DNA of 64,000 bases, from the NCBI GenBank assembly GCA_016125085.1, contig WGMM01000041.1, forward strand, positions 1-64,000, given 5' to 3'. Positions 1-64,000 of the stretch are shown piece by piece. This stretch comes from a bacterium. GTDB taxonomy: Bacteria; Planctomycetota; Planctomycetia; Isosphaerales; Isosphaeraceae. Below the pieces are notes generated by a model. That model saw nothing but the letters and a program-made list of their open reading frames with translations. It was not told the origin of the DNA and ran no database searches. The position numbers and the translations under genes are program-made. How positions within the stretch are numbered: the first letter of the stretch is position 1; every line of letters starts with the position of its first letter.

Positions 1-1
1 A

Positions 2-124
2 GCCCGCCCCGGCTGGATCGTCCTCTGGCGAGGCCAAGTGAAACTGATGGAGCTTCTGGACTACGAACGTGCCCGCGAAAAAGTTAGAACCCGAATCCGA
101 AATCGGTCAAGCCCTGAGATGTGA
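2..124 (+). CDS. C-terminal fragment of a CDS cut by the window start (…ARPGWIVLWRGQVKLMELLDYERAREKVRTRIRNRSSPEM*); possibly the tail of a transposase
   Basis: Open frame from base 2 to TGA at 122-124; the PGW..LWRG..KL motif loosely resembles IS4-type transposase C-termini. Confidence 0.35.
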   Translation, partial: ARPGWIVLWRGQVKLMELLDYERAREKVRTRIRNRSSPEM

Positions 125-132
125 GGTATTTT

Positions 133-159
133 GAGCGCTCACGCTTCCGGCTCGTTTGC
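133..159 (-). repeat. REP-like short repeat, third copy
   Basis: Reverse complement GCAAACGAGCCGGAAGCGTGAGCGCTC. Confidence 0.5.
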
Positions 160-217
160 CCAGGCTTGCCGTAATCTCGATCAACAAACGTCGCGCCGAT
201 CAGGCGTGGACTTTCGC

Positions 218-1687
218 TCAATCCCTCGAATTCGGCAGATCCCGCCGCCACACTTCATAAGCCCGGCCCGACCAGATCTTGCGAAAATTCTGAGACTCCC
301 AGATCTCCACCGGTTTCAGGCCTTTTTCCAGAAACAGGTAGCGGATGTCCGGCTCCAGCGCGCTGGGCCAGCCTTTCGGGTGATTCACGTTCAGCACATA
401 ACTGAAAAGCCTCTGCCGGTTCGATAACGGGGCCGTGAGGTCATAATAGGCCACAACGCCATCCTCAGGGCGAACTTCGGCCATGATCCGCCAGAGCGGT
501 TCGACGTCTTCGGCCGGCACCGGGTCGGGGATGCCGCCCATCAGGGCGATCATGCGCTGATGCCCCCCCACGAGCCAGACCGCCATGACGATCCACAGCA
601 GGCCAAGCACGAACGGCGCCGCTTTGGCGTTCGTCCGGGTCCGGATCCCGTTCCATAACCTGGACCAGCCGATCAGCCCCGCGGCCAGGAAAAGCGCGAA
701 ATAGGGCGCGCAGTAACGCACATGGTGCCACTGTTCCGCCCCGATGAACCGGATCGCCCATTTCCCCGACGCCAGGGACCAGACCCACGGCAGTCCGACC
801 AGCGCCACCCGTGGCGCGAGCAGGGCCGGGAAGATCCAGGCCGACATGCCGATCCAGAGAAAATCCCACGCCGTGGTGAGCGTCTCCCGCAGACGCGGCT
901 TCTCGCCCCCGAACTGTTTGAGATAGGCTGAAGTCGAAGACGGCCCGCAGGTGATCCGCAAGTATCCCAGAAACGCGAATGCGAACCAGAAAATCCCCAG
1001 GTAAACGGCCGCGCGCGTCCATCGAAGGGTCGTCTCCGGGCGTTCGCTGGTTCGTGCCGGGATCAGCGGCAGCATCGCCACGACAACGGCCCATTCCTGC
1101 CGGCATGCCAGCATTCCGCCGATTCCCAGCCCGGCCCAGCCGCGATGTCTCTGCCGCCATCCCGCGACGGCGATCAGGGCGAACGGAACGGCGACCTGCA
1201 TCTCCCGGAAGTCGTTGGCCGCCAGTGGCATAACAAGAGGCGTCAGTGGGATCAGCACCAGCGCCGCAAGCGCCGCGATGCGGCTGCCCGACTCGTCGAG
1301 CACGAGCTTGGCAGCGGCCGGAATCAGCATCCAGAAGAAAACGCAGTCGATGGCCAGAAGGGTCGTCGGGTCGGGCCGCAGGTAATGGACCGGAAAGATC
1401 ATCAGCCTGAACGGGCTCAGGTAGTTGGCCTTCCAGACCGAGGGCCCCTCGATCGCGTAACTGGCGATCGGGCGAACGCTGATCGTGCCATCCCCATAAC
1501 CGAGCGTCCAGAACCACTGATTGTAATACGCCAGGTCCCACGACCATCCGGTGCCGAATTCGTGATACCGCCGAAACGCGGCATCTACGCTGAATGCCGT
1601 CAGGACCAGATACGCGGCCCAGACCAAAAGCCAGAAGCCGATGCGTTTCGTTCGGTCGTAACCGGGTATGGTCAGGTGTTCGTTCAA
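218..1687 (-). CDS. Polytopic membrane protein, DUF2079-like
   Basis: Many hydrophobic segments; 489 aa ORF; stop/start overlap with the upstream gene at 1684-1687. Confidence 0.75.
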   Translation of the reverse strand: MNEHLTIPGYDRTKRIGFWLLVWAAYLVLTAFSVDAAFRRYHEFGTGWSWDLAYYNQWFWTLGYGDGTISVRPIASYAIEGPSVWKANYLSPFRLMIFPVHYLRPDPTTLLAIDCVFFWMLIPAAAKLVLDESGSRIAALAALVLIPLTPLVMPLAANDFREMQVAVPFALIAVAGWRQRHRGWAGLGIGGMLACRQEWAVVVAMLPLIPARTSERPETTLRWTRAAVYLGIFWFAFAFLGYLRITCGPSSTSAYLKQFGGEKPRLRETLTTAWDFLWIGMSAWIFPALLAPRVALVGLPWVWSLASGKWAIRFIGAEQWHHVRYCAPYFALFLAAGLIGWSRLWNGIRTRTNAKAAPFVLGLLWIVMAVWLVGGHQRMIALMGGIPDPVPAEDVEPLWRIMAEVRPEDGVVAYYDLTAPLSNRQRLFSYVLNVNHPKGWPSALEPDIRYLFLEKGLKPVEIWESQNFRKIWSGRAYEVWRRDLPNSRD

Positions 1688-2583
1688 GTGACTGCCTGGC
1701 CCGTTTCAGGATTGGTCAGCGACCGATCGATCGAATAGCGCCCGGCGAAGCCGTCCGGGCCGATGCCGACTCGCCCCGGAAAAAATTCGCTCGCAATTTC
1801 GGCCATGGCGTTGCGGTATTCGATGCGAACCGATTCGGGGGCGACACTCCGCATCGCTTCCGGCAGTGCCGTTCGATGTGTCCGCGAACCGTTGGCCGAA
1901 CCGTCGCCGCCAATGAAATGATCGAGCACGACGGCATCCGCGACTTCGGCCAGACGCCGGAAGAACCCGTGCGGATCACGAACCGGCAGGAGCGGCGAAA
2001 CGGTCACGACCGAGAAAATCCCCGCCGCCCGGATCGTACCGATCGCCTCGATCCGGGCCTTCACGGAAGCGAACGGGCCCGGCAGGCCGGGCAACCGGTC
2101 CATGTCCGACTCGATCGACATGTGCACTCTCAGTTCGCACCGGTCGTTCAGTTCCCTCAGCGTCGCCAGCACGTCGAGCACTCCAGTGCCGTGCGTCTGC
2201 AGGATCAGCCGGTCGGGCGGTGCTTCAATCATGGCGGTCAGGACCGAAGCCGTGACACCATAACGCTTTTCCTGCGGCGGGAAGGGTTCCGTCGAACTCG
2301 ACAGAAACACGCCGAAATTGCCGGTCCTGCGCCGAGCCCAGGCGGCCTCCCGGTCGTATTGAGATCGATACAGCCGCGCTGCCCCGGTTTTGACGTCCAG
2401 ATAGCCGCCCCACGGCCGGCCGCGTGTCAGGAAGGTTTGATGTTTTGCGTAACAGCCGACTCCGCAGAGGCTTCGGCCGAGCCCGCAGCCGCCGTAAGGC
2501 TGCAGCGAGTGGGAGCAGACCGTGGCCAGGAAGCCGCCGGTGCGAGTCAGGATCGAAGTCGTGGCGATCTCTTCGATGATCAT
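1684..2583 (-). CDS. Radical SAM protein (SPL/Rv2578c-like)
   Basis: Cys cluster CGLGRSLCGVGCYAKHQ near the N-terminus followed by a TIM-barrel-like pattern (FLSSSTEPFPPQE). Confidence 0.7.
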   Translation of the reverse strand: MIIEEIATTSILTRTGGFLATVCSHSLQPYGGCGLGRSLCGVGCYAKHQTFLTRGRPWGGYLDVKTGAARLYRSQYDREAAWARRRTGNFGVFLSSSTEPFPPQEKRYGVTASVLTAMIEAPPDRLILQTHGTGVLDVLATLRELNDRCELRVHMSIESDMDRLPGLPGPFASVKARIEAIGTIRAAGIFSVVTVSPLLPVRDPHGFFRRLAEVADAVVLDHFIGGDGSANGSRTHRTALPEAMRSVAPESVRIEYRNAMAEIASEFFPGRVGIGPDGFAGRYSIDRSLTNPETGQAVT

Positions 2584-2646
2584 GGCCGTCGATGTCGATT
2601 CCGATCCTGATTTCGCTCGGGCCGTTCGTCGAACGCGATTCCCGGG

Positions 2647-3669
2647 TCAGTCGGCCCGGATCGGAGTTCGCGGATTCACCAGGTATTCCCGGTTCACGAG
2701 ATTGCGCGGCGGCTGCGCGTGAATGATCCGCAGGGTTTCTTCAGCGCTCTTGCGGCGCAGCTCGACGAAGCCTTCCCTGCTATAAAACGCGCTATGGGGC
2801 GTCAGGAAGACGTTCGGCATGGCCCGCAGCCGGTCGTCGTTCATCGGTTCGATTTCGAAGACGTCGATGCCCGCGCCGGCGAGATGCCCCGCCTGCAGCG
2901 ATTCGACCAGGGCGTCCTGCTCCACGACTGGCCCGCGAGCCGTGTTGATCAGGTAAGCCCCACGGGGCAGGGCGGCCAGGGCCCGTTTGTCGATGATGTG
3001 GTGCGTCTCGGCACTGAGATAACAGTGCAGCGACAAAAACTGGCATTGCGGCAGAAGTTCGTCCAGCGACCAGGCACGGCGAATGCCCAGGGCCTTGTCG
3101 ATTCCGTCCGGCTGATAGGGGTCATAAAACACGACGTCGAAGCCGAAGGCCTTGGCACGCAGGGCCGTGGCCGATCCGATCCGGCCGCAGCCGAGGATGC
3201 CGAACGTCTTGCCGCGCAAACGTGGCGTTTCGATGGCGACCTTATAATCCCAGGCACCGTCGCGGATCGATCGGTCGCTCTGCCCAAGCCGGCGGGCGAC
3301 CGCCAGGGCCAGCATGATCGAATGGTCAGCCACTTCCTCGGTGCCGTAGTCGGGCACGTTGCAGGTCAGGATGCCCAGCCGCCCCGCGGCTTCGATATCC
3401 ACATTGTTGTAACCCACCCCGGCACGCACGACGGCCTTCAGCCGGGGGGCTTTGGCAAGGGTCTTTTCGCTGATCCGGGCGATGTCGTGATACAGCAGGA
3501 TCACGTCAGTTTCGGGCAGGTAGGGCTCGAGTTCGTCTTCATGCCAGGCCTGTGCGAGCGTGATGCGCGCATGATCGCCGAGCACGGGCAGCTCGACTTC
3601 GGCATGATCGAGAAAGTCTGCGACGAGTACGTTCTTGCCGGTATCTGTACCGAATTGGAGAGGTTTCAT
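2647..3669 (-). CDS. D-isomer specific 2-hydroxyacid dehydrogenase / C-terminal-binding-protein-like
   Basis: NAD-binding GILGCGRIGSATALRAKAFG, INTARGPVV, TPHSAFYS motifs. Confidence 0.9.
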   Translation of the reverse strand: MKPLQFGTDTGKNVLVADFLDHAEVELPVLGDHARITLAQAWHEDELEPYLPETDVILLYHDIARISEKTLAKAPRLKAVVRAGVGYNNVDIEAAGRLGILTCNVPDYGTEEVADHSIMLALAVARRLGQSDRSIRDGAWDYKVAIETPRLRGKTFGILGCGRIGSATALRAKAFGFDVVFYDPYQPDGIDKALGIRRAWSLDELLPQCQFLSLHCYLSAETHHIIDKRALAALPRGAYLINTARGPVVEQDALVESLQAGHLAGAGIDVFEIEPMNDDRLRAMPNVFLTPHSAFYSREGFVELRRKSAEETLRIIHAQPPRNLVNREYLVNPRTPIRAD

Positions 3670-3811
3670 GTGGGATGCCGTTGCGAGGATTCGGATTGCC
3701 GCCCGACGGGTTTCCGGGGCCGCTGACTGAAGCTCGAATATCTTAACAGGACGGACTTCCGGACAAAATCGAATTCATCGTGGCGAAACGCTCGAATCGA
3801 CCGGGCCCGAT

Positions 3812-4771
3812 TCAGCCCCATTCGCGCCGGGGCGGCAGCATGACGGACCCGACGAGCGTTCCCGTGCGCGGCACGGTTTGGCCGCCTTCGCGGGCCTTGT
3901 CGCGGCCGCGCCGCGCTCGAGTGCGTGAATAATCCCGCGGCGGCGGCAAGGCAGTGTGTCGCGCGCCCGCACTCCGAAGACCCTGAGCCGGAGTCGGGCC
4001 AGTTCGCCGCACCGGCGGCAGTTCGACGTTCGTAATCGTTTCCTCAGCGGTCGTCGATTTCCCGGTTTCCGCTGGATCGACCGCGGGATTCCGGATCGAA
4101 CTCAAGGCCTGAACGAAACCGGCGGGATCCGCGATCGCCAGAACTTCCGTAATCGCCGAGTTTTCCGTGTCGCCATCCCGATCGACGATCAGCCGGGGCG
4201 GCATGCCCATGACATAACCCCCGAACCATCGGGGAGTTCGGCCAATCCGGACGTGCCATTCCAGAAGCCATTCCGGGTCGCTGGCGTCGATTTCCCAGCG
4301 CACCGTCCGCCAGATTCCGGAGAGCCAGAGCAGGCGGTCGTCCGTAACGATCAGCCAGCCGGGCTCCCAGATGTTCTGGGCCCGGCAACGACCTGGAACC
4401 TGAATCCGCGGCCGTTCGCCGGTACGCAGGTAAAGCGGAATCTCCGAGGCCGGCGGCAGTATCGAAACGGGCGCGAGCCAGCGGGTCGCCATCGGCCGGG
4501 CGATCCAGCGCACCATTCGCGAGGTCAAAAGCGTCAGTCCCAGCGAAATCCCCGCGGCGATCAGCGCGATCCTCGGCAGAAAGATCACCTGAAATGCTAC
4601 GAGCTGCAGCAGTGCCAGGGCATTCCAGCCGCCCCAGAGCCGCGTGGCGAGAAATGTCTGCGCGACGAGCACGCAGCCCACGAAAAACCACCACCAGAGA
4701 GGGTAGAACCGTACCCTTAAGGGAACCTGGGGGCGTTCGGCGAATGATGGTGGATTGTCCGAAGGATTCAT
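3812..4771 (-). CDS. Hypothetical membrane protein (PH-like cytosolic region) with basic C-terminus
   Basis: Two N-terminal hydrophobic segments; 319 aa ORF. Confidence 0.6.
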   Translation of the reverse strand: MNPSDNPPSFAERPQVPLRVRFYPLWWWFFVGCVLVAQTFLATRLWGGWNALALLQLVAFQVIFLPRIALIAAGISLGLTLLTSRMVRWIARPMATRWLAPVSILPPASEIPLYLRTGERPRIQVPGRCRAQNIWEPGWLIVTDDRLLWLSGIWRTVRWEIDASDPEWLLEWHVRIGRTPRWFGGYVMGMPPRLIVDRDGDTENSAITEVLAIADPAGFVQALSSIRNPAVDPAETGKSTTAEETITNVELPPVRRTGPTPAQGLRSAGARHTALPPPRDYSRTRARRGRDKAREGGQTVPRTGTLVGSVMLPPRREWG

Positions 4772-4868
4772 CTTATCCTTTCATTCTATGTGCGAACCGA
4801 AGTTCGTGCAAACCTTGCGGCCCGGGGAGTTCGGCCGGATCGAAACTGCGGAAAGGGAAACGGCTCGA

Positions 4869-5648
4869 ATGCCGCGAATCAAGGAAAAGCTCGCCGCGGG
4901 CGAAGTCGTCCGCCTGTTCGGAATCGGTCAGCTCGCATCACCCAAGCTGGTCGAAATGATCGGCTTTCTCGGTGGTTACGACGGTTTCTGGATCGATCAG
5001 GAACACGCCGGCCTGGGCATGCGCGATGTCGAGCTGTGCACGCTCGCCGCCAACGCGCATGGGCTCGATCACTTCGTCCGCCTGCCCGCGACCGATTACG
5101 CTTCGGTCATGCGCGTTCTCGAAGCCGGCGCCAATGGCTGCATGTTCAGCATGGTCCGTGGCGTCAAGGATGCCGACAAAGCTGTCCGCTGGGCCAAATT
5201 CCCGCCCAGGGGCGAAAGGGGCCTGAACGGCGGCAATCGCGACGGCCGGTTCGGCCTCGAACCACTCGCTGGCTATATCGAACGTGCCAACCGCGACACC
5301 TTCATCGGGATTCAGATCGAAACCCCCGAGGCGATCGCCGAGGTTCGCGATATCGCGGCTCTGCCGGACGTCGACTGCATCTTCGTCGGCCCGGCGGATC
5401 TCAGCATGATCCTCGGCGTTACCGGCGAATTCGAGCACCCCAAATGCCTGGAAACCATCGGCGAACTGGCCCGGTATTGCCGTGAACTCAACAAGCCCTG
5501 GGGCATCGTCGCCCGCAGCGCCAGCCATGCCGCGAAAATGTACGAACTCGGCTGCCGCCTGTTCGTACTCGGGTCGGACATCTCGTCCGTCGTCGGCGGT
5601 GTGCGCGGCGTGAAGCAGACGTATGCGGACCTGTTCCCTAAGAACTGA
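4869..5648 (+). CDS. HpcH/HpaI aldolase family protein
   Basis: FWIDQEHAGLG, GANGCMFSMVR, QIETPEAI, DCIFVGPADLS motifs; the ORF extends to 4755 but the homologous region starts at MPRIKEK. Confidence 0.88.
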   Translation: MPRIKEKLAAGEVVRLFGIGQLASPKLVEMIGFLGGYDGFWIDQEHAGLGMRDVELCTLAANAHGLDHFVRLPATDYASVMRVLEAGANGCMFSMVRGVKDADKAVRWAKFPPRGERGLNGGNRDGRFGLEPLAGYIERANRDTFIGIQIETPEAIAEVRDIAALPDVDCIFVGPADLSMILGVTGEFEHPKCLETIGELARYCRELNKPWGIVARSASHAAKMYELGCRLFVLGSDISSVVGGVRGVKQTYADLFPKN

Positions 5649-5693
5649 ATTCCCTCCCATGGGTGGGGTCGTTCCGGATCGGAAACGAAAGCG

Positions 5694-5724
5694 AACAGGG
5701 AGGGACATCACGTCCCTCCCTGTT
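5694..5724. terminator. Hairpin terminator between convergent genes
   Basis: AACAGGGAGGGAC-atcac-GTCCCTCCCTGTT perfect 13 bp stem. Confidence 0.75.
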
Positions 5725-5768
5725 CCATGTGTACCCCATGCGGCCCTGATCGGATTCGCCGCGAGAAC

Positions 5769-7258
5769 TCAGCGAATGATGTCGCCGCCGGTGGCCAGAT
5801 TGCTCTGGATCGCCTGCACGGCACCGTCCTGAACGCGCTTGATCAGCACGGACCGGTGTTCGGGAGCGATCTCGGCATTGATCCAGGCCACGGCCCGGTT
5901 CGGGTCGCCCCGGCGTGCCTGATTTTCGGCGACCGCGCCCAGGGCCTTCATGCGCGACTCATCGTCGCCGTAAAGATAGGTCGCCATGCGAGCGTCGCGG
6001 AATCGGCCGAGGGCGATCAACCGGTCCACAAGGTCACCGGCCACCACGTGGCGAATCGAATCTTCTTTCACGGCGGCAGCGACCTGAGATGCTTCGACGA
6101 ACACTTCCGTCGCCTGTTCGGCGCGATCGTACCGGGCCAGGGCCTCACCGACCCGGGCCAGCGCCAGGGCTCGGGGCGCGTTCTGGCGAATCGAGCGGGC
6201 CGCCTTCAGGGCACGGTCGAATCGCAGTGCCAGGGCCCCCTTGGTGGCGATCTTCTCGGCGACTTCATTGCGCCAGACCGTCATCGGAACACGATTGTTG
6301 ATGTCGATGGCCAGGTCGAAGAGTTCGTCCAGTGCCTGTTCGTAGCGGTCCTTCCGCTCTTTGTCGATTTCGTTGACCTGCTCGTATTCCGACACTTTCG
6401 CCGCGATCGTCTGGGCATCTTCGGAAATGTCCAGCGCCACCCGCGACATCATCTCGGAACGAAGGTCGGGATTGGAGATCATGTTCGAAAGATCCGCGGC
6501 CCGCTGCCAGACACCCTTGGCCTTCTCGACCCAGGAATAGCGGTCTTCGGTGCCTTCTTCGACACTTTCGCGAATCAGGCCGTCCGAGAGGTTCGTGGAA
6601 GTTGTCACCAGCGAAACCAGGCGGATGTTCTTGATCGTGCCATTGGGCAGGGTCGCGGCCGTTTCTCCAGCCGTCTTGATCGCTTCGACGGCTTCGTTCA
6701 GCTTGTTGCCGAAAATTTCGGAACGGGCCAGGCGGTCGAGGGCACGAATGCGCACCTCCGGATCGGTCAGCCGCATGGCGTTGTCGTAGAGTTGTTTGTA
6801 GATCTTCTCGAGATCTTCGGAAGTCATCTCGGGCGTGGCCGGATCTCCAGGACGAGGGGGGCCGGACGAGCGCCGCGGGCTGATGAAATCAAAGGGAATC
6901 AGGGCCGGGTTGTCGGGCGACCGGAGATCTTCCGGCATTCCTTCGCCGATGACCATGCCGGGGGCAGGACGCATGAACGCCGGAGTGCCTTCGGAGATAC
7001 CGGCCGAATCGGACTCCTGGCCCGTTCCGGTCGATCCCAGACCCGCACCGGTTTCCACGCCCGTGCCGGTGGTGCCGGTACCGAACGAGGCCTCGTTCCC
7101 CGTGCCCGTGCCGCCGAACGACGCTCCGCTGGAAGGATAACTCTCTGAGCGGGGCACGATGATCTGGGCTTCGATGTCGGCCCCGAACGGTGACATGCCA
7201 CCCAGACCGAACCCGGCCAGAAGCGCCAGGGCACGTTTAGGACAAGTGCTTTTCATCG
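5769..7258 (-). CDS. Secreted repeat-type hypothetical protein with Gly/Thr-rich N-terminal region
   Basis: Signal-peptide-like MKSTCPKRALALLAGFGLGG, then GTGTGNEASFGTGTTGTGVETGAGLGSTGTG, then a helical repeat region. Confidence 0.65.
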
Positions 7259-7626
7259 TATTGGATCCTTGACCGGGTTTCTTATCGGACTTCGCGATAA
7301 TCCACGCCACTCGTGTTCCGTCACGACCATCCGGGAGGGGCATGCCCTCAGTGGGAATTCTGAACGGTGGTCCGGTCCGGGTCAAATCGCCCGAAGAAAA
7401 TCATGCGCTACCTTGCCGCTAAATCCGTTACATCCGATATCGGCTCGAATTTCGACGGCGGTGTTCGGCCGCTGCGCTCCGGATCGCATCGTGCGTGACT
7501 TTCGGCGCAAGTTTCTGCCCTGTCAGGGTGGAAGGCACTATCGGCCGACCTTCTCATCCCTTAACGTGAATGAGAATTCAGGCGTTGATCGTATAGATCT
7601 CATTCGAAAGACGGGAAAAGTAAGCG

Positions 7627-10560
7627 ATGACGGACGAATCGACAATGGAAACGAATCCGCCCAAAGAACAGCAACCTGACGAAAAAAATGCGAAAAAGCG
7701 TCTGGCCCTTTCCATTGCGTTCCTGACCCGCCGAATCGATCGCCCTACATTCGAAAAACTCAGGTTCACGCTCGAAGCCGACCCGGAATTCGACATGATC
7801 GCCGCCCTGCAGAACGAGGGGGGCACGCTCCGGATCGATCCTCAGGAAATGACCGAAGCGGTCGAAAATCTGGTGACCGAAGCGAACCCGGACCGGAACG
7901 ACCCGGAACGGACGATCGCCGATCTCACCGAGGCCCTGACCCTGCTCGAAAACACGCTCGGAGCACCGACGTTCAAGGATCCGTTCGCGCCGGATGACCA
8001 GGCGACCACCGAAGCAGGGCTTCCGGACAACGGACGAAACGAAGCGATCGAAAGCTTCACGATCTCGGACCGCTATCAGTTCATCGAATTCCTCAAGGTC
8101 GGCGGTCAGGCAGTGGTCTGCCTGGCGCTCGATGTCGAACTGAACCGGACCGTCGCGATCAAGATCCCGCACATCAAGGGACGATCGCTCGAGTCCGCCT
8201 GCCGCATGATCGTCGTCGAGGCGAGAATCACTGGCCAGCTCAATCACCCCGCGGTGATCCCGATCTACGCCCTCGACAAACGCACCGATGGCCGCCCCTT
8301 CCTGGTTCTGCCTTACTATCCCCAGGGCGAATTCACGCGGGAATTGCGTAAGCTTCATCCGGGTAAGGAAAAACGCTGGATCGGCCGCGCGGAACGGGCC
8401 CTCAGGCTCCGGAGCATCGTGCAGTCGATGGTGCAGCTGTCCAGGGCTGTCCAGAGCGCGCATGATCGCGGGATCGTCCACCGCGACATCAAGCCCGGAA
8501 ACATCCTGATCGGTGACCACAACGAAGTCTTTCTGGCGGATTGGGGGCTGGCCAAAAATCTCCGGAAGCCTGCCAGGTCGCCACTGCACGAGAAAACCGA
8601 ACCCCCAAGCCCTTCCGGCTCGAAAAGCACCGAGGACGATTACACCGATTACGGCGGCGGCACGGCCATCTACATGAGCAAGGAACAGGCTCTGCGCCAA
8701 CTTGACCTGCAAAACGAAAAGACCGACATCTTTCTCCTGGGCGCGACTCTCTACTCCATGATTTATGGCCGTGCGCCCTTCGCCGATCGCACCGCCGCCG
8801 CCAGCTACGACGTCGAATTTCCCCGTTCGCCCGTGTCAGGCATCGACAGCAGCCTGATCGAAATCTGCAAAAAGGCGATGGCCGAACTGCAGCCGGACCG
8901 CTATCCGACCTCGGACGATCTTGCCACCGACCTGGAACGCTGGCTGGCGGATCAGCCGCTCCTGTTCGTCAAGGAATTACCCTCGAAAAAGATCGCCCGG
9001 TTCCTGCGGCGTCAAAGCCGCTCCATCGCCGCCGCAGCCGTGATGCTCATGGCCGGCACGGTGGGCCTGCTGATCATGAACGACCGCATCGCCACGGCAA
9101 GGGATAACGAAACGATCGCCAAGAAAGATGCGATCATTGCGCAGCGGAAGGAAGAGGCCGCGCGTAAAGAAACCGAAAACGCATTAGAAAGAGAAACGGT
9201 CGCCAAGGATAATGCGATCATTGCGCAGCGGAAGGAAGAGGCCGCGCGTAAAGAAACCGAAAACGCATTAGAAAGAGAAACGGTCGCCAAGGATGCTGCG
9301 ATCGTGTCCAAGAACAAAGAGTCAGCGGCACGAAAAAGGGAAGCCGATAACTTCAACCTGGCATTCTTCGTCGCCAGAATTCAGTTCGAAGTCATCTCCC
9401 AGAAGCTTCCGTTCGTGCCAGGATCGGAGAGAATCCGCTTCGACGTCGCCGAGACTCTTTGCCAGACTTTCGAAAATCTGATGAAAATGAATCCGCAAAG
9501 AGATGACATCGTCAGTTTCGCCATCGCTGCTGAACGCGAAGCCGGCAATATGGGCCGCTTCGTGGGCGAATTGGAAATTGCGCAGAAGCATTTCGAGCGG
9601 GCGCTGGATCTCTGCAACCGGCTGAACAAAAAATATCCGGATAACACGGGAGTGATGGCCAATAAGGCCCTGGTTCTCAGAGATTTCTCGCACCTGTTCG
9701 ATCGGCTCGGAAACCTCGAAGCGGCGGAGGCGCGATGCGGTGAAGCCATCGAGATCGCCAAAAAATTACGACAAATCGAGAATAATCCCAAGTTCGATGA
9801 ACTGGAGACGGTTCTTCTCTCGCTCAAATGCGAACTCCTTTCGACACTTGGCCGCGACGACGAAATGGCCGAAATCCTTGACCGTCTTGAACCCCTCGTC
9901 GAAATCTGGTTCGGCAAGACCAGGGAACCGAAAGCGCAGGATATCAAGATCGCCATCGGCGTGAAGCTCCTGCGTGCCAATCATCTGCTCCGGGCCGAAG
10001 ACTACACGAAAGCCAGGGACGCATTCGAGAAAGCCTTCGAACAAGCCAGGGCGAATCAGGACCGCGACCAGGACTTCCGCCTGCTCATGGGCGACGCCCA
10101 GTTCGGAAAGGCGCTCGCCCTCCAGGGTCTCAATGACCACGCTGCCGTCCGACAGGGTATTCTCGAATTGCAGCAGGTGTTCGAGACGATGAAAAAACTG
10201 CGAACGGATTCCCCCGACGTGAAAGTCTACGCCGATTGGGTGTTGACGATCTCCGTCGAAATGCTGCGTTTCGAAAGACTCGACAAGCACCGTTTCGAAA
10301 ACGCCCTCAATCCCGCTGAGATTTCGAAAATGATCGAAAATCGGATCGCCGAATCGGACGGGCCCGATTCGCGGACGATGCGATCCCAGTTCCTCACGGA
10401 ACTGGCGTATCGCGAAAACGCTCCCGCGAAACGCCAGGAACTTGCCGAAAATGCCGTCGCCGACCTGGATTTCGCCATAGAAAAACTCCCGCTGCGAAAG
10501 GACTTTCGCAAAGAGCGGGAGGCAATCCGAAAAGAATTTCGAATGAATCTCGGCAAATGA
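7627..10560 (+). CDS. Serine/threonine protein kinase with TM segment, coiled-coil repeats and TPR-like C-terminus
   Basis: VAIKIP, HRDIKPGNIL, LADWGLAK kinase motifs; TM at AAAAVMLMAGTVGLLIM; helical repeats. Confidence 0.92.
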   Translation: MTDESTMETNPPKEQQPDEKNAKKRLALSIAFLTRRIDRPTFEKLRFTLEADPEFDMIAALQNEGGTLRIDPQEMTEAVENLVTEANPDRNDPERTIADLTEALTLLENTLGAPTFKDPFAPDDQATTEAGLPDNGRNEAIESFTISDRYQFIEFLKVGGQAVVCLALDVELNRTVAIKIPHIKGRSLESACRMIVVEARITGQLNHPAVIPIYALDKRTDGRPFLVLPYYPQGEFTRELRKLHPGKEKRWIGRAERALRLRSIVQSMVQLSRAVQSAHDRGIVHRDIKPGNILIGDHNEVFLADWGLAKNLRKPARSPLHEKTEPPSPSGSKSTEDDYTDYGGGTAIYMSKEQALRQLDLQNEKTDIFLLGATLYSMIYGRAPFADRTAAASYDVEFPRSPVSGIDSSLIEICKKAMAELQPDRYPTSDDLATDLERWLADQPLLFVKELPSKKIARFLRRQSRSIAAAAVMLMAGTVGLLIMNDRIATARDNETIAKKDAIIAQRKEEAARKETENALERETVAKDNAIIAQRKEEAARKETENALERETVAKDAAIVSKNKESAARKREADNFNLAFFVARIQFEVISQKLPFVPGSERIRFDVAETLCQTFENLMKMNPQRDDIVSFAIAAEREAGNMGRFVGELEIAQKHFERALDLCNRLNKKYPDNTGVMANKALVLRDFSHLFDRLGNLEAAEARCGEAIEIAKKLRQIENNPKFDELETVLLSLKCELLSTLGRDDEMAEILDRLEPLVEIWFGKTREPKAQDIKIAIGVKLLRANHLLRAEDYTKARDAFEKAFEQARANQDRDQDFRLLMGDAQFGKALALQGLNDHAAVRQGILELQQVFETMKKLRTDSPDVKVYADWVLTISVEMLRFERLDKHRFENALNPAEISKMIENRIAESDGPDSRTMRSQFLTELAYRENAPAKRQELAENAVADLDFAIEKLPLRKDFRKEREAIRKEFRMNLGK
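9128..9294 (+). repeat. 84 bp in-frame tandem duplication inside the kinase gene
   Basis: The 83 nt at 9128-9210 recur at 9212-9294; encodes AIIAQRKEEAARKETENALERETVAKD twice. Confidence 0.95.
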
Positions 10561-10590
10561 TCCGCTACCGGTCGCTTCGAAAGCGCAGGC

Positions 10591-11043
10591 TCACTTCGTG
10601 GCGCAGGGGTCGACGTCGATCACCGGGGCTTTCACGGGTAAGTCGGACTTGTTGCCGTCGATCGTGATGGTGAAAGTGATGTCGGAAAGCGTGCCAGACC
10701 TGGCAGGTGCATCGCCAGCCGGAATCGATTTCGGATTGTAAACCACGCTGACGTACGTCGTGGAGGCACCCGAATCCTCCACGATCGTCGGCGTGCCGGC
10801 GGAATACGTGACCATGCCTGACGTCGCGTCGCCAACGATGAACCGGTGGCCCGTACCCGAAACGTTGAATCTCACCGCGATCTTGCGGAATTTCGTGTCC
10901 GTCGATTTGAAATAGACCGCGGTGGCCGAGATGGTGTTCTGAAGCGCGCCGAAAACGATCCGGCTGAGCGACAAGGGCGTATCTGCGACCCCGGCCGTGA
11001 CGAACAGGGCAATTGCGAGCAAGCCGGTTTTGCGACGATTCAT
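10591..11043 (-). CDS. Small secreted hypothetical protein ending ...VIDVDPCATK
   Basis: N-terminal signal-like MNRRKTGLLAIALFVTAGVADT; beta-rich. Confidence 0.6.
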   Translation of the reverse strand: MNRRKTGLLAIALFVTAGVADTPLSLSRIVFGALQNTISATAVYFKSTDTKFRKIAVRFNVSGTGHRFIVGDATSGMVTYSAGTPTIVEDSGASTTYVSVVYNPKSIPAGDAPARSGTLSDITFTITIDGNKSDLPVKAPVIDVDPCATK

Positions 11044-11208
11044 GATGCGATCTCCAGGGCTGTGGGAGCGGAATCCATGGGATCCCGCGTGAAAAGGACC
11101 GGATTCGGATGCAGGCTAGAACACATCCAGCCAGACCGGTTCATTGGTGCGGAAAACGTCGAAACCTTCGATCGAATCTTCGACGGATTCGGCGTAAAGA
11201 GCTTCGAA

Positions 11209-11700
11209 TCAGCAAGGTTCGATATCGATCGGAATGATGACGATCGGGTCGATCACCTCATTCGTGTTATCCGAAAAATCGATCCGGAACGAAAATGTCA
11301 ATTCGGATCCAGGCGTGTTGTAGACCGGAAATTCCGGCCCCGTAAGCGTTTTCTTGATCGGGCAGACGGCATTGAGATAGTAGGTCGTGACGGGCGGAAT
11401 CGTCGACGAGGTTTTACTCTTGATTTCGAATGTCCCGACGCCTGAAGTCGATCCGAGCGTGGCCGTCACCATCTTGATATCCGACTTCAGAATCGTCTTG
11501 CTCGAAAGCAGCAGAAATCCGACCTTGTACGTGAACTTGTCCGTCGTCCCCGCGATAGGTATCCGGTAACACGACGCCGTGATCTTCGTGAAGATGCCGG
11601 TGCCGGTTGCGATCTTCGAAAATCGACTGGCGGAAAAATAGATGATGGAGATCAACACGAGCAAAGCAATGATCAAAAGAGCCGATGTCTGAAGGTCCAT
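11209..11700 (-). CDS. Small membrane-anchored hypothetical protein ending ...IPIDIEPC
   Basis: N-terminal TM (ALLIIALLVLISIIYF) then beta-rich region. Confidence 0.6.
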   Translation of the reverse strand: MDLQTSALLIIALLVLISIIYFSASRFSKIATGTGIFTKITASCYRIPIAGTTDKFTYKVGFLLLSSKTILKSDIKMVTATLGSTSGVGTFEIKSKTSSTIPPVTTYYLNAVCPIKKTLTGPEFPVYNTPGSELTFSFRIDFSDNTNEVIDPIVIIPIDIEPC

Positions 11701-11919
11701 GGTCGTGAATCCCCATTGAAGTCAACGCATGCAAAACCAGTAACTTCCCTGCGACAACGTTCCAGATTGTCCAATCTCCCAAATCACTTTGACTTAGGCA
11801 ATAGAATAAACGCGAGAATCCCGAAATCGGCGCAACGAACTCGGGTCGGAGCGATGGCGTCTTGCGTCATCGCCCCACTACCCGATACGACCGCTACGAT
11901 CCTCATCGAAAAATGACGA

Positions 11920-14514
11920 TCACTTCACGTCTTTTTCGTCGTCATCGTCGTCGTCATCTTCGTCGTCATCTTCGTCTTCATCCTCATCTTCGATCGGGAA
12001 GATGAAAGCGGCACGCACGGGGGCCGGCATCGGCGAATCCGCCCCTTTGACCGACTTCCAGATGATTTCGTTGAACACCAGGTCGTCGGCCTGATCTTCC
12101 TTGTCCAGGTCGAGCTTCATCGACTTCTCCGCGCCCCAGGCCGTCGCCGTGTTGCGTGCCCTGATGTCGACTTTCGGCTCGATCTTCGTGAACGGTTCGA
12201 AATTCGGCTGAGCCGTGAAGGCGTTGTACATCGGCCGCGCCGCGGCGTCGAACTGGCTCATCGGGTCCAGGCCCAGGATCAGTTCCATCGTCCGCAGCAT
12301 GGAGCTGGTCGTGTACATCGTCGAATCGACATGTTTGCGCTTCGTCCAGGGGCTCACCACCATGGCCGTGGTGCGGTGGGCGTCCACATGGTCCGAGCCG
12401 TTCTGGGCATCGTCCTCGATCACGAAAATCGCCAGATTCTTCCAGAATTTCGACTTCGAAAGCCCTTCCACCACCATGCCGACAGCCAGGTCGTTCTCGG
12501 CCACCATCGCCGTCGGGGTCAGCGAACCCGGCCGCGTGCCGGAAGTGTGGTCGTTCGGCAGCCGCATCACGATCAAACGCGGCATCTCGCCCTTCGCTTC
12601 GAATTCGGCCAGTTCTTCCAGGAACCGGGCCGCCCGTTTCGCGTCCGGATAGGTCAGGTCATAACTGCGGTACTTCGGGTCGAAATGGCCCTGAAGGGCT
12701 TTCACCTTCGTCGTCGAAGGGTCCGCCGGAGTCGGCCCGTTGTCCGTGAATTCGCCGTAGCTGCGATAAGTCACGTTTTTGGCCGCGGCCCGGTCCCACA
12801 GATATCCGCCAGCGGGCGTGGCCAGTTCGAATTTGCCCTCAGCCGGGTAGGGGGCCCGCCGGTCGCCCCGATAACCGATCGGCCAGAGCCGTTCGACGAA
12901 GTCCGTGGCATAAGCCCCCATCGTCCATTCGTGGCCATCGGCCGAGACTTCGCTCTCGACGTAGAAATTGTCGAGCAGCACGAATTCCTCGACGATCGCA
13001 TGCTGGTTGGGCGTCACTTTTTCGGGGAACAGGCACAGGTCCGGGTCGCCATTGCCTTTGGCGATATCGCCGAAGACCTGGTCATAGGTCCGGTTCTCTT
13101 TAATGATATAAACGCAATGCGTGATGGGCGAGGTTTCGCCCTGCTTCGCCGGAATCGGGTTGTTTTCCGCACGCGCCGCCGGTGCCCCGCGCGGCGTTGT
13201 CGGATCGCCGGTATTCACCGGGCTGCAGCTCAGCACGGTTTTGGTCATCGTGGCGAGCTGCCCGGGCGTCGGCACGGGGATCGTCGAAAGCGTGCCCTGA
13301 AACAGGCCGCCGATATAATCACGCAGCTTGCCTTCGTAGCTGTCCGCAGCCACCAGCGGGTTCGGCCCTTCCCGGTTCGGCCGGCTCGTGTTGCCCTTGG
13401 CGTTGGTCACGAACAGCGTTTTGCCGTCCGGGCCGACGCGAACGCTCGTCGGATACCAGCCGACCGGAATGAAACCCAGCGACTGGCTCTTGCCAGGCTT
13501 GCTGACGTTGATCACGGCCACGTCGTTGGTGTTCGCGTTGGTCACGAACAGCAGCGATTCGTCGGGCGTAAGGGCCAGTGAGTTCGGTGTCGACCCGGGC
13601 GGCAGATTCGGCGCGATCGCCGTGCCGATCGTCTCCAGATTCTTGCCCGTCTCCGTTTCGATCACGCTCACGGTATTCCGGTTCGCATTCGCCACGAACA
13701 AAACCTGGCCGCTCTTGTTCAGCGCCATTTCGTTCGGGTGTTCCTGCGTTTCGAATGTGCCCGTCATTTCGAATTTCGCCGTATCGACCACCGCCACCTT
13801 CGCCGCGCCCCAGAGCGACACGTAAAGCCGGTTCCGCGCCTGGTCGAACGTCAATTGATACGGATACGACTCAGCCGGCAGCTTCAATTCGCCGGCATAT
13901 TCGCCAGTCGTCAGGTCGAACCGGCCGACGGTGTGCGCGAAGACGTGGCTCGTCCACAGCGTTTTGCCGTCGCCCGAGATCGCCAGCCCGCCCACGGCCC
14001 GCTGTAACTTACGCACGCCGCCGAACCCGGCCGCCGGAGCCGCCAGAAATTCGGCCCGGTCCGGATAGATCATCTGGCGCCGGTTGAACAGAAAGCCATC
14101 GGCATAGTCGAAAATCTGCACGGTGTCGTCGAATCCGCCGCCGACGTAAAGCGTTTTCCCGTCAGGAGAAAAGACGATCCCCGAAAAGGCGTGCGGCACC
14201 GAGGCCCGGCCGATCATCCGCCCCGTCTTCTGCTGCACGGTGATGACTTCATGCTCGCCGTAGCCGGCGTGCAGAATGGCGATGACCGGCTCCGTCGGAT
14301 GCTGGACCATCTGCACCGGCAGGTCGCCGATCTTGAGCTGCTTGCCGGCAGGCTGCAGCGACCATCCATTGGGCAGCAGCACGCGCCCGTCGCGCTTCAG
14401 GCCAGGCCACGTCGGAGCCTGCTTTGCGGCATCCGGGGCCGGTTCCTGGGCGAACGCGGGCGATACGAAAATCAGTGAGAGCAATACGGGGAGCGAACGC
14501 TGACGGAAGATCAT
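11920..14514 (-). CDS. Secreted YncE-like beta-propeller / alkaline-phosphatase-superfamily phosphoesterase with polyacidic C-terminus
   Basis: Signal peptide MIFRQRSLPVLLSLIFVSPAFAQ; repeated propeller blades (GKTLYVGGGFDDTVQIFD, LFVANANRNTVSVIE); phosphoesterase motifs (IKENRTYDQVFGD, NFYVESEVSADGHEWT, IEDDAQNGSDHVDAHRT). Confidence 0.88.
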   Translation of the reverse strand: MIFRQRSLPVLLSLIFVSPAFAQEPAPDAAKQAPTWPGLKRDGRVLLPNGWSLQPAGKQLKIGDLPVQMVQHPTEPVIAILHAGYGEHEVITVQQKTGRMIGRASVPHAFSGIVFSPDGKTLYVGGGFDDTVQIFDYADGFLFNRRQMIYPDRAEFLAAPAAGFGGVRKLQRAVGGLAISGDGKTLWTSHVFAHTVGRFDLTTGEYAGELKLPAESYPYQLTFDQARNRLYVSLWGAAKVAVVDTAKFEMTGTFETQEHPNEMALNKSGQVLFVANANRNTVSVIETETGKNLETIGTAIAPNLPPGSTPNSLALTPDESLLFVTNANTNDVAVINVSKPGKSQSLGFIPVGWYPTSVRVGPDGKTLFVTNAKGNTSRPNREGPNPLVAADSYEGKLRDYIGGLFQGTLSTIPVPTPGQLATMTKTVLSCSPVNTGDPTTPRGAPAARAENNPIPAKQGETSPITHCVYIIKENRTYDQVFGDIAKGNGDPDLCLFPEKVTPNQHAIVEEFVLLDNFYVESEVSADGHEWTMGAYATDFVERLWPIGYRGDRRAPYPAEGKFELATPAGGYLWDRAAAKNVTYRSYGEFTDNGPTPADPSTTKVKALQGHFDPKYRSYDLTYPDAKRAARFLEELAEFEAKGEMPRLIVMRLPNDHTSGTRPGSLTPTAMVAENDLAVGMVVEGLSKSKFWKNLAIFVIEDDAQNGSDHVDAHRTTAMVVSPWTKRKHVDSTMYTTSSMLRTMELILGLDPMSQFDAAARPMYNAFTAQPNFEPFTKIEPKVDIRARNTATAWGAEKSMKLDLDKEDQADDLVFNEIIWKSVKGADSPMPAPVRAAFIFPIEDEDEDEDDDEDDDDDDDEKDVK

Positions 14515-14658
14515 GGTGCGATGCCTGCCTGACACGATTCGGCGAGTTCTCTGGTGTGACCAATGGCTGCCAATATAACAGAACGAAACCGGGCCCTGAA
14601 CGCATTTCCGGATGAAGAATCGATGAACCGAAAGTTGGGGGCAGGTCACGCCTGATCG

Positions 14659-15013
14659 GGTTCTTCAGAGATTCCCGTGGGTGAACGTCGAATTCGGTTT
14701 GCGTCAGGAGATCATCGCATCTTCTCACGAAAACGACATCCGCTGCATTACACCGAAACTCCGCGATCGCGGTTTCGAACTTCGATCATCGAAATCGACC
14801 TGAAAGGTCGAAGGTCAATAGCCCAGGGTGAAACCCTGGGAATTCGTAAGCCAGCCATTGGTACAGCAACCTGAAAGGGTGCAGGAAACCCTCGTTTTCC
14901 CCAAGATAAGCGCAATTCATGACCTGCGGCCTTTCAGGCCGCAAGGCATTTTGCATCTCGATCGCATTCCCCGGGTTTCACGCGGGGCTATTGACCCACC
15001 GCCCTTTCAGGGC
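14659..15013 (+). repeat. Copy A of a ~355 bp hairpin-rich intergenic element
   Basis: Nearly identical by eye to the reverse complement of 53606-53960; six GAA/TTC-loop hairpins. Confidence 0.93.
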
Positions 15014-15189
15014 GATCCACCGGCAAGGTGAACGATACTCCAATGATTCCGAAACGCCGATTCGTGTGCAATTCGCATCCAAACCATGGGAGCCATCGCG
15101 AAATCGACAATCGACAAACTACGAAAATCCCTTATGAACCCCGAATGTTTATGCAGGTTCCAATTCGACGCAACTCGGCGAACTATCGG

Positions 15190-15218
15190 TAACGAGCTGG
15201 AAGCGTCAGCGACGGAAA
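15190..15218 (+). repeat. REP-like short repeat, forward copy
   Basis: AACGAGCTGGAAGCGTCAGCGACGGAA; matches the reverse complement of 15315-15343 and 133-159. Confidence 0.6.
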
Positions 15219-15314
15219 TGCTTATGCAACGCGGCGAAATCCCGGAGATAAGCTCGAACGGCTTGGATTTCGTCGGTGATTTTCGATATGTATCGGAGAT
15301 GTTCACTGAAATCG

Positions 15315-15343
15315 TTTCGTCGCTGAAGCTTCCGGCTCGTTTA
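15315..15343 (-). repeat. REP-like short repeat, inverted copy
   Basis: Reverse complement TAAACGAGCCGGAAGCTTCAGCGACGAAA. Confidence 0.6.
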
Positions 15344-15554
15344 AGGCATCCCGGATTCGACGCGAGCCCCGAATGATTCTGACCTCCCCCCCCCTTCGCT
15401 TCCGGTCATAAAGAAAGTAACGATTCCTGAATTCGAATTTCGAAAATTGTGCATCGCTTTCGATCCGAATCGCGCTTCGATCCACGAAAGAAATTGCGAA
15501 TATGGGAATTTTCTTGCCCCTGAAACGCAAAACTCCGAAAGAAGTCCGCCCGCC

Positions 15555-17255
15555 ATGAACGCCCGCCCCGAATCGCCCGCCGCCAGCGCATTCGTCGAAG
15601 CCGCGAAGTCGAACCACGGCCCCGAGGCCAACGCCCTCAAACACGGCCACTGCGCCACGAAAATCGTCGATGAGGAGCTCCGCCTTCGTGCCGAAGAAAT
15701 CCACGACCAGCTTCGCCGCATTCACGACCCCTGGTCGCAGGAAGAGTCCGAAGCCGTCGAAGATCTCGCCCAAAATCTCGCCCGGCTCGAACGGCTCGAA
15801 ACCGCCATGGATGCCCTGGTCAAAGGCGAAAAGGCCCGTGCCGGAGAGCTTTACGACCGCAGGGCCCTCGATGCGTTCACGGCCGACCTCGCCCGGTTTC
15901 GGTCCGAACCGTCCACCCATCTCCACATTCTCGGCCAGAGCTGGCTCGGGGCGGACTGGCTCGAAAAGCTCTGGGGCCGCGTCGAATCGGCACTCAAGCC
16001 CGTCGCGAACACCCCGGAAAATGAACCGGCCCGGACATCCCTTTCGTTCCGTCTCGCCTGCGAGGCCGCGAATGCCCTGGGTGGCCGCTGGCAGGTCGAT
16101 CAGGTTGAAGGCGACGCCGCCTGGTTCCTGGCCCGCTATGTCCGCATCTCGCCCGTGCCCGAAGAATCGCTCGAGGCCTGGATTCAGGCCTCGAACACCC
16201 TCGACGGCCCGAAAACCACCCTGGCCCTGGCGAACCGAATCGTGGCCCAGGCCCCGCTTGACCCAGTCCAAGCCCTGGCCGAACTGGTGACGAAATCGGC
16301 CTGCGAAAGAAGTCGCTGGGCATTGCAGGCCAACAGGTTGCGTTCGAATTACGAAACGGAAGCGGGGAGTGCGGCCGACCAGGCCGTCGGCACCGGTGTC
16401 GGCGATCCGGGGCTCGAAAAGCAGTTCCGGCTCCTGACCCGCTACCTCACCAGCGCTCGTAACCGGGTCGACCGGCTGCGCCGACGTCTCGACGCCATGA
16501 AGAAAGACCGCAAGACCTTCGCCTGGCGCTCGCAACAGGCCGCCGAACGGGAAGCCCGCAGGCTGAAGCGGGAAAGCGACGCCGCCCGCAAGCGATGCGA
16601 TGCCGAACTGGCCAGGGCCGACGACCAGCCATCCGACTGGCCCGCCCGCCACGGTTATCCCGTATATGAGGATGCCACGAGAATCTCCCGTGAAAGGGAA
16701 TATTCCTGGTGCGGGCCGGTCGGCGATGCCGTCGACCCGTCGATCGCTTCCATCGCATCGCGTCCGGCCGAATTTACGGACCTGAACCCGGGCGCTTCGG
16801 ATAACTTCGAGGAATCGACGCAAGTCGATGAAAATTCGGAATATGCGATCGAATTGCGAAACGGATTCACGGCCGGGACGACGGCCGATTCTTCGGTCGA
16901 TCTGCCGAGCGACATCGATGCCGATGAGGACGAGGCCGAAGACTCGGCTGATTCGAAATCGGCGGCTGAGCGGCAAGCTCTGCTCGCCCTGCCGCGCGAC
17001 GGGAGCACTTTTAAGGACCGTTTCAAGCGGCTGCGATACCGCAACTGGTCCGATCCGGCGGAAGTCATGCCCGACGAGGCCGGGATGCTCGGGCAGATCA
17101 TGGCCTTGCCCGAATCGTTCGAGCGAGCTTTCACGATCAAGGCCCTGTTCGGCTCGACCGAGACGTTTCAGCGCTGCTGGAAGCGTTATTCGAAATGGGC
17201 AGATCCGAAGCTGGTCGAGTCAGCCCAGTCCGCGTATCGGGCCAGCCTGAAGTGA
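15555..17255 (+). CDS. Hypothetical protein (…NHGPEANALKHGHCATKIV…), coiled-coil rich
   Basis: Long ORF with charged, helical composition; start set at MNARPES. Confidence 0.65.
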   Translation: MNARPESPAASAFVEAAKSNHGPEANALKHGHCATKIVDEELRLRAEEIHDQLRRIHDPWSQEESEAVEDLAQNLARLERLETAMDALVKGEKARAGELYDRRALDAFTADLARFRSEPSTHLHILGQSWLGADWLEKLWGRVESALKPVANTPENEPARTSLSFRLACEAANALGGRWQVDQVEGDAAWFLARYVRISPVPEESLEAWIQASNTLDGPKTTLALANRIVAQAPLDPVQALAELVTKSACERSRWALQANRLRSNYETEAGSAADQAVGTGVGDPGLEKQFRLLTRYLTSARNRVDRLRRRLDAMKKDRKTFAWRSQQAAEREARRLKRESDAARKRCDAELARADDQPSDWPARHGYPVYEDATRISREREYSWCGPVGDAVDPSIASIASRPAEFTDLNPGASDNFEESTQVDENSEYAIELRNGFTAGTTADSSVDLPSDIDADEDEAEDSADSKSAAERQALLALPRDGSTFKDRFKRLRYRNWSDPAEVMPDEAGMLGQIMALPESFERAFTIKALFGSTETFQRCWKRYSKWADPKLVESAQSAYRASLK

Positions 17256-17371
17256 CTGGCACCAAGTGATTTCGAACGATCGTCATGGTCATTCGCCGCG
17301 AACCTGCCGATTCCATCATTTTGATTCGGCCAGCAGGGCCTGGCTCGATCGAGGTCGCATTTTCGCCGGGT

Positions 17372-18475
17372 TCAGCCCCGCACGATCGCGGCCGAGATGG
17401 CGTTCGAAAGCCGCATCATGTGCGGCTCGGTCTCTTCGAAGGCCCGGCTGGTGAGAATGACGGCATAAGCGTTTCGCGTCGGGTCGATCCAGAGGATCGT
17501 GCCGGTCGCGCCGTAATGGCCAAAGGTTTCCGGCGTAAGCAGTTCGCCCAGGTGCGTCGCGACACCTGCTCCGACGATTCGCCAGCCCAGGCCCCAGGTG
17601 CGTGTCCGGCGATCGTCGTCCGTCAGCTTCGGAAACGCCTCCATCCGGCTCGTCGACATCAGCCGGACGCTCGTCTCGCTCAAGATGCGAACGCCATCGA
17701 GCACGCCCCCGCCCAGAAAGGCCCGGGACCATCGGCCAAGGTCGGCGGCCGAAGATGTCATACCGCCCCAAGGGGCCCCGAAGCCCAGCCAGTAGGGCGA
17801 ATTCCAGTTCCAGTTCGTGGCGAGCTGGCCGGGGTTCAATCGAATTCGCACGACGGCCTCGGCCTGTTCGCCAGTAACGCCCAGGTGTGTCGACTTCATC
17901 CCCAGCGGTTCGAAGAATTCCGATCGAAGAAACTGCCCGAAAGGCTGTCCGGCACGCCGCTGGACGATCTCGGCCAGCATGGCGGTGCCCATGCTCTGGT
18001 AGCTCACGCGCGTGCCCGGCTCGAAGAGCAGGTCGCAGCGGCAGATCTCGCGGACGAATTCGGCGAACGGTGCGTGTGCCGCCCTCAGGGCGTCGTTGGC
18101 CGGCAGCATGTCGGGCAGGCCCGAGGTATGGCTCATCAGGTGCCGGATGCAGATGCGATCCTTACCCGGGGCCTGAAATTCGGGCACATGGGCGGCCACG
18201 GGGTCATCCAGGCCGATTTTACCCCGTTCGACCAGCAGCATGGCCGCGGCGACCGTCACCGGCTTGGTGATCGAGGCGACCAGGAACGGATCGGTCTCGG
18301 CCACGTCGCGGCTGCCGGGTGCGTGCGGGTCGAAAGGCCCGCGGGCGTATCGCAGCTCGCCTCCTTCGATCGTCCCCACGGCGACGGAAACAGCCGGCAG
18401 TGTCGAGTCGGCCACGAGCCGGTCGATCAGCCGCACCGTTTCGGCCCAGCGGCTGCGGTCAATCGCGAAAGACAT
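17372..18475 (-). CDS. Serine hydrolase / class C beta-lactamase family
   Basis: VASITKPVTVAA (SxxK), YQSMGTAMLAEI (YxM), FGHYGATGT (HxG). Confidence 0.9.
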   Translation of the reverse strand: MSFAIDRSRWAETVRLIDRLVADSTLPAVSVAVGTIEGGELRYARGPFDPHAPGSRDVAETDPFLVASITKPVTVAAAMLLVERGKIGLDDPVAAHVPEFQAPGKDRICIRHLMSHTSGLPDMLPANDALRAAHAPFAEFVREICRCDLLFEPGTRVSYQSMGTAMLAEIVQRRAGQPFGQFLRSEFFEPLGMKSTHLGVTGEQAEAVVRIRLNPGQLATNWNWNSPYWLGFGAPWGGMTSSAADLGRWSRAFLGGGVLDGVRILSETSVRLMSTSRMEAFPKLTDDDRRTRTWGLGWRIVGAGVATHLGELLTPETFGHYGATGTILWIDPTRNAYAVILTSRAFEETEPHMMRLSNAISAAIVRG

Positions 18476-18679
18476 CGGTTCGATCCTCGGGCTTCGGCGG
18501 GTTTCGTCATTCGCCGGGCACTTCTCACGTGCGTCGACGGCCGGTCACGTTTAACATATGGCAGGGCGGTTCTCAAGCGGCCCGACAGGCAGAAGAGGGG
18601 GCAGGTCATGACAGATCGGCATGAATGCTGCGGTATGCCGAATGACCGTGAGATTAAAGGTGGCGTGGCGAACGAGAAA

Positions 18680-18805
18680 GCTCTCACCCTGCCAAGGGGG
18701 AGTCCCGCGCAGCGGGGAGGGGGTTTCTTGGCGCGATGGCGATTCTCACACGCGAAGAGACCACCCCGGCCTGCGGCCACCCCTCCTTGAAAAGGAGGGG
18801 AGTTT
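18680..18805. repeat. G/C-block intergenic repeat-like sequence with internal hairpins
   Basis: CCCCTCCTT-GAA-AAGGAGGGG (18780-18800), cccgcgcagcgggg and similar blocks; translates to low-information PPFQGGVAAGRGG. Confidence 0.5.
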
Positions 18806-18882
18806 TCTGCAGGTACAAGTTTCGTGCCGAACATGTGTGCTTTTCCGAAATCTGCCGAAATTCAGCGATCAGGGGGCTTGCG

Positions 18883-20226
18883 ATGATGATCGACGTGACC
18901 AATTTCGGTGCCGCTGGCGACGGCAAGACCGACGACACCGAGTCGCTCCAACATGCCGTGGACATGGGCGGAGGCACGCTCGAATTCCCGCCCGGCACGT
19001 TCGTGATCAACAAGCCGATCGAGGTCGATCTGGCCAAAGTCGGCCCGTTCGGCATTCGTGGGGCCGCCGGCACGACGGCCGTCGTCATGAATGGCCCGGG
19101 CCCGGCCTTCCGAATCAGAGGCACACACGAAGGCACGGCCGCACCCGAAAGCTGGACGGACCAGACCCGGTTCAGGGAACGCTTCCCGACGATCTCCGAC
19201 ATCGAAATCCGCGGCGGCCACCCGGACGCCGTCGGCATCGAATTCGTGAAGGCCGCCAAGCCGACGATCCGCAACGTGCTCATTCGCTTCTGCCGCACGG
19301 GCATTCACTTGCGCGAACGGAACCGGGATGTGCTCATCGCCGATTCGCACATTTACGACAACGCCGATTACGGGATCTTTCTCGATCACGTCAACTTGCA
19401 CCAGATGAACGTCTGCGGCTGCCACATCAGCTACAACAAGGGTGCCGCGATCGCGATGGTGGGGGGCGACCTGCACAATATCCAGATCACGGGCAACGAC
19501 ATCGAATATAGCCACAGCCCCGATTTTCTGCGGCCAGGCTCGGCCGAGATCGAGATCGACGCCCGCGAAGGCGTGGCCAGCGAGATCACGATCGCCTCGA
19601 ACACGATCCAGGCCCGGAAGTCGGTCGACGGGGCCAATATCCGCATCCGGGGCACCATCGGGGCCGACGCGTTTCCGTCCGTCCGGCTGATCACGATCAC
19701 GGCCAACGTGATCGGCTCGCAGGAGTCTTCGATCGTTCTGGACAAAGCCCAGCGTGTCACCATCACGGGCAATACGATCTACGACGGCCACAAAATCGGC
19801 CTGATCGCCACGGATTGCGACGGCCTGGCCATCTCGGCCAACGTGCACGGCTGGTCGCACGCGGCCGACAAGCCGCGCCCGGACCATTACGAATTCCGCC
19901 GCTGCGTGGGCCTGAGCGTCGCGGGCGAGGTCTTCCAGACCGTCGGCGGCGAAACGGCAGTGATTTCGCTCTACGAATGCCGGGGCGCAACGCTGGGGAA
20001 TCTGGTGGTTCGCGATGCAGCGGCGCGTGGCATTTACCTGGAACGCTGCGAAGATATCGCGATCACCGGCTGTGCGATCGCCGGCAAGCCGGGGCAAACG
20101 CTGGCCGCCGCGATCGAGGCGACGCCCGATTGCCGAAACCTGGCCATCGTGGGCAACGTCGCCCGGGGCGGACCGATCAAGTGCGAAGCGGCAAGCGGGC
20201 AGGTGGGGAATAATCAGGTGGGATGA
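18883..20226 (+). CDS. Right-handed parallel beta-helix / pectate-lyase-like protein
   Basis: DVTNFGAAGDGKTDDTESLQHAVD start, repeated ITGN/I-x-NT rungs. Confidence 0.85.
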   Translation: MMIDVTNFGAAGDGKTDDTESLQHAVDMGGGTLEFPPGTFVINKPIEVDLAKVGPFGIRGAAGTTAVVMNGPGPAFRIRGTHEGTAAPESWTDQTRFRERFPTISDIEIRGGHPDAVGIEFVKAAKPTIRNVLIRFCRTGIHLRERNRDVLIADSHIYDNADYGIFLDHVNLHQMNVCGCHISYNKGAAIAMVGGDLHNIQITGNDIEYSHSPDFLRPGSAEIEIDAREGVASEITIASNTIQARKSVDGANIRIRGTIGADAFPSVRLITITANVIGSQESSIVLDKAQRVTITGNTIYDGHKIGLIATDCDGLAISANVHGWSHAADKPRPDHYEFRRCVGLSVAGEVFQTVGGETAVISLYECRGATLGNLVVRDAAARGIYLERCEDIAITGCAIAGKPGQTLAAAIEATPDCRNLAIVGNVARGGPIKCEAASGQVGNNQVG

Positions 20227-20316
20227 GGTTATGGAATTTCGAGTGCATGTTGTGAAGATTCGATCGAGGTTCGAGGTCGAATCGATTCGAAGTGGATATC
20301 AATGGCGACTTCATTT

Positions 20317-22704
20317 TTATTTCGCGACGTTCGAATCCCCATCCACCGGACCGCCGATCCAGTTCGGGTCGGTGTAGCCGGATCGCAGCATCACTTCGCG
20401 CAGGGTTTTGCCGTGGCGGATCAGGATTTCCACGCCTTCGGCCAGCCCCTCCGGCCGGGCCCGGAAGAGAATGCCCGAGAAATCGCGGCCGGCTTCGGGC
20501 TTGTCGTATCGGGTCAACACGGCCAGCAGCCGTTTCGAGGGATCGCTCAGGTTCGTGTCGGTCAATTTCGGCACGGTGCCCGATTTCGAAATCGCCACAA
20601 GTTGCGTGGCTGCTGCTCGCAACACTTCCGGATCGTTTGCTGCCCATTCGAACATCGGTTCGTTCACGGCCAGGTTCGGGGCAGCGTCCAGGCCGTCGCC
20701 CCAGAACCGGGCCAGGGCTGGCGAAAGCTTGCGAGCCCATTCCGGCGCGTTCGGCTTCGGTTTCGGCGATCGATCCGGGGCATCGCACATCAATTGCAAT
20801 GCCCAGGCCCGGCTTACGGCGTCCGGATCCATTACGGCCAGAGCCCGGGCACCCGAAAGCTGCTTCGGGCGGCTTTCGTACCAGGGTTTCATCACGAACA
20901 AGGCCCGCGTGAAGGCGAGGGCTTTGCTGTCATGCGTCAGCAGCCACATGTAAGTGAATCGGTCCATGCTCTTCGCGCCCAGGACGATGTCGGGCCGCAG
21001 CCTGCCTTCGTCCTGATGCTGCTGAATGACCATCGTCGGATTCGAAAGATCGTTGGCGAATTGAATTTCAGCCCCTTCAGGCAGCTTCGCATTGATCTCG
21101 GCCAGCACTTCGGGAGTGAGGGCGTCGTACCAGTAAGTCAGCTCATAACCCTTACGCCAGGCATTGGCGGCACCGCCGATCGCTTCGTTGTAATACGAAA
21201 GCTCATAGGGGTGGATCGACACGAGCTGCCACAGGCTGGCCAGAACCACGACCGACCCCGGAATCGCCGTCAGCCGGGCGTTCGACCGCCCAATTCTGCG
21301 GCCAAGCGCCACCGCCCCCCAGCCCGCGAACGCGGACAGGAAGAAGAACACGGGCAACATGAGCCGGACGCCGTCGTGGGCCGGCACGCGGAACATCCGG
21401 GCCAGAACCGGCACGAACATGTGCAGGGCGAAATAGGCGGGCAGGCGATCCGTGCGAATCCGCCCGAAGCCCCAGAAAAGCCCGACAGCGGCTGCGGCCA
21501 GAGTGAGCACGGGCACCGTCACCGCGATCAGCAGAAAGCCGTTATGCCACGGCAGCGAGTATTCGTAAATCTTGCCCAAATAGAGGATTTGTATGTTCGG
21601 CAGGGCGCCCTGGCGATCGGTGTTGATCTGATAGTAATGGGCCAGCCGGGGCAGGGTGCGCACCCACCAGGCCGGGTTGCCGGCCCAGGCGATGACGGGC
21701 GCCAGGGCGGCCGAGGCCGTGATGGTTTCCAGCGTGGGGCGATTTTCAGCGAAGAATCGAGAACGATGCGCCAGCGCCCGGCCGAGGCCTCTGCGTGTCA
21801 GCCAGATGACCAGCGGCACGGCCAGGATCCAGTCGGGCAGGTTCTGTGCAGGGTTGTGGACGAACAATTCGACGCGGCCGGGGGGCGGAAATTGCCCGGC
21901 CAGGCGGCGGATTTCGACGAGCGTCAGCCCCATGACGGCAAGCTGGGGAACGAGCGTCAAGAGAGCGTCCAGCAAGGATTTGCGGTCGATGCCGCGCCAG
22001 CGGGCCATAACGGTCCAGAGCACCAGCGGGCCGACGACGAACACGGCCGCCATCTTCTGGACGAACGCCAGCCCCAGCAGCACGCCCACTGCAATCCGCC
22101 ATTTGCCGCCACGTGGCTCGTAAATCCCTTTCCAGAAGGCGATTGCGGTCATCGACCACAGCAGCATGCCGGGCATGTCGGTGCCGGCCACATGGGCGTC
22201 TCCGAACGGGCGGGGCATGAACAGGAGCGTCGCAGCCGCGATGCCGCCGACGAGTGCCGAATAACGCCTGGTCAGAAAGGCAAAGAGCAGGGTGACGCAG
22301 CCGGCGAATTCGAAGATCGAAGCCAGCCGCCGGCCGACGATGTCGTTCGTCCAGCCCCCGAAAAGGCCGTTAGTGAGCAGGCTGAGCTGGCCAGAAAGCG
22401 TCGGGTGAAAGTTCACGCCGAAGTGGCCGTAGGGCCAGTAGTAATGAAGCGTGTCGGGGTCGATGAGGGGCTTGAAGTCGTCCCACGACCGCACGGCGAA
22501 AACCCGTTCCCACCACTGGGCGGAAAGGAGCTGGCTGTAGCGATAGGCCGGCTCGTCCCACGTCAGGCCCAGGTCGCCGGCGGTCGGCAAAAGGGCCGCC
22601 AGACTGACGATCGCGATCAGCAGGCTACCCTTCCAAACACCTTTGGCTACAGGACTTATGGGCTGCTCTCGTTCTGGGGCCAGGTTTTCGGTCGTGGCGT
22701 TCAT
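20317..22704 (-). CDS. Glycosyltransferase family 39-like membrane protein
   Basis: TWDEPAYRY N-terminal acidic motif, polytopic. Confidence 0.8.
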   Translation of the reverse strand: MNATTENLAPEREQPISPVAKGVWKGSLLIAIVSLAALLPTAGDLGLTWDEPAYRYSQLLSAQWWERVFAVRSWDDFKPLIDPDTLHYYWPYGHFGVNFHPTLSGQLSLLTNGLFGGWTNDIVGRRLASIFEFAGCVTLLFAFLTRRYSALVGGIAAATLLFMPRPFGDAHVAGTDMPGMLLWSMTAIAFWKGIYEPRGGKWRIAVGVLLGLAFVQKMAAVFVVGPLVLWTVMARWRGIDRKSLLDALLTLVPQLAVMGLTLVEIRRLAGQFPPPGRVELFVHNPAQNLPDWILAVPLVIWLTRRGLGRALAHRSRFFAENRPTLETITASAALAPVIAWAGNPAWWVRTLPRLAHYYQINTDRQGALPNIQILYLGKIYEYSLPWHNGFLLIAVTVPVLTLAAAAVGLFWGFGRIRTDRLPAYFALHMFVPVLARMFRVPAHDGVRLMLPVFFFLSAFAGWGAVALGRRIGRSNARLTAIPGSVVVLASLWQLVSIHPYELSYYNEAIGGAANAWRKGYELTYWYDALTPEVLAEINAKLPEGAEIQFANDLSNPTMVIQQHQDEGRLRPDIVLGAKSMDRFTYMWLLTHDSKALAFTRALFVMKPWYESRPKQLSGARALAVMDPDAVSRAWALQLMCDAPDRSPKPKPNAPEWARKLSPALARFWGDGLDAAPNLAVNEPMFEWAANDPEVLRAAATQLVAISKSGTVPKLTDTNLSDPSKRLLAVLTRYDKPEAGRDFSGILFRARPEGLAEGVEILIRHGKTLREVMLRSGYTDPNWIGGPVDGDSNVAK

Positions 22705-24398
22705 GGTTGTATCGGGGCGGCGGAAGCGCCTGCCTTTTTCCAGGTCTGGAGGACTTCGTCCATGTCATAAACCGCCGTCAGCCAGACGCCCGATTTTTCG
22801 TAAACGTAAGCAGGTTTCAGGTCATGAATCACGGCACGATCCTTTTCCGACCAGTTCCCGGGGCGGTTCTGCATCACGAGCCAGCGATAGACGCCGGGCG
22901 TCAACGGGTTGACGTCGGGCCTGAGCTGTCCCGTGCGGTTCAGGTACAGAAACGACGTCGGGAAGCCCACGAACGCGATCTTCCGATCCGGCGGCGTGTT
23001 CCGGTTCAGCCAGTCGATCGTCTCGTGCGTCAGTCCGTCCCAATAGTAAGTCGGCTCCATGCCCAGCTTTGCGGCCCCGGACAATCCGCCCACGGCTGGC
23101 GAGAAATACGAGAGCGGCACAGGCATCATCAGAGCCATCGAAACGAACGATTCGGCCATGATCGGAACAGCGATGACCCACGCCAAATTTGCCCGACTCG
23201 AACGAATCGCCGAAACCGCAATTCCTGCCAGAACCGTGACGACTCCAAGGCCCGCGACGAACTGGCGGACGCCATCATGCCCCGGCGTGTGCGGCATGGC
23301 ACGGAGCCCGGTCGGAATGGCCCACGAAATCAGGAGAATCGCTACGAACCGGCGAGTCGGCGTGTTACGAAGCCCGGAGAACGCCCCCAGAGCCGCCGCT
23401 ACGAGCGTCAGAACCGGCATGGTCATCGCCGTCAGAACGAGCGCATTGGACCACGGCAGCGATTCCTTGGGCGTGACGTAAACCTTGCCCAAATAGAGTG
23501 TTTCGATCGCGATCGTCTGCCCCCGGGTCAGGTTCGATCGGAAGAACCGGATCGGCCCTTCGATCGGCTCGCACCACCAGGAGGGGTTGATCACGTAAAT
23601 AGCGACGACGGCGACGATTCCAGCCACGATCAGGCCACGGATGTCGGCTCGGCGAAACCCCGAAATCGCAACAGCCGCCGCGATCGGCAAGGCCAGGAAG
23701 TATCCGCTGAGCTTGGTCGACATCGCCGCGCCGAGGATGATGCCGGTGAGAATCCAGAACCAGGTCGACTTCCTGCCCTCTGCGGTTCGCCCGGTCGCCT
23801 CGATAGCGCAGAGGGTGCCGAGAATCCAGAGCGAATTGAGCAGGCCGTCGTATGTCGCATAATGTGCCAAGCCAAAGACTTGCGGCGAAGTCGCCCAGCA
23901 TGTGGCGGAAACGAGCCCGGCGACCGTTCCGAAACGCCGGGCGATCGCCAGATACACGAACGCCGCGGCCAGCGCATGCATGGCCATCGTGCCGAAGCGG
24001 GCCCTGGCGAGAGGCTCACGCCAGGGCGTGACGACATCGCCGGCCAGCGCGACCCAGGCGTAAAACGGCGGGTGGCCGTGGGGCTCTTCGCGGGCGAACG
24101 GCCAGAACCAGCCGATGACGCGGGAGTCGAACAGCAGGTTCCAGCGGCTGGCAAGCTGGTTCGGCGCAGGCGGCCTGAGCCCCTGCTGCTGAACCAGTTC
24201 GATTTGCGGGGGTGTCCAGGTTCGGGCGAAACCGGGCGGGTCGGCCAGGGCCGAAAACCAGAGCCGGACGCGTTCGACCCGGCCGAGCGTATAGCCTTCG
24301 TCCCAGACGATGGCCATCTTCGGCTCGGTCAAGACCAGCAGGCCGAGGGTGGCCAGACCAACAATTGTCGCCAGTCGTCGGTCCGGCACGTTCTGCAA
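22701..24398 (-). CDS. Glycosyltransferase family 39-like membrane protein
   Basis: VWDEGYTLGR motif, polytopic; similar to the downstream paralogue (LYLGKVY..PWSNALVLTAMTMPVLTL versus LYLGKIYEYSLPWHNGFLLIAVTVPVLTL). Confidence 0.8.
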   Translation of the reverse strand: MQNVPDRRLATIVGLATLGLLVLTEPKMAIVWDEGYTLGRVERVRLWFSALADPPGFARTWTPPQIELVQQQGLRPPAPNQLASRWNLLFDSRVIGWFWPFAREEPHGHPPFYAWVALAGDVVTPWREPLARARFGTMAMHALAAAFVYLAIARRFGTVAGLVSATCWATSPQVFGLAHYATYDGLLNSLWILGTLCAIEATGRTAEGRKSTWFWILTGIILGAAMSTKLSGYFLALPIAAAVAISGFRRADIRGLIVAGIVAVVAIYVINPSWWCEPIEGPIRFFRSNLTRGQTIAIETLYLGKVYVTPKESLPWSNALVLTAMTMPVLTLVAAALGAFSGLRNTPTRRFVAILLISWAIPTGLRAMPHTPGHDGVRQFVAGLGVVTVLAGIAVSAIRSSRANLAWVIAVPIMAESFVSMALMMPVPLSYFSPAVGGLSGAAKLGMEPTYYWDGLTHETIDWLNRNTPPDRKIAFVGFPTSFLYLNRTGQLRPDVNPLTPGVYRWLVMQNRPGNWSEKDRAVIHDLKPAYVYEKSGVWLTAVYDMDEVLQTWKKAGASAAPIQP

Positions 24399-24422
24399 CC
24401 CCGGGCTTTCAGGTCAAGTCGG

Positions 24423-25817
24423 TCAGGCCGATTCCTTCTTGCGGGATTCCTTGGTCGGCTTGGCCGGCGGGGGTTCCGCCTGGTCCAGCAGCCCGGCTTC
24501 CTTCCGAACCACTTCGGCCGTCACGACATAAGGGCCCTTGAACTTCTCGACCCGTTCGGGCAGTTCGTACATGGGCTCCAGCATGATCTCTTCGACGATC
24601 GAACGCAGGCCCCGGGCACCGGTGTCCTTGGACTTCGCCTTGCGGGCGATTTCGACCAAGGCATCCTCGGTGAATTCCAGCGTCGCGCCTTCCATGTCGA
24701 ACAGCTTCTTATACTGCTTGACGATCGCGTTCTTGGGATCCTTGAGGATCTTGACGAGCGCCTCTTCCGTCAGCGGCATCAGCGGGCAGATCACGGGCAG
24801 ACGGCCGATGAATTCGGGAATCAGGCCGAATTCGAGGAGGTCGTCCGAGGTGACGCGGTCAAGAAGATCGGCCACTTCGCGGGCTTCGTCCTTCTGGGCC
24901 GGGCCGGCACCGAAACCGATCGACTTGCGGCCGATCCGCTTGCTGATGATCTGGTCCAGGCCGACGAACGTGCCACCGCAGATGAACAGGATATTCGACG
25001 TATCCATCTGGATATACTGCTGTTCAGGATGCTTGCGTCCGCCCTGGGGCGGCACGTTGGCCGTGGTGCCTTCGAGCATCTTCAGCAGGGCCTGCTGCAC
25101 GCCTTCGCCGGAGACGTCCCGCGTGATCGACACGTTGTGGTTCGTCTTGCCGATCTTGTCGATTTCGTCGATGTAGACGATCCCTCGCTGGGCGGCTTCG
25201 ATGTCGAAGTCCGCGGCGTGCAGGAGTTTGAGCAGGATGTTCTCGACGTCCTCGCCCACGTAGCCGGCTTCGGTCAGCGTCGTCGCGTCACCGATGGCGA
25301 AGGGCACGTTCAGAATGCGGGCCAAAGTCTTGGCCAGCAAGGTCTTGCCGGATCCGGTGGGGCCGATGAGCAGAATGTTCGACTTGTCCAGCTCGACTTC
25401 GCTCTCGCTGTTCTCTTCTTCGTGGATCAGCCGCTTGTAATGGTTGTGAACGGCGACCGAGAGCACTTTTTTGGCCCGGTCCTGACCGATCACGTAGGCG
25501 TCCAGGTGTTCCTTGATCTCTCGCGGGGTCGGAATGTCGGTGAAGAGCGTCTTGGGTACGCCCCGCCGCTTCTTTTCCTGGTCGAGGATCGACTGGCACA
25601 GCTCGATGCACTCGCCGCAGATGTAAACGTCGCTCGGGCCTTCCACGAGCGGTCCGACGTCGCGGAAGCTCTTGCGGCAGAACGAGCAGTTCGCGTTCTT
25701 CTTGTTCGTACCACCGCCCGAACCGCCGTTTCCGGAACCATTGCCGGTTCCGCCCGTTCCGCCACGACGGCCGGATCCCGACCCTTGACCACCGGCGACG
25801 TCCTTACCTGTCAGCAT
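24423..25817 (-). CDS. clpX: ATP-dependent Clp protease ATP-binding subunit ClpX
   Basis: Zinc finger [15 protein letters not shown], Walker A GPTGSGKT, Walker [20 protein letters not shown]. Confidence 0.97.
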
Positions 25818-26154
25818 GACTGGTCCTTTCCGCTCCCCGATTCGACTCCGTTCCGCATCCGACAAAATCGCCCAGCTTTCCCGAGACGCCCAGGTTTCGG
25901 AAAACTATCCGTTACGACGGAACGATGTGCATGAGGTGTGGCACTGAATTTGATCGTTCTCGGCGACCGACCGCTTCCGCAAGGTTGGTTTCGACATTTC
26001 CGGCGGTTCGTTTCGATCGTTCGGACGGCATCGTTCAATCGTAAGCGAATGTGGAGTTTTGGGCAAGGTCGGCTTCTTCCACGAAGTCGACCGGATACTA
26101 TCTCCCAAAATCCGCAGTCCAACAGCGAATTCAGGAAAAACCTGCGAAATATTC

Positions 26155-27447
26155 TCAAAAGTCCACTTTTCGCAACACCTTGCGATGTGCGGAAGGCATC
26201 GTCAGTTTCTTCATGTCATCGTGGCTCACGAATCGGGCCGATTTCCAGCCGTCCGGGCAATTCGGTGTGTCATGTCTGCGGCCAGTTTCCCGAACGCTTC
26301 CGAACATCACCTGAAGAAACATCTTATAGCGAGTGACGACGTAGTTGACCGTGACCCGGGGGGCAGGTTCGACGTCCACCGAATCAAGCCCAAAAAGATG
26401 TCCGACCGCTTGCGGAATTTTTTCCGGTGTTGCGATCGACGCACCAAGTGATGCACGCCTGGCCGGGTCGGCTCCCGAGATCCAGAACGTCGGCAGTTCC
26501 CAGAACGACGACCAGAGCCCCGTTTCGGGCCTTTCCAGCAGGAGAATCGAACGGTCGGATGCTCGTGTCAGCACCACGGCCGCCTCCTCTCCGGGGGTCG
26601 GTGGCTTGCGGGCCAGGCGAACCGGGATCGATTCGGTCAGCCCTTCGCGATTCGCGACGCAGAAATCGGCGATCGGGCAATGCGAGCAATCCGGATTTCT
26701 TGGCGTGCAGACTTCGGCCCCCAGGTCCATGAGTGCCTGGTTGAACGTGCCGGGGTCGTCGGGGCTCACGAGCGATTCGGCTGTCGCCCAAAGCCGCTTC
26801 TGGGCCGATCCGCTCGTGACTTCCTCTTTCGTACCGGTCAGGCGAGCCAGGAGCCGGATCGTATTCGCTTCGAGGATCGGGGCCGGCTGGTCGAACGCGA
26901 ACGAACGGACCGCGCCGGCGATGTATCGCCCCACACCCGGCAAGCTCAGAAGGTCGGCTTCATCGGCCGGAATCGTGCCGCCGAAACGGTCGGTCACCTC
27001 GCGGGCCATCTGGTGCAGCTGCCGTGCCCGGCGATAATACCCCAGGCCTTCCCAGTGCTTGAGCACGTCAGGTTCAGGTGCCCCTGCCAGGGATTCGACC
27101 GTCGGGAACCGGGCCAGGAACTTGTGATAGTAGGGTATGACGGCACTCACGGTCGTCTGCACCAGCATCATTTCCGAAACCAGGACGCGGTAAGGGTCAT
27201 GGCGATCGTCCCGCCAGGGCAGGTTTCGGCCGGAATGGGCATGCCAGCCGAGCACGGCCTCGCGAATGGCGTTCAGGTCGGCCTGATTCGAATTCCGGTC
27301 CACAGCTTCGATCACTCTCTTCCTTCTCGATGATAAGATGCCGCCCACGGCACCGAAGGCATTGTGCGAAAAGATACTGGTCAGGTCGAGTCTCCGGACG
27401 AATTCGTTCACGAATCCGGGCCAGTTCGAAAGCCGGCTTGCGAGCAC
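26155..27447 (-). CDS. mutY: A/G-specific adenine glycosylase MutY
   Basis: LPWRDDRHDPYRVLVSEMMLVQTTV, LPGVGRYIAGAV, FeS motif C-x6-C-x2-C-x5-C (CTPRNPDCSHCPIADFC); exact start uncertain. Confidence 0.93.
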   Translation of the reverse strand: MLASRLSNWPGFVNEFVRRLDLTSIFSHNAFGAVGGILSSRRKRVIEAVDRNSNQADLNAIREAVLGWHAHSGRNLPWRDDRHDPYRVLVSEMMLVQTTVSAVIPYYHKFLARFPTVESLAGAPEPDVLKHWEGLGYYRRARQLHQMAREVTDRFGGTIPADEADLLSLPGVGRYIAGAVRSFAFDQPAPILEANTIRLLARLTGTKEEVTSGSAQKRLWATAESLVSPDDPGTFNQALMDLGAEVCTPRNPDCSHCPIADFCVANREGLTESIPVRLARKPPTPGEEAAVVLTRASDRSILLLERPETGLWSSFWELPTFWISGADPARRASLGASIATPEKIPQAVGHLFGLDSVDVEPAPRVTVNYVVTRYKMFLQVMFGSVRETGRRHDTPNCPDGWKSARFVSHDDMKKLTMPSAHRKVLRKVDF

Positions 27448-27497
27448 GCGCCAGCAGGATCTTTTCGCTGATCCTCATAGCTTCGTCATTCCCTAAA

Positions 27498-27524
27498 ATT
27501 TCAATAATCAAATCTTATTGAAAT
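27498..27524. promoter_or_regulatory. AT-rich inverted repeat in a divergent promoter region
   Basis: ATTTCAATAA-tcaaatc-TTATTGAAAT, perfect 10 bp arms. Confidence 0.6.
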
Positions 27525-27543
27525 CTCGAAAATGCAGTTTGAA

Positions 27544-27559
27544 ATCCCGTTTGCGGGAT
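27544..27559. promoter_or_regulatory. Short hairpin upstream of sigma factor gene
   Basis: ATCCCG-tttg-CGGGAT. Confidence 0.45.
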
Positions 27560-27651
27560 GTAGATTCCTTCTGGCTGGATGAACGAAATTGAAATCGCCA
27601 CTGAAGACCGCCGCACTGAAGATTTCGAATCGAACCGCAGGAACGAACGCC

Positions 27652-28380
27652 ATGAGAATGCAACCATCGAATCCGCTGGGGAACCGGAGCGGAAAGTCTC
27701 GTACCGCCGCCGAGCCTCTGGACGACAAGCGCCGAGACCTGGCCGCGAAGTATATGCCGCTGGCTTTGTCGATCGCACGGAAGTTTTCGGTCAACTGGTC
27801 CTGGATGAAGGACGAAATGGAATCGGCGGCGCTGGTCGCGCTGGTCGAGGCGGCACGCACGTTCGACCCGGGCCGCAAAGTCAAATTCTCGACATTTCTG
27901 CGGAAGCGTCTGATCGGGGCACTTCTGGACACGCGCCGGCAGATGTGTCAGTCGTTCGCGAGGGTTGAAGATGCCGACAGCGACGATCAGGAGTTCGGCT
28001 GGTTGAAGACCAAGTCGCTTTCGAATCTGAGCCCTGAGGAGGTCATCGATTACGAAGGGCGGCTTGTCGATCCGTTGAGCCTGCGTGAGGACGGCCCGAT
28101 TTACGAAGTGCACGACTTTTTGCGGTCGGAGTTCCGCATTCTGCCGAGCCGGCATCGTGAAGTGATGGACGCCCTTTACCTGCGGCATCAGACTTACGAG
28201 GAACTTACGGTTTCGCTGCAATGTTCGAAATCGCGGCTGATCGCCGTGCACCGCGAGTCGATCGACATGCTGATCGAGAACCGGCGCAATCCGCCGATCG
28301 ACGTCCGGCGGACACGCCAGCGGCGTCAGGCCAGAACGGGCTTTTCGGCCAAAACGGAGCCGAATCGGGAAATGCCCTGA
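27652..28380 (+). CDS. RNA polymerase sigma factor (sigma-70 family)
   Basis: Region 2-like KYMPLALSIARKFSVNW..ALVALVEAARTFDPGRKVKFSTFLRKRLIGALLD; C-terminal HTH-like region. Confidence 0.85.
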   Translation: MRMQPSNPLGNRSGKSRTAAEPLDDKRRDLAAKYMPLALSIARKFSVNWSWMKDEMESAALVALVEAARTFDPGRKVKFSTFLRKRLIGALLDTRRQMCQSFARVEDADSDDQEFGWLKTKSLSNLSPEEVIDYEGRLVDPLSLREDGPIYEVHDFLRSEFRILPSRHREVMDALYLRHQTYEELTVSLQCSKSRLIAVHRESIDMLIENRRNPPIDVRRTRQRRQARTGFSAKTEPNREMP

Positions 28381-28429
28381 GGCCTCGCCCGATTCGATGA
28401 GAAATGACAGCCGGTTCGAATTCGGATCG

Positions 28430-28458
28430 TCCTCCCCGCGTAACGAATGCGGGGAGGA
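28430..28458. terminator. Bidirectional terminator hairpin
   Basis: TCCTCCCCGC-gtaacgaat-GCGGGGAGGA between convergent genes. Confidence 0.7.
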
Positions 28459-28473
28459 TTTCGAAATTGCGGA

Positions 28474-29673
28474 TCAGGCGGCCCGGGTGGTCCGGCGTTC
28501 GCCGAAGTAGCGGGCGATCGACCGCACGACATGTTCCTGGGCTTCGGCGGAAAGCTCGGGATACATCGGCAGGGCAAGGGTCTCTTTGGCGGCGGCCTCC
28601 GCGATGGGGAAGTCGCCGGGGCCGTAACCCAGGCTGCTGAAGCACTTCTGCAGGTGCAGCGGCACGGGATAGTAGATTTCGGACCCGATCTTGCGAGCCG
28701 CGAGCGATTCCTTCAGGGCGTCGCGCTGATTGTCGCGGACGCGAACCACGAACTGGTTGAAGACGTGGAACCGGCCTTCGACTTCCGTCGGCAGGACGAG
28801 CACATCGTCCTTCAGGTGCTTCGCGAAAAGCTCATGATATCGGCGTGCCACTTCGCGCCGGGCCTGGGCCCAGTCGTCAAGATGACGCAGCTTCACCCGC
28901 AGCACGGCGGCCTGAAGCGAATCCAGGCGGGAATTGAAACCCACTTCGTGGTGGTAGTAGCGGGGCTCCATGCCGTGCACGCGAATGCGGGCCATGCGCT
29001 TGCCCAGGGCTTCGTCGTGCGTGGTGATCATGCCGCCATCGCCGAAGCCGCCGAGATTCTTCGACGGATAGAAGCTGAACGCGGCGACTTCGCCGAGATT
29101 GCCCGTTCGCAGGCCACGGTATTCGGCACCGATCGCCTGGGCCGAATCCTCGAGAACCGGCAGGCCATGCTCCTGAGCGATCCGCCGGATCGGTTCCATT
29201 TCCGCGGTCTGGCCGTAGAGGTGCACGGGCAGCAGTACGCGGGTTTTGTCGGTGATGGCGGCTTCGATCAGAGCGGGATCGATGTTGTATGTGACCGGGT
29301 CGATATCGACGAAGACCGGCTTCGCGCCGGTACGCCAGATGGCTCCGGCCGTGGCGAAGAACGAGTAGGGTGTGGTGACGACTTCATCACCGGGGCCAAT
29401 TTCCCAGGCCAGCAGCGGAATCAGCAGGGCGTCCGATCCCGAGGCACAGCCGATGCCATAAGGCGCCTGGCAGTAATCGGCCATTTCGGCTTCCAGCCCG
29501 GAGACTTCGGGGCCGAGCACGAAAGCCTGATCGCGCATGATGCGCAGGACCAGCGGTTCGACCTCGTCGCGGATCGTTTCGTACTGGGCCTTCAGATCGA
29601 GTGCCGGAACCGGGCGGTCGCCCCAGGCTTCGGTACGTTCCAGACTCACGGTGGGTTCAGACATCGTCGGCAC
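28474..29673 (-). CDS. DegT/DnrJ/EryC1/StrS family aminotransferase
   Basis: IGCASGSDALLIPLLA, VLEDSAQAIGAEYRG, AAFSFYPSKNLGGFGDGGMI (PLP Lys). Confidence 0.95.
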   Translation of the reverse strand: MPTMSEPTVSLERTEAWGDRPVPALDLKAQYETIRDEVEPLVLRIMRDQAFVLGPEVSGLEAEMADYCQAPYGIGCASGSDALLIPLLAWEIGPGDEVVTTPYSFFATAGAIWRTGAKPVFVDIDPVTYNIDPALIEAAITDKTRVLLPVHLYGQTAEMEPIRRIAQEHGLPVLEDSAQAIGAEYRGLRTGNLGEVAAFSFYPSKNLGGFGDGGMITTHDEALGKRMARIRVHGMEPRYYHHEVGFNSRLDSLQAAVLRVKLRHLDDWAQARREVARRYHELFAKHLKDDVLVLPTEVEGRFHVFNQFVVRVRDNQRDALKESLAARKIGSEIYYPVPLHLQKCFSSLGYGPGDFPIAEAAAKETLALPMYPELSAEAQEHVVRSIARYFGERRTTRAA

Positions 29674-29921
29674 ACTCCTTTGTGCAGGCCGTCGAATCGC
29701 GGCGGACTCGCTCCGCGCGGTGCGTCACAACGATTCGCCGTCGGACAAGGGCAATCCATGCCCTGTCATGTCCGTCTAATTAGTCGTCATCGGAAAATTC
29801 GTCAAGCCGAGTTCGTCTTTTCGGAAATTTCAGAAATTTCGACGAATCGGAAGACGCCTGAAAACTGATGGGGGCTGAGACGTTCGAAGCGATTCGGCCC
29901 ATGCGGAACCAGGCGGATTCA

Positions 29922-30296
29922 TCACTTCGTTTCGAGTTCGCGGATGCGTTCGCGTACCAGGTCGTCGAGCATGGCATGTGGCCCGAGCGGCGGGCCGAGC
30001 CGGAATTCGACTTCGGGGAATTCGCCGGCCAGGTTGTCCCGCGCTTCGACCAGGTCGCGATTCAGGTGAACGCCGGCCGAAAGGAAGTAGGGGATCATCA
30101 GAACGACGCTCGCCCCCCTGGCTACGCAGGTTCTGCCGCCCGCGACGATGTCTGGCTCCGCCAGTTCGAGAAACGAGGCCTCGACGATCCCGTAGCGGCC
30201 TTCCCGAATGAGCCGGCCGGCCAGGTCGAAGAGTTCCTGGTTGGCTTCGGCGCGGCGGCTTCCATGAGCCATCAGCAATATGGCGGTGTCGGGCAT
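29922..30296 (-). CDS. CbiX/sirohydrochlorin chelatase-like protein
   Basis: ILLMAHGSRRAEANQEL, PYFLSAGVHLNRDL. Confidence 0.85.
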   Translation of the reverse strand: MPDTAILLMAHGSRRAEANQELFDLAGRLIREGRYGIVEASFLELAEPDIVAGGRTCVARGASVVLMIPYFLSAGVHLNRDLVEARDNLAGEFPEVEFRLGPPLGPHAMLDDLVRERIRELETK

Positions 30297-30383
30297 GTCG
30301 ATCGGGTCCGTCGAAGGGCGAATTCGAAAGCAGTTCAGTCACTTGTTTTTTGTAGGCGGGTACGGCCGATCGAACGGAATCGA

Positions 30384-31259
30384 TCAGCCCTTGACGACGG
30401 AATTCGTCAGTTTGCCGATACCCGAGATGCTGATATGCACGAGATCGCCGGCGATCAGGCTGAAGTCGTCGGGCGGGACGATGCCCGTGCCGGTCATGAG
30501 CAGAACGCCTGTGGGGAAAGTGGCGTCGCGGCCGAGCCAGTGCGCAAGTTCGGTGAATTCGCGTTTCATCTGGTCGAGCGAAGTCGATTCATGCACGAGT
30601 GTCGCACCATCGCGGACGATCTCGACCGTGATCTTCGTGGCGTGCTTCTCGGGCAGGGCCGCCAGGGGCACGATGGCAGGCCCGAGGGCGCAGCAGCCGT
30701 CGTGGACTTTCGCCTGGGGCAGGTAGAGCGGGTTTTCGCCTTCGATGTCGCGGGCCGAGACGTCGTCGCCGATCGTCACGCCGATGATTTCGAGCTTGTT
30801 CGACAGAACCAGCGTCAGTTCCGGCTCCGGCACGCACCAGTTCGAATCGTTGCGCACGCGGATGGATCCGTTCGGGCCGACGGTACGGAACTGGGTCGCC
30901 TTGAAGAAAAGTTCCGGACGTTCAGCGGTGTAGACCAGGTCATAAAACGAACCGCCCGACTTCGACTCTTCCTGCCTGGCGATTTTCGAGCGGTGATAGG
31001 TGACGCCTGAGCCCCAGACTTCCTGGCTGTCGATCGGGGCAAGGATCCGGACCGATTCGACCGGCAGTTCGACGACGGTCGACGTTGCCAGTTCGGCCAG
31101 ATACTGCGCGGGATTTTCGGCCGTGAGGACGTGGTCGAGCGTGAGGAAGGGATCGCAGGCGCCGATCTTGCGGCCGTCATCGATCAGGAAACCCCACCGC
31201 GACTCCGATCGATCGAGCGGTCGGAATTTGACGAAGGGTGGGTAGACGGCTGAAGACAT
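30384..31259 (-). CDS. Fumarylacetoacetate hydrolase family protein
   Basis: [57 protein letters not shown]. Confidence 0.9.
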
Positions 31260-31544
31260 CGACGAAGCCTCGAATTCTGGTCTCGGTATATGGGGGGCAC
31301 GAACGGGAGCTGCTGGTTGAAGCGAGTCATCGTATCGTGCCGGATTGTGCGTCTGGAATAACCGAATTTACCGTTGCCGGTCAACGACCGGAGCGGAAAT
31401 CCATCCGCGGGATGCATTGTCGGGCCGGTGAACCGGATCCATAATGGAGTGAACGGCCTTTCGAACGAAAGCCAGCGATCGAAAGAAATCGATCGGACGT
31501 GCCACGATCCTGCCGCATCGAATTCGCTTCAGGGACGCAGAGCC

Positions 31545-32114
31545 ATGCCGGTCAACGAAATCGAACTGAACTTGCTGAAGCGCTGTTTCGATCATCAGGA
31601 AGGTGCCTGGCCCGATTTCGTGGACAGTTTTCTCGGACTGATTTACCACGTGATCGGCTTGACGTCGCAGAACCGGAGCGTCGTGCTTTCCGACTCGGAT
31701 CACGAAACGCTCGCGGGCGAGATTCTCGAAGAACTCGTGCGAAACGATTACGCCCTGCTTCGACAGTTTCGGGGCGAAAGTTCGCTGGCGGCATATCTTA
31801 CGGTCGTCACCCGGCGGATCTGCGTTCGCCGGCTGGTGATGATGCGGCAGGAGGCGGCGCTGGGGCATGTCCACGCGCATCGTCAGACGTTCGATGGCAG
31901 TTCGTCCGAGATCGAGCCGGTGCTCGCACTGGCGGAAGTGGATCGCCTGCTGGGCATTCTCGAGCCCGACGATGCCCGGATCGTCCGGCTCTACCATGTC
32001 GAGTTTCTCGGTTTCCGCGATATCGCACGCAAGCTCGACATCGAAGAACAGGAAGTCACCGAAGTGCTCCGCACTGCGCGAAAACGGCTGAGTGAGGAAC
32101 CGGCCACCGAGTGA
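31545..32114 (+). CDS. RNA polymerase sigma factor, ECF/sigma-70 family
   Basis: FRGESSLAAYLTVVTRRICVRRLV and C-terminal HTH FRDIARKLDIEEQEVTEVLRTARKRL. Confidence 0.85.
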   Translation: MPVNEIELNLLKRCFDHQEGAWPDFVDSFLGLIYHVIGLTSQNRSVVLSDSDHETLAGEILEELVRNDYALLRQFRGESSLAAYLTVVTRRICVRRLVMMRQEAALGHVHAHRQTFDGSSSEIEPVLALAEVDRLLGILEPDDARIVRLYHVEFLGFRDIARKLDIEEQEVTEVLRTARKRLSEEPATE

Positions 32115-32195
32115 TTCGACACCCGGGCGATCGCGATCGGCCGATGAGGCCGGATCCGGTCGATCCAGCGCAAATCGGTTCGATCCGCTCCGATT

Positions 32196-33572
32196 TCACT
32201 CGCGACCCGTTTCGGTGGGGCGGGTCGCCATCTTCGAACCTGACTCCCTGGCATAATCCCGGGCATATTCGCCCAGCTGGCACGCGACGGGGTCGGCGTT
32301 CCAGCGATCAGGCTCCAGCACCGGCAGAACGTCGGAATACAGGACTGTGACGCCCCCTTTTGGCCGATAGCCCCGGTGGCGTTCGATCGCGGCCAGGATA
32401 TCGCGCATCGACCAGCCTTGATCGATGAATCGGTAAATGCCGACCCAGGCGGGTGTTCGGTCCATGTTTCCATGGCAGTGGACGAGCACGGGCCAGTTGT
32501 TCGGGTCTCTGGCCGCTTCGAGGGTTTTGCGGACGAAGGCTTCGCCCTGGCTCGAAGCGTCGGCCCGGATGTAGCGAATCCCGTGTTTTTCCGCGAAGGC
32601 ACGCTCGGCCGGATAATCGCGGTGCCGCTGCGGCGTGTCCTCATTGAACAGGTTGATGATCGTTTTGAACCCGTGCCTTGAATAGGCCAGAGCAAGCCCG
32701 TCAGGCGGCGGCATGGCACTGGCGTAGAGCTGGCCGGGGACGATCACCTTCAGCCTCGGAATCGGCCAGTGAAGCCAGTGGACATAGAACCCGGCCTGGA
32801 TGATGCCCAGGACCGCGAGGCCGATCACGCCTTTGCGTAATGTCCTTCGCCCGAACGTGGCATCAGTCGGCACTCCGGTTGAAGCCAGGCGGCTCAAGAG
32901 TGACGTATCGAGAATGACCATGGCGATGACCATCGCCCAGCGCGGCCAGTAGCCCCAGGGCTCCGGGTCGGGAAGGCCGGTCACTCGCCAGAGAATGCAG
33001 AATGCGGCGATGACGGAAAGAGCCCGCCAGGCCGGTGTCAACCTGCGATAGATTTCCCGGCCGTGACGGAACATGGGCACGATGATCAGGGCGAGGATGC
33101 CTGTCGCCAGGGCGAGCAGTCCGACGCGGACGATGCCGGGAGTGCCTGCCCGGCCGATCGCCTGAAACGAAAGACCATGCCAGCCGTCCGCGGGCGGATC
33201 AGGGGCGGAGCCGACCCAGAGGCCCGTCAGGAGCAGGCCGGTGATGATGCGATCGATCGCAAGACGCTGCGAATCGCCGGAACGGAGATTCCCGCCGAGG
33301 CGCTCGGCCAGGAGCACTCCGAAACCGAGCGCGCTGAGGTAAAGAGCGAGCAGGTCAAGCGTGTCGCCCGGCTCGGCGATTCGATAGGCGAAGGGGGCAT
33401 AGGGGCTGAAATGATCCCGCTGAAGGCCGGGATATTCCGGGTCGAAGTCATGCGAAAAATCGACGACGTGCCAGATTGCGACCAGAACGATGAGTGCACA
33501 AAGCAGCATCGCCGCATAGGCGCCGTCGGCAGCTCGCGCGAACCGACCGATTCGTTGCACGAAGCGGTTCAT
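32196..33572 (-). CDS. Polytopic membrane protein with C-terminal dual-specificity/tyrosine phosphatase domain
   Basis: Multiple TM segments, then CX5R signature VLVHCHGNMDRTPAWVGIYR. Confidence 0.82.
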   Translation of the reverse strand: MNRFVQRIGRFARAADGAYAAMLLCALIVLVAIWHVVDFSHDFDPEYPGLQRDHFSPYAPFAYRIAEPGDTLDLLALYLSALGFGVLLAERLGGNLRSGDSQRLAIDRIITGLLLTGLWVGSAPDPPADGWHGLSFQAIGRAGTPGIVRVGLLALATGILALIIVPMFRHGREIYRRLTPAWRALSVIAAFCILWRVTGLPDPEPWGYWPRWAMVIAMVILDTSLLSRLASTGVPTDATFGRRTLRKGVIGLAVLGIIQAGFYVHWLHWPIPRLKVIVPGQLYASAMPPPDGLALAYSRHGFKTIINLFNEDTPQRHRDYPAERAFAEKHGIRYIRADASSQGEAFVRKTLEAARDPNNWPVLVHCHGNMDRTPAWVGIYRFIDQGWSMRDILAAIERHRGYRPKGGVTVLYSDVLPVLEPDRWNADPVACQLGEYARDYARESGSKMATRPTETGRE

Positions 33573-33725
33573 GGTACAGGGAATCCTTCCCGGTAATGGA
33601 ACTGCGCTGGGACGTCTTGTCCAGGCTTACGACCGATCTTGCTTCGAAACGCGATGCCGGTCAATGCCTGTTCGCGGGCGATTCCGGGCAAGCGAACGTT
33701 ACTGGCTTCCGGCAACGACGCCCGA

Positions 33726-34781
33726 TCACTTGCGAAGGACAGGGCTTTCGATACCGAAGTGTGGGCTGGGCATTGACTTCGATGTGTCGGTCGATGGCGT
33801 GATCACACGCAGCTCCGCGGCTGCGGGGCTGTGGTCGAGGGCCCAGAAGAAGTAATCGTTGGCGTTTTCGGGATCCGCGAGCACACGCGCTTCGATCTGG
33901 CGCAATTCCTGCTGCACAAGCTCGGAGATGTCAGCATTCGGTGCAATATGTCGAGGCTCGGCGAATTCGAGCCGGTGCGTGCCGCCGGGAAGCATGGAGC
34001 AATAGACCGAAACGACGGGGGCGCCGGATCTTTGGGCCAGGATCGCCCAGATCGGGGTGAACTTCCAGTGCTCGCCGAGGAACTGGGCCGTGACGGACTG
34101 GTTGTCGAGCCAGCGGACGTCGGAGGCGACCAGGATGATGTAACGCGACTTCAGCACTCGCAGGCTGCGGATGATCGATGCGACGCCGTCGTTGCCCTTT
34201 TTCTTGCGGGAAACGAACATCTCCTGCTGACCCATGGTGCCGGTCGAGGAGAAATAGGTTTCGAGCGATTTGCTGAGGTGCCGGGGCCGCTCGGTGAGGA
34301 ATCGGAAGTCGAGGTTTTTCCGGAGCATCCAGTGTGCCGGCAGAATATGGCCACCGAAGTGGTTCGATAGAAGGACGACGCCACGCTGTTCGGCCATCGC
34401 CTGTTCGAGATGTTCGCCACCGACGATTTCGAACGCGTTCAGGGCCCGATCGGCATCGGGACCGTCCAGAAGGACGTCGCGCAAACGCCAGCGGGTCAGC
34501 CGGCCTGAGAGGTTGCGGGCCGTAGTCGAAAGGTCCCAGCTGGCGTTCATTCGCTGGGCAGCTTCGGCGACGGCCTGGTCAATGTGCCGGCGCAGTTCGG
34601 GCACACGGTCGTATTCCCAGCGGCCAATGCTTTCGACGAAGTTCGTCGCGCGGTCGATCGGCATGCGGCGCAGCACCGGAACTGCGAACGTGTTCATGAG
34701 CCATTTTCGCAAGTTCATGCCGCTTCGACGCATCAGCTCACTCCGACGTCCATGTCGTTCGATTCGCTCGTCCGGATCCAT
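33726..34781 (-). CDS. LpxL/HtrB-like lysophospholipid acyltransferase
   Basis: VVLLSNHFGGHILPAHWML, GAPVVSVYCSMLPGGTHRLEF pattern; start probably downstream at MNLRKWLM. Confidence 0.75.
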   Translation of the reverse strand: MDPDERIERHGRRSELMRRSGMNLRKWLMNTFAVPVLRRMPIDRATNFVESIGRWEYDRVPELRRHIDQAVAEAAQRMNASWDLSTTARNLSGRLTRWRLRDVLLDGPDADRALNAFEIVGGEHLEQAMAEQRGVVLLSNHFGGHILPAHWMLRKNLDFRFLTERPRHLSKSLETYFSSTGTMGQQEMFVSRKKKGNDGVASIIRSLRVLKSRYIILVASDVRWLDNQSVTAQFLGEHWKFTPIWAILAQRSGAPVVSVYCSMLPGGTHRLEFAEPRHIAPNADISELVQQELRQIEARVLADPENANDYFFWALDHSPAAAELRVITPSTDTSKSMPSPHFGIESPVLRK

Positions 34782-34821
34782 CCATGCATGTGCCGCCGCG
34801 AACGGCGGCTCTCATCGGCCG

Positions 34822-35079
34822 TCAGGCGGCAGAGAGTTTCAAACCTCGCTGGGCCATCAGGTTCAGGACGTCGCCGACGCTCGCGATCGCGCCGATTTCG
34901 TCATCGGTCAGTTCGAAGTTGTAGTTGTCCTGAATCGAAAGCAGGACGCCGACGAGGTCGAGGCTGTCCACGCCGAGATCCTGAACGAACCGGCTCGAAT
35001 CGTTGATCAGAACATGGGCCGGAATCTTCGCGGCCTGACGGATGACGGCATAAAGTTCCTCGCGTCGAATTTCATTCAT
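34822..35079 (-). CDS. Acyl carrier protein
   Basis: DLGVDSLDLVGVLLSIQD phosphopantetheine site; overlaps KS stop by 8 nt. Confidence 0.9.
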   Translation of the reverse strand: MNEIRREELYAVIRQAAKIPAHVLINDSSRFVQDLGVDSLDLVGVLLSIQDNYNFELTDDEIGAIASVGDVLNLMAQRGLKLSAA

Positions 35080-36364
35080 CGTTCCATCTCCTGAACACGA
35101 GGGCGTTGTTCGTGCCACCGAACCCGAACGATGCGGACATCGCGTATTCGATGTCGCATGGTCTGGAATGGTTGGGGACGTAATCCAGAGTCAGTTCCGG
35201 GTCGGCTACATAATTAATCGTCGGCACGATTCGTCCTCGCCTTAAGGATTCCACGGTCGTAATCGCTTCGATCGCCGAAGCCGCGCCCAGCGAATGGCCC
35301 AGAGCGCCTTTGATCGAACTGATCGGCAGATTCGGGGCGTGATCGCCGAAAACCGCTGTCAGGGCTTGAGTTTCGGTCGCGTCGTTGACGCTCGTGCTGG
35401 TGCCGTGAGCGTTGTAATGCCCGATTCGTTCTTTCGTCAGTCCTGAATCCTGAATCGCCAGGTTCAGACATTTTTCGATGCGAGGGGCGTAGGGGGCCGC
35501 CATGTGGTATCCGTCCGAATTGACCGCCATGCCGGCGAGTTCCGCCAGGATTTCGAGACCCAGCTCCCGCGCTTTTTCGAGTGTGGTGAGCGACAGCATG
35601 CCGGCGGCCTCGCTCATGACGAAACCGCAACGGTCCTCAGAAAACGGCCGGCTTGCCTGTTCGGGGGCTTCGAAGGCACGGTCCGCCGGCTTGATCGTCG
35701 CCAGGGCCTTCATCGTGGCGAAGGCGTTGACGATCGAAGGCACGAAGGCACTTTCCGATGCGCCGCAGAGTACGAAATCGGCCATGCCTGCACGCAGGAG
35801 CATCGCGCCCAGGATGATCGCGTGACCGCCCGAGGCACAGGCGTTGGATGGCCCGAAGCCAGGGCCGTAGAGCCCCAGATGCTGGCTGATCTGCCCGCCG
35901 AGCTGGTTGATCAGCAGAGCGGGAACGGTGTAAGGGCCAAGGTTCAGGCGGCCCCGCGACTCGGCCCTGGCCCGTTCCTGTTCGAGCAGATCGACACCGC
36001 CGAAGGCGCTGGCGGCGACGACACCGACCCTGTCCGCGTCGAGGGGTTTTCCGGCAAGGGGCTTCCACGCTTCGTCGGCGGCTTTCAGGCCGAGGTGGAG
36101 GAAGCGGGCTTCGAGCTTGGCGAGCCGGGCGTCTTCACCCGGAGTGCCCGGGCCGACGCCTTCGACGAAGCCGCCGATGTCGACGAGGAACTTTTCGGAG
36201 GGCAGGCGGGTGCGATCACGCCTGAGGCCGCCCCGGCCGCCTTCGAGCCCCGCCCAGGTCGTCGGCCAATCCGTGCCCAGACAGGTGACGGCACCCATGC
36301 CGACGACGACGATTCGGGAGGTTGGGGCAAGATTGCGGCGATCGGATGACATCGACGAACTCAT
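35072..36364 (-). CDS. Beta-ketoacyl-[ACP] synthase family protein
   Basis: Active sites NACASGGHA, YNAHGTSTSVND, IKGALGHSLGAAS. Confidence 0.93.
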   Translation of the reverse strand: MSSSMSSDRRNLAPTSRIVVVGMGAVTCLGTDWPTTWAGLEGGRGGLRRDRTRLPSEKFLVDIGGFVEGVGPGTPGEDARLAKLEARFLHLGLKAADEAWKPLAGKPLDADRVGVVAASAFGGVDLLEQERARAESRGRLNLGPYTVPALLINQLGGQISQHLGLYGPGFGPSNACASGGHAIILGAMLLRAGMADFVLCGASESAFVPSIVNAFATMKALATIKPADRAFEAPEQASRPFSEDRCGFVMSEAAGMLSLTTLEKARELGLEILAELAGMAVNSDGYHMAAPYAPRIEKCLNLAIQDSGLTKERIGHYNAHGTSTSVNDATETQALTAVFGDHAPNLPISSIKGALGHSLGAASAIEAITTVESLRRGRIVPTINYVADPELTLDYVPNHSRPCDIEYAMSASFGFGGTNNALVFRRWNDE

Positions 36365-36555
36365 GAAAAGTGAAGGGCGGACATGGTGGGCCCGGTGGCC
36401 GTGGTCCGGGATCGGATCAATTCGATTCTAACGACAGCGTAAAATTTGTCGATTCGGAATCAGCGATCGTTTCAGAACATCGGGACGAATCAGATCAGGT
36501 TTCGATCCAGGTCGCGAATCGGGCGAAAAACCGTATGAGGCACCCGGGAAAAACC

Positions 36556-36588
36556 AAAAGCGGGAGCCCTTTCGGGCAGCCCGCTTTT
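36556..36588. terminator. Terminator hairpin
   Basis: AAAAGCGGG-agccctttcgggcag-CCCGCTTTT. Confidence 0.7.
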
Positions 36589-36644
36589 CGTTGGAGTTCC
36601 GCACGTGGTCGGAACTGTCCAGTGCACGGTTCCATCCGGTCCGG

Positions 36645-37493
36645 TCAGATGCCGGCGTTTTTCTTGATGAATGCCAGGCCTTCTCGGGCGAGGGCCATCG
36701 AGTCGGGGAAGATGTCGCGCCAGATTTTGGTGGCGGCGGCGATGTTCGGGAGGGCTGAGCCGAAGGCCTCGATGGTGAGGTAGCCGCTGTAGTCCGAAGC
36801 TTTGACGGCCTTCCAGAACGTGTCCCAGTGGACCTGACCGGTGCCCGGGATGCCCCGGTCGTTTTCGGAAATATGAATGTGCTTCACGACGTTTTTGCAC
36901 GATTCGAAGGCTTTCGCCTGACACTTTTCCTCGATATTGGCGTGGAAGGTGTCGTACATCATGGCGAGCGAAGGGTGGTCGACGGCGTTCACGAACCTGG
37001 CTGCCTGTGCGGCTGTCGTGAGGAAGTAGATTTCGAACCTGTTGAGGTATTCGATGCAAAGCTGGATCTTGCGCGCGGCGGCTTCTTCGGCGACTTTTTT
37101 CATCGTCTCGACGCCGTGGGCGAATTCGGCGTCGGTCGGGAACGAACCCGAGAACACGCCGATGGCCGAGTGATAAGGGCCGACGAGCGTTTCGCAGCCG
37201 AATTCAGCGCCGCAGTCAAGCACCTTCTTCAGATGATCGACGGCCGCCTGGCGGATCTTGGCGTCGGGCGAGATCGGGTTGGTGTCGGGCCCGACGACGG
37301 TCACGGCCGTGGCGCCCAGGCCTTCGTCCTTGAGCAGCTTGCCGAGCCACGTGTATTTCTTCGGATCTTCGACGTCGAAGAGAGGGATTTCGACCGAGTC
37401 GAAGCCGATCTTCTTCAAGTCCTTGATCAGCGGAATGTGGGCCTCGGTCACGATATCGGCCCACAAGAGCAGGTTCATGCCGGTCTTGAGCAT
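36645..37493 (-). CDS. Sugar phosphate isomerase/epimerase (TIM barrel)
   Basis: SVEIPLFD, LCIEYLNRFEIYFLTT, MYDTFHANIEE, HIHISENDRGIPGTGQVHW. Confidence 0.9.
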   Translation of the reverse strand: MLKTGMNLLLWADIVTEAHIPLIKDLKKIGFDSVEIPLFDVEDPKKYTWLGKLLKDEGLGATAVTVVGPDTNPISPDAKIRQAAVDHLKKVLDCGAEFGCETLVGPYHSAIGVFSGSFPTDAEFAHGVETMKKVAEEAAARKIQLCIEYLNRFEIYFLTTAAQAARFVNAVDHPSLAMMYDTFHANIEEKCQAKAFESCKNVVKHIHISENDRGIPGTGQVHWDTFWKAVKASDYSGYLTIEAFGSALPNIAAATKIWRDIFPDSMALAREGLAFIKKNAGI

Positions 37494-37618
37494 CGCGTGC
37501 GGTTCTTTCCGTAATCGGGTTGTGCGGGTTCAGAGGGGCGATAAGAATTCGCGGCCGGCAGGTTCTTTCGAGATTGGCCTGGCCGGCCGTGTCCGAACGT
37601 CAGATCGATCCGGTCGTG

Positions 37619-38767
37619 TCAGACTCGAACCACTTCCCAGGAACGGGCTTTGGCCGATTCCAGGACAGCGTCACAGACGGCCTGGGTTTCCAGCGATTCG
37701 CGGAAGGTCGGCGAGGTCGACTTGCCCTCGGCCAGGTTGGCGAGGAAGTCGGCCACCTGGTGCACGAAGGTGTGTTCGTAGCCGATCTGCAGGCCGGGCA
37801 CCCACCATTTGTCCATGTAGGGGTGGTCGCCGTCGGTCACGTGAATGCTCTTCCAGCCGCGCAGCTGGCTTTCGTCGCGATGGTCGAAGTATTCCAGGCG
37901 GTGCAGGTCATGCAGATCCCAGCGGATGGAAGCCTTCTCGCCGTTGATTTCGAGCGTGTAGAGGGCCTTGTGGCCACGGGCGTAGCGGGTCGATTCGAAC
38001 AGGCCCAGCGAGCCGTTTTCGAAGTGACAGAGGAAGGCGCAGGCGTCGTCGATACCGACCTTTTCGACCTTGCCGGTCAGGTTGTGCTTGCGTTCCTTGA
38101 CGAACGTCTCGGTCATGGCCGTGACATCCGCGATCGACCCGTTGAGCCAGATGGCCGTGTCGATGCAGTGGGCGAGGAGGTCGCCGGTGACGCCCGAACC
38201 CGCCGCGGCGACATCCAGCCGCCACAGGGCCGTGCCACCCTGGGGCAGGTCGGCCGAGATCGTCCAGTCCTGCAGGAAGTTGGCCCGGTAGTGGAAGATC
38301 CGGCCCAGGCGGCCTTCATCGATGAGCTTCTTGGCCAGGGTCACTGCCGGAACACGGCGATAGTTGTACCAGACGGTGTTGGCGACACCGGCCTTCTCCA
38401 CGGCTTCGACCATCTTGTGGCCTTCCGCCGTGTTCATGGAAAGGGGCTTTTCGCACAGGATCGCCTTGCCCGCCTGGGCGGCGGCGATGGCGATTTCGGC
38501 GTGCGTGTTGTTCGGCGTGCAGATGTCGATCGCATCGATATCTGCACGGGCGACGAGCTTGCGCCAGTCGGTCTCGACCGATTCGTAACCCCATTGATCC
38601 GCGAACGCCCGCGCGGCTTCTTCGTTACGCCCGCAAACGGCTTTCAGAACGGGCCTGTAAGCCAGGTCGGGGAAGAAGTCATTGACGCGCTTGTATCCGT
38701 TCGAATGGGTTCGGCCCATGAATCCATAGCCGACCAGACCGATATTGAGTGGTTTTTTCGTGCTCAT
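37619..38767 (-). CDS. Gfo/Idh/MocA family oxidoreductase
   Basis: [53 protein letters not shown]. Confidence 0.95.
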
Positions 38768-39027
38768 CGCAGTGCGAAGGACATTCCTGGTTGAGGAAGA
38801 ACGGAAGGAGGATGTTCGGAAGTGCCATGATTTTCACGCGAAGGGGGGCTCCGGTCAAGTGGTTTCGCCTGCGGTGGCAAGCTTGGGGGCTGAATCGGAC
38901 GGGGTTCGCTGATGGCGAACGTACGCGGGAGTCACCTGGCTCGATCGCTCCGAATCGACAGCTTTCGAAGAACCTCGTTCGGAGGATTCGGGAACGAAAA
39001 CGAAAAACGATCGAAGTTCAACAATCC

Positions 39028-39048
39028 GAGAGTTTTCGGAAAACTCTC
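39028..39048. promoter_or_regulatory. 21 bp near-perfect palindrome upstream of the PEP-CTERM gene
   Basis: GAGAGTTTTC-g-GAAAACTCTC. Confidence 0.55.
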
Positions 39049-39150
39049 AAGGTTCGGAGTTCGCGATGCCGATGGGACTTCGGAACAGTGTCCGCCCACG
39101 ATGCGGAAAATCTCTCTCCGCAAAATCTTCAGAGAATCCGGAGCCTCTGC

Positions 39151-40272
39151 ATGAGGTGCAAGCGACTATTCGGTTCGATCGTTTCTCTGGCGGTTTCGAT
39201 CGCGACCTCAAGCGCTGGTTCGAATGCCGCGGATTTGACTTTCACCGAGATTTCTCGATTCAACGTCGCTGCCGCCGGCATCGGTAGCGTGCCCTCCGCG
39301 GTCGCCTGGAACGGCAGTCGGCTCTTCATTGGCGGTTACAACACGGCCAACGGAACCGGCACCGTCGGGATCGTCGAAGTGACGAACGCCACGACGACCG
39401 GCATCGTCAACGGCACGTTCGGCACGGTTTTCGGCCAGTTCGCCAATACCCCCGGCCAGCGCGGTTACACGGGGCTTGACCTGCTCGGATCGACTCTGGC
39501 CGCTTCTTACGACAGCGGGGCCGCTGTAGCCAACGGAATCCAGAACTTCAACATCGATACGTCCAATCAGCTCTGGGGCATCACGGCCCGCGGCAGCAGC
39601 GGCGTGGCCTTCGATCCCGGGTACGGGCCGACTCAGGATGGCGCAGGAACCGCCTGGACGACGATCGGCAGCGGTCGACGCATCCTGCAGAATACGCTTA
39701 ACGGTTCGACGATCTATTCGTCGGCCAATGGCATGATCATCAATACCGGAACCGGGACGAACTGGCGTGACATCGACTTCGATCCTGAAACGGGCGACAT
39801 TTACTCGCGCCGGTCGAACGGGATTTTCAAGGGTGTCCGCGACGGTGCGAATTCGCTCAGTTCCGTCGATGTGCTCAAGCCGACCAACGCCGCGACGGAC
39901 AACATCAATGGCCAGAATTTGTCGTATATGAACGTCAGCCTGAGCACCCGGGCGATCGTCTACAACGATCGCACGTCGTCCTCGTCCGGCCAGTCGTTCC
40001 TGTCGATCATCAAGGCCATGAATACGTCCGGGACCGCACTTACGACCGACTTCACTTTCCTCAGCGGCCTGACGCCGGCCAATAGCGCGGGCTACTACTC
40101 GTTCGACTTCGACCCGGTCACGAAGACTCTGGCCATCGCCGACTTCTCGAATCGGAACGTCCACATTTTCGCAGTCGTGCCTGAGCCTTCCACGGTGGCC
40201 CTGGGCGTCGCGGGGGTCTCGATTCTGGCCATCACCGGCTGGCGGCGTCGCAAGGCCCGGGCCATGGCCTGA
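39151..40272 (+). CDS. PEP-CTERM sorting-domain protein, secreted
   Basis: Signal peptide at N-term; C-terminal VPEPSTVALGVAGVSILAITGWRRRKARA. Confidence 0.88.
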   Translation: MRCKRLFGSIVSLAVSIATSSAGSNAADLTFTEISRFNVAAAGIGSVPSAVAWNGSRLFIGGYNTANGTGTVGIVEVTNATTTGIVNGTFGTVFGQFANTPGQRGYTGLDLLGSTLAASYDSGAAVANGIQNFNIDTSNQLWGITARGSSGVAFDPGYGPTQDGAGTAWTTIGSGRRILQNTLNGSTIYSSANGMIINTGTGTNWRDIDFDPETGDIYSRRSNGIFKGVRDGANSLSSVDVLKPTNAATDNINGQNLSYMNVSLSTRAIVYNDRTSSSSGQSFLSIIKAMNTSGTALTTDFTFLSGLTPANSAGYYSFDFDPVTKTLAIADFSNRNVHIFAVVPEPSTVALGVAGVSILAITGWRRRKARAMA

Positions 40273-40303
40273 CGGAAACGGGTCGAAAAGCCAGGAAATC
40301 ACG

Positions 40304-40347
40304 ACGAACTGCCCTTCGACGAAATCGATCGGCAGTTCGTTCTTTTT
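40304..40347 (+). terminator. Intrinsic terminator
   Basis: ACGAACTGCC…GGCAGTTCGT followed by TCTTTTT. Confidence 0.8.
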
Positions 40348-40469
40348 CGCATCCGTTCAATTCGCTTGCCGAAAAGTCCGATCATGGTTCGCAGCAGGAT
40401 CGAGTCGGTTCGCGGAGATGGCCCGAAATCTATTGTCTGGCCGTACGATTCACGAGATGAGAACTCGAA

Positions 40470-40901
40470 GTGGCCGAACCTGACGCATCGACGGAACCGA
40501 CGCGCGTCGCCATCGCCATCGTGCGGCGCGGCCGGCGGTTTCTCGTGCGCATCCGGCCCCCCGGCGGACCGATGCCGGGAGTGCACGAATTCGCTGGCGG
40601 CAAGTCGGAAGAGGGTGAATCGCCCGAAGACACGGCACGTCGCGAAGGCTTCGAGGAAATCGGCATCCGGCTGAGGATCCTCGGGTTGCGGCGCAGGTTC
40701 ACGCACAACTATGCCCATGGGCTGATCGATCTTCACTACTTCGATGCCGAGCCGGTGCCGGTCGATGCCGAGCCGGCGGCCGAATCGGGGTTCTACTGGG
40801 TGGACGCGCTGGAACTGCCCCGGCTGACCTTTCCGCCGGCGAACGAACCGGTCATCGCGGATCTGGTGCGCGAGTTCGGAACGGGCTCAACACCGGAATG
40901 A
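40470..40901 (+). CDS. NUDIX hydrolase (MutT-like)
   Basis: Nudix box GGKSEEGESPEDTARREGFEEIGI. Confidence 0.9.
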   Translation: MAEPDASTEPTRVAIAIVRRGRRFLVRIRPPGGPMPGVHEFAGGKSEEGESPEDTARREGFEEIGIRLRILGLRRRFTHNYAHGLIDLHYFDAEPVPVDAEPAAESGFYWVDALELPRLTFPPANEPVIADLVREFGTGSTPE

Positions 40902-41064
40902 AGGTTTACAGGATTCGCCTGTCCACATATCGGGTTTTGACCTTTTCGAAGTCGGTGGACTATGTTAGGAACTGTTCGGTCCAGGGAACCGGGGACCTGA
41001 TTTCGGCGAGTCCGGGTGGTCGATACCAGCCCTGCGCCGGAAGTCGTCAAGGAAGATCATTCGC

Positions 41065-41967
41065 ATGAGCGTGGCCGCGGAACCAAGCATGACCGGGGAC
41101 GAGACCGCCGAGTTTCCGGCGCCTCTGGAAGATCCGCGTCCCGCGCTAAGGGCCATGGTCCATACGGTCCGGATGTACGTCGTTCGCGATATCGATGAAT
41201 TCCGCCGGTTTCGGGGCGTCATCGGCAATCTTGTCTCGCAGGAACTCCACGTCCGGTATCAAAGGTCGATGCTCGGGTTTCTCTGGACGCTCGTGAACCC
41301 GGCCCTGATGATGAGCACGCAGGCCCTGGTGTTCTCGCGGCTTTTCCGCGGTATCGGTGGCATGGGGCCCTGGGAATACGCCGTGTTCCTGTTCTCCGGC
41401 GCGATGCCCTGGACGTTCCTCGCCAGCAGCCTGACCGAATGCACGACTTCGCTGATCCATCAGGAAGGCCTGATCCGCAAGATCTATGTGCCGAAGTGGA
41501 TCTTTCCGCTGGCCCGGGTGCTGATTCAGGGCATTACGTTCAGCCTGTCGCTCGTGGCATTGTTCGTGATGCTGTGGCCGCTGGGCGCGAAGGTTTCGTC
41601 GAGCCTGCTCGGGCTGCCGATCGCGATGGCCCTGCTGGGCATCTTCACGATGGGCCTGGGGTTGATCGCCGCGACGGTTCACACCTTTTTCCGTGATTTC
41701 GGCCACTTCCTGGGCGTCGGACTGCAGGCGTGGTACTTCCTGACACCGATCATCTACCGGTCCGACTTCCTCCCTGCGGACGAGCGCTGGAAGTTCTGGC
41801 TCAATCCGGCGTATCCGTTCGTGCGGCTGTTCCAGATCCTCATCCACGAGTCTTCCTGGCCACCGGCCTGGCTGTTTCTGCTGTGCGGGTTCATCGGATG
41901 CGCGACGTTCAGCGCCGGCTATCTGGTGTTCAAGTCACAGGAACGCAAGATCGTCTTCCGGTTGTGA
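41065..41967 (+). CDS. ABC transporter permease, polysaccharide export (Wzm/TagG-like)
   Basis: VSQELHVRYQRSMLGFLWTLVNPALMM and FLTPIIYRSDFLP motifs. Confidence 0.88.
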   Translation: MSVAAEPSMTGDETAEFPAPLEDPRPALRAMVHTVRMYVVRDIDEFRRFRGVIGNLVSQELHVRYQRSMLGFLWTLVNPALMMSTQALVFSRLFRGIGGMGPWEYAVFLFSGAMPWTFLASSLTECTTSLIHQEGLIRKIYVPKWIFPLARVLIQGITFSLSLVALFVMLWPLGAKVSSSLLGLPIAMALLGIFTMGLGLIAATVHTFFRDFGHFLGVGLQAWYFLTPIIYRSDFLPADERWKFWLNPAYPFVRLFQILIHESSWPPAWLFLLCGFIGCATFSAGYLVFKSQERKIVFRL

Positions 41968-41975
41968 TCACGCCC

Positions 41976-42869
41976 ATGCCCACATCGAACCTGCAGACCA
42001 ATGCCGATGCCGCCGACAGCCCAGCCCGGGGCGACGTGCGCATCGACGCACGCGAACCGAAACTGCACGGGCCCGTCGTTCGGCATATCGCCGAATTTCC
42101 GGCCGCCGGCAGGTCTCGGGACGAAGCCGTCGTCCGGCTGCAGAACATCGGCCTGAAATTCACGAGCTATCATGACAGCCACCCGTCACTGAAACGCGCC
42201 TTGCTGAACCTGGTGCTGCGTCGTTCGGCCCCGGCGACGAACAAGACCTTCTGGGCCCTGCAGGGCATTGACCTGACGATCCGCCAGGGTGAGCGCGTGG
42301 CTCTCGTCGGCACCAACGGCGCCGGGAAGAGCACGCTGCTGAAGGTGATCGCCCGCATTTACGAGCCGACGGTCGGCCGGCTGACGACGCGAGGCCGAAT
42401 CGCCCCGATGATCGAAATGGGCGCGGGCTTCCATCCTGAACTGACGGGCCGCAGGAATATCCAGCTCAACGGTGCCCTGATGGGGATGTCGCGTGCCGAA
42501 ATGACGGCCCGAGAGCCAGCGATCTGGGACTGGACCGGCCTGGCCGAATTCGCCGATCTGCCGCTTAAGTATTACTCCAGCGGCATGTTTCAGCGGCTGG
42601 CTTTCGCGATCGCCACGGAAGTGGAGCCCGAGATCCTGCTGGTGGACGAATCGCTCAACGCCGGCGACGCATCGTTCGTGGACAAGGCCAAGCGGCGGAT
42701 CCTCGACGTTTTCGACAAGGCCAAGGCCGTGATCGTCGTATCACACGACCTGGGCATCGTTTCCGAGCTTTGCACTCGAACGGTCTGGCTCGATCATGGC
42801 CGCATCGTGGCGGACGGCCCCACGCCCGAGATCCTCGACCGGTACGTCCGCGCCGTCACGGGCGGTTGA
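41976..42869 (+). CDS. ABC transporter ATP-binding protein (Wzt-like, without long C-terminal domain)
   Basis: Walker A GTNGAGKST, signature-region YYSSGMFQRLAFAIA, Walker B ILLVDESLNAGD. Confidence 0.92.
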   Translation: MPTSNLQTNADAADSPARGDVRIDAREPKLHGPVVRHIAEFPAAGRSRDEAVVRLQNIGLKFTSYHDSHPSLKRALLNLVLRRSAPATNKTFWALQGIDLTIRQGERVALVGTNGAGKSTLLKVIARIYEPTVGRLTTRGRIAPMIEMGAGFHPELTGRRNIQLNGALMGMSRAEMTAREPAIWDWTGLAEFADLPLKYYSSGMFQRLAFAIATEVEPEILLVDESLNAGDASFVDKAKRRILDVFDKAKAVIVVSHDLGIVSELCTRTVWLDHGRIVADGPTPEILDRYVRAVTGG

Positions 42870-43032
42870 ACGACTGCTGACATTCCCGCGCGGCGGATCG
42901 CCCGGTCGCTATCGGCCGTTCGCCGGTTCGCTTATTCTGGAACGATCGGCGATTGCCGCAAGCGGCGCATCGGGCCGGAACCATTGCGGCTTCGGCCAAT
43001 GAGAGTCATTCCGGCGCAATTTACGGAGAGGC

Positions 43033-43494
43033 GTGGTCGACATGGCGAATCATGTTGCGAGCTTGATCGGGCCTGAAGAGGGCGAGCGATTTACGGTCGG
43101 GCCGCTGGCGATCCGCACGTTGGTCGCAGGGTCGCAGAGCGGTGGTGCGTTCGAGATGTACGAAGTCGAGCTGGGTGTCGCGACCGTCGATTACCACGTG
43201 CATGAACGCATGGACGAGACGATCCACGTGATCGAAGGCGAAATCGAATTCGTCGTCGCCGGCGAAAAGTTCGCTCGTCCGGCGGGCTCGGTCGCGTTCA
43301 TCCCGCGCGGGATTCACCACGGCTTTTCGAACCTCGGCCCTGGAAGCGCCCGCGTCGTCATCGTGTTTTCCCCCAGCGGCGATCAGGATGCCTACTTCAA
43401 GGCTCTCGAATCGGCACTGGCGACCGGCTACGCTTCCTCGATTCCTGAGCTTCAGGCGAAATACGATCAGGCCCTGGTGCCGGCGGATTCCTGA
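43033..43494 (+). CDS. Cupin domain protein
   Basis: YHVHERMDETIHVIEGEIEFVV and FIPRGIHHGFSNL. Confidence 0.88.
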   Translation: MVDMANHVASLIGPEEGERFTVGPLAIRTLVAGSQSGGAFEMYEVELGVATVDYHVHERMDETIHVIEGEIEFVVAGEKFARPAGSVAFIPRGIHHGFSNLGPGSARVVIVFSPSGDQDAYFKALESALATGYASSIPELQAKYDQALVPADS

Positions 43495-43517
43495 TTTTCC
43501 CGGGGCATCCCGTTCGA

Positions 43518-44051
43518 TCAGGAAAAGAGCGACCCCTGAATTTGCTTCGATCGGGACTCCCGCTCGATCAGCGTCCGTTTGCGTTCGATGCCCCAGCGAT
43601 AGCCGGAAAGGGAGCCGTCCGTACGGATGACGCGGTGGCACGGAATCGCGACGGCAATCAGGTTCGCGGCACAGGCGCTGGCCACGGCCCGGACCGATTC
43701 GGGGCAGCCGCAGCGCCGGGCGAGTTCCGTGTACGTGATCGTCGTTCCCGGCGGAATGCGCTGAAGCTCGGCCCAGACACGCTTGCGGAAGTCGCTTCCC
43801 TGAATATCCAGCGGCACGGCCAGCGCGGTGGTGGTGTCTTCGACATGCCGGGCGAAAGCATCGGCCCAGCGCGAGATCTGTTCGTCGGCGGACGTCGTGG
43901 CATCCGGGAAATGGCTTCGCAGGTCGGCGATGGTGGCGTCGGGGGCGTCCACGATGGCTGCGTAGCAAACGCCGGCCGGAGTCGCCGCGACGATCAGCCT
44001 GCCGAGCGTGCAATCGGTCAAAAGATATCGAACCGGGCCTGCAGCGGGCAT
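43518..44051 (-). CDS. ogt: Methylated-DNA--[protein]-cysteine S-methyltransferase
   Basis: AVASACAANLIAVAIPCHRVIRTDGSLSGYRWG active site. Confidence 0.93.
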   Translation of the reverse strand: MPAAGPVRYLLTDCTLGRLIVAATPAGVCYAAIVDAPDATIADLRSHFPDATTSADEQISRWADAFARHVEDTTTALAVPLDIQGSDFRKRVWAELQRIPPGTTITYTELARRCGCPESVRAVASACAANLIAVAIPCHRVIRTDGSLSGYRWGIERKRTLIERESRSKQIQGSLFS

Positions 44052-44400
44052 GGCTTACACCGTATTCGTATGGACCGACTTCGAGTTTCCTGCACATATC
44101 ATCTTCTCGATCATTTTAAACTTCGTCCGAACCAAGGAACAAGCGTTCATGAGTCGCATTTTCCGGCATGAAACGCATCGGCTGCATGTGCTGAAGGCTA
44201 CATCGCCATGTTCGAAAATCGATCGAATCGGCTTGACCGAAAGGCCGGTCCATTTATGATGGTGCCGGATCTTTCGAGATCCACCCGAGCGGCATGGCGG
44301 CCGCTCGAAACTGCCGGATATCAGGTTGGGGAACGGATGCGCGGCCGTGCCTGAAACGGGCGCGGAAATCGCCGGATCGATGCCCAGGAGGGGCCCTGCC

Positions 44401-46422
44401 ATGAATTTCGCTGCGTTGATCATCATGGCGGCAAGTGTGGGATTCGTGGACCTGAATTTTCAGGCTTCGAAATCTGACCGTGCCCATTCGGCGCTTTCGC
44501 GGAGCTTGTCCAAATTCGACCGCCCGAGTGAGCGGACGATGGAGACACTCGCACGCCACGGGCTTTCCAAGCGATACAAGACCGATTCGGCCCGCACGCT
44601 GTCGAGCCTGGAACGCACGGCCCAGGGACAGAAGGGCGATGCCGACATCGTCTACGCCCTGGCCGAGCTGAACTGGCTGGAAGGCCGCCGGCACGATCAG
44701 ACCCGGATGACGCTCAACCTGTTCGACAAGAGCCGCGACCAGGTGCTCGACCGCTATCTCGATGCTCTCACATACGCCTACGATTATCTGTTCTCGCCCG
44801 AGCTGGCCGCTGGCAGGCAGCCTTCGGACCCGCGCTTCCGTCTGGCCTGCGACATTTACAACGCGGCTCTGGAGCGTCTGATTCGAACCGCCCTGGTCAA
44901 GGGTAAGCTGCCCGTGGGTGAGTCGATCGAAGTGACTCTGCGAGGCCAGAAGGCCAAGGTCAAACTGGCTGTCGATGACACATCGCCGTGGCCCCGGGCC
45001 GAGATCGCCGAGGTCATTTTCGCGTCCGACTTCGAACTCACCGGTGTCGATACGCAAACGCGGCAGTACGGCGTGGGCGTCCCGATGATCGCCCTGCGCA
45101 AGAAGCCGAAAACCGAAGATAACCCGGCCGTCGACGCCCTGGAGCGGTTTCTGCCTTCGGAGGTGGCGTTCCCGCTCACGGCGTTCATGCACCCGAAGTC
45201 GCGGCTGGATGCCGCCGCCCTGAAGAATGCGGAAGAAGAGTTCGTCATCGAGCTGATCGACCCGATCCACTTCCGGCAGGTCGGCAGCGATCCCGAATCG
45301 CTTCTGCCGCTGGAGTTCGACCTCACCACGCCGCTGGCTTACATGTGGTCGAAGTCGGACGTCTTCGATAAAGCGGACAAGCAGCGCATCGCCAATCTGA
45401 TCAAGCCGGGTGACCTCTCGAAAAAGTCGGGCCTCACTCTGCTTCGGCCTTACGAGCCCGCCAAGATCCCGATCGTCATGGTGCATGGCCTCGTCAGCTC
45501 GCCGCTGACCTGGATCCCCATGATCAACGAACTGCTCAACGACCCGGACATCCGCGAAAATTACCAGTTTCTGCTGTTCGCCTATCCGACCGGCGCCCAT
45601 GTGCCTATCGCCATGGCCAGCCTGCGTGAGGCACTCTGGCAGGCACGCACCCAGTTCAACGCCGACGGCTCCTCAGCCGGGTTCGATCAGATGGTCCTGC
45701 TGGGCCACAGCATGGGCGGGCTCCTGTGTCACAGCGTGGCCGTTTCCAGCGGCGACCGCTTCTGGCAGCTCCATAGCGACCGGCCGTTTCAGGAGATCCT
45801 CGGTCCGCCGGAGGTGCTCACGGAACTTCGCCAGTTCCTGTTCTTCGAGCCCATGCCCAGCGTCTCGCGTGTCGTGTTCCTGGCGACGCCGCACCGGGGC
45901 TCGGAAATGAGCCGAAGCGTGATCGGGCGTGTCAGCTCGACCCTGATCGAAGACCCGGACCACATTCAGAAGCTGTTGGGCACGCTGATCGACGAAAACC
46001 CCGACGCGTTCGACCGCAAGCGGTTCCGGCGCCTGCCCAACTCGATCGAAACGCTGACCCCTGACAACCCGGTTCTGTCCGCACTGCTGGAAATGAAGCC
46101 CAATCCGGCCGTGACGTTCCATTCGATCATCGGCTCCAACCGCCCCGGCCCGCAGGCCGAATCGACCGACGGCATCGTGCCGTATCGCAGCAGCCACATC
46201 GCGAATGTCGCCAGCGAACGGGTCGTGCGGTCCGATCACTCCGTTCAGAAGAACCCCGAAGCCATTCAGGAAGTCCGGCGCATTCTGCGAGAACACCTCA
46301 AAAAGCTCCGGCCCGACGAAATCGACCCGATGGCCGTGCCCGCCGCCGAAGAACGGGCCGCCAAGCTTTTCGAAGTCGGCCGTCCGCAGGCCGAACTGCC
46401 GCAGGGCGTGAAGGCGAACTGA
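44401..46422 (+). CDS. Alpha/beta hydrolase (PGAP1/lipase-like)
   Basis: IVMVHGLVSSPLTW oxyanion, VLLGHSMGG nucleophile elbow; N-terminal hydrophobic leader. Confidence 0.85.
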   Translation: MNFAALIIMAASVGFVDLNFQASKSDRAHSALSRSLSKFDRPSERTMETLARHGLSKRYKTDSARTLSSLERTAQGQKGDADIVYALAELNWLEGRRHDQTRMTLNLFDKSRDQVLDRYLDALTYAYDYLFSPELAAGRQPSDPRFRLACDIYNAALERLIRTALVKGKLPVGESIEVTLRGQKAKVKLAVDDTSPWPRAEIAEVIFASDFELTGVDTQTRQYGVGVPMIALRKKPKTEDNPAVDALERFLPSEVAFPLTAFMHPKSRLDAAALKNAEEEFVIELIDPIHFRQVGSDPESLLPLEFDLTTPLAYMWSKSDVFDKADKQRIANLIKPGDLSKKSGLTLLRPYEPAKIPIVMVHGLVSSPLTWIPMINELLNDPDIRENYQFLLFAYPTGAHVPIAMASLREALWQARTQFNADGSSAGFDQMVLLGHSMGGLLCHSVAVSSGDRFWQLHSDRPFQEILGPPEVLTELRQFLFFEPMPSVSRVVFLATPHRGSEMSRSVIGRVSSTLIEDPDHIQKLLGTLIDENPDAFDRKRFRRLPNSIETLTPDNPVLSALLEMKPNPAVTFHSIIGSNRPGPQAESTDGIVPYRSSHIANVASERVVRSDHSVQKNPEAIQEVRRILREHLKKLRPDEIDPMAVPAAEERAAKLFEVGRPQAELPQGVKAN

Positions 46423-46587
46423 CCCGACGGCGATACGCCTGGCATACGCCTTATCCACAGGACGGTCGAATGGTGGCCCGGATCCGATTACGTCGATTAT
46501 GATGTGACATGTGCCGTCGCGGCTTCGCCATGTTTCCCAGGCGTCGCCCGGCGTATCAGGTCATCGTCATCGATCGGGTCGAAGCTC

Positions 46588-47763
46588 ATGCCCAGCGTCA
46601 GTGTCGTATCCCAGAGGAATTCCTCGAACGAAGCGATCGCCGAGGTGATCGCCGCCGCCCGCGAATCGCTCGAAGGCTGCCGCGCGCCCCTGGCATGCCT
46701 GTTCGCGACACCGCATCACGCCGCTGCTCTTGGCGAAATGGCCCGCGAGATTCGATCCTCGGGGCTGGCGGAACACGTCATCGGCACGACGGCCGAATCG
46801 GTCCTGGGAGGGCAGGTCGAGATCGAACGGGAGCCCGGTCTGGCGCTCTGGATCCTCGATCTGCCGGGTCTCCGGGTCGATCCTGTCCGTTGCGGTTATG
46901 AAGACGGCCTGTTTCTTGGCTGGACGGACCCCGTCGGCGACGTCGACGAATCGTCGCGCGCGCTCGTCCTTCTGGCCGATCCGTTCAGCTTTCCGGCCGA
47001 TGAATTTCTGGTGCGGCTCAACCAGCGCCGCAAGGGGTTCCGGGTGCTCGGCGGCATGGCTTCGGGGGCTTCGTCCCGGGGCAATAACCGGCTCGTGATC
47101 GACGACGAGGAATATCGCACAGGTGCCGTCGGTGCCGTTATTTCCGGCGACGTGACGATCCGCACCGTGCTCAGCCAGGGGTGCCGTCCGATCGGCCGGC
47201 CGTTGCTGGTTACGAAGACCGATTCGAACCTGATCCGCGAGCTGGGCCGGCGGCCGGCGATGGAAGTGCTTCAGGAGATTTTCGTCGAACTGGATGGCCC
47301 CGACCGCGACCGGGCCCGCCGCGGATTGCATTTGGGCCGGGTGATCAACGAATATCAGGAGAAATTCGGCCCCGGCGATTTTCTCGTGCGCAACGTGCTC
47401 GGCAGCGACGGCGGCAGCGCTATCGCCGTGAACGACACGGTACGCATCGGGCAGACGGTTCAATTTCATGTGCGCGACGCCAGCACGGCTGACGAAGACC
47501 TGCGAGTGATGCTTTCGAACGTCGCCATTACGCCCGAAGCCGCGTCGCCCGCCGCCGCACTGCTTTTCACCTGCAACGGCCGAGGAACCCGGCTGTTCGA
47601 TAACCCCCATCATGACATTTCGGCCATGCACGAGGTGTTCGGGGCATTGCCCACGGCCGGCTTCTTCGCCATGGGTGAAATCGGTCCGGTCGCGCGTGAC
47701 AACTTCCTGCACGGGTTCACGGCGTCCATCGCCCTTTTCTATCCCAAATCGCCCGCGTTGTGA
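46588..47763 (+). CDS. FIST-domain protein (FIST_N/FIST_C)
   Basis: VIGTTAESVLGG..E.EPGLALWILDLPG, PIGRPLLVTKTDSNLIRELGRRPAMEVL, LLFTCNGRGTRLFDNPHHD..AMHEVFGALPTAGFFAMGEIGPV. Confidence 0.9.
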   Translation: MPSVSVVSQRNSSNEAIAEVIAAARESLEGCRAPLACLFATPHHAAALGEMAREIRSSGLAEHVIGTTAESVLGGQVEIEREPGLALWILDLPGLRVDPVRCGYEDGLFLGWTDPVGDVDESSRALVLLADPFSFPADEFLVRLNQRRKGFRVLGGMASGASSRGNNRLVIDDEEYRTGAVGAVISGDVTIRTVLSQGCRPIGRPLLVTKTDSNLIRELGRRPAMEVLQEIFVELDGPDRDRARRGLHLGRVINEYQEKFGPGDFLVRNVLGSDGGSAIAVNDTVRIGQTVQFHVRDASTADEDLRVMLSNVAITPEAASPAAALLFTCNGRGTRLFDNPHHDISAMHEVFGALPTAGFFAMGEIGPVARDNFLHGFTASIALFYPKSPAL

Positions 47764-47803
47764 TCATCCACGTCATTTTCGATCTCCTCATCGAGCAAAG
47801 CCC

Positions 47804-48850
47804 ATGACACCGCCGAATTCGACCGTTCCGAACGACGCCTGGTGGAATGCGCTCCGCAAGCCGCCCACGAAGCTGCCCGAAAATGCCGACCGCTGCCGCC
47901 CTGCATTGACGGACGATCAAGGACGCACGATCGCCACCGCTGCCGAATGGTCGGCGAAACGCGCCGGGATCGTGCGGAAATGGACGGAATATCTGGGCGA
48001 AATTGAAATTCCCGACGCTCCGCCGAAATTCGAAGTGCTCGAGTCGGACACGACCGCCGGCGTTCTGCGCGAACTGGTGCGCTACGAAGCCGAGCCGGGG
48101 CTGCCGGTTGAAGGCTATCTGCTGCGGCCGCTGCCTGATGCCGGCAAATCGAAGGGACAAAAGCGGCCTGTGGCGGTGGTTCTGCATTCGACGGTCGATT
48201 ACACCATACGCCAGCCCGCGGGGCTGGAAGGGCCCGAAACCAAATGGATCGGCCTGAAACTCGCCCAGGCCGGTTATCTGGCCTTTTGCCCGCGCTGCTA
48301 TCTGTGGCAATACGGCGAGCCGAAAGACCTGCGCAAGGCCGTCGCCTGGCTGCAACGGCGGCACCCGAACGTGAAGGGCATGGCCAAGATGACGTTCGAC
48401 GCCCGCCGGGCCGTCGACCTGCTGCTTTCGCTGCCCGAAGCTGACCCGAACCGTGTCGTGGCGATCGGTCACTCGCTGGGCGCCAAAGAGGTGCTGTATC
48501 TGGCGGCTCTGGACGAGCGAATCAAAGCCACGGTCTCGTGCGAGGGCGGCATCGGCATCGGCTATTCGAACTGGGATGCCCCATGGTATCTCGACGCTGA
48601 AATCAAGCGGCGGGATGATTTGAACCATGCCGAGCTGCTTGCCTGCGTCGCGCCCCGGGCCTTTCTTCTGGTCGGCGGCGACTCGGCTGACGGCGACCTT
48701 TCCTGGCCCTATATCGAAGCCGTTCTGCCCGTCTGGAAGCTCACGGGCAACCCTGCGGGCGTAGGGCTCTGGAATCACAAGCTCGGCCACGCGTTTCCGC
48801 CGGAAGCCATGAGCCGGAGCCTCGAATGGTTCGCACACTTTCTGCGATGA
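47804..48850 (+). CDS. Alpha/beta hydrolase / acetyl xylan esterase-like
   Basis: VVAIGHSLGAKEVLYLAALD, C-terminal catalytic His region WNHKLGHAFPPEA. Confidence 0.85.
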   Translation: MTPPNSTVPNDAWWNALRKPPTKLPENADRCRPALTDDQGRTIATAAEWSAKRAGIVRKWTEYLGEIEIPDAPPKFEVLESDTTAGVLRELVRYEAEPGLPVEGYLLRPLPDAGKSKGQKRPVAVVLHSTVDYTIRQPAGLEGPETKWIGLKLAQAGYLAFCPRCYLWQYGEPKDLRKAVAWLQRRHPNVKGMAKMTFDARRAVDLLLSLPEADPNRVVAIGHSLGAKEVLYLAALDERIKATVSCEGGIGIGYSNWDAPWYLDAEIKRRDDLNHAELLACVAPRAFLLVGGDSADGDLSWPYIEAVLPVWKLTGNPAGVGLWNHKLGHAFPPEAMSRSLEWFAHFLR

Positions 48851-48860
48851 AGGCATAAGC

Positions 48861-49283
48861 ATGATCGAAATCAATGACCGCATCGCGATCGAAGAGAGCG
48901 AGCTGGAATTCGAAACCCTGAGGTCGTCGGGCCCGGGTGGCCAGAACGTGAACAAGGTGGAAACCGCCGTGCGGCTGCGTTTCGACCCGATGCGGTGCGA
49001 GGCGCTGTCGCTCGACGCCCGCCTCCGCCTGAAATTCTCGGCAGGCTCCCGGCTCGACTCCGACGGCAAAATCCTGATCCTGGCCCGGGCCAAACGCACG
49101 CAGGAAGGCAACAAGCAGGAGGCCATCGACCGCCTGGTGGAAATGATCCGCGCCGCCCTGGTTGTCCCCAAGCATCGCAAAGCCACGAAGCCGACACGGT
49201 CGTCGCAAGTGAAGCGAGTCGAATCGAAACGCATCCGGTCCAAAACCAAATCGATGCGCCGGAGCGACCATCGGGAGGATTGA
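48861..49283 (+). CDS. arfB: Peptidyl-tRNA hydrolase ArfB/YaeJ-like (release-factor GGQ domain)
   Basis: SSGPGGQNVNKVETAVRLRFD, basic C-terminal tail. Confidence 0.88.
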   Translation: MIEINDRIAIEESELEFETLRSSGPGGQNVNKVETAVRLRFDPMRCEALSLDARLRLKFSAGSRLDSDGKILILARAKRTQEGNKQEAIDRLVEMIRAALVVPKHRKATKPTRSSQVKRVESKRIRSKTKSMRRSDHRED

Positions 49284-49296
49284 CATTCCTCAGCAA

Positions 49297-49343
49297 AAAA
49301 GGAGACGGGGGTCATTTCTCGGAAATGACCCCCGTCCCCTTTT
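49297..49343. terminator. Long hairpin terminator
   Basis: GACGGGGGTCATTTC-tcg-GAAATGACCCCCGTC plus AAAAGG/CCTTTT outer stem. Confidence 0.75.
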
Positions 49344-49517
49344 CTGTGCCCTCGTCACGGCTTGACTCTCCTGGTATTGCCTTATACTGGTACAGGGCTT
49401 GCTGGACGCCCGGCTCGCGAAAGTTCGATCACCAGCGAAAATCTGCGATATCAAGCGGAAACAGCCTCTGTTCCGGTCGACCCCGCGGCGAGAGCGGTCG
49501 AATCACGGAGAGAGACT

Positions 49518-49961
49518 ATGAATTCCGAATTTCGTTCGGCCAGCTCTGCACCCGCGGAAATCACGGCGGCTCAGGCGATTTCGAAAGAAGCGAGGCGGCT
49601 GCATCGCGCCTCGGTATCTGGCACATTAGCCGACGCATTGCCCGTATTGCGGCGATTGATCGCGACCGCGTCGATACGCGAAATGACATTGCCGGAATTG
49701 AACCGGCAACGTGAAACGATCCGGCGGAAGCACATCCTGCGAATGCTGGCCGTCGAGGCGGGCTTTTCGAACTGGGAAGACTACCGCAAAGCACTCGGCG
49801 AGATGCGATGCGATGATCTGCCCCATTTCGAAATCGCTTCGAAATACGCCGGTTCGCCGAATTGCTGGTACTCCACGTTCGAAGAAGCGCAGGCACATGC
49901 TGACCGACACGGCGGCAAGCCGATTCGCCTGGGTCGGCAGGGAGTCGTCGTGCCTGAGTGA
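49518..49961 (+). CDS. Hypothetical protein
   Basis: 147 aa ORF with helix-rich KEARRLHRASVSGTLADALPVLRRLIA..RRKHILRMLAVEAGFSNWEDYRKAL. Confidence 0.65.
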   Translation: MNSEFRSASSAPAEITAAQAISKEARRLHRASVSGTLADALPVLRRLIATASIREMTLPELNRQRETIRRKHILRMLAVEAGFSNWEDYRKALGEMRCDDLPHFEIASKYAGSPNCWYSTFEEAQAHADRHGGKPIRLGRQGVVVPE

Positions 49962-50021
49962 CCCATTCGAGCGGATCGGCCAAGTCAATGCAAATCGCTC
50001 TGCCTGGCACTCGATGAAATG

Positions 50022-50056
50022 AAATGGCCCGCAGGTTTCAAGCCTGCGGGCCATTT
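50022..50056. terminator. Bidirectional hairpin between convergent genes
   Basis: AAATGGCCCGCAGG-tttcaag-CCTGCGGGCCATTT perfect 14 bp stem. Confidence 0.7.
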
Positions 50057-50082
50057 GCGAATTCGAAATCGCCGCTGTTCGA

Positions 50083-51123
50083 TCACCCGTGCGATTTGTC
50101 GAACTTGGCGTCTTTCGCCACGTTCAGCCAGGTGTGCACGTGCGGGTGGCCGTGGAAGTACCAGGAGAAGGCCGGGCCTTCGAGCTTCCAGACGTCCCAG
50201 ACGCCGTCGCCGCCGATGTCGCCTTCCTTGTAGAAGGTCAGCCGCATGGCGTCCACGCCGCCGGCGGATTCGACATTGGACATCAGTTCTTCGACGTCGG
50301 CCTTGCGGAACGGCCGCGTGCCGGCTTCGATCAGTTGCTTGACCATGGCCTTCTGCTGGCCGTCGAGCGACTTGATCGCCAGGCCCGACTCGGGCAGGGC
50401 GGCACCAGCCAGCTTGATCGACCGGGCATCGTCGGCGATCTTCTTGTCGAGCAGGGCCGCGGCCTGCTGCTTGTCGTCGAGCGTCTTGAAGATCTTGTTG
50501 GCCATTTCGCCCTGGTACCACCAGACGTTGGCCGTGTGGGTCGGATTTTCGTCGAAATTGCCGGCGGCGGCGTGGCCGTAGAAGATCGGGCCGCCGAACG
50601 CGACGCCGTCGGCCGAATTGCCGTCGGCCCGGAGCGTATCGTGCCGGCCGGAAAGGACCCACTCGAACGGCTTGTCGGAATCAGGCTCGCCGAAGATGGC
50701 GATGTGATAGCCTTCGAAACCGCCGTAGTCGTCGTCCATCTGCTTCATGTAGCGTTCGTAGCCCTCTTCGCTCGTGAGATTCTTGAAGATCTCACGGCAA
50801 AGCTCCTGTTGCTCAGGCTTCAGGTCTTCGATCTTGGGCTTGGTGATGGCCCAGTTGTTGCCGATCCGCGTGCGCAGAGGGTGATCGAACGGGAAGCACA
50901 GGATCTTCCGCTGCTCGTCGTTCATGGACTTGAACAGTCGGCCGACAGCCGACTCGGCCGAATCGGTGCGCTTCGGGCCGACGGCCTGATCGGCCAGCGC
51001 CTGGGGCAGACCTGCACCGGCCAGTGAGGCCGCGCCGATCGCCTGGACGAAACTTCGGCGATTCAAATGAGCCAAATCCCGGCTGTTTTGCGAGTTTTGC
51101 GATGCCATGCGCTGAGTCCTCAT
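50083..51123 (-). CDS. DUF3500-like protein with Tat signal
   Basis: NRRSFVQAIGAASLAGAGLPQALA; GFEGYHIAIFGEPDSDKPFEWVLSGRHDTLR, HPHVHTWL. Confidence 0.82.
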   Translation of the reverse strand: MRTQRMASQNSQNSRDLAHLNRRSFVQAIGAASLAGAGLPQALADQAVGPKRTDSAESAVGRLFKSMNDEQRKILCFPFDHPLRTRIGNNWAITKPKIEDLKPEQQELCREIFKNLTSEEGYERYMKQMDDDYGGFEGYHIAIFGEPDSDKPFEWVLSGRHDTLRADGNSADGVAFGGPIFYGHAAAGNFDENPTHTANVWWYQGEMANKIFKTLDDKQQAAALLDKKIADDARSIKLAGAALPESGLAIKSLDGQQKAMVKQLIEAGTRPFRKADVEELMSNVESAGGVDAMRLTFYKEGDIGGDGVWDVWKLEGPAFSWYFHGHPHVHTWLNVAKDAKFDKSHG

Positions 51124-51345
51124 TCTGGTTCTGGATCGGTACGGAAGCCGCGAAAGCGTCGTGGGTCGAAGGACGTACGGTTCCCGAAAGGCAGGTTCAG
51201 TCCACGTTACGCCATCGGTCCGGTCGAGTCAATCCTCGTCGGCAGGTTGCATGAAGGACGCCTCGGAAACCGAATTCGCCAGGTGGGAATCGCCGAATCC
51301 GTGGCCTGGGCGCCCATTCAGCCTAACCCCTTTTTCTCTTCCCGA

Positions 51346-52554
51346 TCAGGCCAGTGAATCCTTCGCCCTGTCCAATAACGCTGCGAAATCCAGCTTCGAA
51401 GGGCAAGCTTCGCGGGCCGCGGCCAGGTCCGCATCGGTCCAGTCGCGGGCTTCGAGGGAAAGAGACGAGAACCTGTTCCGGGCTTCGGACCGTGCCCCAT
51501 GGCGCTCGTAATAGGTCAGGTAGCGGGTGATATCGCCAAGCGGGGCCTTCGTACCAGCCGCGAGAGAGCAACGGCCGTCGCAGTCCGGGCAAAGCGAGGG
51601 GGCGGAGGCGATGAAGGCGTCCCTGAGGCGGCCGATGTCCGCGCTTTTCATCGGTTCGAAAGACTGTGCAGCACGGGTGTTTTCGTTCACCTGAGCCGTG
51701 TTCTGCATCGACACGCAGGCCGTCGCGAACCGCTCGTCCGTCCAGATCGCGTGCAGGAGCGCCCCGTACGGCGTGATCCCCCTCTCGATCAGGTCGGGTG
51801 CCTTTTTGGCGACCTGGGCCAGGAACGCGTTCGGATCAGGCCCGGCGAGCTGCTTCATCGAGATCAGGCCGATTCCCGCGGCGTGGCAGCGGTCAATCGC
51901 CTTGTTCAGGCGTGTGTTCTTATCCAGCCATGCCGTGTTCTGGATCATGACGACGTCGAAGATCTTTCCTTCGGCGGCAGCCTCCAGATACTCCGCCCTG
52001 CGTCCATCGTGACAAGAGAAGCCCACGAACCGGGCCTTGCCCGACTTCTTGATGGCCTCCACCGTGTCCTTCATCTCCTTGCTCTTCGGCCAATCGAGCG
52101 AACTGGCAGGGTATTCGCCGCCGATGCCGTGGATCAGGAAGAGGTCGACATAGTCGGTCCGCAGCGTGGCGAGCCGCTTATCGAGCTGGGCGATCAGATC
52201 CTTAGGCGTCTTCGGATGGTCTTTCGTGACAAGGAATACCGTCTTCCGCAGAGCGGGGTTCGAGTCGAGCCAGTCCGCGATGCCGGGTTCCGACTTGTAC
52301 GTGTCGGCCGTATCGATGCACCGGACGCCCTGGGCGTAGGCGTGCCGGAGGATCCTGCCCAGGCCTGACCCGCGGAACGTACCCAGGTTCAGAATCGTCA
52401 CCTTCTCGCCCGTCCGGCCGAGCACCCGCGTGGGCAATACGACGGCTTTCTCCTGTGGTTCCGCCGCTGGTGCCTGCATCCCGGCCAGGGCTGCGGCCGA
52501 ACCAGCCTTCAGGAACTCGCGGCGATCCGTGGAGATGGGGTCATTCTCGGCCAT
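51346..52554 (-). CDS. Aldo/keto reductase with Tat signal
   Basis: DRREFLKAGSAAALAG; IDTADTYKSEPGIADWL, DLFLIHGIG, CPDCDGRC. Confidence 0.92.
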   Translation of the reverse strand: MAENDPISTDRREFLKAGSAAALAGMQAPAAEPQEKAVVLPTRVLGRTGEKVTILNLGTFRGSGLGRILRHAYAQGVRCIDTADTYKSEPGIADWLDSNPALRKTVFLVTKDHPKTPKDLIAQLDKRLATLRTDYVDLFLIHGIGGEYPASSLDWPKSKEMKDTVEAIKKSGKARFVGFSCHDGRRAEYLEAAAEGKIFDVVMIQNTAWLDKNTRLNKAIDRCHAAGIGLISMKQLAGPDPNAFLAQVAKKAPDLIERGITPYGALLHAIWTDERFATACVSMQNTAQVNENTRAAQSFEPMKSADIGRLRDAFIASAPSLCPDCDGRCSLAAGTKAPLGDITRYLTYYERHGARSEARNRFSSLSLEARDWTDADLAAAREACPSKLDFAALLDRAKDSLA

Positions 52555-52653
52555 GGGCGGATTCTCCAGATTATGGGGCTCAGGTCACGGAGAGTTACGG
52601 GGCTGTTCTGCGATTCGCCATGCCACGAACGACGTGCCCGACTCGAATCGGCA

Positions 52654-53271
52654 TTACTTGCTGAGATCTTTGATCCGGAAATTGCGATACTCGTGGACTC
52701 CATTTTCGCCCTGGAGGCCGATATAGCCTCTCTTCAGCATATCCGCGGATTCGGTCGTCGAAACCAGCTCGCCGTTCAGGCGAACTTCGATCTTCGGTCC
52801 TGTGGTCGTGATCTCGTATTCGTTCCACTCACCATCGGGCTTGAGCACTTTTTTCGTCAGGTCCACGTTGAGATCGTTCTTCGCGTTGAAGATCTTGGCC
52901 ATGCGGTTCGTATTCTCGACCTGAACTTCGTACTTCCGATCAGGCCAGTTTCTACCTTCGATTCCCGACCGCAGAAAGACACCGCCATCCTGTTTGGGTT
53001 TCAAAAAACGAAATTCCAGGCGAAGGATGAAATCGGCATATTCTTTGTCGCTCCGAAGCCAGCCGTTGCCCTCGGCGTGCTTGATGACCCCGTCCTCGAC
53101 CACGAACTTCGCGCCGTTCATCTGATGCCAGCCATTGAGGGTCTTGCCATCGAAAAGGCTGACGAATCCCTCATCACCGGCAGAGGCGACCATGGAGCCG
53201 TTCGACAATCCCAGAAGGCATGAAGCGGTGATGACAACAAGGCTCAGAGAGCCAAAGCGATTGCTGGGCAT
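52654..53271 (-). CDS. DUF1080 (3-keto-disaccharide hydrolase-like) secreted protein
   Basis: FVSLFDGKTLNGWHQMNGAKFVVEDGVIKH, GGVFLRSGIEGRNWPDRKYEVQVEN. Confidence 0.93.
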   Translation of the reverse strand: MPSNRFGSLSLVVITASCLLGLSNGSMVASAGDEGFVSLFDGKTLNGWHQMNGAKFVVEDGVIKHAEGNGWLRSDKEYADFILRLEFRFLKPKQDGGVFLRSGIEGRNWPDRKYEVQVENTNRMAKIFNAKNDLNVDLTKKVLKPDGEWNEYEITTTGPKIEVRLNGELVSTTESADMLKRGYIGLQGENGVHEYRNFRIKDLSK

Positions 53272-53605
53272 GATTTTATCCTCGAGGGGAGTCGATTCGG
53301 AGGATCACCCGGGATTTCCCGAATGACGGCAGGGTTCGACCGATTCGGTCGCATACAGGCGGGGCAATTCCCAGAATTACAGCAGGCAGGAGTAGCCCGG
53401 TCAACCCTCAACCGGTTCGGACAATCGGGTCGAAAGTGGAAAAGGGGCAAGGGGGCTCTGTCGAAATCCATGTAGAAAAGGGTTCATCAGGAAATTCCGT
53501 GGGCTGGTTATCCTTCATTCCGCGATCGATCTCATGAATGAATGTCAATCGCACTCGAATCGGCTTTCAGAATGGGTGACATATCGCTCTGCCAGCCTGG
53601 TATTC

Positions 53606-53960
53606 GCCCTGAAAGGGCGGTGGGTCAATTGCCCCGGGTGAAACCCGGGGAATGCGATCGAGATGCAATATTTCTTGCGGCCTGAAAGGTCGCAGGTCAT
53701 GAATTGCGATTACCTTGAGGAAAAACGATGGTTTCCTGCACCCTTTCAGGGTGCTGTACCAATGGCTGGCTTACGAATTCCCAGGGTTTCACCCTGGGCT
53801 ATTGACCTTCGACCTTTCAGGTCGATTTCGATGATCGAAGTTCGAAACCGCGATCGCAGAGGTTCGGTGTAATGCAGCGGTTATCGTTTTCGTGAGACGA
53901 TGCGATGATATCCTGACTCATTCCGAATTCGAGTTCACCCCCAATAAACCCTTAAGAACC
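53606..53960 (-). repeat. Copy B of the ~355 bp hairpin-rich element
   Basis: Reverse complement nearly identical to 14659-15013; starts GCCCTGAAAGGGC. Confidence 0.93.
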
Positions 53961-54067
53961 GGAAATTCTAATTTTCGGCGTCCGAACTCGGATCGGAGTC
54001 GTCCCTCCGACCTCGGGGCCGACCGAGAAAGCAGGAAAACTAGAAAGTCCCCATTGAGTCGCTGGTG

Positions 54068-55468
54068 CTATGGATAGACCTGCGTTAGGTTGTCATGTTC
54101 GAGCCTTAATGCCGCAAACTCGCGTTCAGAAGCAAAACTCGTGTGTGGTTCGCCGAATTGTTTGCGGATCTTTTGTTCAAGTGTAGATTCGAATTGCTTG
54201 ATTCTTACGGCGGCAGTTGGCGCGTCGTGTACGATAAGTACGTCAATATCCCCATACACCTTTCGCCGGATAAACGAGCCGAATAGGAAAACCCGGACGC
54301 CACTTGGCGGGAGGGATTCTTGTACTATGCCCTTGATGCCAAGCAGCCGAGAGTCTCTGTCGGCTTTCAGCAAGAAATTTAAGTATTGATCGCCCGTGTG
54401 ATGAATAGCGCCCATAAACTCTCCCAGCATAAAGAGGCCGATGCCGCGCTCAATGCATTGCTGCTTTGTTGAGTCGGAGTACTGCCCGGCGGGGCTGGAA
54501 CATATGATCGCATCTACGCCGGGATCAACTTCAAGAACTCGATCGAGTGTGTAGTCCGTGAAATAGTAGGTGTTGGTCACGAACACCTTGAGTGTTCGGC
54601 CGTCACGGAGTTCAACGAGCATAGTGCCGCGATTCAGCTCTTGAAGATTTGTAATCGCGCGATGGGCAGATAGGAATCGCTCAATGAACGTCTTTACTGT
54701 GTCGTAGCGGAACTCAAGTTCTTCTTGTGCTGCAACTTCAGGTGCCGGGGCGTCGATACCGAGGCGTGTCTTTATGTAGTATTCAAAGCTCTTTGGAAAT
54801 AGTTTGTAATCGTTAACCTTCTGATTGATTAAGCAGTTGTCATGGAACGCATCAGCATGGATTTTGTATTCGAGCATTTTAGGATAAACTTCCCAAGGGT
54901 ATTGAAAGTTCCTCTTGTTGTTTTCAATGAGCGCAATGATTCTCTGATTGTTCGGGAGAATAGTATCCAGGCACCGCTTCTTCCAGATGTTTAATCCATC
55001 TCCGCCGAGTCCGCCCAAGACGTTGGCTGAGTAAGGACCGCATTCGCGAAAGATTGCAGAGTTCTCTTCAAGAAGGTCGTTGACCTCTGCAAGAAGAACC
55101 TTCTCATCTTTGATGTTTGGGATAGAAAAGAGTGATCTAATCTTTCCTGCGTGAGATGCTTTCCAGCTTTGCATCTCTTCCACGGAGAAGGCCTTCTCGA
55201 GTTCGTCGACTAATTTGTGGCACTCAAGGCAAAGCATGATGAGGTTAGTCATGCCGTCCTTGTCGATATACTCAGCCAGCTCGTGGTCGCTCCTTGGGCC
55301 GGAAGTGCCGTGCCCGATGATGTGCGCGACATTTGCAATGCTGACGGATCCCTCCGCGACGGCGATGAAAAGTGATTTATTGCACTTTGGGTTCTGGCAG
55401 AACCCTCCACATTGCGCCCACAGCAGCCGAGCAGTGTTGACTGGAATTGACTTTCTGGTGTTCGACAT
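54068..55468 (-). CDS. HNH endonuclease - middle region - minimal nucleotidyltransferase fusion protein
   Basis: N-term LLWAQCGGFCQNPKCNKSLF…ANVAHIIGHGTSGPRSDHE…NLIMLCLECHKLVDE; C-term VRVFLFGSFIRRKVYGDIDVLIVHD. Confidence 0.88.
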   Translation of the reverse strand: MSNTRKSIPVNTARLLWAQCGGFCQNPKCNKSLFIAVAEGSVSIANVAHIIGHGTSGPRSDHELAEYIDKDGMTNLIMLCLECHKLVDELEKAFSVEEMQSWKASHAGKIRSLFSIPNIKDEKVLLAEVNDLLEENSAIFRECGPYSANVLGGLGGDGLNIWKKRCLDTILPNNQRIIALIENNKRNFQYPWEVYPKMLEYKIHADAFHDNCLINQKVNDYKLFPKSFEYYIKTRLGIDAPAPEVAAQEELEFRYDTVKTFIERFLSAHRAITNLQELNRGTMLVELRDGRTLKVFVTNTYYFTDYTLDRVLEVDPGVDAIICSSPAGQYSDSTKQQCIERGIGLFMLGEFMGAIHHTGDQYLNFLLKADRDSRLLGIKGIVQESLPPSGVRVFLFGSFIRRKVYGDIDVLIVHDAPTAAVRIKQFESTLEQKIRKQFGEPHTSFASEREFAALRLEHDNLTQVYP

Positions 55469-55600
55469 GGGAGCAGAGAGAGGGTCAGAAGCCTATTTGG
55501 AGGTTTGGGTGAATTGCCGGGGTTGCCTCGGATTCTTCGGGTTGACTAAAATTCGTCCTTTCCCGAGCACTTATTTGCTTCAAATCCACCCAAGCCGCAA

Positions 55601-58090
55601 TTACCGTGGCGTGGCGGTCGTCGGTGTCGCTTCGTCATAGGTCCGCAGGAAGCGGTAATAGACTTCCAGCGTCATTGTGGCCAGGGCGGTGCAGTAGATC
55701 CGGCCGCCGTAGTTGCCCCATTGGCTGTCGTCGGGGTCCCAACTGCCGGCCATGTGGCCTGAGGTTTTTTGCCGCTTGACGATGCGGTCACGCACCAGGG
55801 CGTTCCAGCGGTCCCAGTCCTTGCCGCCCTGCTGGAACATGCCGAGCGTGCCGTAATACCAGTAATAAAGGTTATACGGATCGCGATCCGGGCCATGTTC
55901 GAAGAGATGATCGGCGGCCTCGCGGTTGCGATTGGCGTTCGGGTCGAGTTTGAGGAACCAGCGGCAGACCCAGGCTTCGGCCGTCATCGTGGGCGTGACT
56001 TCCTTCCACGGCTGATATTTGGCCAGGCCGCCGCTTTTGCCTGAACTGACGCCGTCCAGCCACGCCTGAATGCCGCCGATGCAGTCCTCAGGCACCGGGA
56101 AGCCGCTCGCCCGGCCCGATTTGAGCGCCAGCACGGCCCAGCCCAGAATGCTCGTATCGCCCACAGGGGCTTTCGGTTCGTATCGCCAGGCCGCGCCGCC
56201 TTCGGCCTGTGCGGCGACGAGAAACGCCACGGCCCGGGCCGTCGGCTGCTTGAGCCGTTCGTCGCCTGTCAGGGCATAGGCTTCGCACAGGGCGAGCGTC
56301 GCCATGCTGTGGCAGTACATGCCCACGGCCACGCTGCGGCCGCGCAGGTCGCCGTCGGCCTTTTGGGACCGGATCAGGAAATCGAGCCCGCGGGCGACGG
56401 TGTCGGCGTATTTGCCCTGGGTGTGCGTGTAGCCGGCCCCGAGATAGGCGAGCAGGGAAAGGCCTGTGAGGGCTGTGTCGGCTTCCCAGTAGAAGCATTC
56501 GCCGAAGCAGACCTCGCCGGGCGGGCAGTGGATCGTAAAGCTGTCTTCGTCCGGAGCGACGGTGCCGTCGCGATATTTGGCCACGCCGCCGTCCCAGCGG
56601 CCGTCGGCGTCCTGGTGCTTGCGGAGCCATTCCAGGGCGGCTTCGACCGATTTTTCGCTTTGAGTGGACGCGCCGGCCTGAAGGGCCAGCCTGGCTTTGT
56701 CGGGGTCGAGCCGCGACCGATAGGGGGCCGGCACTTCGTCCAGCGGCCGGTTGCCGAGCGGGGCGGACCGGCCGTTCGCCAGCGAAACGGGCGGAACGGC
56801 TGAAAGGTCGGGCTTCGGCAATTCGACGGCCGACCGGTTCGCGAGACGTTCCGGAGCCGCCGGATTCGCGGATTTGCCAGCTTCCCGGTTGCGGATGCGG
56901 TCGCGCAGCGATGTATCAGGCAGGGCCGATTCGGCTTTCGCTGCCGCATTCGAAGCGACCATGCCGGCGGACTTCGCCGTTCCTTCATTAGCGGATGCTG
57001 CCGATTTCGCCGGTTCAGGGCTGATGAACGGCACGGGTGGCGCAAGATCGTCAGCCGGCTTGAGGCCCGCTGGATCGCCCAGGGCATTGCCGGGCTGGTC
57101 GGTGGAAGCCGGGAGATCATTCCGTTTCGGCAGTTCGCGACGCATGCCGGTGCCGATCGCCGGAGCGGCGATCGCGACGGGCGGGAGCGGCACGGCCGTT
57201 CGGGCTGCGGGCTTCGTCGTTTCGGTCGGTGCCAGGGCCGCGGATTCACGCATCGGCCCCGGGCGAACGGTTCGGGCGACGGAGTCGGGCACGGGCAGGG
57301 GCACTGTGGCGTTGGCGGCTGGTCGGCCGGTGGCTTTCACCACGGCGGGGACGATCTTGCGTTCCTGCTCGCCGATCGCGGTCGGAGCGGCCAGATCCGG
57401 CAGGTTCGCGAGTGCCTGGCCAGCGAGATCGGTGACTTCGCTTGCGGGGCGTTCGGGTTTCGCCGAATCGACGGGCAGTGATTCGGCGACATCGGCGGCG
57501 GGAAGGGCGACGTTTTCGCGAGTGACACGTTCAGGCATTTCCGGCTGGGCGAGCGGTGCCGTCAATCGTGCGGCCAGCTCGGGGGCGGAATCGAAGCCGG
57601 GCAGGCTTGAGGGCAATTCCGAGGGGAGGATGCCGCTGCCTGACCCTCGCGTTCCGCCACGTCCGCCCTTTTCGCCATTGGCCTGAGCTTCGCCGCCCGA
57701 GATTTGCACGTCGACGATTTCGAGCGACTGAATGCCGGGCGGCAGCGGCTCGACTTCCGCACGGGTCGAATTCGTGCCTTCGCCAAGCCCGTTGCCAAGG
57801 CTGGCGCGAACCCATTGCGTTGGCTGGCCGTAACGTACGATCAATACGTGCGATACGACGGACAAAATCAGGCACTTGCGCAGCAGCTTGCGTGAACCGA
57901 AGCCGGCCCAGATGCCCGCGCCGACTGCAGTTGCGATTACGGCCGCGAGGACGAGTGTCGACCGGTCGAACTGCATCATCCGAAGATAAAGGTCCAGATC
58001 CAGACCGTTCATGGGCGAAATTTCCGGTTCGACGCGTTCATGGCCGAATTCGGCCCACATCCTTGCCCCGTGACGAGTGGGATTGATCAT
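55601..58090 (-). CDS. Membrane-anchored protein with long Pro/Ala-rich linker and C-terminal terpene-cyclase/prenyltransferase-type alpha-alpha barrel
   Basis: N-term TM (LVLAAVIATAVGAGIWAGF), low-complexity ~300 aa, then VEAALEWLRKHQDADGRWDGG…ARGLDFLIRSQKADGDLRG repeats. Confidence 0.8.
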   Translation of the reverse strand: MINPTRHGARMWAEFGHERVEPEISPMNGLDLDLYLRMMQFDRSTLVLAAVIATAVGAGIWAGFGSRKLLRKCLILSVVSHVLIVRYGQPTQWVRASLGNGLGEGTNSTRAEVEPLPPGIQSLEIVDVQISGGEAQANGEKGGRGGTRGSGSGILPSELPSSLPGFDSAPELAARLTAPLAQPEMPERVTRENVALPAADVAESLPVDSAKPERPASEVTDLAGQALANLPDLAAPTAIGEQERKIVPAVVKATGRPAANATVPLPVPDSVARTVRPGPMRESAALAPTETTKPAARTAVPLPPVAIAAPAIGTGMRRELPKRNDLPASTDQPGNALGDPAGLKPADDLAPPVPFISPEPAKSAASANEGTAKSAGMVASNAAAKAESALPDTSLRDRIRNREAGKSANPAAPERLANRSAVELPKPDLSAVPPVSLANGRSAPLGNRPLDEVPAPYRSRLDPDKARLALQAGASTQSEKSVEAALEWLRKHQDADGRWDGGVAKYRDGTVAPDEDSFTIHCPPGEVCFGECFYWEADTALTGLSLLAYLGAGYTHTQGKYADTVARGLDFLIRSQKADGDLRGRSVAVGMYCHSMATLALCEAYALTGDERLKQPTARAVAFLVAAQAEGGAAWRYEPKAPVGDTSILGWAVLALKSGRASGFPVPEDCIGGIQAWLDGVSSGKSGGLAKYQPWKEVTPTMTAEAWVCRWFLKLDPNANRNREAADHLFEHGPDRDPYNLYYWYYGTLGMFQQGGKDWDRWNALVRDRIVKRQKTSGHMAGSWDPDDSQWGNYGGRIYCTALATMTLEVYYRFLRTYDEATPTTATPR

Positions 58091-58176
58091 ACCAGATTCG
58101 GCCGATCCGGCGAGGCTGGTTCCCGGCCATCGGTCACGGACTCAGCCCGTTTCGACGTTCCAGCGGCAAAACCGGA

Positions 58177-58878
58177 TCACTTCGCGTAAACGATCGGGTC
58201 GGTAAGGCCGACTTCCCGAAACGCCGCGAGCCGCAGGTGGCAGGCATCGCAATGCCCGCACGATTCGCCCGCCGGAGTCGGGTCGTAACAGGTGTGCGTC
58301 AGGGAAAAATCGACGCCTAACTCAAGGCCGCGCTGGATGATCTGCGCTTTCGTCAGGCGCAGGAGCGGCGAATGGATCGTGAACTTGCCCCGGCCCTCGA
58401 CACCGGCGGCGGTCGCGAGATCGGCCACCCGTTCGAAGGCGCTGATGAACTCGGGCCGGCAGTCCGGGTAGCCTGAGTAATCCAGGCAGTTCACGCCGAT
58501 GAAGATGTCGAAGGCGCTGAGGGTTTCGGCCCAGGCGAGGGCGAGGCTGAGGAAGATGGTGTTCCGGGCGGGAACGTAAGTTACGGGGATTCCGTGGCCG
58601 ATTTCGTCGTCCGAGCGGTCTTTGGGGACGGATTCATCGGCGGTCAGGGCACTGCCGCCGAAGAGGCGGAGATCGAGTTTCAGGGTTTTATGATCTGCGA
58701 CGTGGAAAGCGCGGGCGACATTTTCGGCGGCTTTGAGTTCGCAGGTATGTCTCTGACCGTAGTTTATGGTCAGGGCATGGCAGCGGAAGCCGGCGGATTT
58801 CGCTTCGGCGAGGGCGGTGGCGGAATCCATACCGCCGGAGACCAGGATGACCGCGTTACGTCGTTCGCCGCCTTGCAT
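58177..58878 (-). CDS. queC: 7-cyano-7-deazaguanine synthase QueC
   Basis: [42 protein letters not shown]. Confidence 0.96.
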
Positions 58879-59176
58879 CGATAGACCTCGAGATCAGTCG
58901 GTTTTCGTGAACGGACCGTGGCCGTCCGTGGCTCGGGAGAGGGCCTGGCCAGAGCGTTCCTTCCCGGGCTTCAGAAACAGGTTAGCTTGTCACGGCATGG
59001 TGCGGCAAGTCATCACGGTTGACACAACACTGTCAGAATATTTAACATAGAACAGACTAGACCCGCTCTATTCGAAGGCGTTCGCCGTACATCTGCCGAC
59101 TCCGGCATTGAATTCTCGACAAGCTGGTCCCTTGGGTCAATGCGTCGGAGTTCAGATACAGGGAGACGGATTGCCT

Positions 59177-62100
59177 ATGAATTCTCTGGACCCGGAAGAC
59201 TCGGGAAGTCGAACGCCGCCTCGACGTGGCAGTGCATCGTTGCGCCCTTCTTCGATGATCACGGACCCGCCTACGGTGGTGACGTCGAACCCCTCCGGCG
59301 CTTCGACCCACATCAGCGATCCTTCGCCGCAGGGCGATGGGGTCGATCGTGGCGATTCCGGGTCATTTCAGGACTGGATGCCGAAAGCGGGCACGCGGGT
59401 CGGCAATTACGAGCTTGGTCCGCCGATCGGAGCCGGAGGGATGGCGACGGTTTACGTCGCCCAGGACCTGTCGCTGGAACGCACGGTGGCCTTGAAGATC
59501 CTGCCTCCGAAATCGGCACAGGATACGGAAGTGCTCCAGAGGTTCCTGCTGGAGGGCAAGGCCGCGGCCAGGCTCGACCATCCGAACATCGCCCGGATTT
59601 TCGCGCTGGGGCACGATGGCTCGTTTTATTACCTGGCGTTCGAATTCGTCGAAGGGCGGACGGTTCGCCAATGGATCGACGACGTGAGGCGAATCGACGT
59701 CGGCCAGGCCCTGGACTGGTCGATTCAGACGGCCATGGCTCTGGCACATGCGGATCGTCGCGGGGTGGTTCACCGGGACATCAAGCCCTCGAACCTGATC
59801 GTGACGCCGGGCGGGCAGGTGAAGCTCGTCGACCTTGGCCTGGCTCGCCGGTACGAGACTCAGGGGCAGGTGGACCTGACGCAGTCGGGCACGACTCTGG
59901 GCACGTTCGACTATATCAGTCCGGAACAGGCCCGCGACCCGCGCAACGTGGACATTCGCAGCGATCTTTACTCGCTGGGCTGCACGATGTACCACATGCT
60001 GACGGGTTCGCCCCCGTTTCCCGGGCAGAATGTGGTGCAGAAGCTGCTTCAGCACCAGGAGAAGTCGGCGCCTGACATTCGCGACATCAATCCCGACGTT
60101 CCGGATTCTCTGGCGGATCTGATCGCGCGGCTGATGTCCAAGTCACCGGCTGACCGTCCGCCTTCGGCGGAATCGTGCGTTCGGGAGTTCGAGACGATTC
60201 GGGCGGAGCTTGCTGCGCGCGAAGCGGCCGCGACCCAGAATGTGGAGCCGAATACGCTGCGGGGGCTGTTGAGCTGGCTGGTGCCGGCCACGATCCTGAC
60301 CGGCGTGATCACCGTCGGGGCATGGCTGGCGAGCGATCCCGGGCGGACGGAATCGGACACTCCCTCGACCGGCCGTGAATCAGTGGCAGGCACGAAGCCC
60401 GAAATGCCGGAATCGGAGCCGAATCCTGAGCCGATCGTGCCACGGGCGATCGTCGCTGACACCGGATTTCGCAAGCCTCCCACGACATACCGAGTGAAAG
60501 ACGGTGCCAGCCTGGCATTGGCTCTGAAAGAGAGTTCGCCAGGTTCGGTGATCGTCCTGACCGAATCGGGCCGCTACGAATTGAGGATCAGCGAGCTGCC
60601 GATTCTCGAGAAAACCGATCTGACATTGCGGGGCGAGGCCGGGATCCGCCCGACGATCGAGGCCGCTATCCCCGGGCCTGACGAAGCCGCGGCGAATGCG
60701 CCCTTCGCTGGCTTGTTACGCATGCGCGAGAGCCGGGTGACGATCCAGAACGTCACGTTCGATCTCAGTGCGGCCACGGGATCTTGGCTCGATTCGGCCA
60801 TTTATGCCGAGAATTCTGATCTGACTCTGCGCGACGTGCTGTTTCTGGGCGATGTTTCGACGAGCAAGACCGCTGGCCGGTTCGTTCGATTCGGCAAGAA
60901 CGACTTCCGCGACGATTCCGCCTGGCGTCCGCTGCGAGTCGAAAATTGCCGGTTTCTGGGAAACAGGGCCGCGATATCTGGCCGGGGTTCGCTCGACATT
61001 TCCGTTTACGACACAGCCATGCTCGGTTCGGAACCTCTCGTCGATATTGACGAAACCGACCGGGAAACGCCCTGGCCCTGCGTCATTCGTATCGATCACG
61101 TGAACTTTCAGGCGACGGCCTGGACGCCGGTACTGGAACTCGGCAACGTTTCCGCGGCCCTGCGTGTGCGTAACAGCGTTTTCGCACCCAAGCCGGGCGT
61201 GCAGATGATCCTGGTGAGCAGTCGCAAGCCCAGCCGTGTCGACTGGTTCGGTCGCGAGAACCTTTACGGCGACCTGGCCTCGTTCATGGAATCGCCACGA
61301 GTCGAGGAAGAGATCGTCGACTTCGCCGACTGGAGCCGTTCCGAACGCTCGATTCGCGAACAGTCCAGCGTGGCGACGAAGCGTTTCGTCTACTGGCCGG
61401 TCGAATCGGTCACGCTGGCGCTTGAGGGCCGATGGGCTGACGCGTTCGCCATGAACCCCGGCCCGTGGTCGGAGATTCCCGTAGGCGTCCGGGCCTGGTC
61501 GATGGCGGCAGGCAATACTCCGAAAACAGCCAGCACGAGCGTCACGAATGTGGCCGCGAACGAAGCCGGCCCCGGCGTTGGGCCGGATCGCTCCCGGGCT
61601 GTCGGCGTAGTCCCGGATCATTCGGAACTTCCTTTGAGGCGGGAACCTGCGATCGCGGCGATCACGCCCAGGGAGCCGGGCGAGGAATCTCCGACCGAAC
61701 CGGCACCCATGCCGATGCCGATGCAGATCGAACCCGACGAAGTGGTGGAGGCGAAGGCCGAACCTGCCGCAAATCGAGTTCAGAACGCCGCGAATGCCGG
61801 GGCCATAAAACCGCCAGCCATCAGGGAAACCGCAGACTCGTCACTGCCACGTACGGTCGAATCGAATACGAAATCCGCCGGGAATCGCCAGCGTCCGACG
61901 ACCGTGCCCGAAAGGCCTGATCTGACTCCGGCGGGTGAGGCTGTCGACGGTGTTCCTCGAAATCTGGTTCGTACGGCGGAAGAGTTCGTCAAGGCGATCA
62001 GAGACCAGGGAAGTCCGCAAGGGGCGACATTGACTCTGGCCGCTGGAGTCGTCATCAGGCTCGATAGCCAGTTGACCCTGGGCGAGGGCCGCTGGATCAT

Positions 62101-63097
62101 CAATGCGGAACCGGGGCCGGTGCGGCCGCGAATCGTGTTCGTCGGGCAGAACAGGGCACTCGTCGAAAACCGTGCCAGGTGGACGCTCGAAAAGGCCGTG
62201 AACCTGAGATTTCGCGGAATCGACATCGAATGGGACGCCAACGAACCCAGTGGCGAAAGGCTTTTCGACGTCTCGACCGGAACTCAAGTCGTGCTCGAAT
62301 CGTGCAGCCTCACTTCGAAACTCGCACGTACTGACTTGTACTTCTTCGCGGCGACGAATTCGCAAATGGATGACTTCGAAGCCAGTGCGACCGCTCGCGC
62401 CAGCGTGCGTCTGATCGATACGCTTGTGCGATCCGCGGGGGGAGTGCTCCGCTGCCCGGCCGAGCTGCGCAGCGAACTCGAGTTGACAGGCACGCTCTGC
62501 GTCATCGGCCGACCGCTGTTGACCAGCCAGGCACCGGAACGGCTTCAGCCCTCGCAGAGCACTCGCGTGTCATTGAATCAGTCGACGCTCGTCCTGGGCG
62601 CGAGTCTCGCCATGGTGAATCTGGGCCGAACGCCAGTCGATCGGCCGATACTCGAATTTCAGGTCCGTCGCAGTATCCTCGCCGGGAATGACCGGGCCGA
62701 TAGCCCCCTCATCGAAGTGCAGGGCGGCGATCCGGACGATGAACTCTCCGATTGCGTTTCCTGGGATGGCGAAGAAGTCGCCTATCATCAGTGGTCCACT
62801 TACCGCTTGGACCGGAATAGCGTTTCCGGCATGCTGGCACGCCGGCAAAGCCGCGAAGAATGGCAATTATCGCATAACCTTCAGGACCATGAACCGATTC
62901 ATGGCGATGTCGACTTTTCCGGCGGCAGTTTCTGGTCAAGAGAAGGCAAGCCCTGGAACGCCGATCCTGCCGATTTCATCATCCGCCAGGGCAGCCCCGC
63001 CGGGGGGCTGGGCGCGAATATCGAACAGCTTCCTCGCTTGAATTCACCGCAAATACCGCGGATCTCCTCGTTCGATTCCGATCGGACCGGGCCCTGA
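59177..63097 (+). CDS. Serine/threonine protein kinase with TM and two extracytoplasmic beta-helix-like modules
   Basis: PIGAGGMATVYVAQDLSLERTVALKIL, HRDIKPSNLIV, VDLGLARR; TM LVPATILTGVITVGAWLA; two pectin-lyase-like segments. Confidence 0.9.
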   Translation: MNSLDPEDSGSRTPPRRGSASLRPSSMITDPPTVVTSNPSGASTHISDPSPQGDGVDRGDSGSFQDWMPKAGTRVGNYELGPPIGAGGMATVYVAQDLSLERTVALKILPPKSAQDTEVLQRFLLEGKAAARLDHPNIARIFALGHDGSFYYLAFEFVEGRTVRQWIDDVRRIDVGQALDWSIQTAMALAHADRRGVVHRDIKPSNLIVTPGGQVKLVDLGLARRYETQGQVDLTQSGTTLGTFDYISPEQARDPRNVDIRSDLYSLGCTMYHMLTGSPPFPGQNVVQKLLQHQEKSAPDIRDINPDVPDSLADLIARLMSKSPADRPPSAESCVREFETIRAELAAREAAATQNVEPNTLRGLLSWLVPATILTGVITVGAWLASDPGRTESDTPSTGRESVAGTKPEMPESEPNPEPIVPRAIVADTGFRKPPTTYRVKDGASLALALKESSPGSVIVLTESGRYELRISELPILEKTDLTLRGEAGIRPTIEAAIPGPDEAAANAPFAGLLRMRESRVTIQNVTFDLSAATGSWLDSAIYAENSDLTLRDVLFLGDVSTSKTAGRFVRFGKNDFRDDSAWRPLRVENCRFLGNRAAISGRGSLDISVYDTAMLGSEPLVDIDETDRETPWPCVIRIDHVNFQATAWTPVLELGNVSAALRVRNSVFAPKPGVQMILVSSRKPSRVDWFGRENLYGDLASFMESPRVEEEIVDFADWSRSERSIREQSSVATKRFVYWPVESVTLALEGRWADAFAMNPGPWSEIPVGVRAWSMAAGNTPKTASTSVTNVAANEAGPGVGPDRSRAVGVVPDHSELPLRREPAIAAITPREPGEESPTEPAPMPMPMQIEPDEVVEAKAEPAANRVQNAANAGAIKPPAIRETADSSLPRTVESNTKSAGNRQRPTTVPERPDLTPAGEAVDGVPRNLVRTAEEFVKAIRDQGSPQGATLTLAAGVVIRLDSQLTLGEGRWIINAEPGPVRPRIVFVGQNRALVENRARWTLEKAVNLRFRGIDIEWDANEPSGERLFDVSTGTQVVLESCSLTSKLARTDLYFFAATNSQMDDFEASATARASVRLIDTLVRSAGGVLRCPAELRSELELTGTLCVIGRPLLTSQAPERLQPSQSTRVSLNQSTLVLGASLAMVNLGRTPVDRPILEFQVRRSILAGNDRADSPLIEVQGGDPDDELSDCVSWDGEEVAYHQWSTYRLDRNSVSGMLARRQSREEWQLSHNLQDHEPIHGDVDFSGGSFWSREGKPWNADPADFIIRQGSPAGGLGANIEQLPRLNSPQIPRISSFDSDRTGP

Positions 63098-63127
63098 ATC
63101 CGCATAGAACCGATCAGAGCATCTGAC

Positions 63128-64000
63128 TCAGGCGTGCTCCGGCATCCACCTGGGCTGATATCGCAGCAGTGTCATGGCATGAGCCACCACGATCAGGCTG
63201 ACGCCCACATCGGCTGCCATGGCCAACCAGAAGCCCGCCATGCCAAGAATCGCCAGGATGACGACGATCACTTTCGTCACCAGCGCGAACCCCACGTTCA
63301 TTCGGATCACGGCGACCGTCACCCGGCTGAGTGAGACCAGGCTCGGCAACGACATCAGATTGTCATTCACCAGAACGACATCCGCCGCCTGACTTGTCAC
63401 TGCCCCGGCCACGGTGCCCATGCACACGCCCACGCTGGCGGCGGCCAGGGCAGGGGCGTCGTTGACGCCGTCGCCCACCATGCCGACAAGCCCGGAACTC
63501 TCGACGGCATTGCGCACGAGATCGGCCTTCTCTTCAGGCATCAGTCCCGCGGCGATGTCATCGATGCCCAGGCTGGCTCCGATGGCTTCCGCCGTCGCAT
63601 GATTGTCGCCCGTGATCATCATCGTGCGAAGGCCGATCTTTTTGAGCGTGGCGATCGCAAGTGCCGCTTCGGGCCTGGGGCGATCCGCCAGACGGATCCA
63701 GCCCAGCGGTCCGTTTTCGTTCGCGATGGTTACGGCCGTTCCGATTTCGGACTCAAGTGCGGCCAGGCGGTCGTGATAGCGCGAGTCGCACAAGCCTGCC
63801 TGATCCACATACCGATGGCTGCCGACGAGGATACGCTCGTTCCGGACCATTCCCGCCGTACCAAGCCCCGGATGCTCGGAAACCTGTGTCGCCTCCGGGA
63901 TGTCCAGGTCCCGTGAGTGTGCGTGCCGCACGATCGCTTTCGAAACCAGGTGCGAGCCGCCGAGCCCGACCGCCGCGGCCTTCACCAGAAGCTCATCGGC
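63128..64000 (-). CDS. Heavy-metal translocating P-type ATPase, C-terminal part (truncated by window end)
   Basis: MITGDNHATAEAIG, GMVGDGVNDAPALAAASVGVCMG; frame open to the window edge. Confidence 0.92.
   Translation of the reverse strand, partial: ADELLVKAAAVGLGGSHLVSKAIVRHAHSRDLDIPEATQVSEHPGLGTAGMVRNERILVGSHRYVDQAGLCDSRYHDRLAALESEIGTAVTIANENGPLGWIRLADRPRPEAALAIATLKKIGLRTMMITGDNHATAEAIGASLGIDDIAAGLMPEEKADLVRNAVESSGLVGMVGDGVNDAPALAAASVGVCMGTVAGAVTSQAADVVLVNDNLMSLPSLVSLSRVTVAVIRMNVGFALVTKVIVVILAILGMAGFWLAMAADVGVSLIVVAHAMTLLRYQPRWMPEHA

Follow-up and report, generated by a model that had tools for sequence, protein, structure and literature searches.

A hairpin dimer in a planctomycete genome, probably derived from a Y1 element and carried by an ISL3-type MITE

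The window, that is the whole stretch of 64,000 nucleotides analysed here, contains two copies, A and B, of a hairpin-rich repeat. Sequence comparison indicates that copy A very probably derives from a Y1 element: it would be a non-autonomous, REPIN-like remnant in decay, lodged within an ISL3-type MITE. Its hairpin block would represent the inverted LE and RE of a Y1 element (HUH, IS200/IS605-like, Y---Q--HH) after loss of the gene. The element is presumably mobile. This account would bring three novelties: the identity of Acido-Lenti-1 as transposon ends, a REP type composed of three hairpins, and the uptake of this REP by two or more MITE families.

Architecture and folding of the hairpin dimer

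The dimer of copy A (14794-15016) was delimited from its hairpins and from the hits of model R1. Like that of copy B, it is composed of two inverted half-units with three triloop hairpins each, H1-H2-H3 and H3'-H2'-H1'. Model R1, which was trained partly on these same units, matches copy A at 14789-14894 on the plus strand and at 14920-15021 on the minus strand (E ~1e-14). Half-unit A1, on the plus strand, starts with the triloop hairpin H1 (CGACCT-GAA-AGGTCG, 14796-14810). The tetranucleotide ATAG (14818-14821) directly precedes the triloop hairpin H2 (CCCAGGGT-GAA-ACCCTGGG, 14822-14840), and H3 follows at 14866-14882. Half-unit A2, on the minus strand, contains H3' (14925-14943), H2' (14969-14987) and H1' (15000-15014). 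The arms 14813-14846 and 14963-14996 are 88% complementary over 34 nt. The dimer of copy B was located with R1 at 53598-53831. The 64 kb contain 11 GAA/TTC triloop hairpins with a perfect stem of at least 6 bp, four in copy A, five in copy B and two elsewhere.

An earlier note on this DNA had described the six hairpins and the inverted relation of the half-units, and both lie where it had placed them. All six stems are present, but two of them are imperfect, with one mismatch each: H3 (GCAACCT-GAA-AGGGTGC) and H2' (CCCCGGGT-TTC-ACGCGGGG). The GAA loop, taken to be constant, is so only in the window's genome; relatives show GGA, GCA, AAC, GTGA and GGAA loops. Folded as single-stranded DNA, region 14794-15016 reaches -65.7 kcal/mol, compared with -32.3 +/- 3.4 kcal/mol for shuffled sequences (z -9.9).

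The idea that selection acts on structure is supported by covariation. Among 22 half-units, 14 of 20 pairs changed on both sides and 94% of the cells are paired, compared with at most 6 such pairs and 59% in a control where the partner was slid. Good stems were one criterion in choosing the half-units from outside the window, and this raises the pairing counts; the slid control therefore carries more weight than the raw percentage. The window's own copies show paired changes in H1 (A-T to C-G), H2 (A-T to C-G) and H3, and several of their pairs are broken. The tetranucleotide before H2 is ATAG in the window; in relatives, 25 of 31 units have NTAG at this place, and 10 have GTAG itself.

Copies A and B are intergenic. 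This placement would suit a host-kept bidirectional terminator or mRNA-stability cluster between genes, and such roles have been discussed for REP-type hairpins (PMC3733652). We consider this explanation extremely improbable: no T-tracts follow the hairpins, the neighbouring genes of A and B differ, and the copies are few and decaying in the window's genome. A conserved coding frame, raised in the earlier note as a counter-indication, is rejected because single-base indels separate copies A and B.

The same half-units at Y1 transposase genes

A DNA search of 99 genomes found the hairpin part, without its flanks, in seven other genomes. In three of these seven (G014, G026 and G059), the hairpins adjoin a Y1_Tnp gene. 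The flanked transposase has about 150 residues, with MPQS...DERYVWD, HUH and Y---Q--HH motifs, and fits TnpA-Y1 subclass 1.2. The Y---Q--HH motif is present in 24 of 24 extracted proteins, a count that is not independent since the extraction used this motif. The H-x-H, Y, Q and HH residues are also invariant in alignment A5, which includes a Persicobacter protein that the motif did not select.

Using a strict script, H1-H2-H3 triples were found upstream of 11 of the 24 Y1 genes on the plus strand and downstream of 15 of the 24 on the minus strand. None occurs in about 38 kb of distant control flank. Model R1, built partly from units of several of these 24 loci, places a unit on both sides of the gene, in inverted order with H1 outside and H3 inside, at 16 of the 24 planctomycete loci; at the other 8, one or both units are missing in the expected order. 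No unit was detected by R1 at any of 8 other Y1 loci (plasmid IS200 and the genome's own other Y1 genes).

Because several Y1 loci contributed units to R1, a case outside its training is important as independent evidence. The Persicobacter (Bacteroidota) plasmid CP012861.1 encodes a Y1 protein of 45% identity, with units on both sides of the gene. On one side the unit reads CACCCC-aaa-GGGGTG / CGATGGGT-gtta-ACCCATCG / AACCC..GGGTT, with its mirror image on the other side, and the stems are wholly different in sequence. On a Bernardetia plasmid, the second match in Bacteroidota, other short hairpins are observed, with no R1 match.

At the genome level, R1 units are present in 54 of the 99 genomes. 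They occur in all 34 genomes having a clear gene of subclass-1.2 type and in 20 of the 65 lacking it (Fisher p ~1e-12, a value made too optimistic by shared ancestry). Counted by genus, units are found in 25 of 26 with the transposase versus 7 of 28 without. Per-genome unit counts obtained with the covariance model are lower bounds, since it scores few candidates.

The earlier note read the dimer as an ancient inverted duplication of one unit. It is an inverted pair of one unit, but a one-off duplication is less apt than the LE and RE of a transposon without its gene, because the same pair flanks the Y1 transposase genes of relatives. Each end would be a three-hairpin composite, with H1 outermost, H2 after NTAG and H3 beside the gene. 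In relatives, the Y1 gene does lie between two such ends. If it acts like TnpA(IS200) and TnpA(REP), whose biochemistry is known, the transposase would recognise the ends as folded single strands of DNA and mobilise them in that form.

Gene-less forms are also observed. G026 contains about nine of them, dimers some 210 bp long that end at H1 and have unrelated flanks, together with one gene-bearing copy having the same stems. Congeners of the window's organism have tens of gene-less dimers. No matching Y1 transposase gene was found in the assemblies of the window's genome and three congeners (64-94% complete). For this reason we regard the dimers of A and B as decaying, and they probably move, if at all, only with their carrier. 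The genome's five own Y1 genes were rejected as partners, each having different palindromes and no R1 hits. In collections of phages and viruses, searches with the Y1 gene returned only distant IS200 relatives or nothing, and comparing the unit with plasmids at the DNA level gave no match.

The other Y1_Tnp genes of the genome (L012, L013 and L014) have palindromes of their own. At L014 (G000:C24:46407), one three-hairpin block (GGCGGGCT-AGCCCGCC) is repeated on both sides of the gene.

The system resembles REPINs/BIMEs with their RAYT (TnpA-REP) in several respects. Palindromes form an inverted pair that is dispersed without a gene, and a low-copy Y1 HUH transposase gene is flanked by the same units in relatives (the window's genome being without the gene). 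The tetranucleotide before H2 may correspond to the GTAG at the foot of REP hairpins; here it reads NTAG. The system differs in that the unit has three hairpins over about 95 nt rather than one, and in that the transposase is of the Y---Q--HH type of subclass 1.2. Members of this subclass are described as generally lacking IS200-like secondary structures and are listed as having no REP structures (PMC6006769). A three-hairpin composite end would extend the known types of REP and REPIN, and its association is with a transposase subclass in which such ends were not expected. TnpA-Y1 class 3 of Planctomycetes is characterised by the motif YV[VI]xEQ and a CnGA foot (PMC6006769); assignment to this class was rejected, as the proteins here have Y---Q--HH and the foot is NTAG.

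Relation to the Acido-Lenti-1 motif

The earlier note knew of no named family for the element. One exists, Rfam RF01687 (Acido-Lenti-1). The full model matches copy A at 14796-14840 on the minus strand with 36.5 bits, and copy B is matched at 53780-53824 on the plus strand, also with 36.5 bits. These matches emerged at relaxed thresholds, the gathering cutoff being 37 bits. H1+H2 of copies A and B are half a bit under that cutoff, hence related to the family but below its formal limit. Relatives give 38 matches that pass the cutoff (37.2-56.5 bits), located at their Y1-flanking ends and in their gene-less dimers. In G026, G048, G057, G060, G065, G068 and G028, matches above the cutoff are found on both sides of the Y1 gene.

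Acido-Lenti-1 was rated 'probably' RNA and not cis-regulatory, in Acidobacteria and Lentisphaerae, in the original description by Weinberg in 2010 (PMC2864571). According to a 2026 paper (PMC13298647), little is known about the motif, which is still cited as a possible regulator. The literature passages on Acido-Lenti-1 that we consulted contain no link to a transposase. Taken together, the match of H1+H2, its position at Y1 ends and this literature lead us to propose Acido-Lenti-1 as part of a transposon end. From the sequences compared, it most likely corresponds to H1+H2 of a Y1-element end, that is, transposon-end DNA rather than an independent small RNA. The units described here come from planctomycetes and one Bacteroidota plasmid, and the RNA motif was defined in Acidobacteria and Lentisphaerae. 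The likeness concerns H1+H2 of the half-unit, matching the full model with 36.5 bits in the window and up to 56.5 bits in relatives. The difference is that the Rfam model covers two of the three hairpins of one end under an sRNA label, whereas here the motif is a mobile-element end occurring in inverted pairs. Our proposal offers a testable identity for an Rfam RNA family that has been without a function since 2010.

Alternatively, the block could be a functional non-coding RNA, as in Rfam, that mobile elements merely carry or adjoin. The stems covary, Rfam types the family as sRNA, and the 2010 rating points the same way. Covariation of palindromes is, however, equally expected of single-stranded DNA signals. 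Moreover, the motif flanks transposase genes on both sides as an inverted pair and recurs in gene-less dimers with unrelated flanks, and stems are broken in the window copies. We judge the RNA explanation unlikely.

The reading as Y1-element ends can be extended, though we do so tentatively and from sequence alone. Acido-Lenti-1 may not be an RNA family at all but the single-stranded DNA end signal of the widespread subclass 1.2 Y1 transposases, previously regarded as REP-less. Its gene-less dimers may have been captured repeatedly by unrelated DDE-type MITEs. This would give composites with two independent routes of movement, single-strand (Y1) and cut-and-paste (TIR transposase).

Carriers with terminal inverted repeats

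Copy A as a whole is an element of 482 bp on the plus strand (14659-15140), a probable ISL3-type MITE carrying the hairpin dimer. Copy B extends from 53481 to 53960 on the minus strand and is 92% identical to A over 355 bp. Besides A and B, targeted searches of the genome found two shorter relatives, C and D, on other contigs. Homology between the four copies starts and stops at the terminal inverted repeats (TIRs), and their alignment shows an inverted repeat of about 25 bp, GGTTCTTAAGGGATTTCYGYGGGTG, at both ends of each. In copy A, the left TIR is GGTTCTTCAGAGATTCCCGTGGGTG (14659-14683, plus strand) and the right TIR is GGTTCATAAGGGATTTTCGTAGTTT (15116-15140, minus strand). The left TIR is identical at 19 of 25 positions to an end of the intact ISL3 element of G052, a score reached by none of 10000 shuffles; the right TIR matches the G052 ends at 17-18 of 25. 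The conserved flank reported in the earlier note exists, but it is the arm of this TIR element, whose TIRs had been overlooked. The site CCGCGATCGCGG, proposed as conserved within it, did not hold, being changed to TGCGATCGCGG in copy B and to GGCGATCACG in the copy on contig C3. The earlier note also listed, as an argument against the structural reading, a match to a known IS or MITE end; such a match is found in part, in the ISL3-like outer repeats.

The copy on contig C3 has a single hairpin where the block would be, and the congener copy L195 keeps only H1-H2-H1'. Both look like deletions between matching palindromes. No clear target duplication is seen at copies A and B.

When the congener form of the TIR, GGCTCATNCCGGATTYCGGGGTG, was used as a search pattern, 18 stretches were found, of which 16 lie in three MAGs from the window's genus. 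Thirteen congener elements have both ends; they are mostly 314 bp long and most have R1 hits inside. Target duplications of 8 bp, counted at 7 or more of 8 positions, flank 8 of the 13, compared with 2 of 156 for mismatched flanks. The GenBank title of the congener MAGs (loci L188-L205) is Candidatus Kuenenia stuttgartiensis, yet they group with the window's genus; the label is probably an error.

Repeats of GGTTC/GGCTC type border the ISL3 genes of G052, G017, G025 and G011, and in the case of G017 the 8-bp duplication, GGAAATCT, is perfect. An intact ISL3 element carrying precisely the TIR of copies A and B did not turn up in the window's genus. The search for an autonomous partner found ISL3 fragments only, in G000, G002 and G003, and no shared TIR in the stretches examined. 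The single ISL3 gene fragment of the window's genome was rejected as the source of the TIR, since its flanks lack it.

In the window's genus, the dimer would have become the core of TIR-bounded MITEs of ISL3 type, moved by cut-and-paste with 8-bp target duplications; both TIRs and duplications are observed in the congeners. The matching ISL3 ends suggest a carrier transposase of ISL3 type. Copies A and B would be old members of this MITE. The carrier is akin to ISL3-family MITEs by its GGTTC/GGCTC-type TIRs, the 8-bp duplications of the congener copies and the similar ends of the intact G052 element. It differs from them by its core, a Y1-type hairpin dimer instead of a deleted ISL3 gene, and by an autonomous partner with the same TIR not being found in the genus.

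The dimer is not confined to this carrier. The window's own genome harbours another MITE family, with elements of 415-416 bp, the TIR GGGTGTGCC and 8-9 bp target duplications (loci L141, L148, L149 and L152, on contigs C54, C19, C14 and C42 of G000). Its core is arranged as H1-H2-(20-bp central palindrome)-H2'-H1', so that two or more unrelated TIR elements house the dimer. The central palindrome lies at, or close to, the end of several contigs.

These findings bear on the possibility that the 480-bp element is a plain ISL3 MITE whose hairpins arose inside it by an ancient inverted duplication, with no connection to Y1. All four copies are bounded by the TIRs, and in congeners the element moves as one piece; both points speak for such an origin. 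Nevertheless, half-units of the same kind lack these TIRs in G026 and at the Y1 genes of many genera, and they also occur within the unrelated GGGTGTGCC TIRs of the second family with its 8-9 bp duplications. This origin, already contradicted by dimer copies outside any TIR element, is very unlikely. On the favoured reading, nesting of Y1-type ends in at least two TIR MITE families, one of them duplicating its targets in the same genome, would place one mobile signal inside others.

Three further repeats were noted. Loci L160 and L172 (G002 C4 and C11) represent another dimer-bearing element of a congener, which has yet another inverted repeat (CCTCGTTGT...) and may be a third type of carrier. 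L100 (G000:C44:86362) is an element of about 230 bp whose TIRs resemble those of copy A (GGGATATTCAGGAATTTCCCTGGG...) and whose flanking octamers match at 6 of 8 positions; no hairpin dimer was found in it. Just to the right of copy A, regions 15191-15217 and 15315-15341 of the window form an inverted repeat with 89% complementarity (AACGAGCTGGAAGCGTCAGCGACGGAA). A similar core occurs in the relative G014, and the repeat looks like another short dispersed one.
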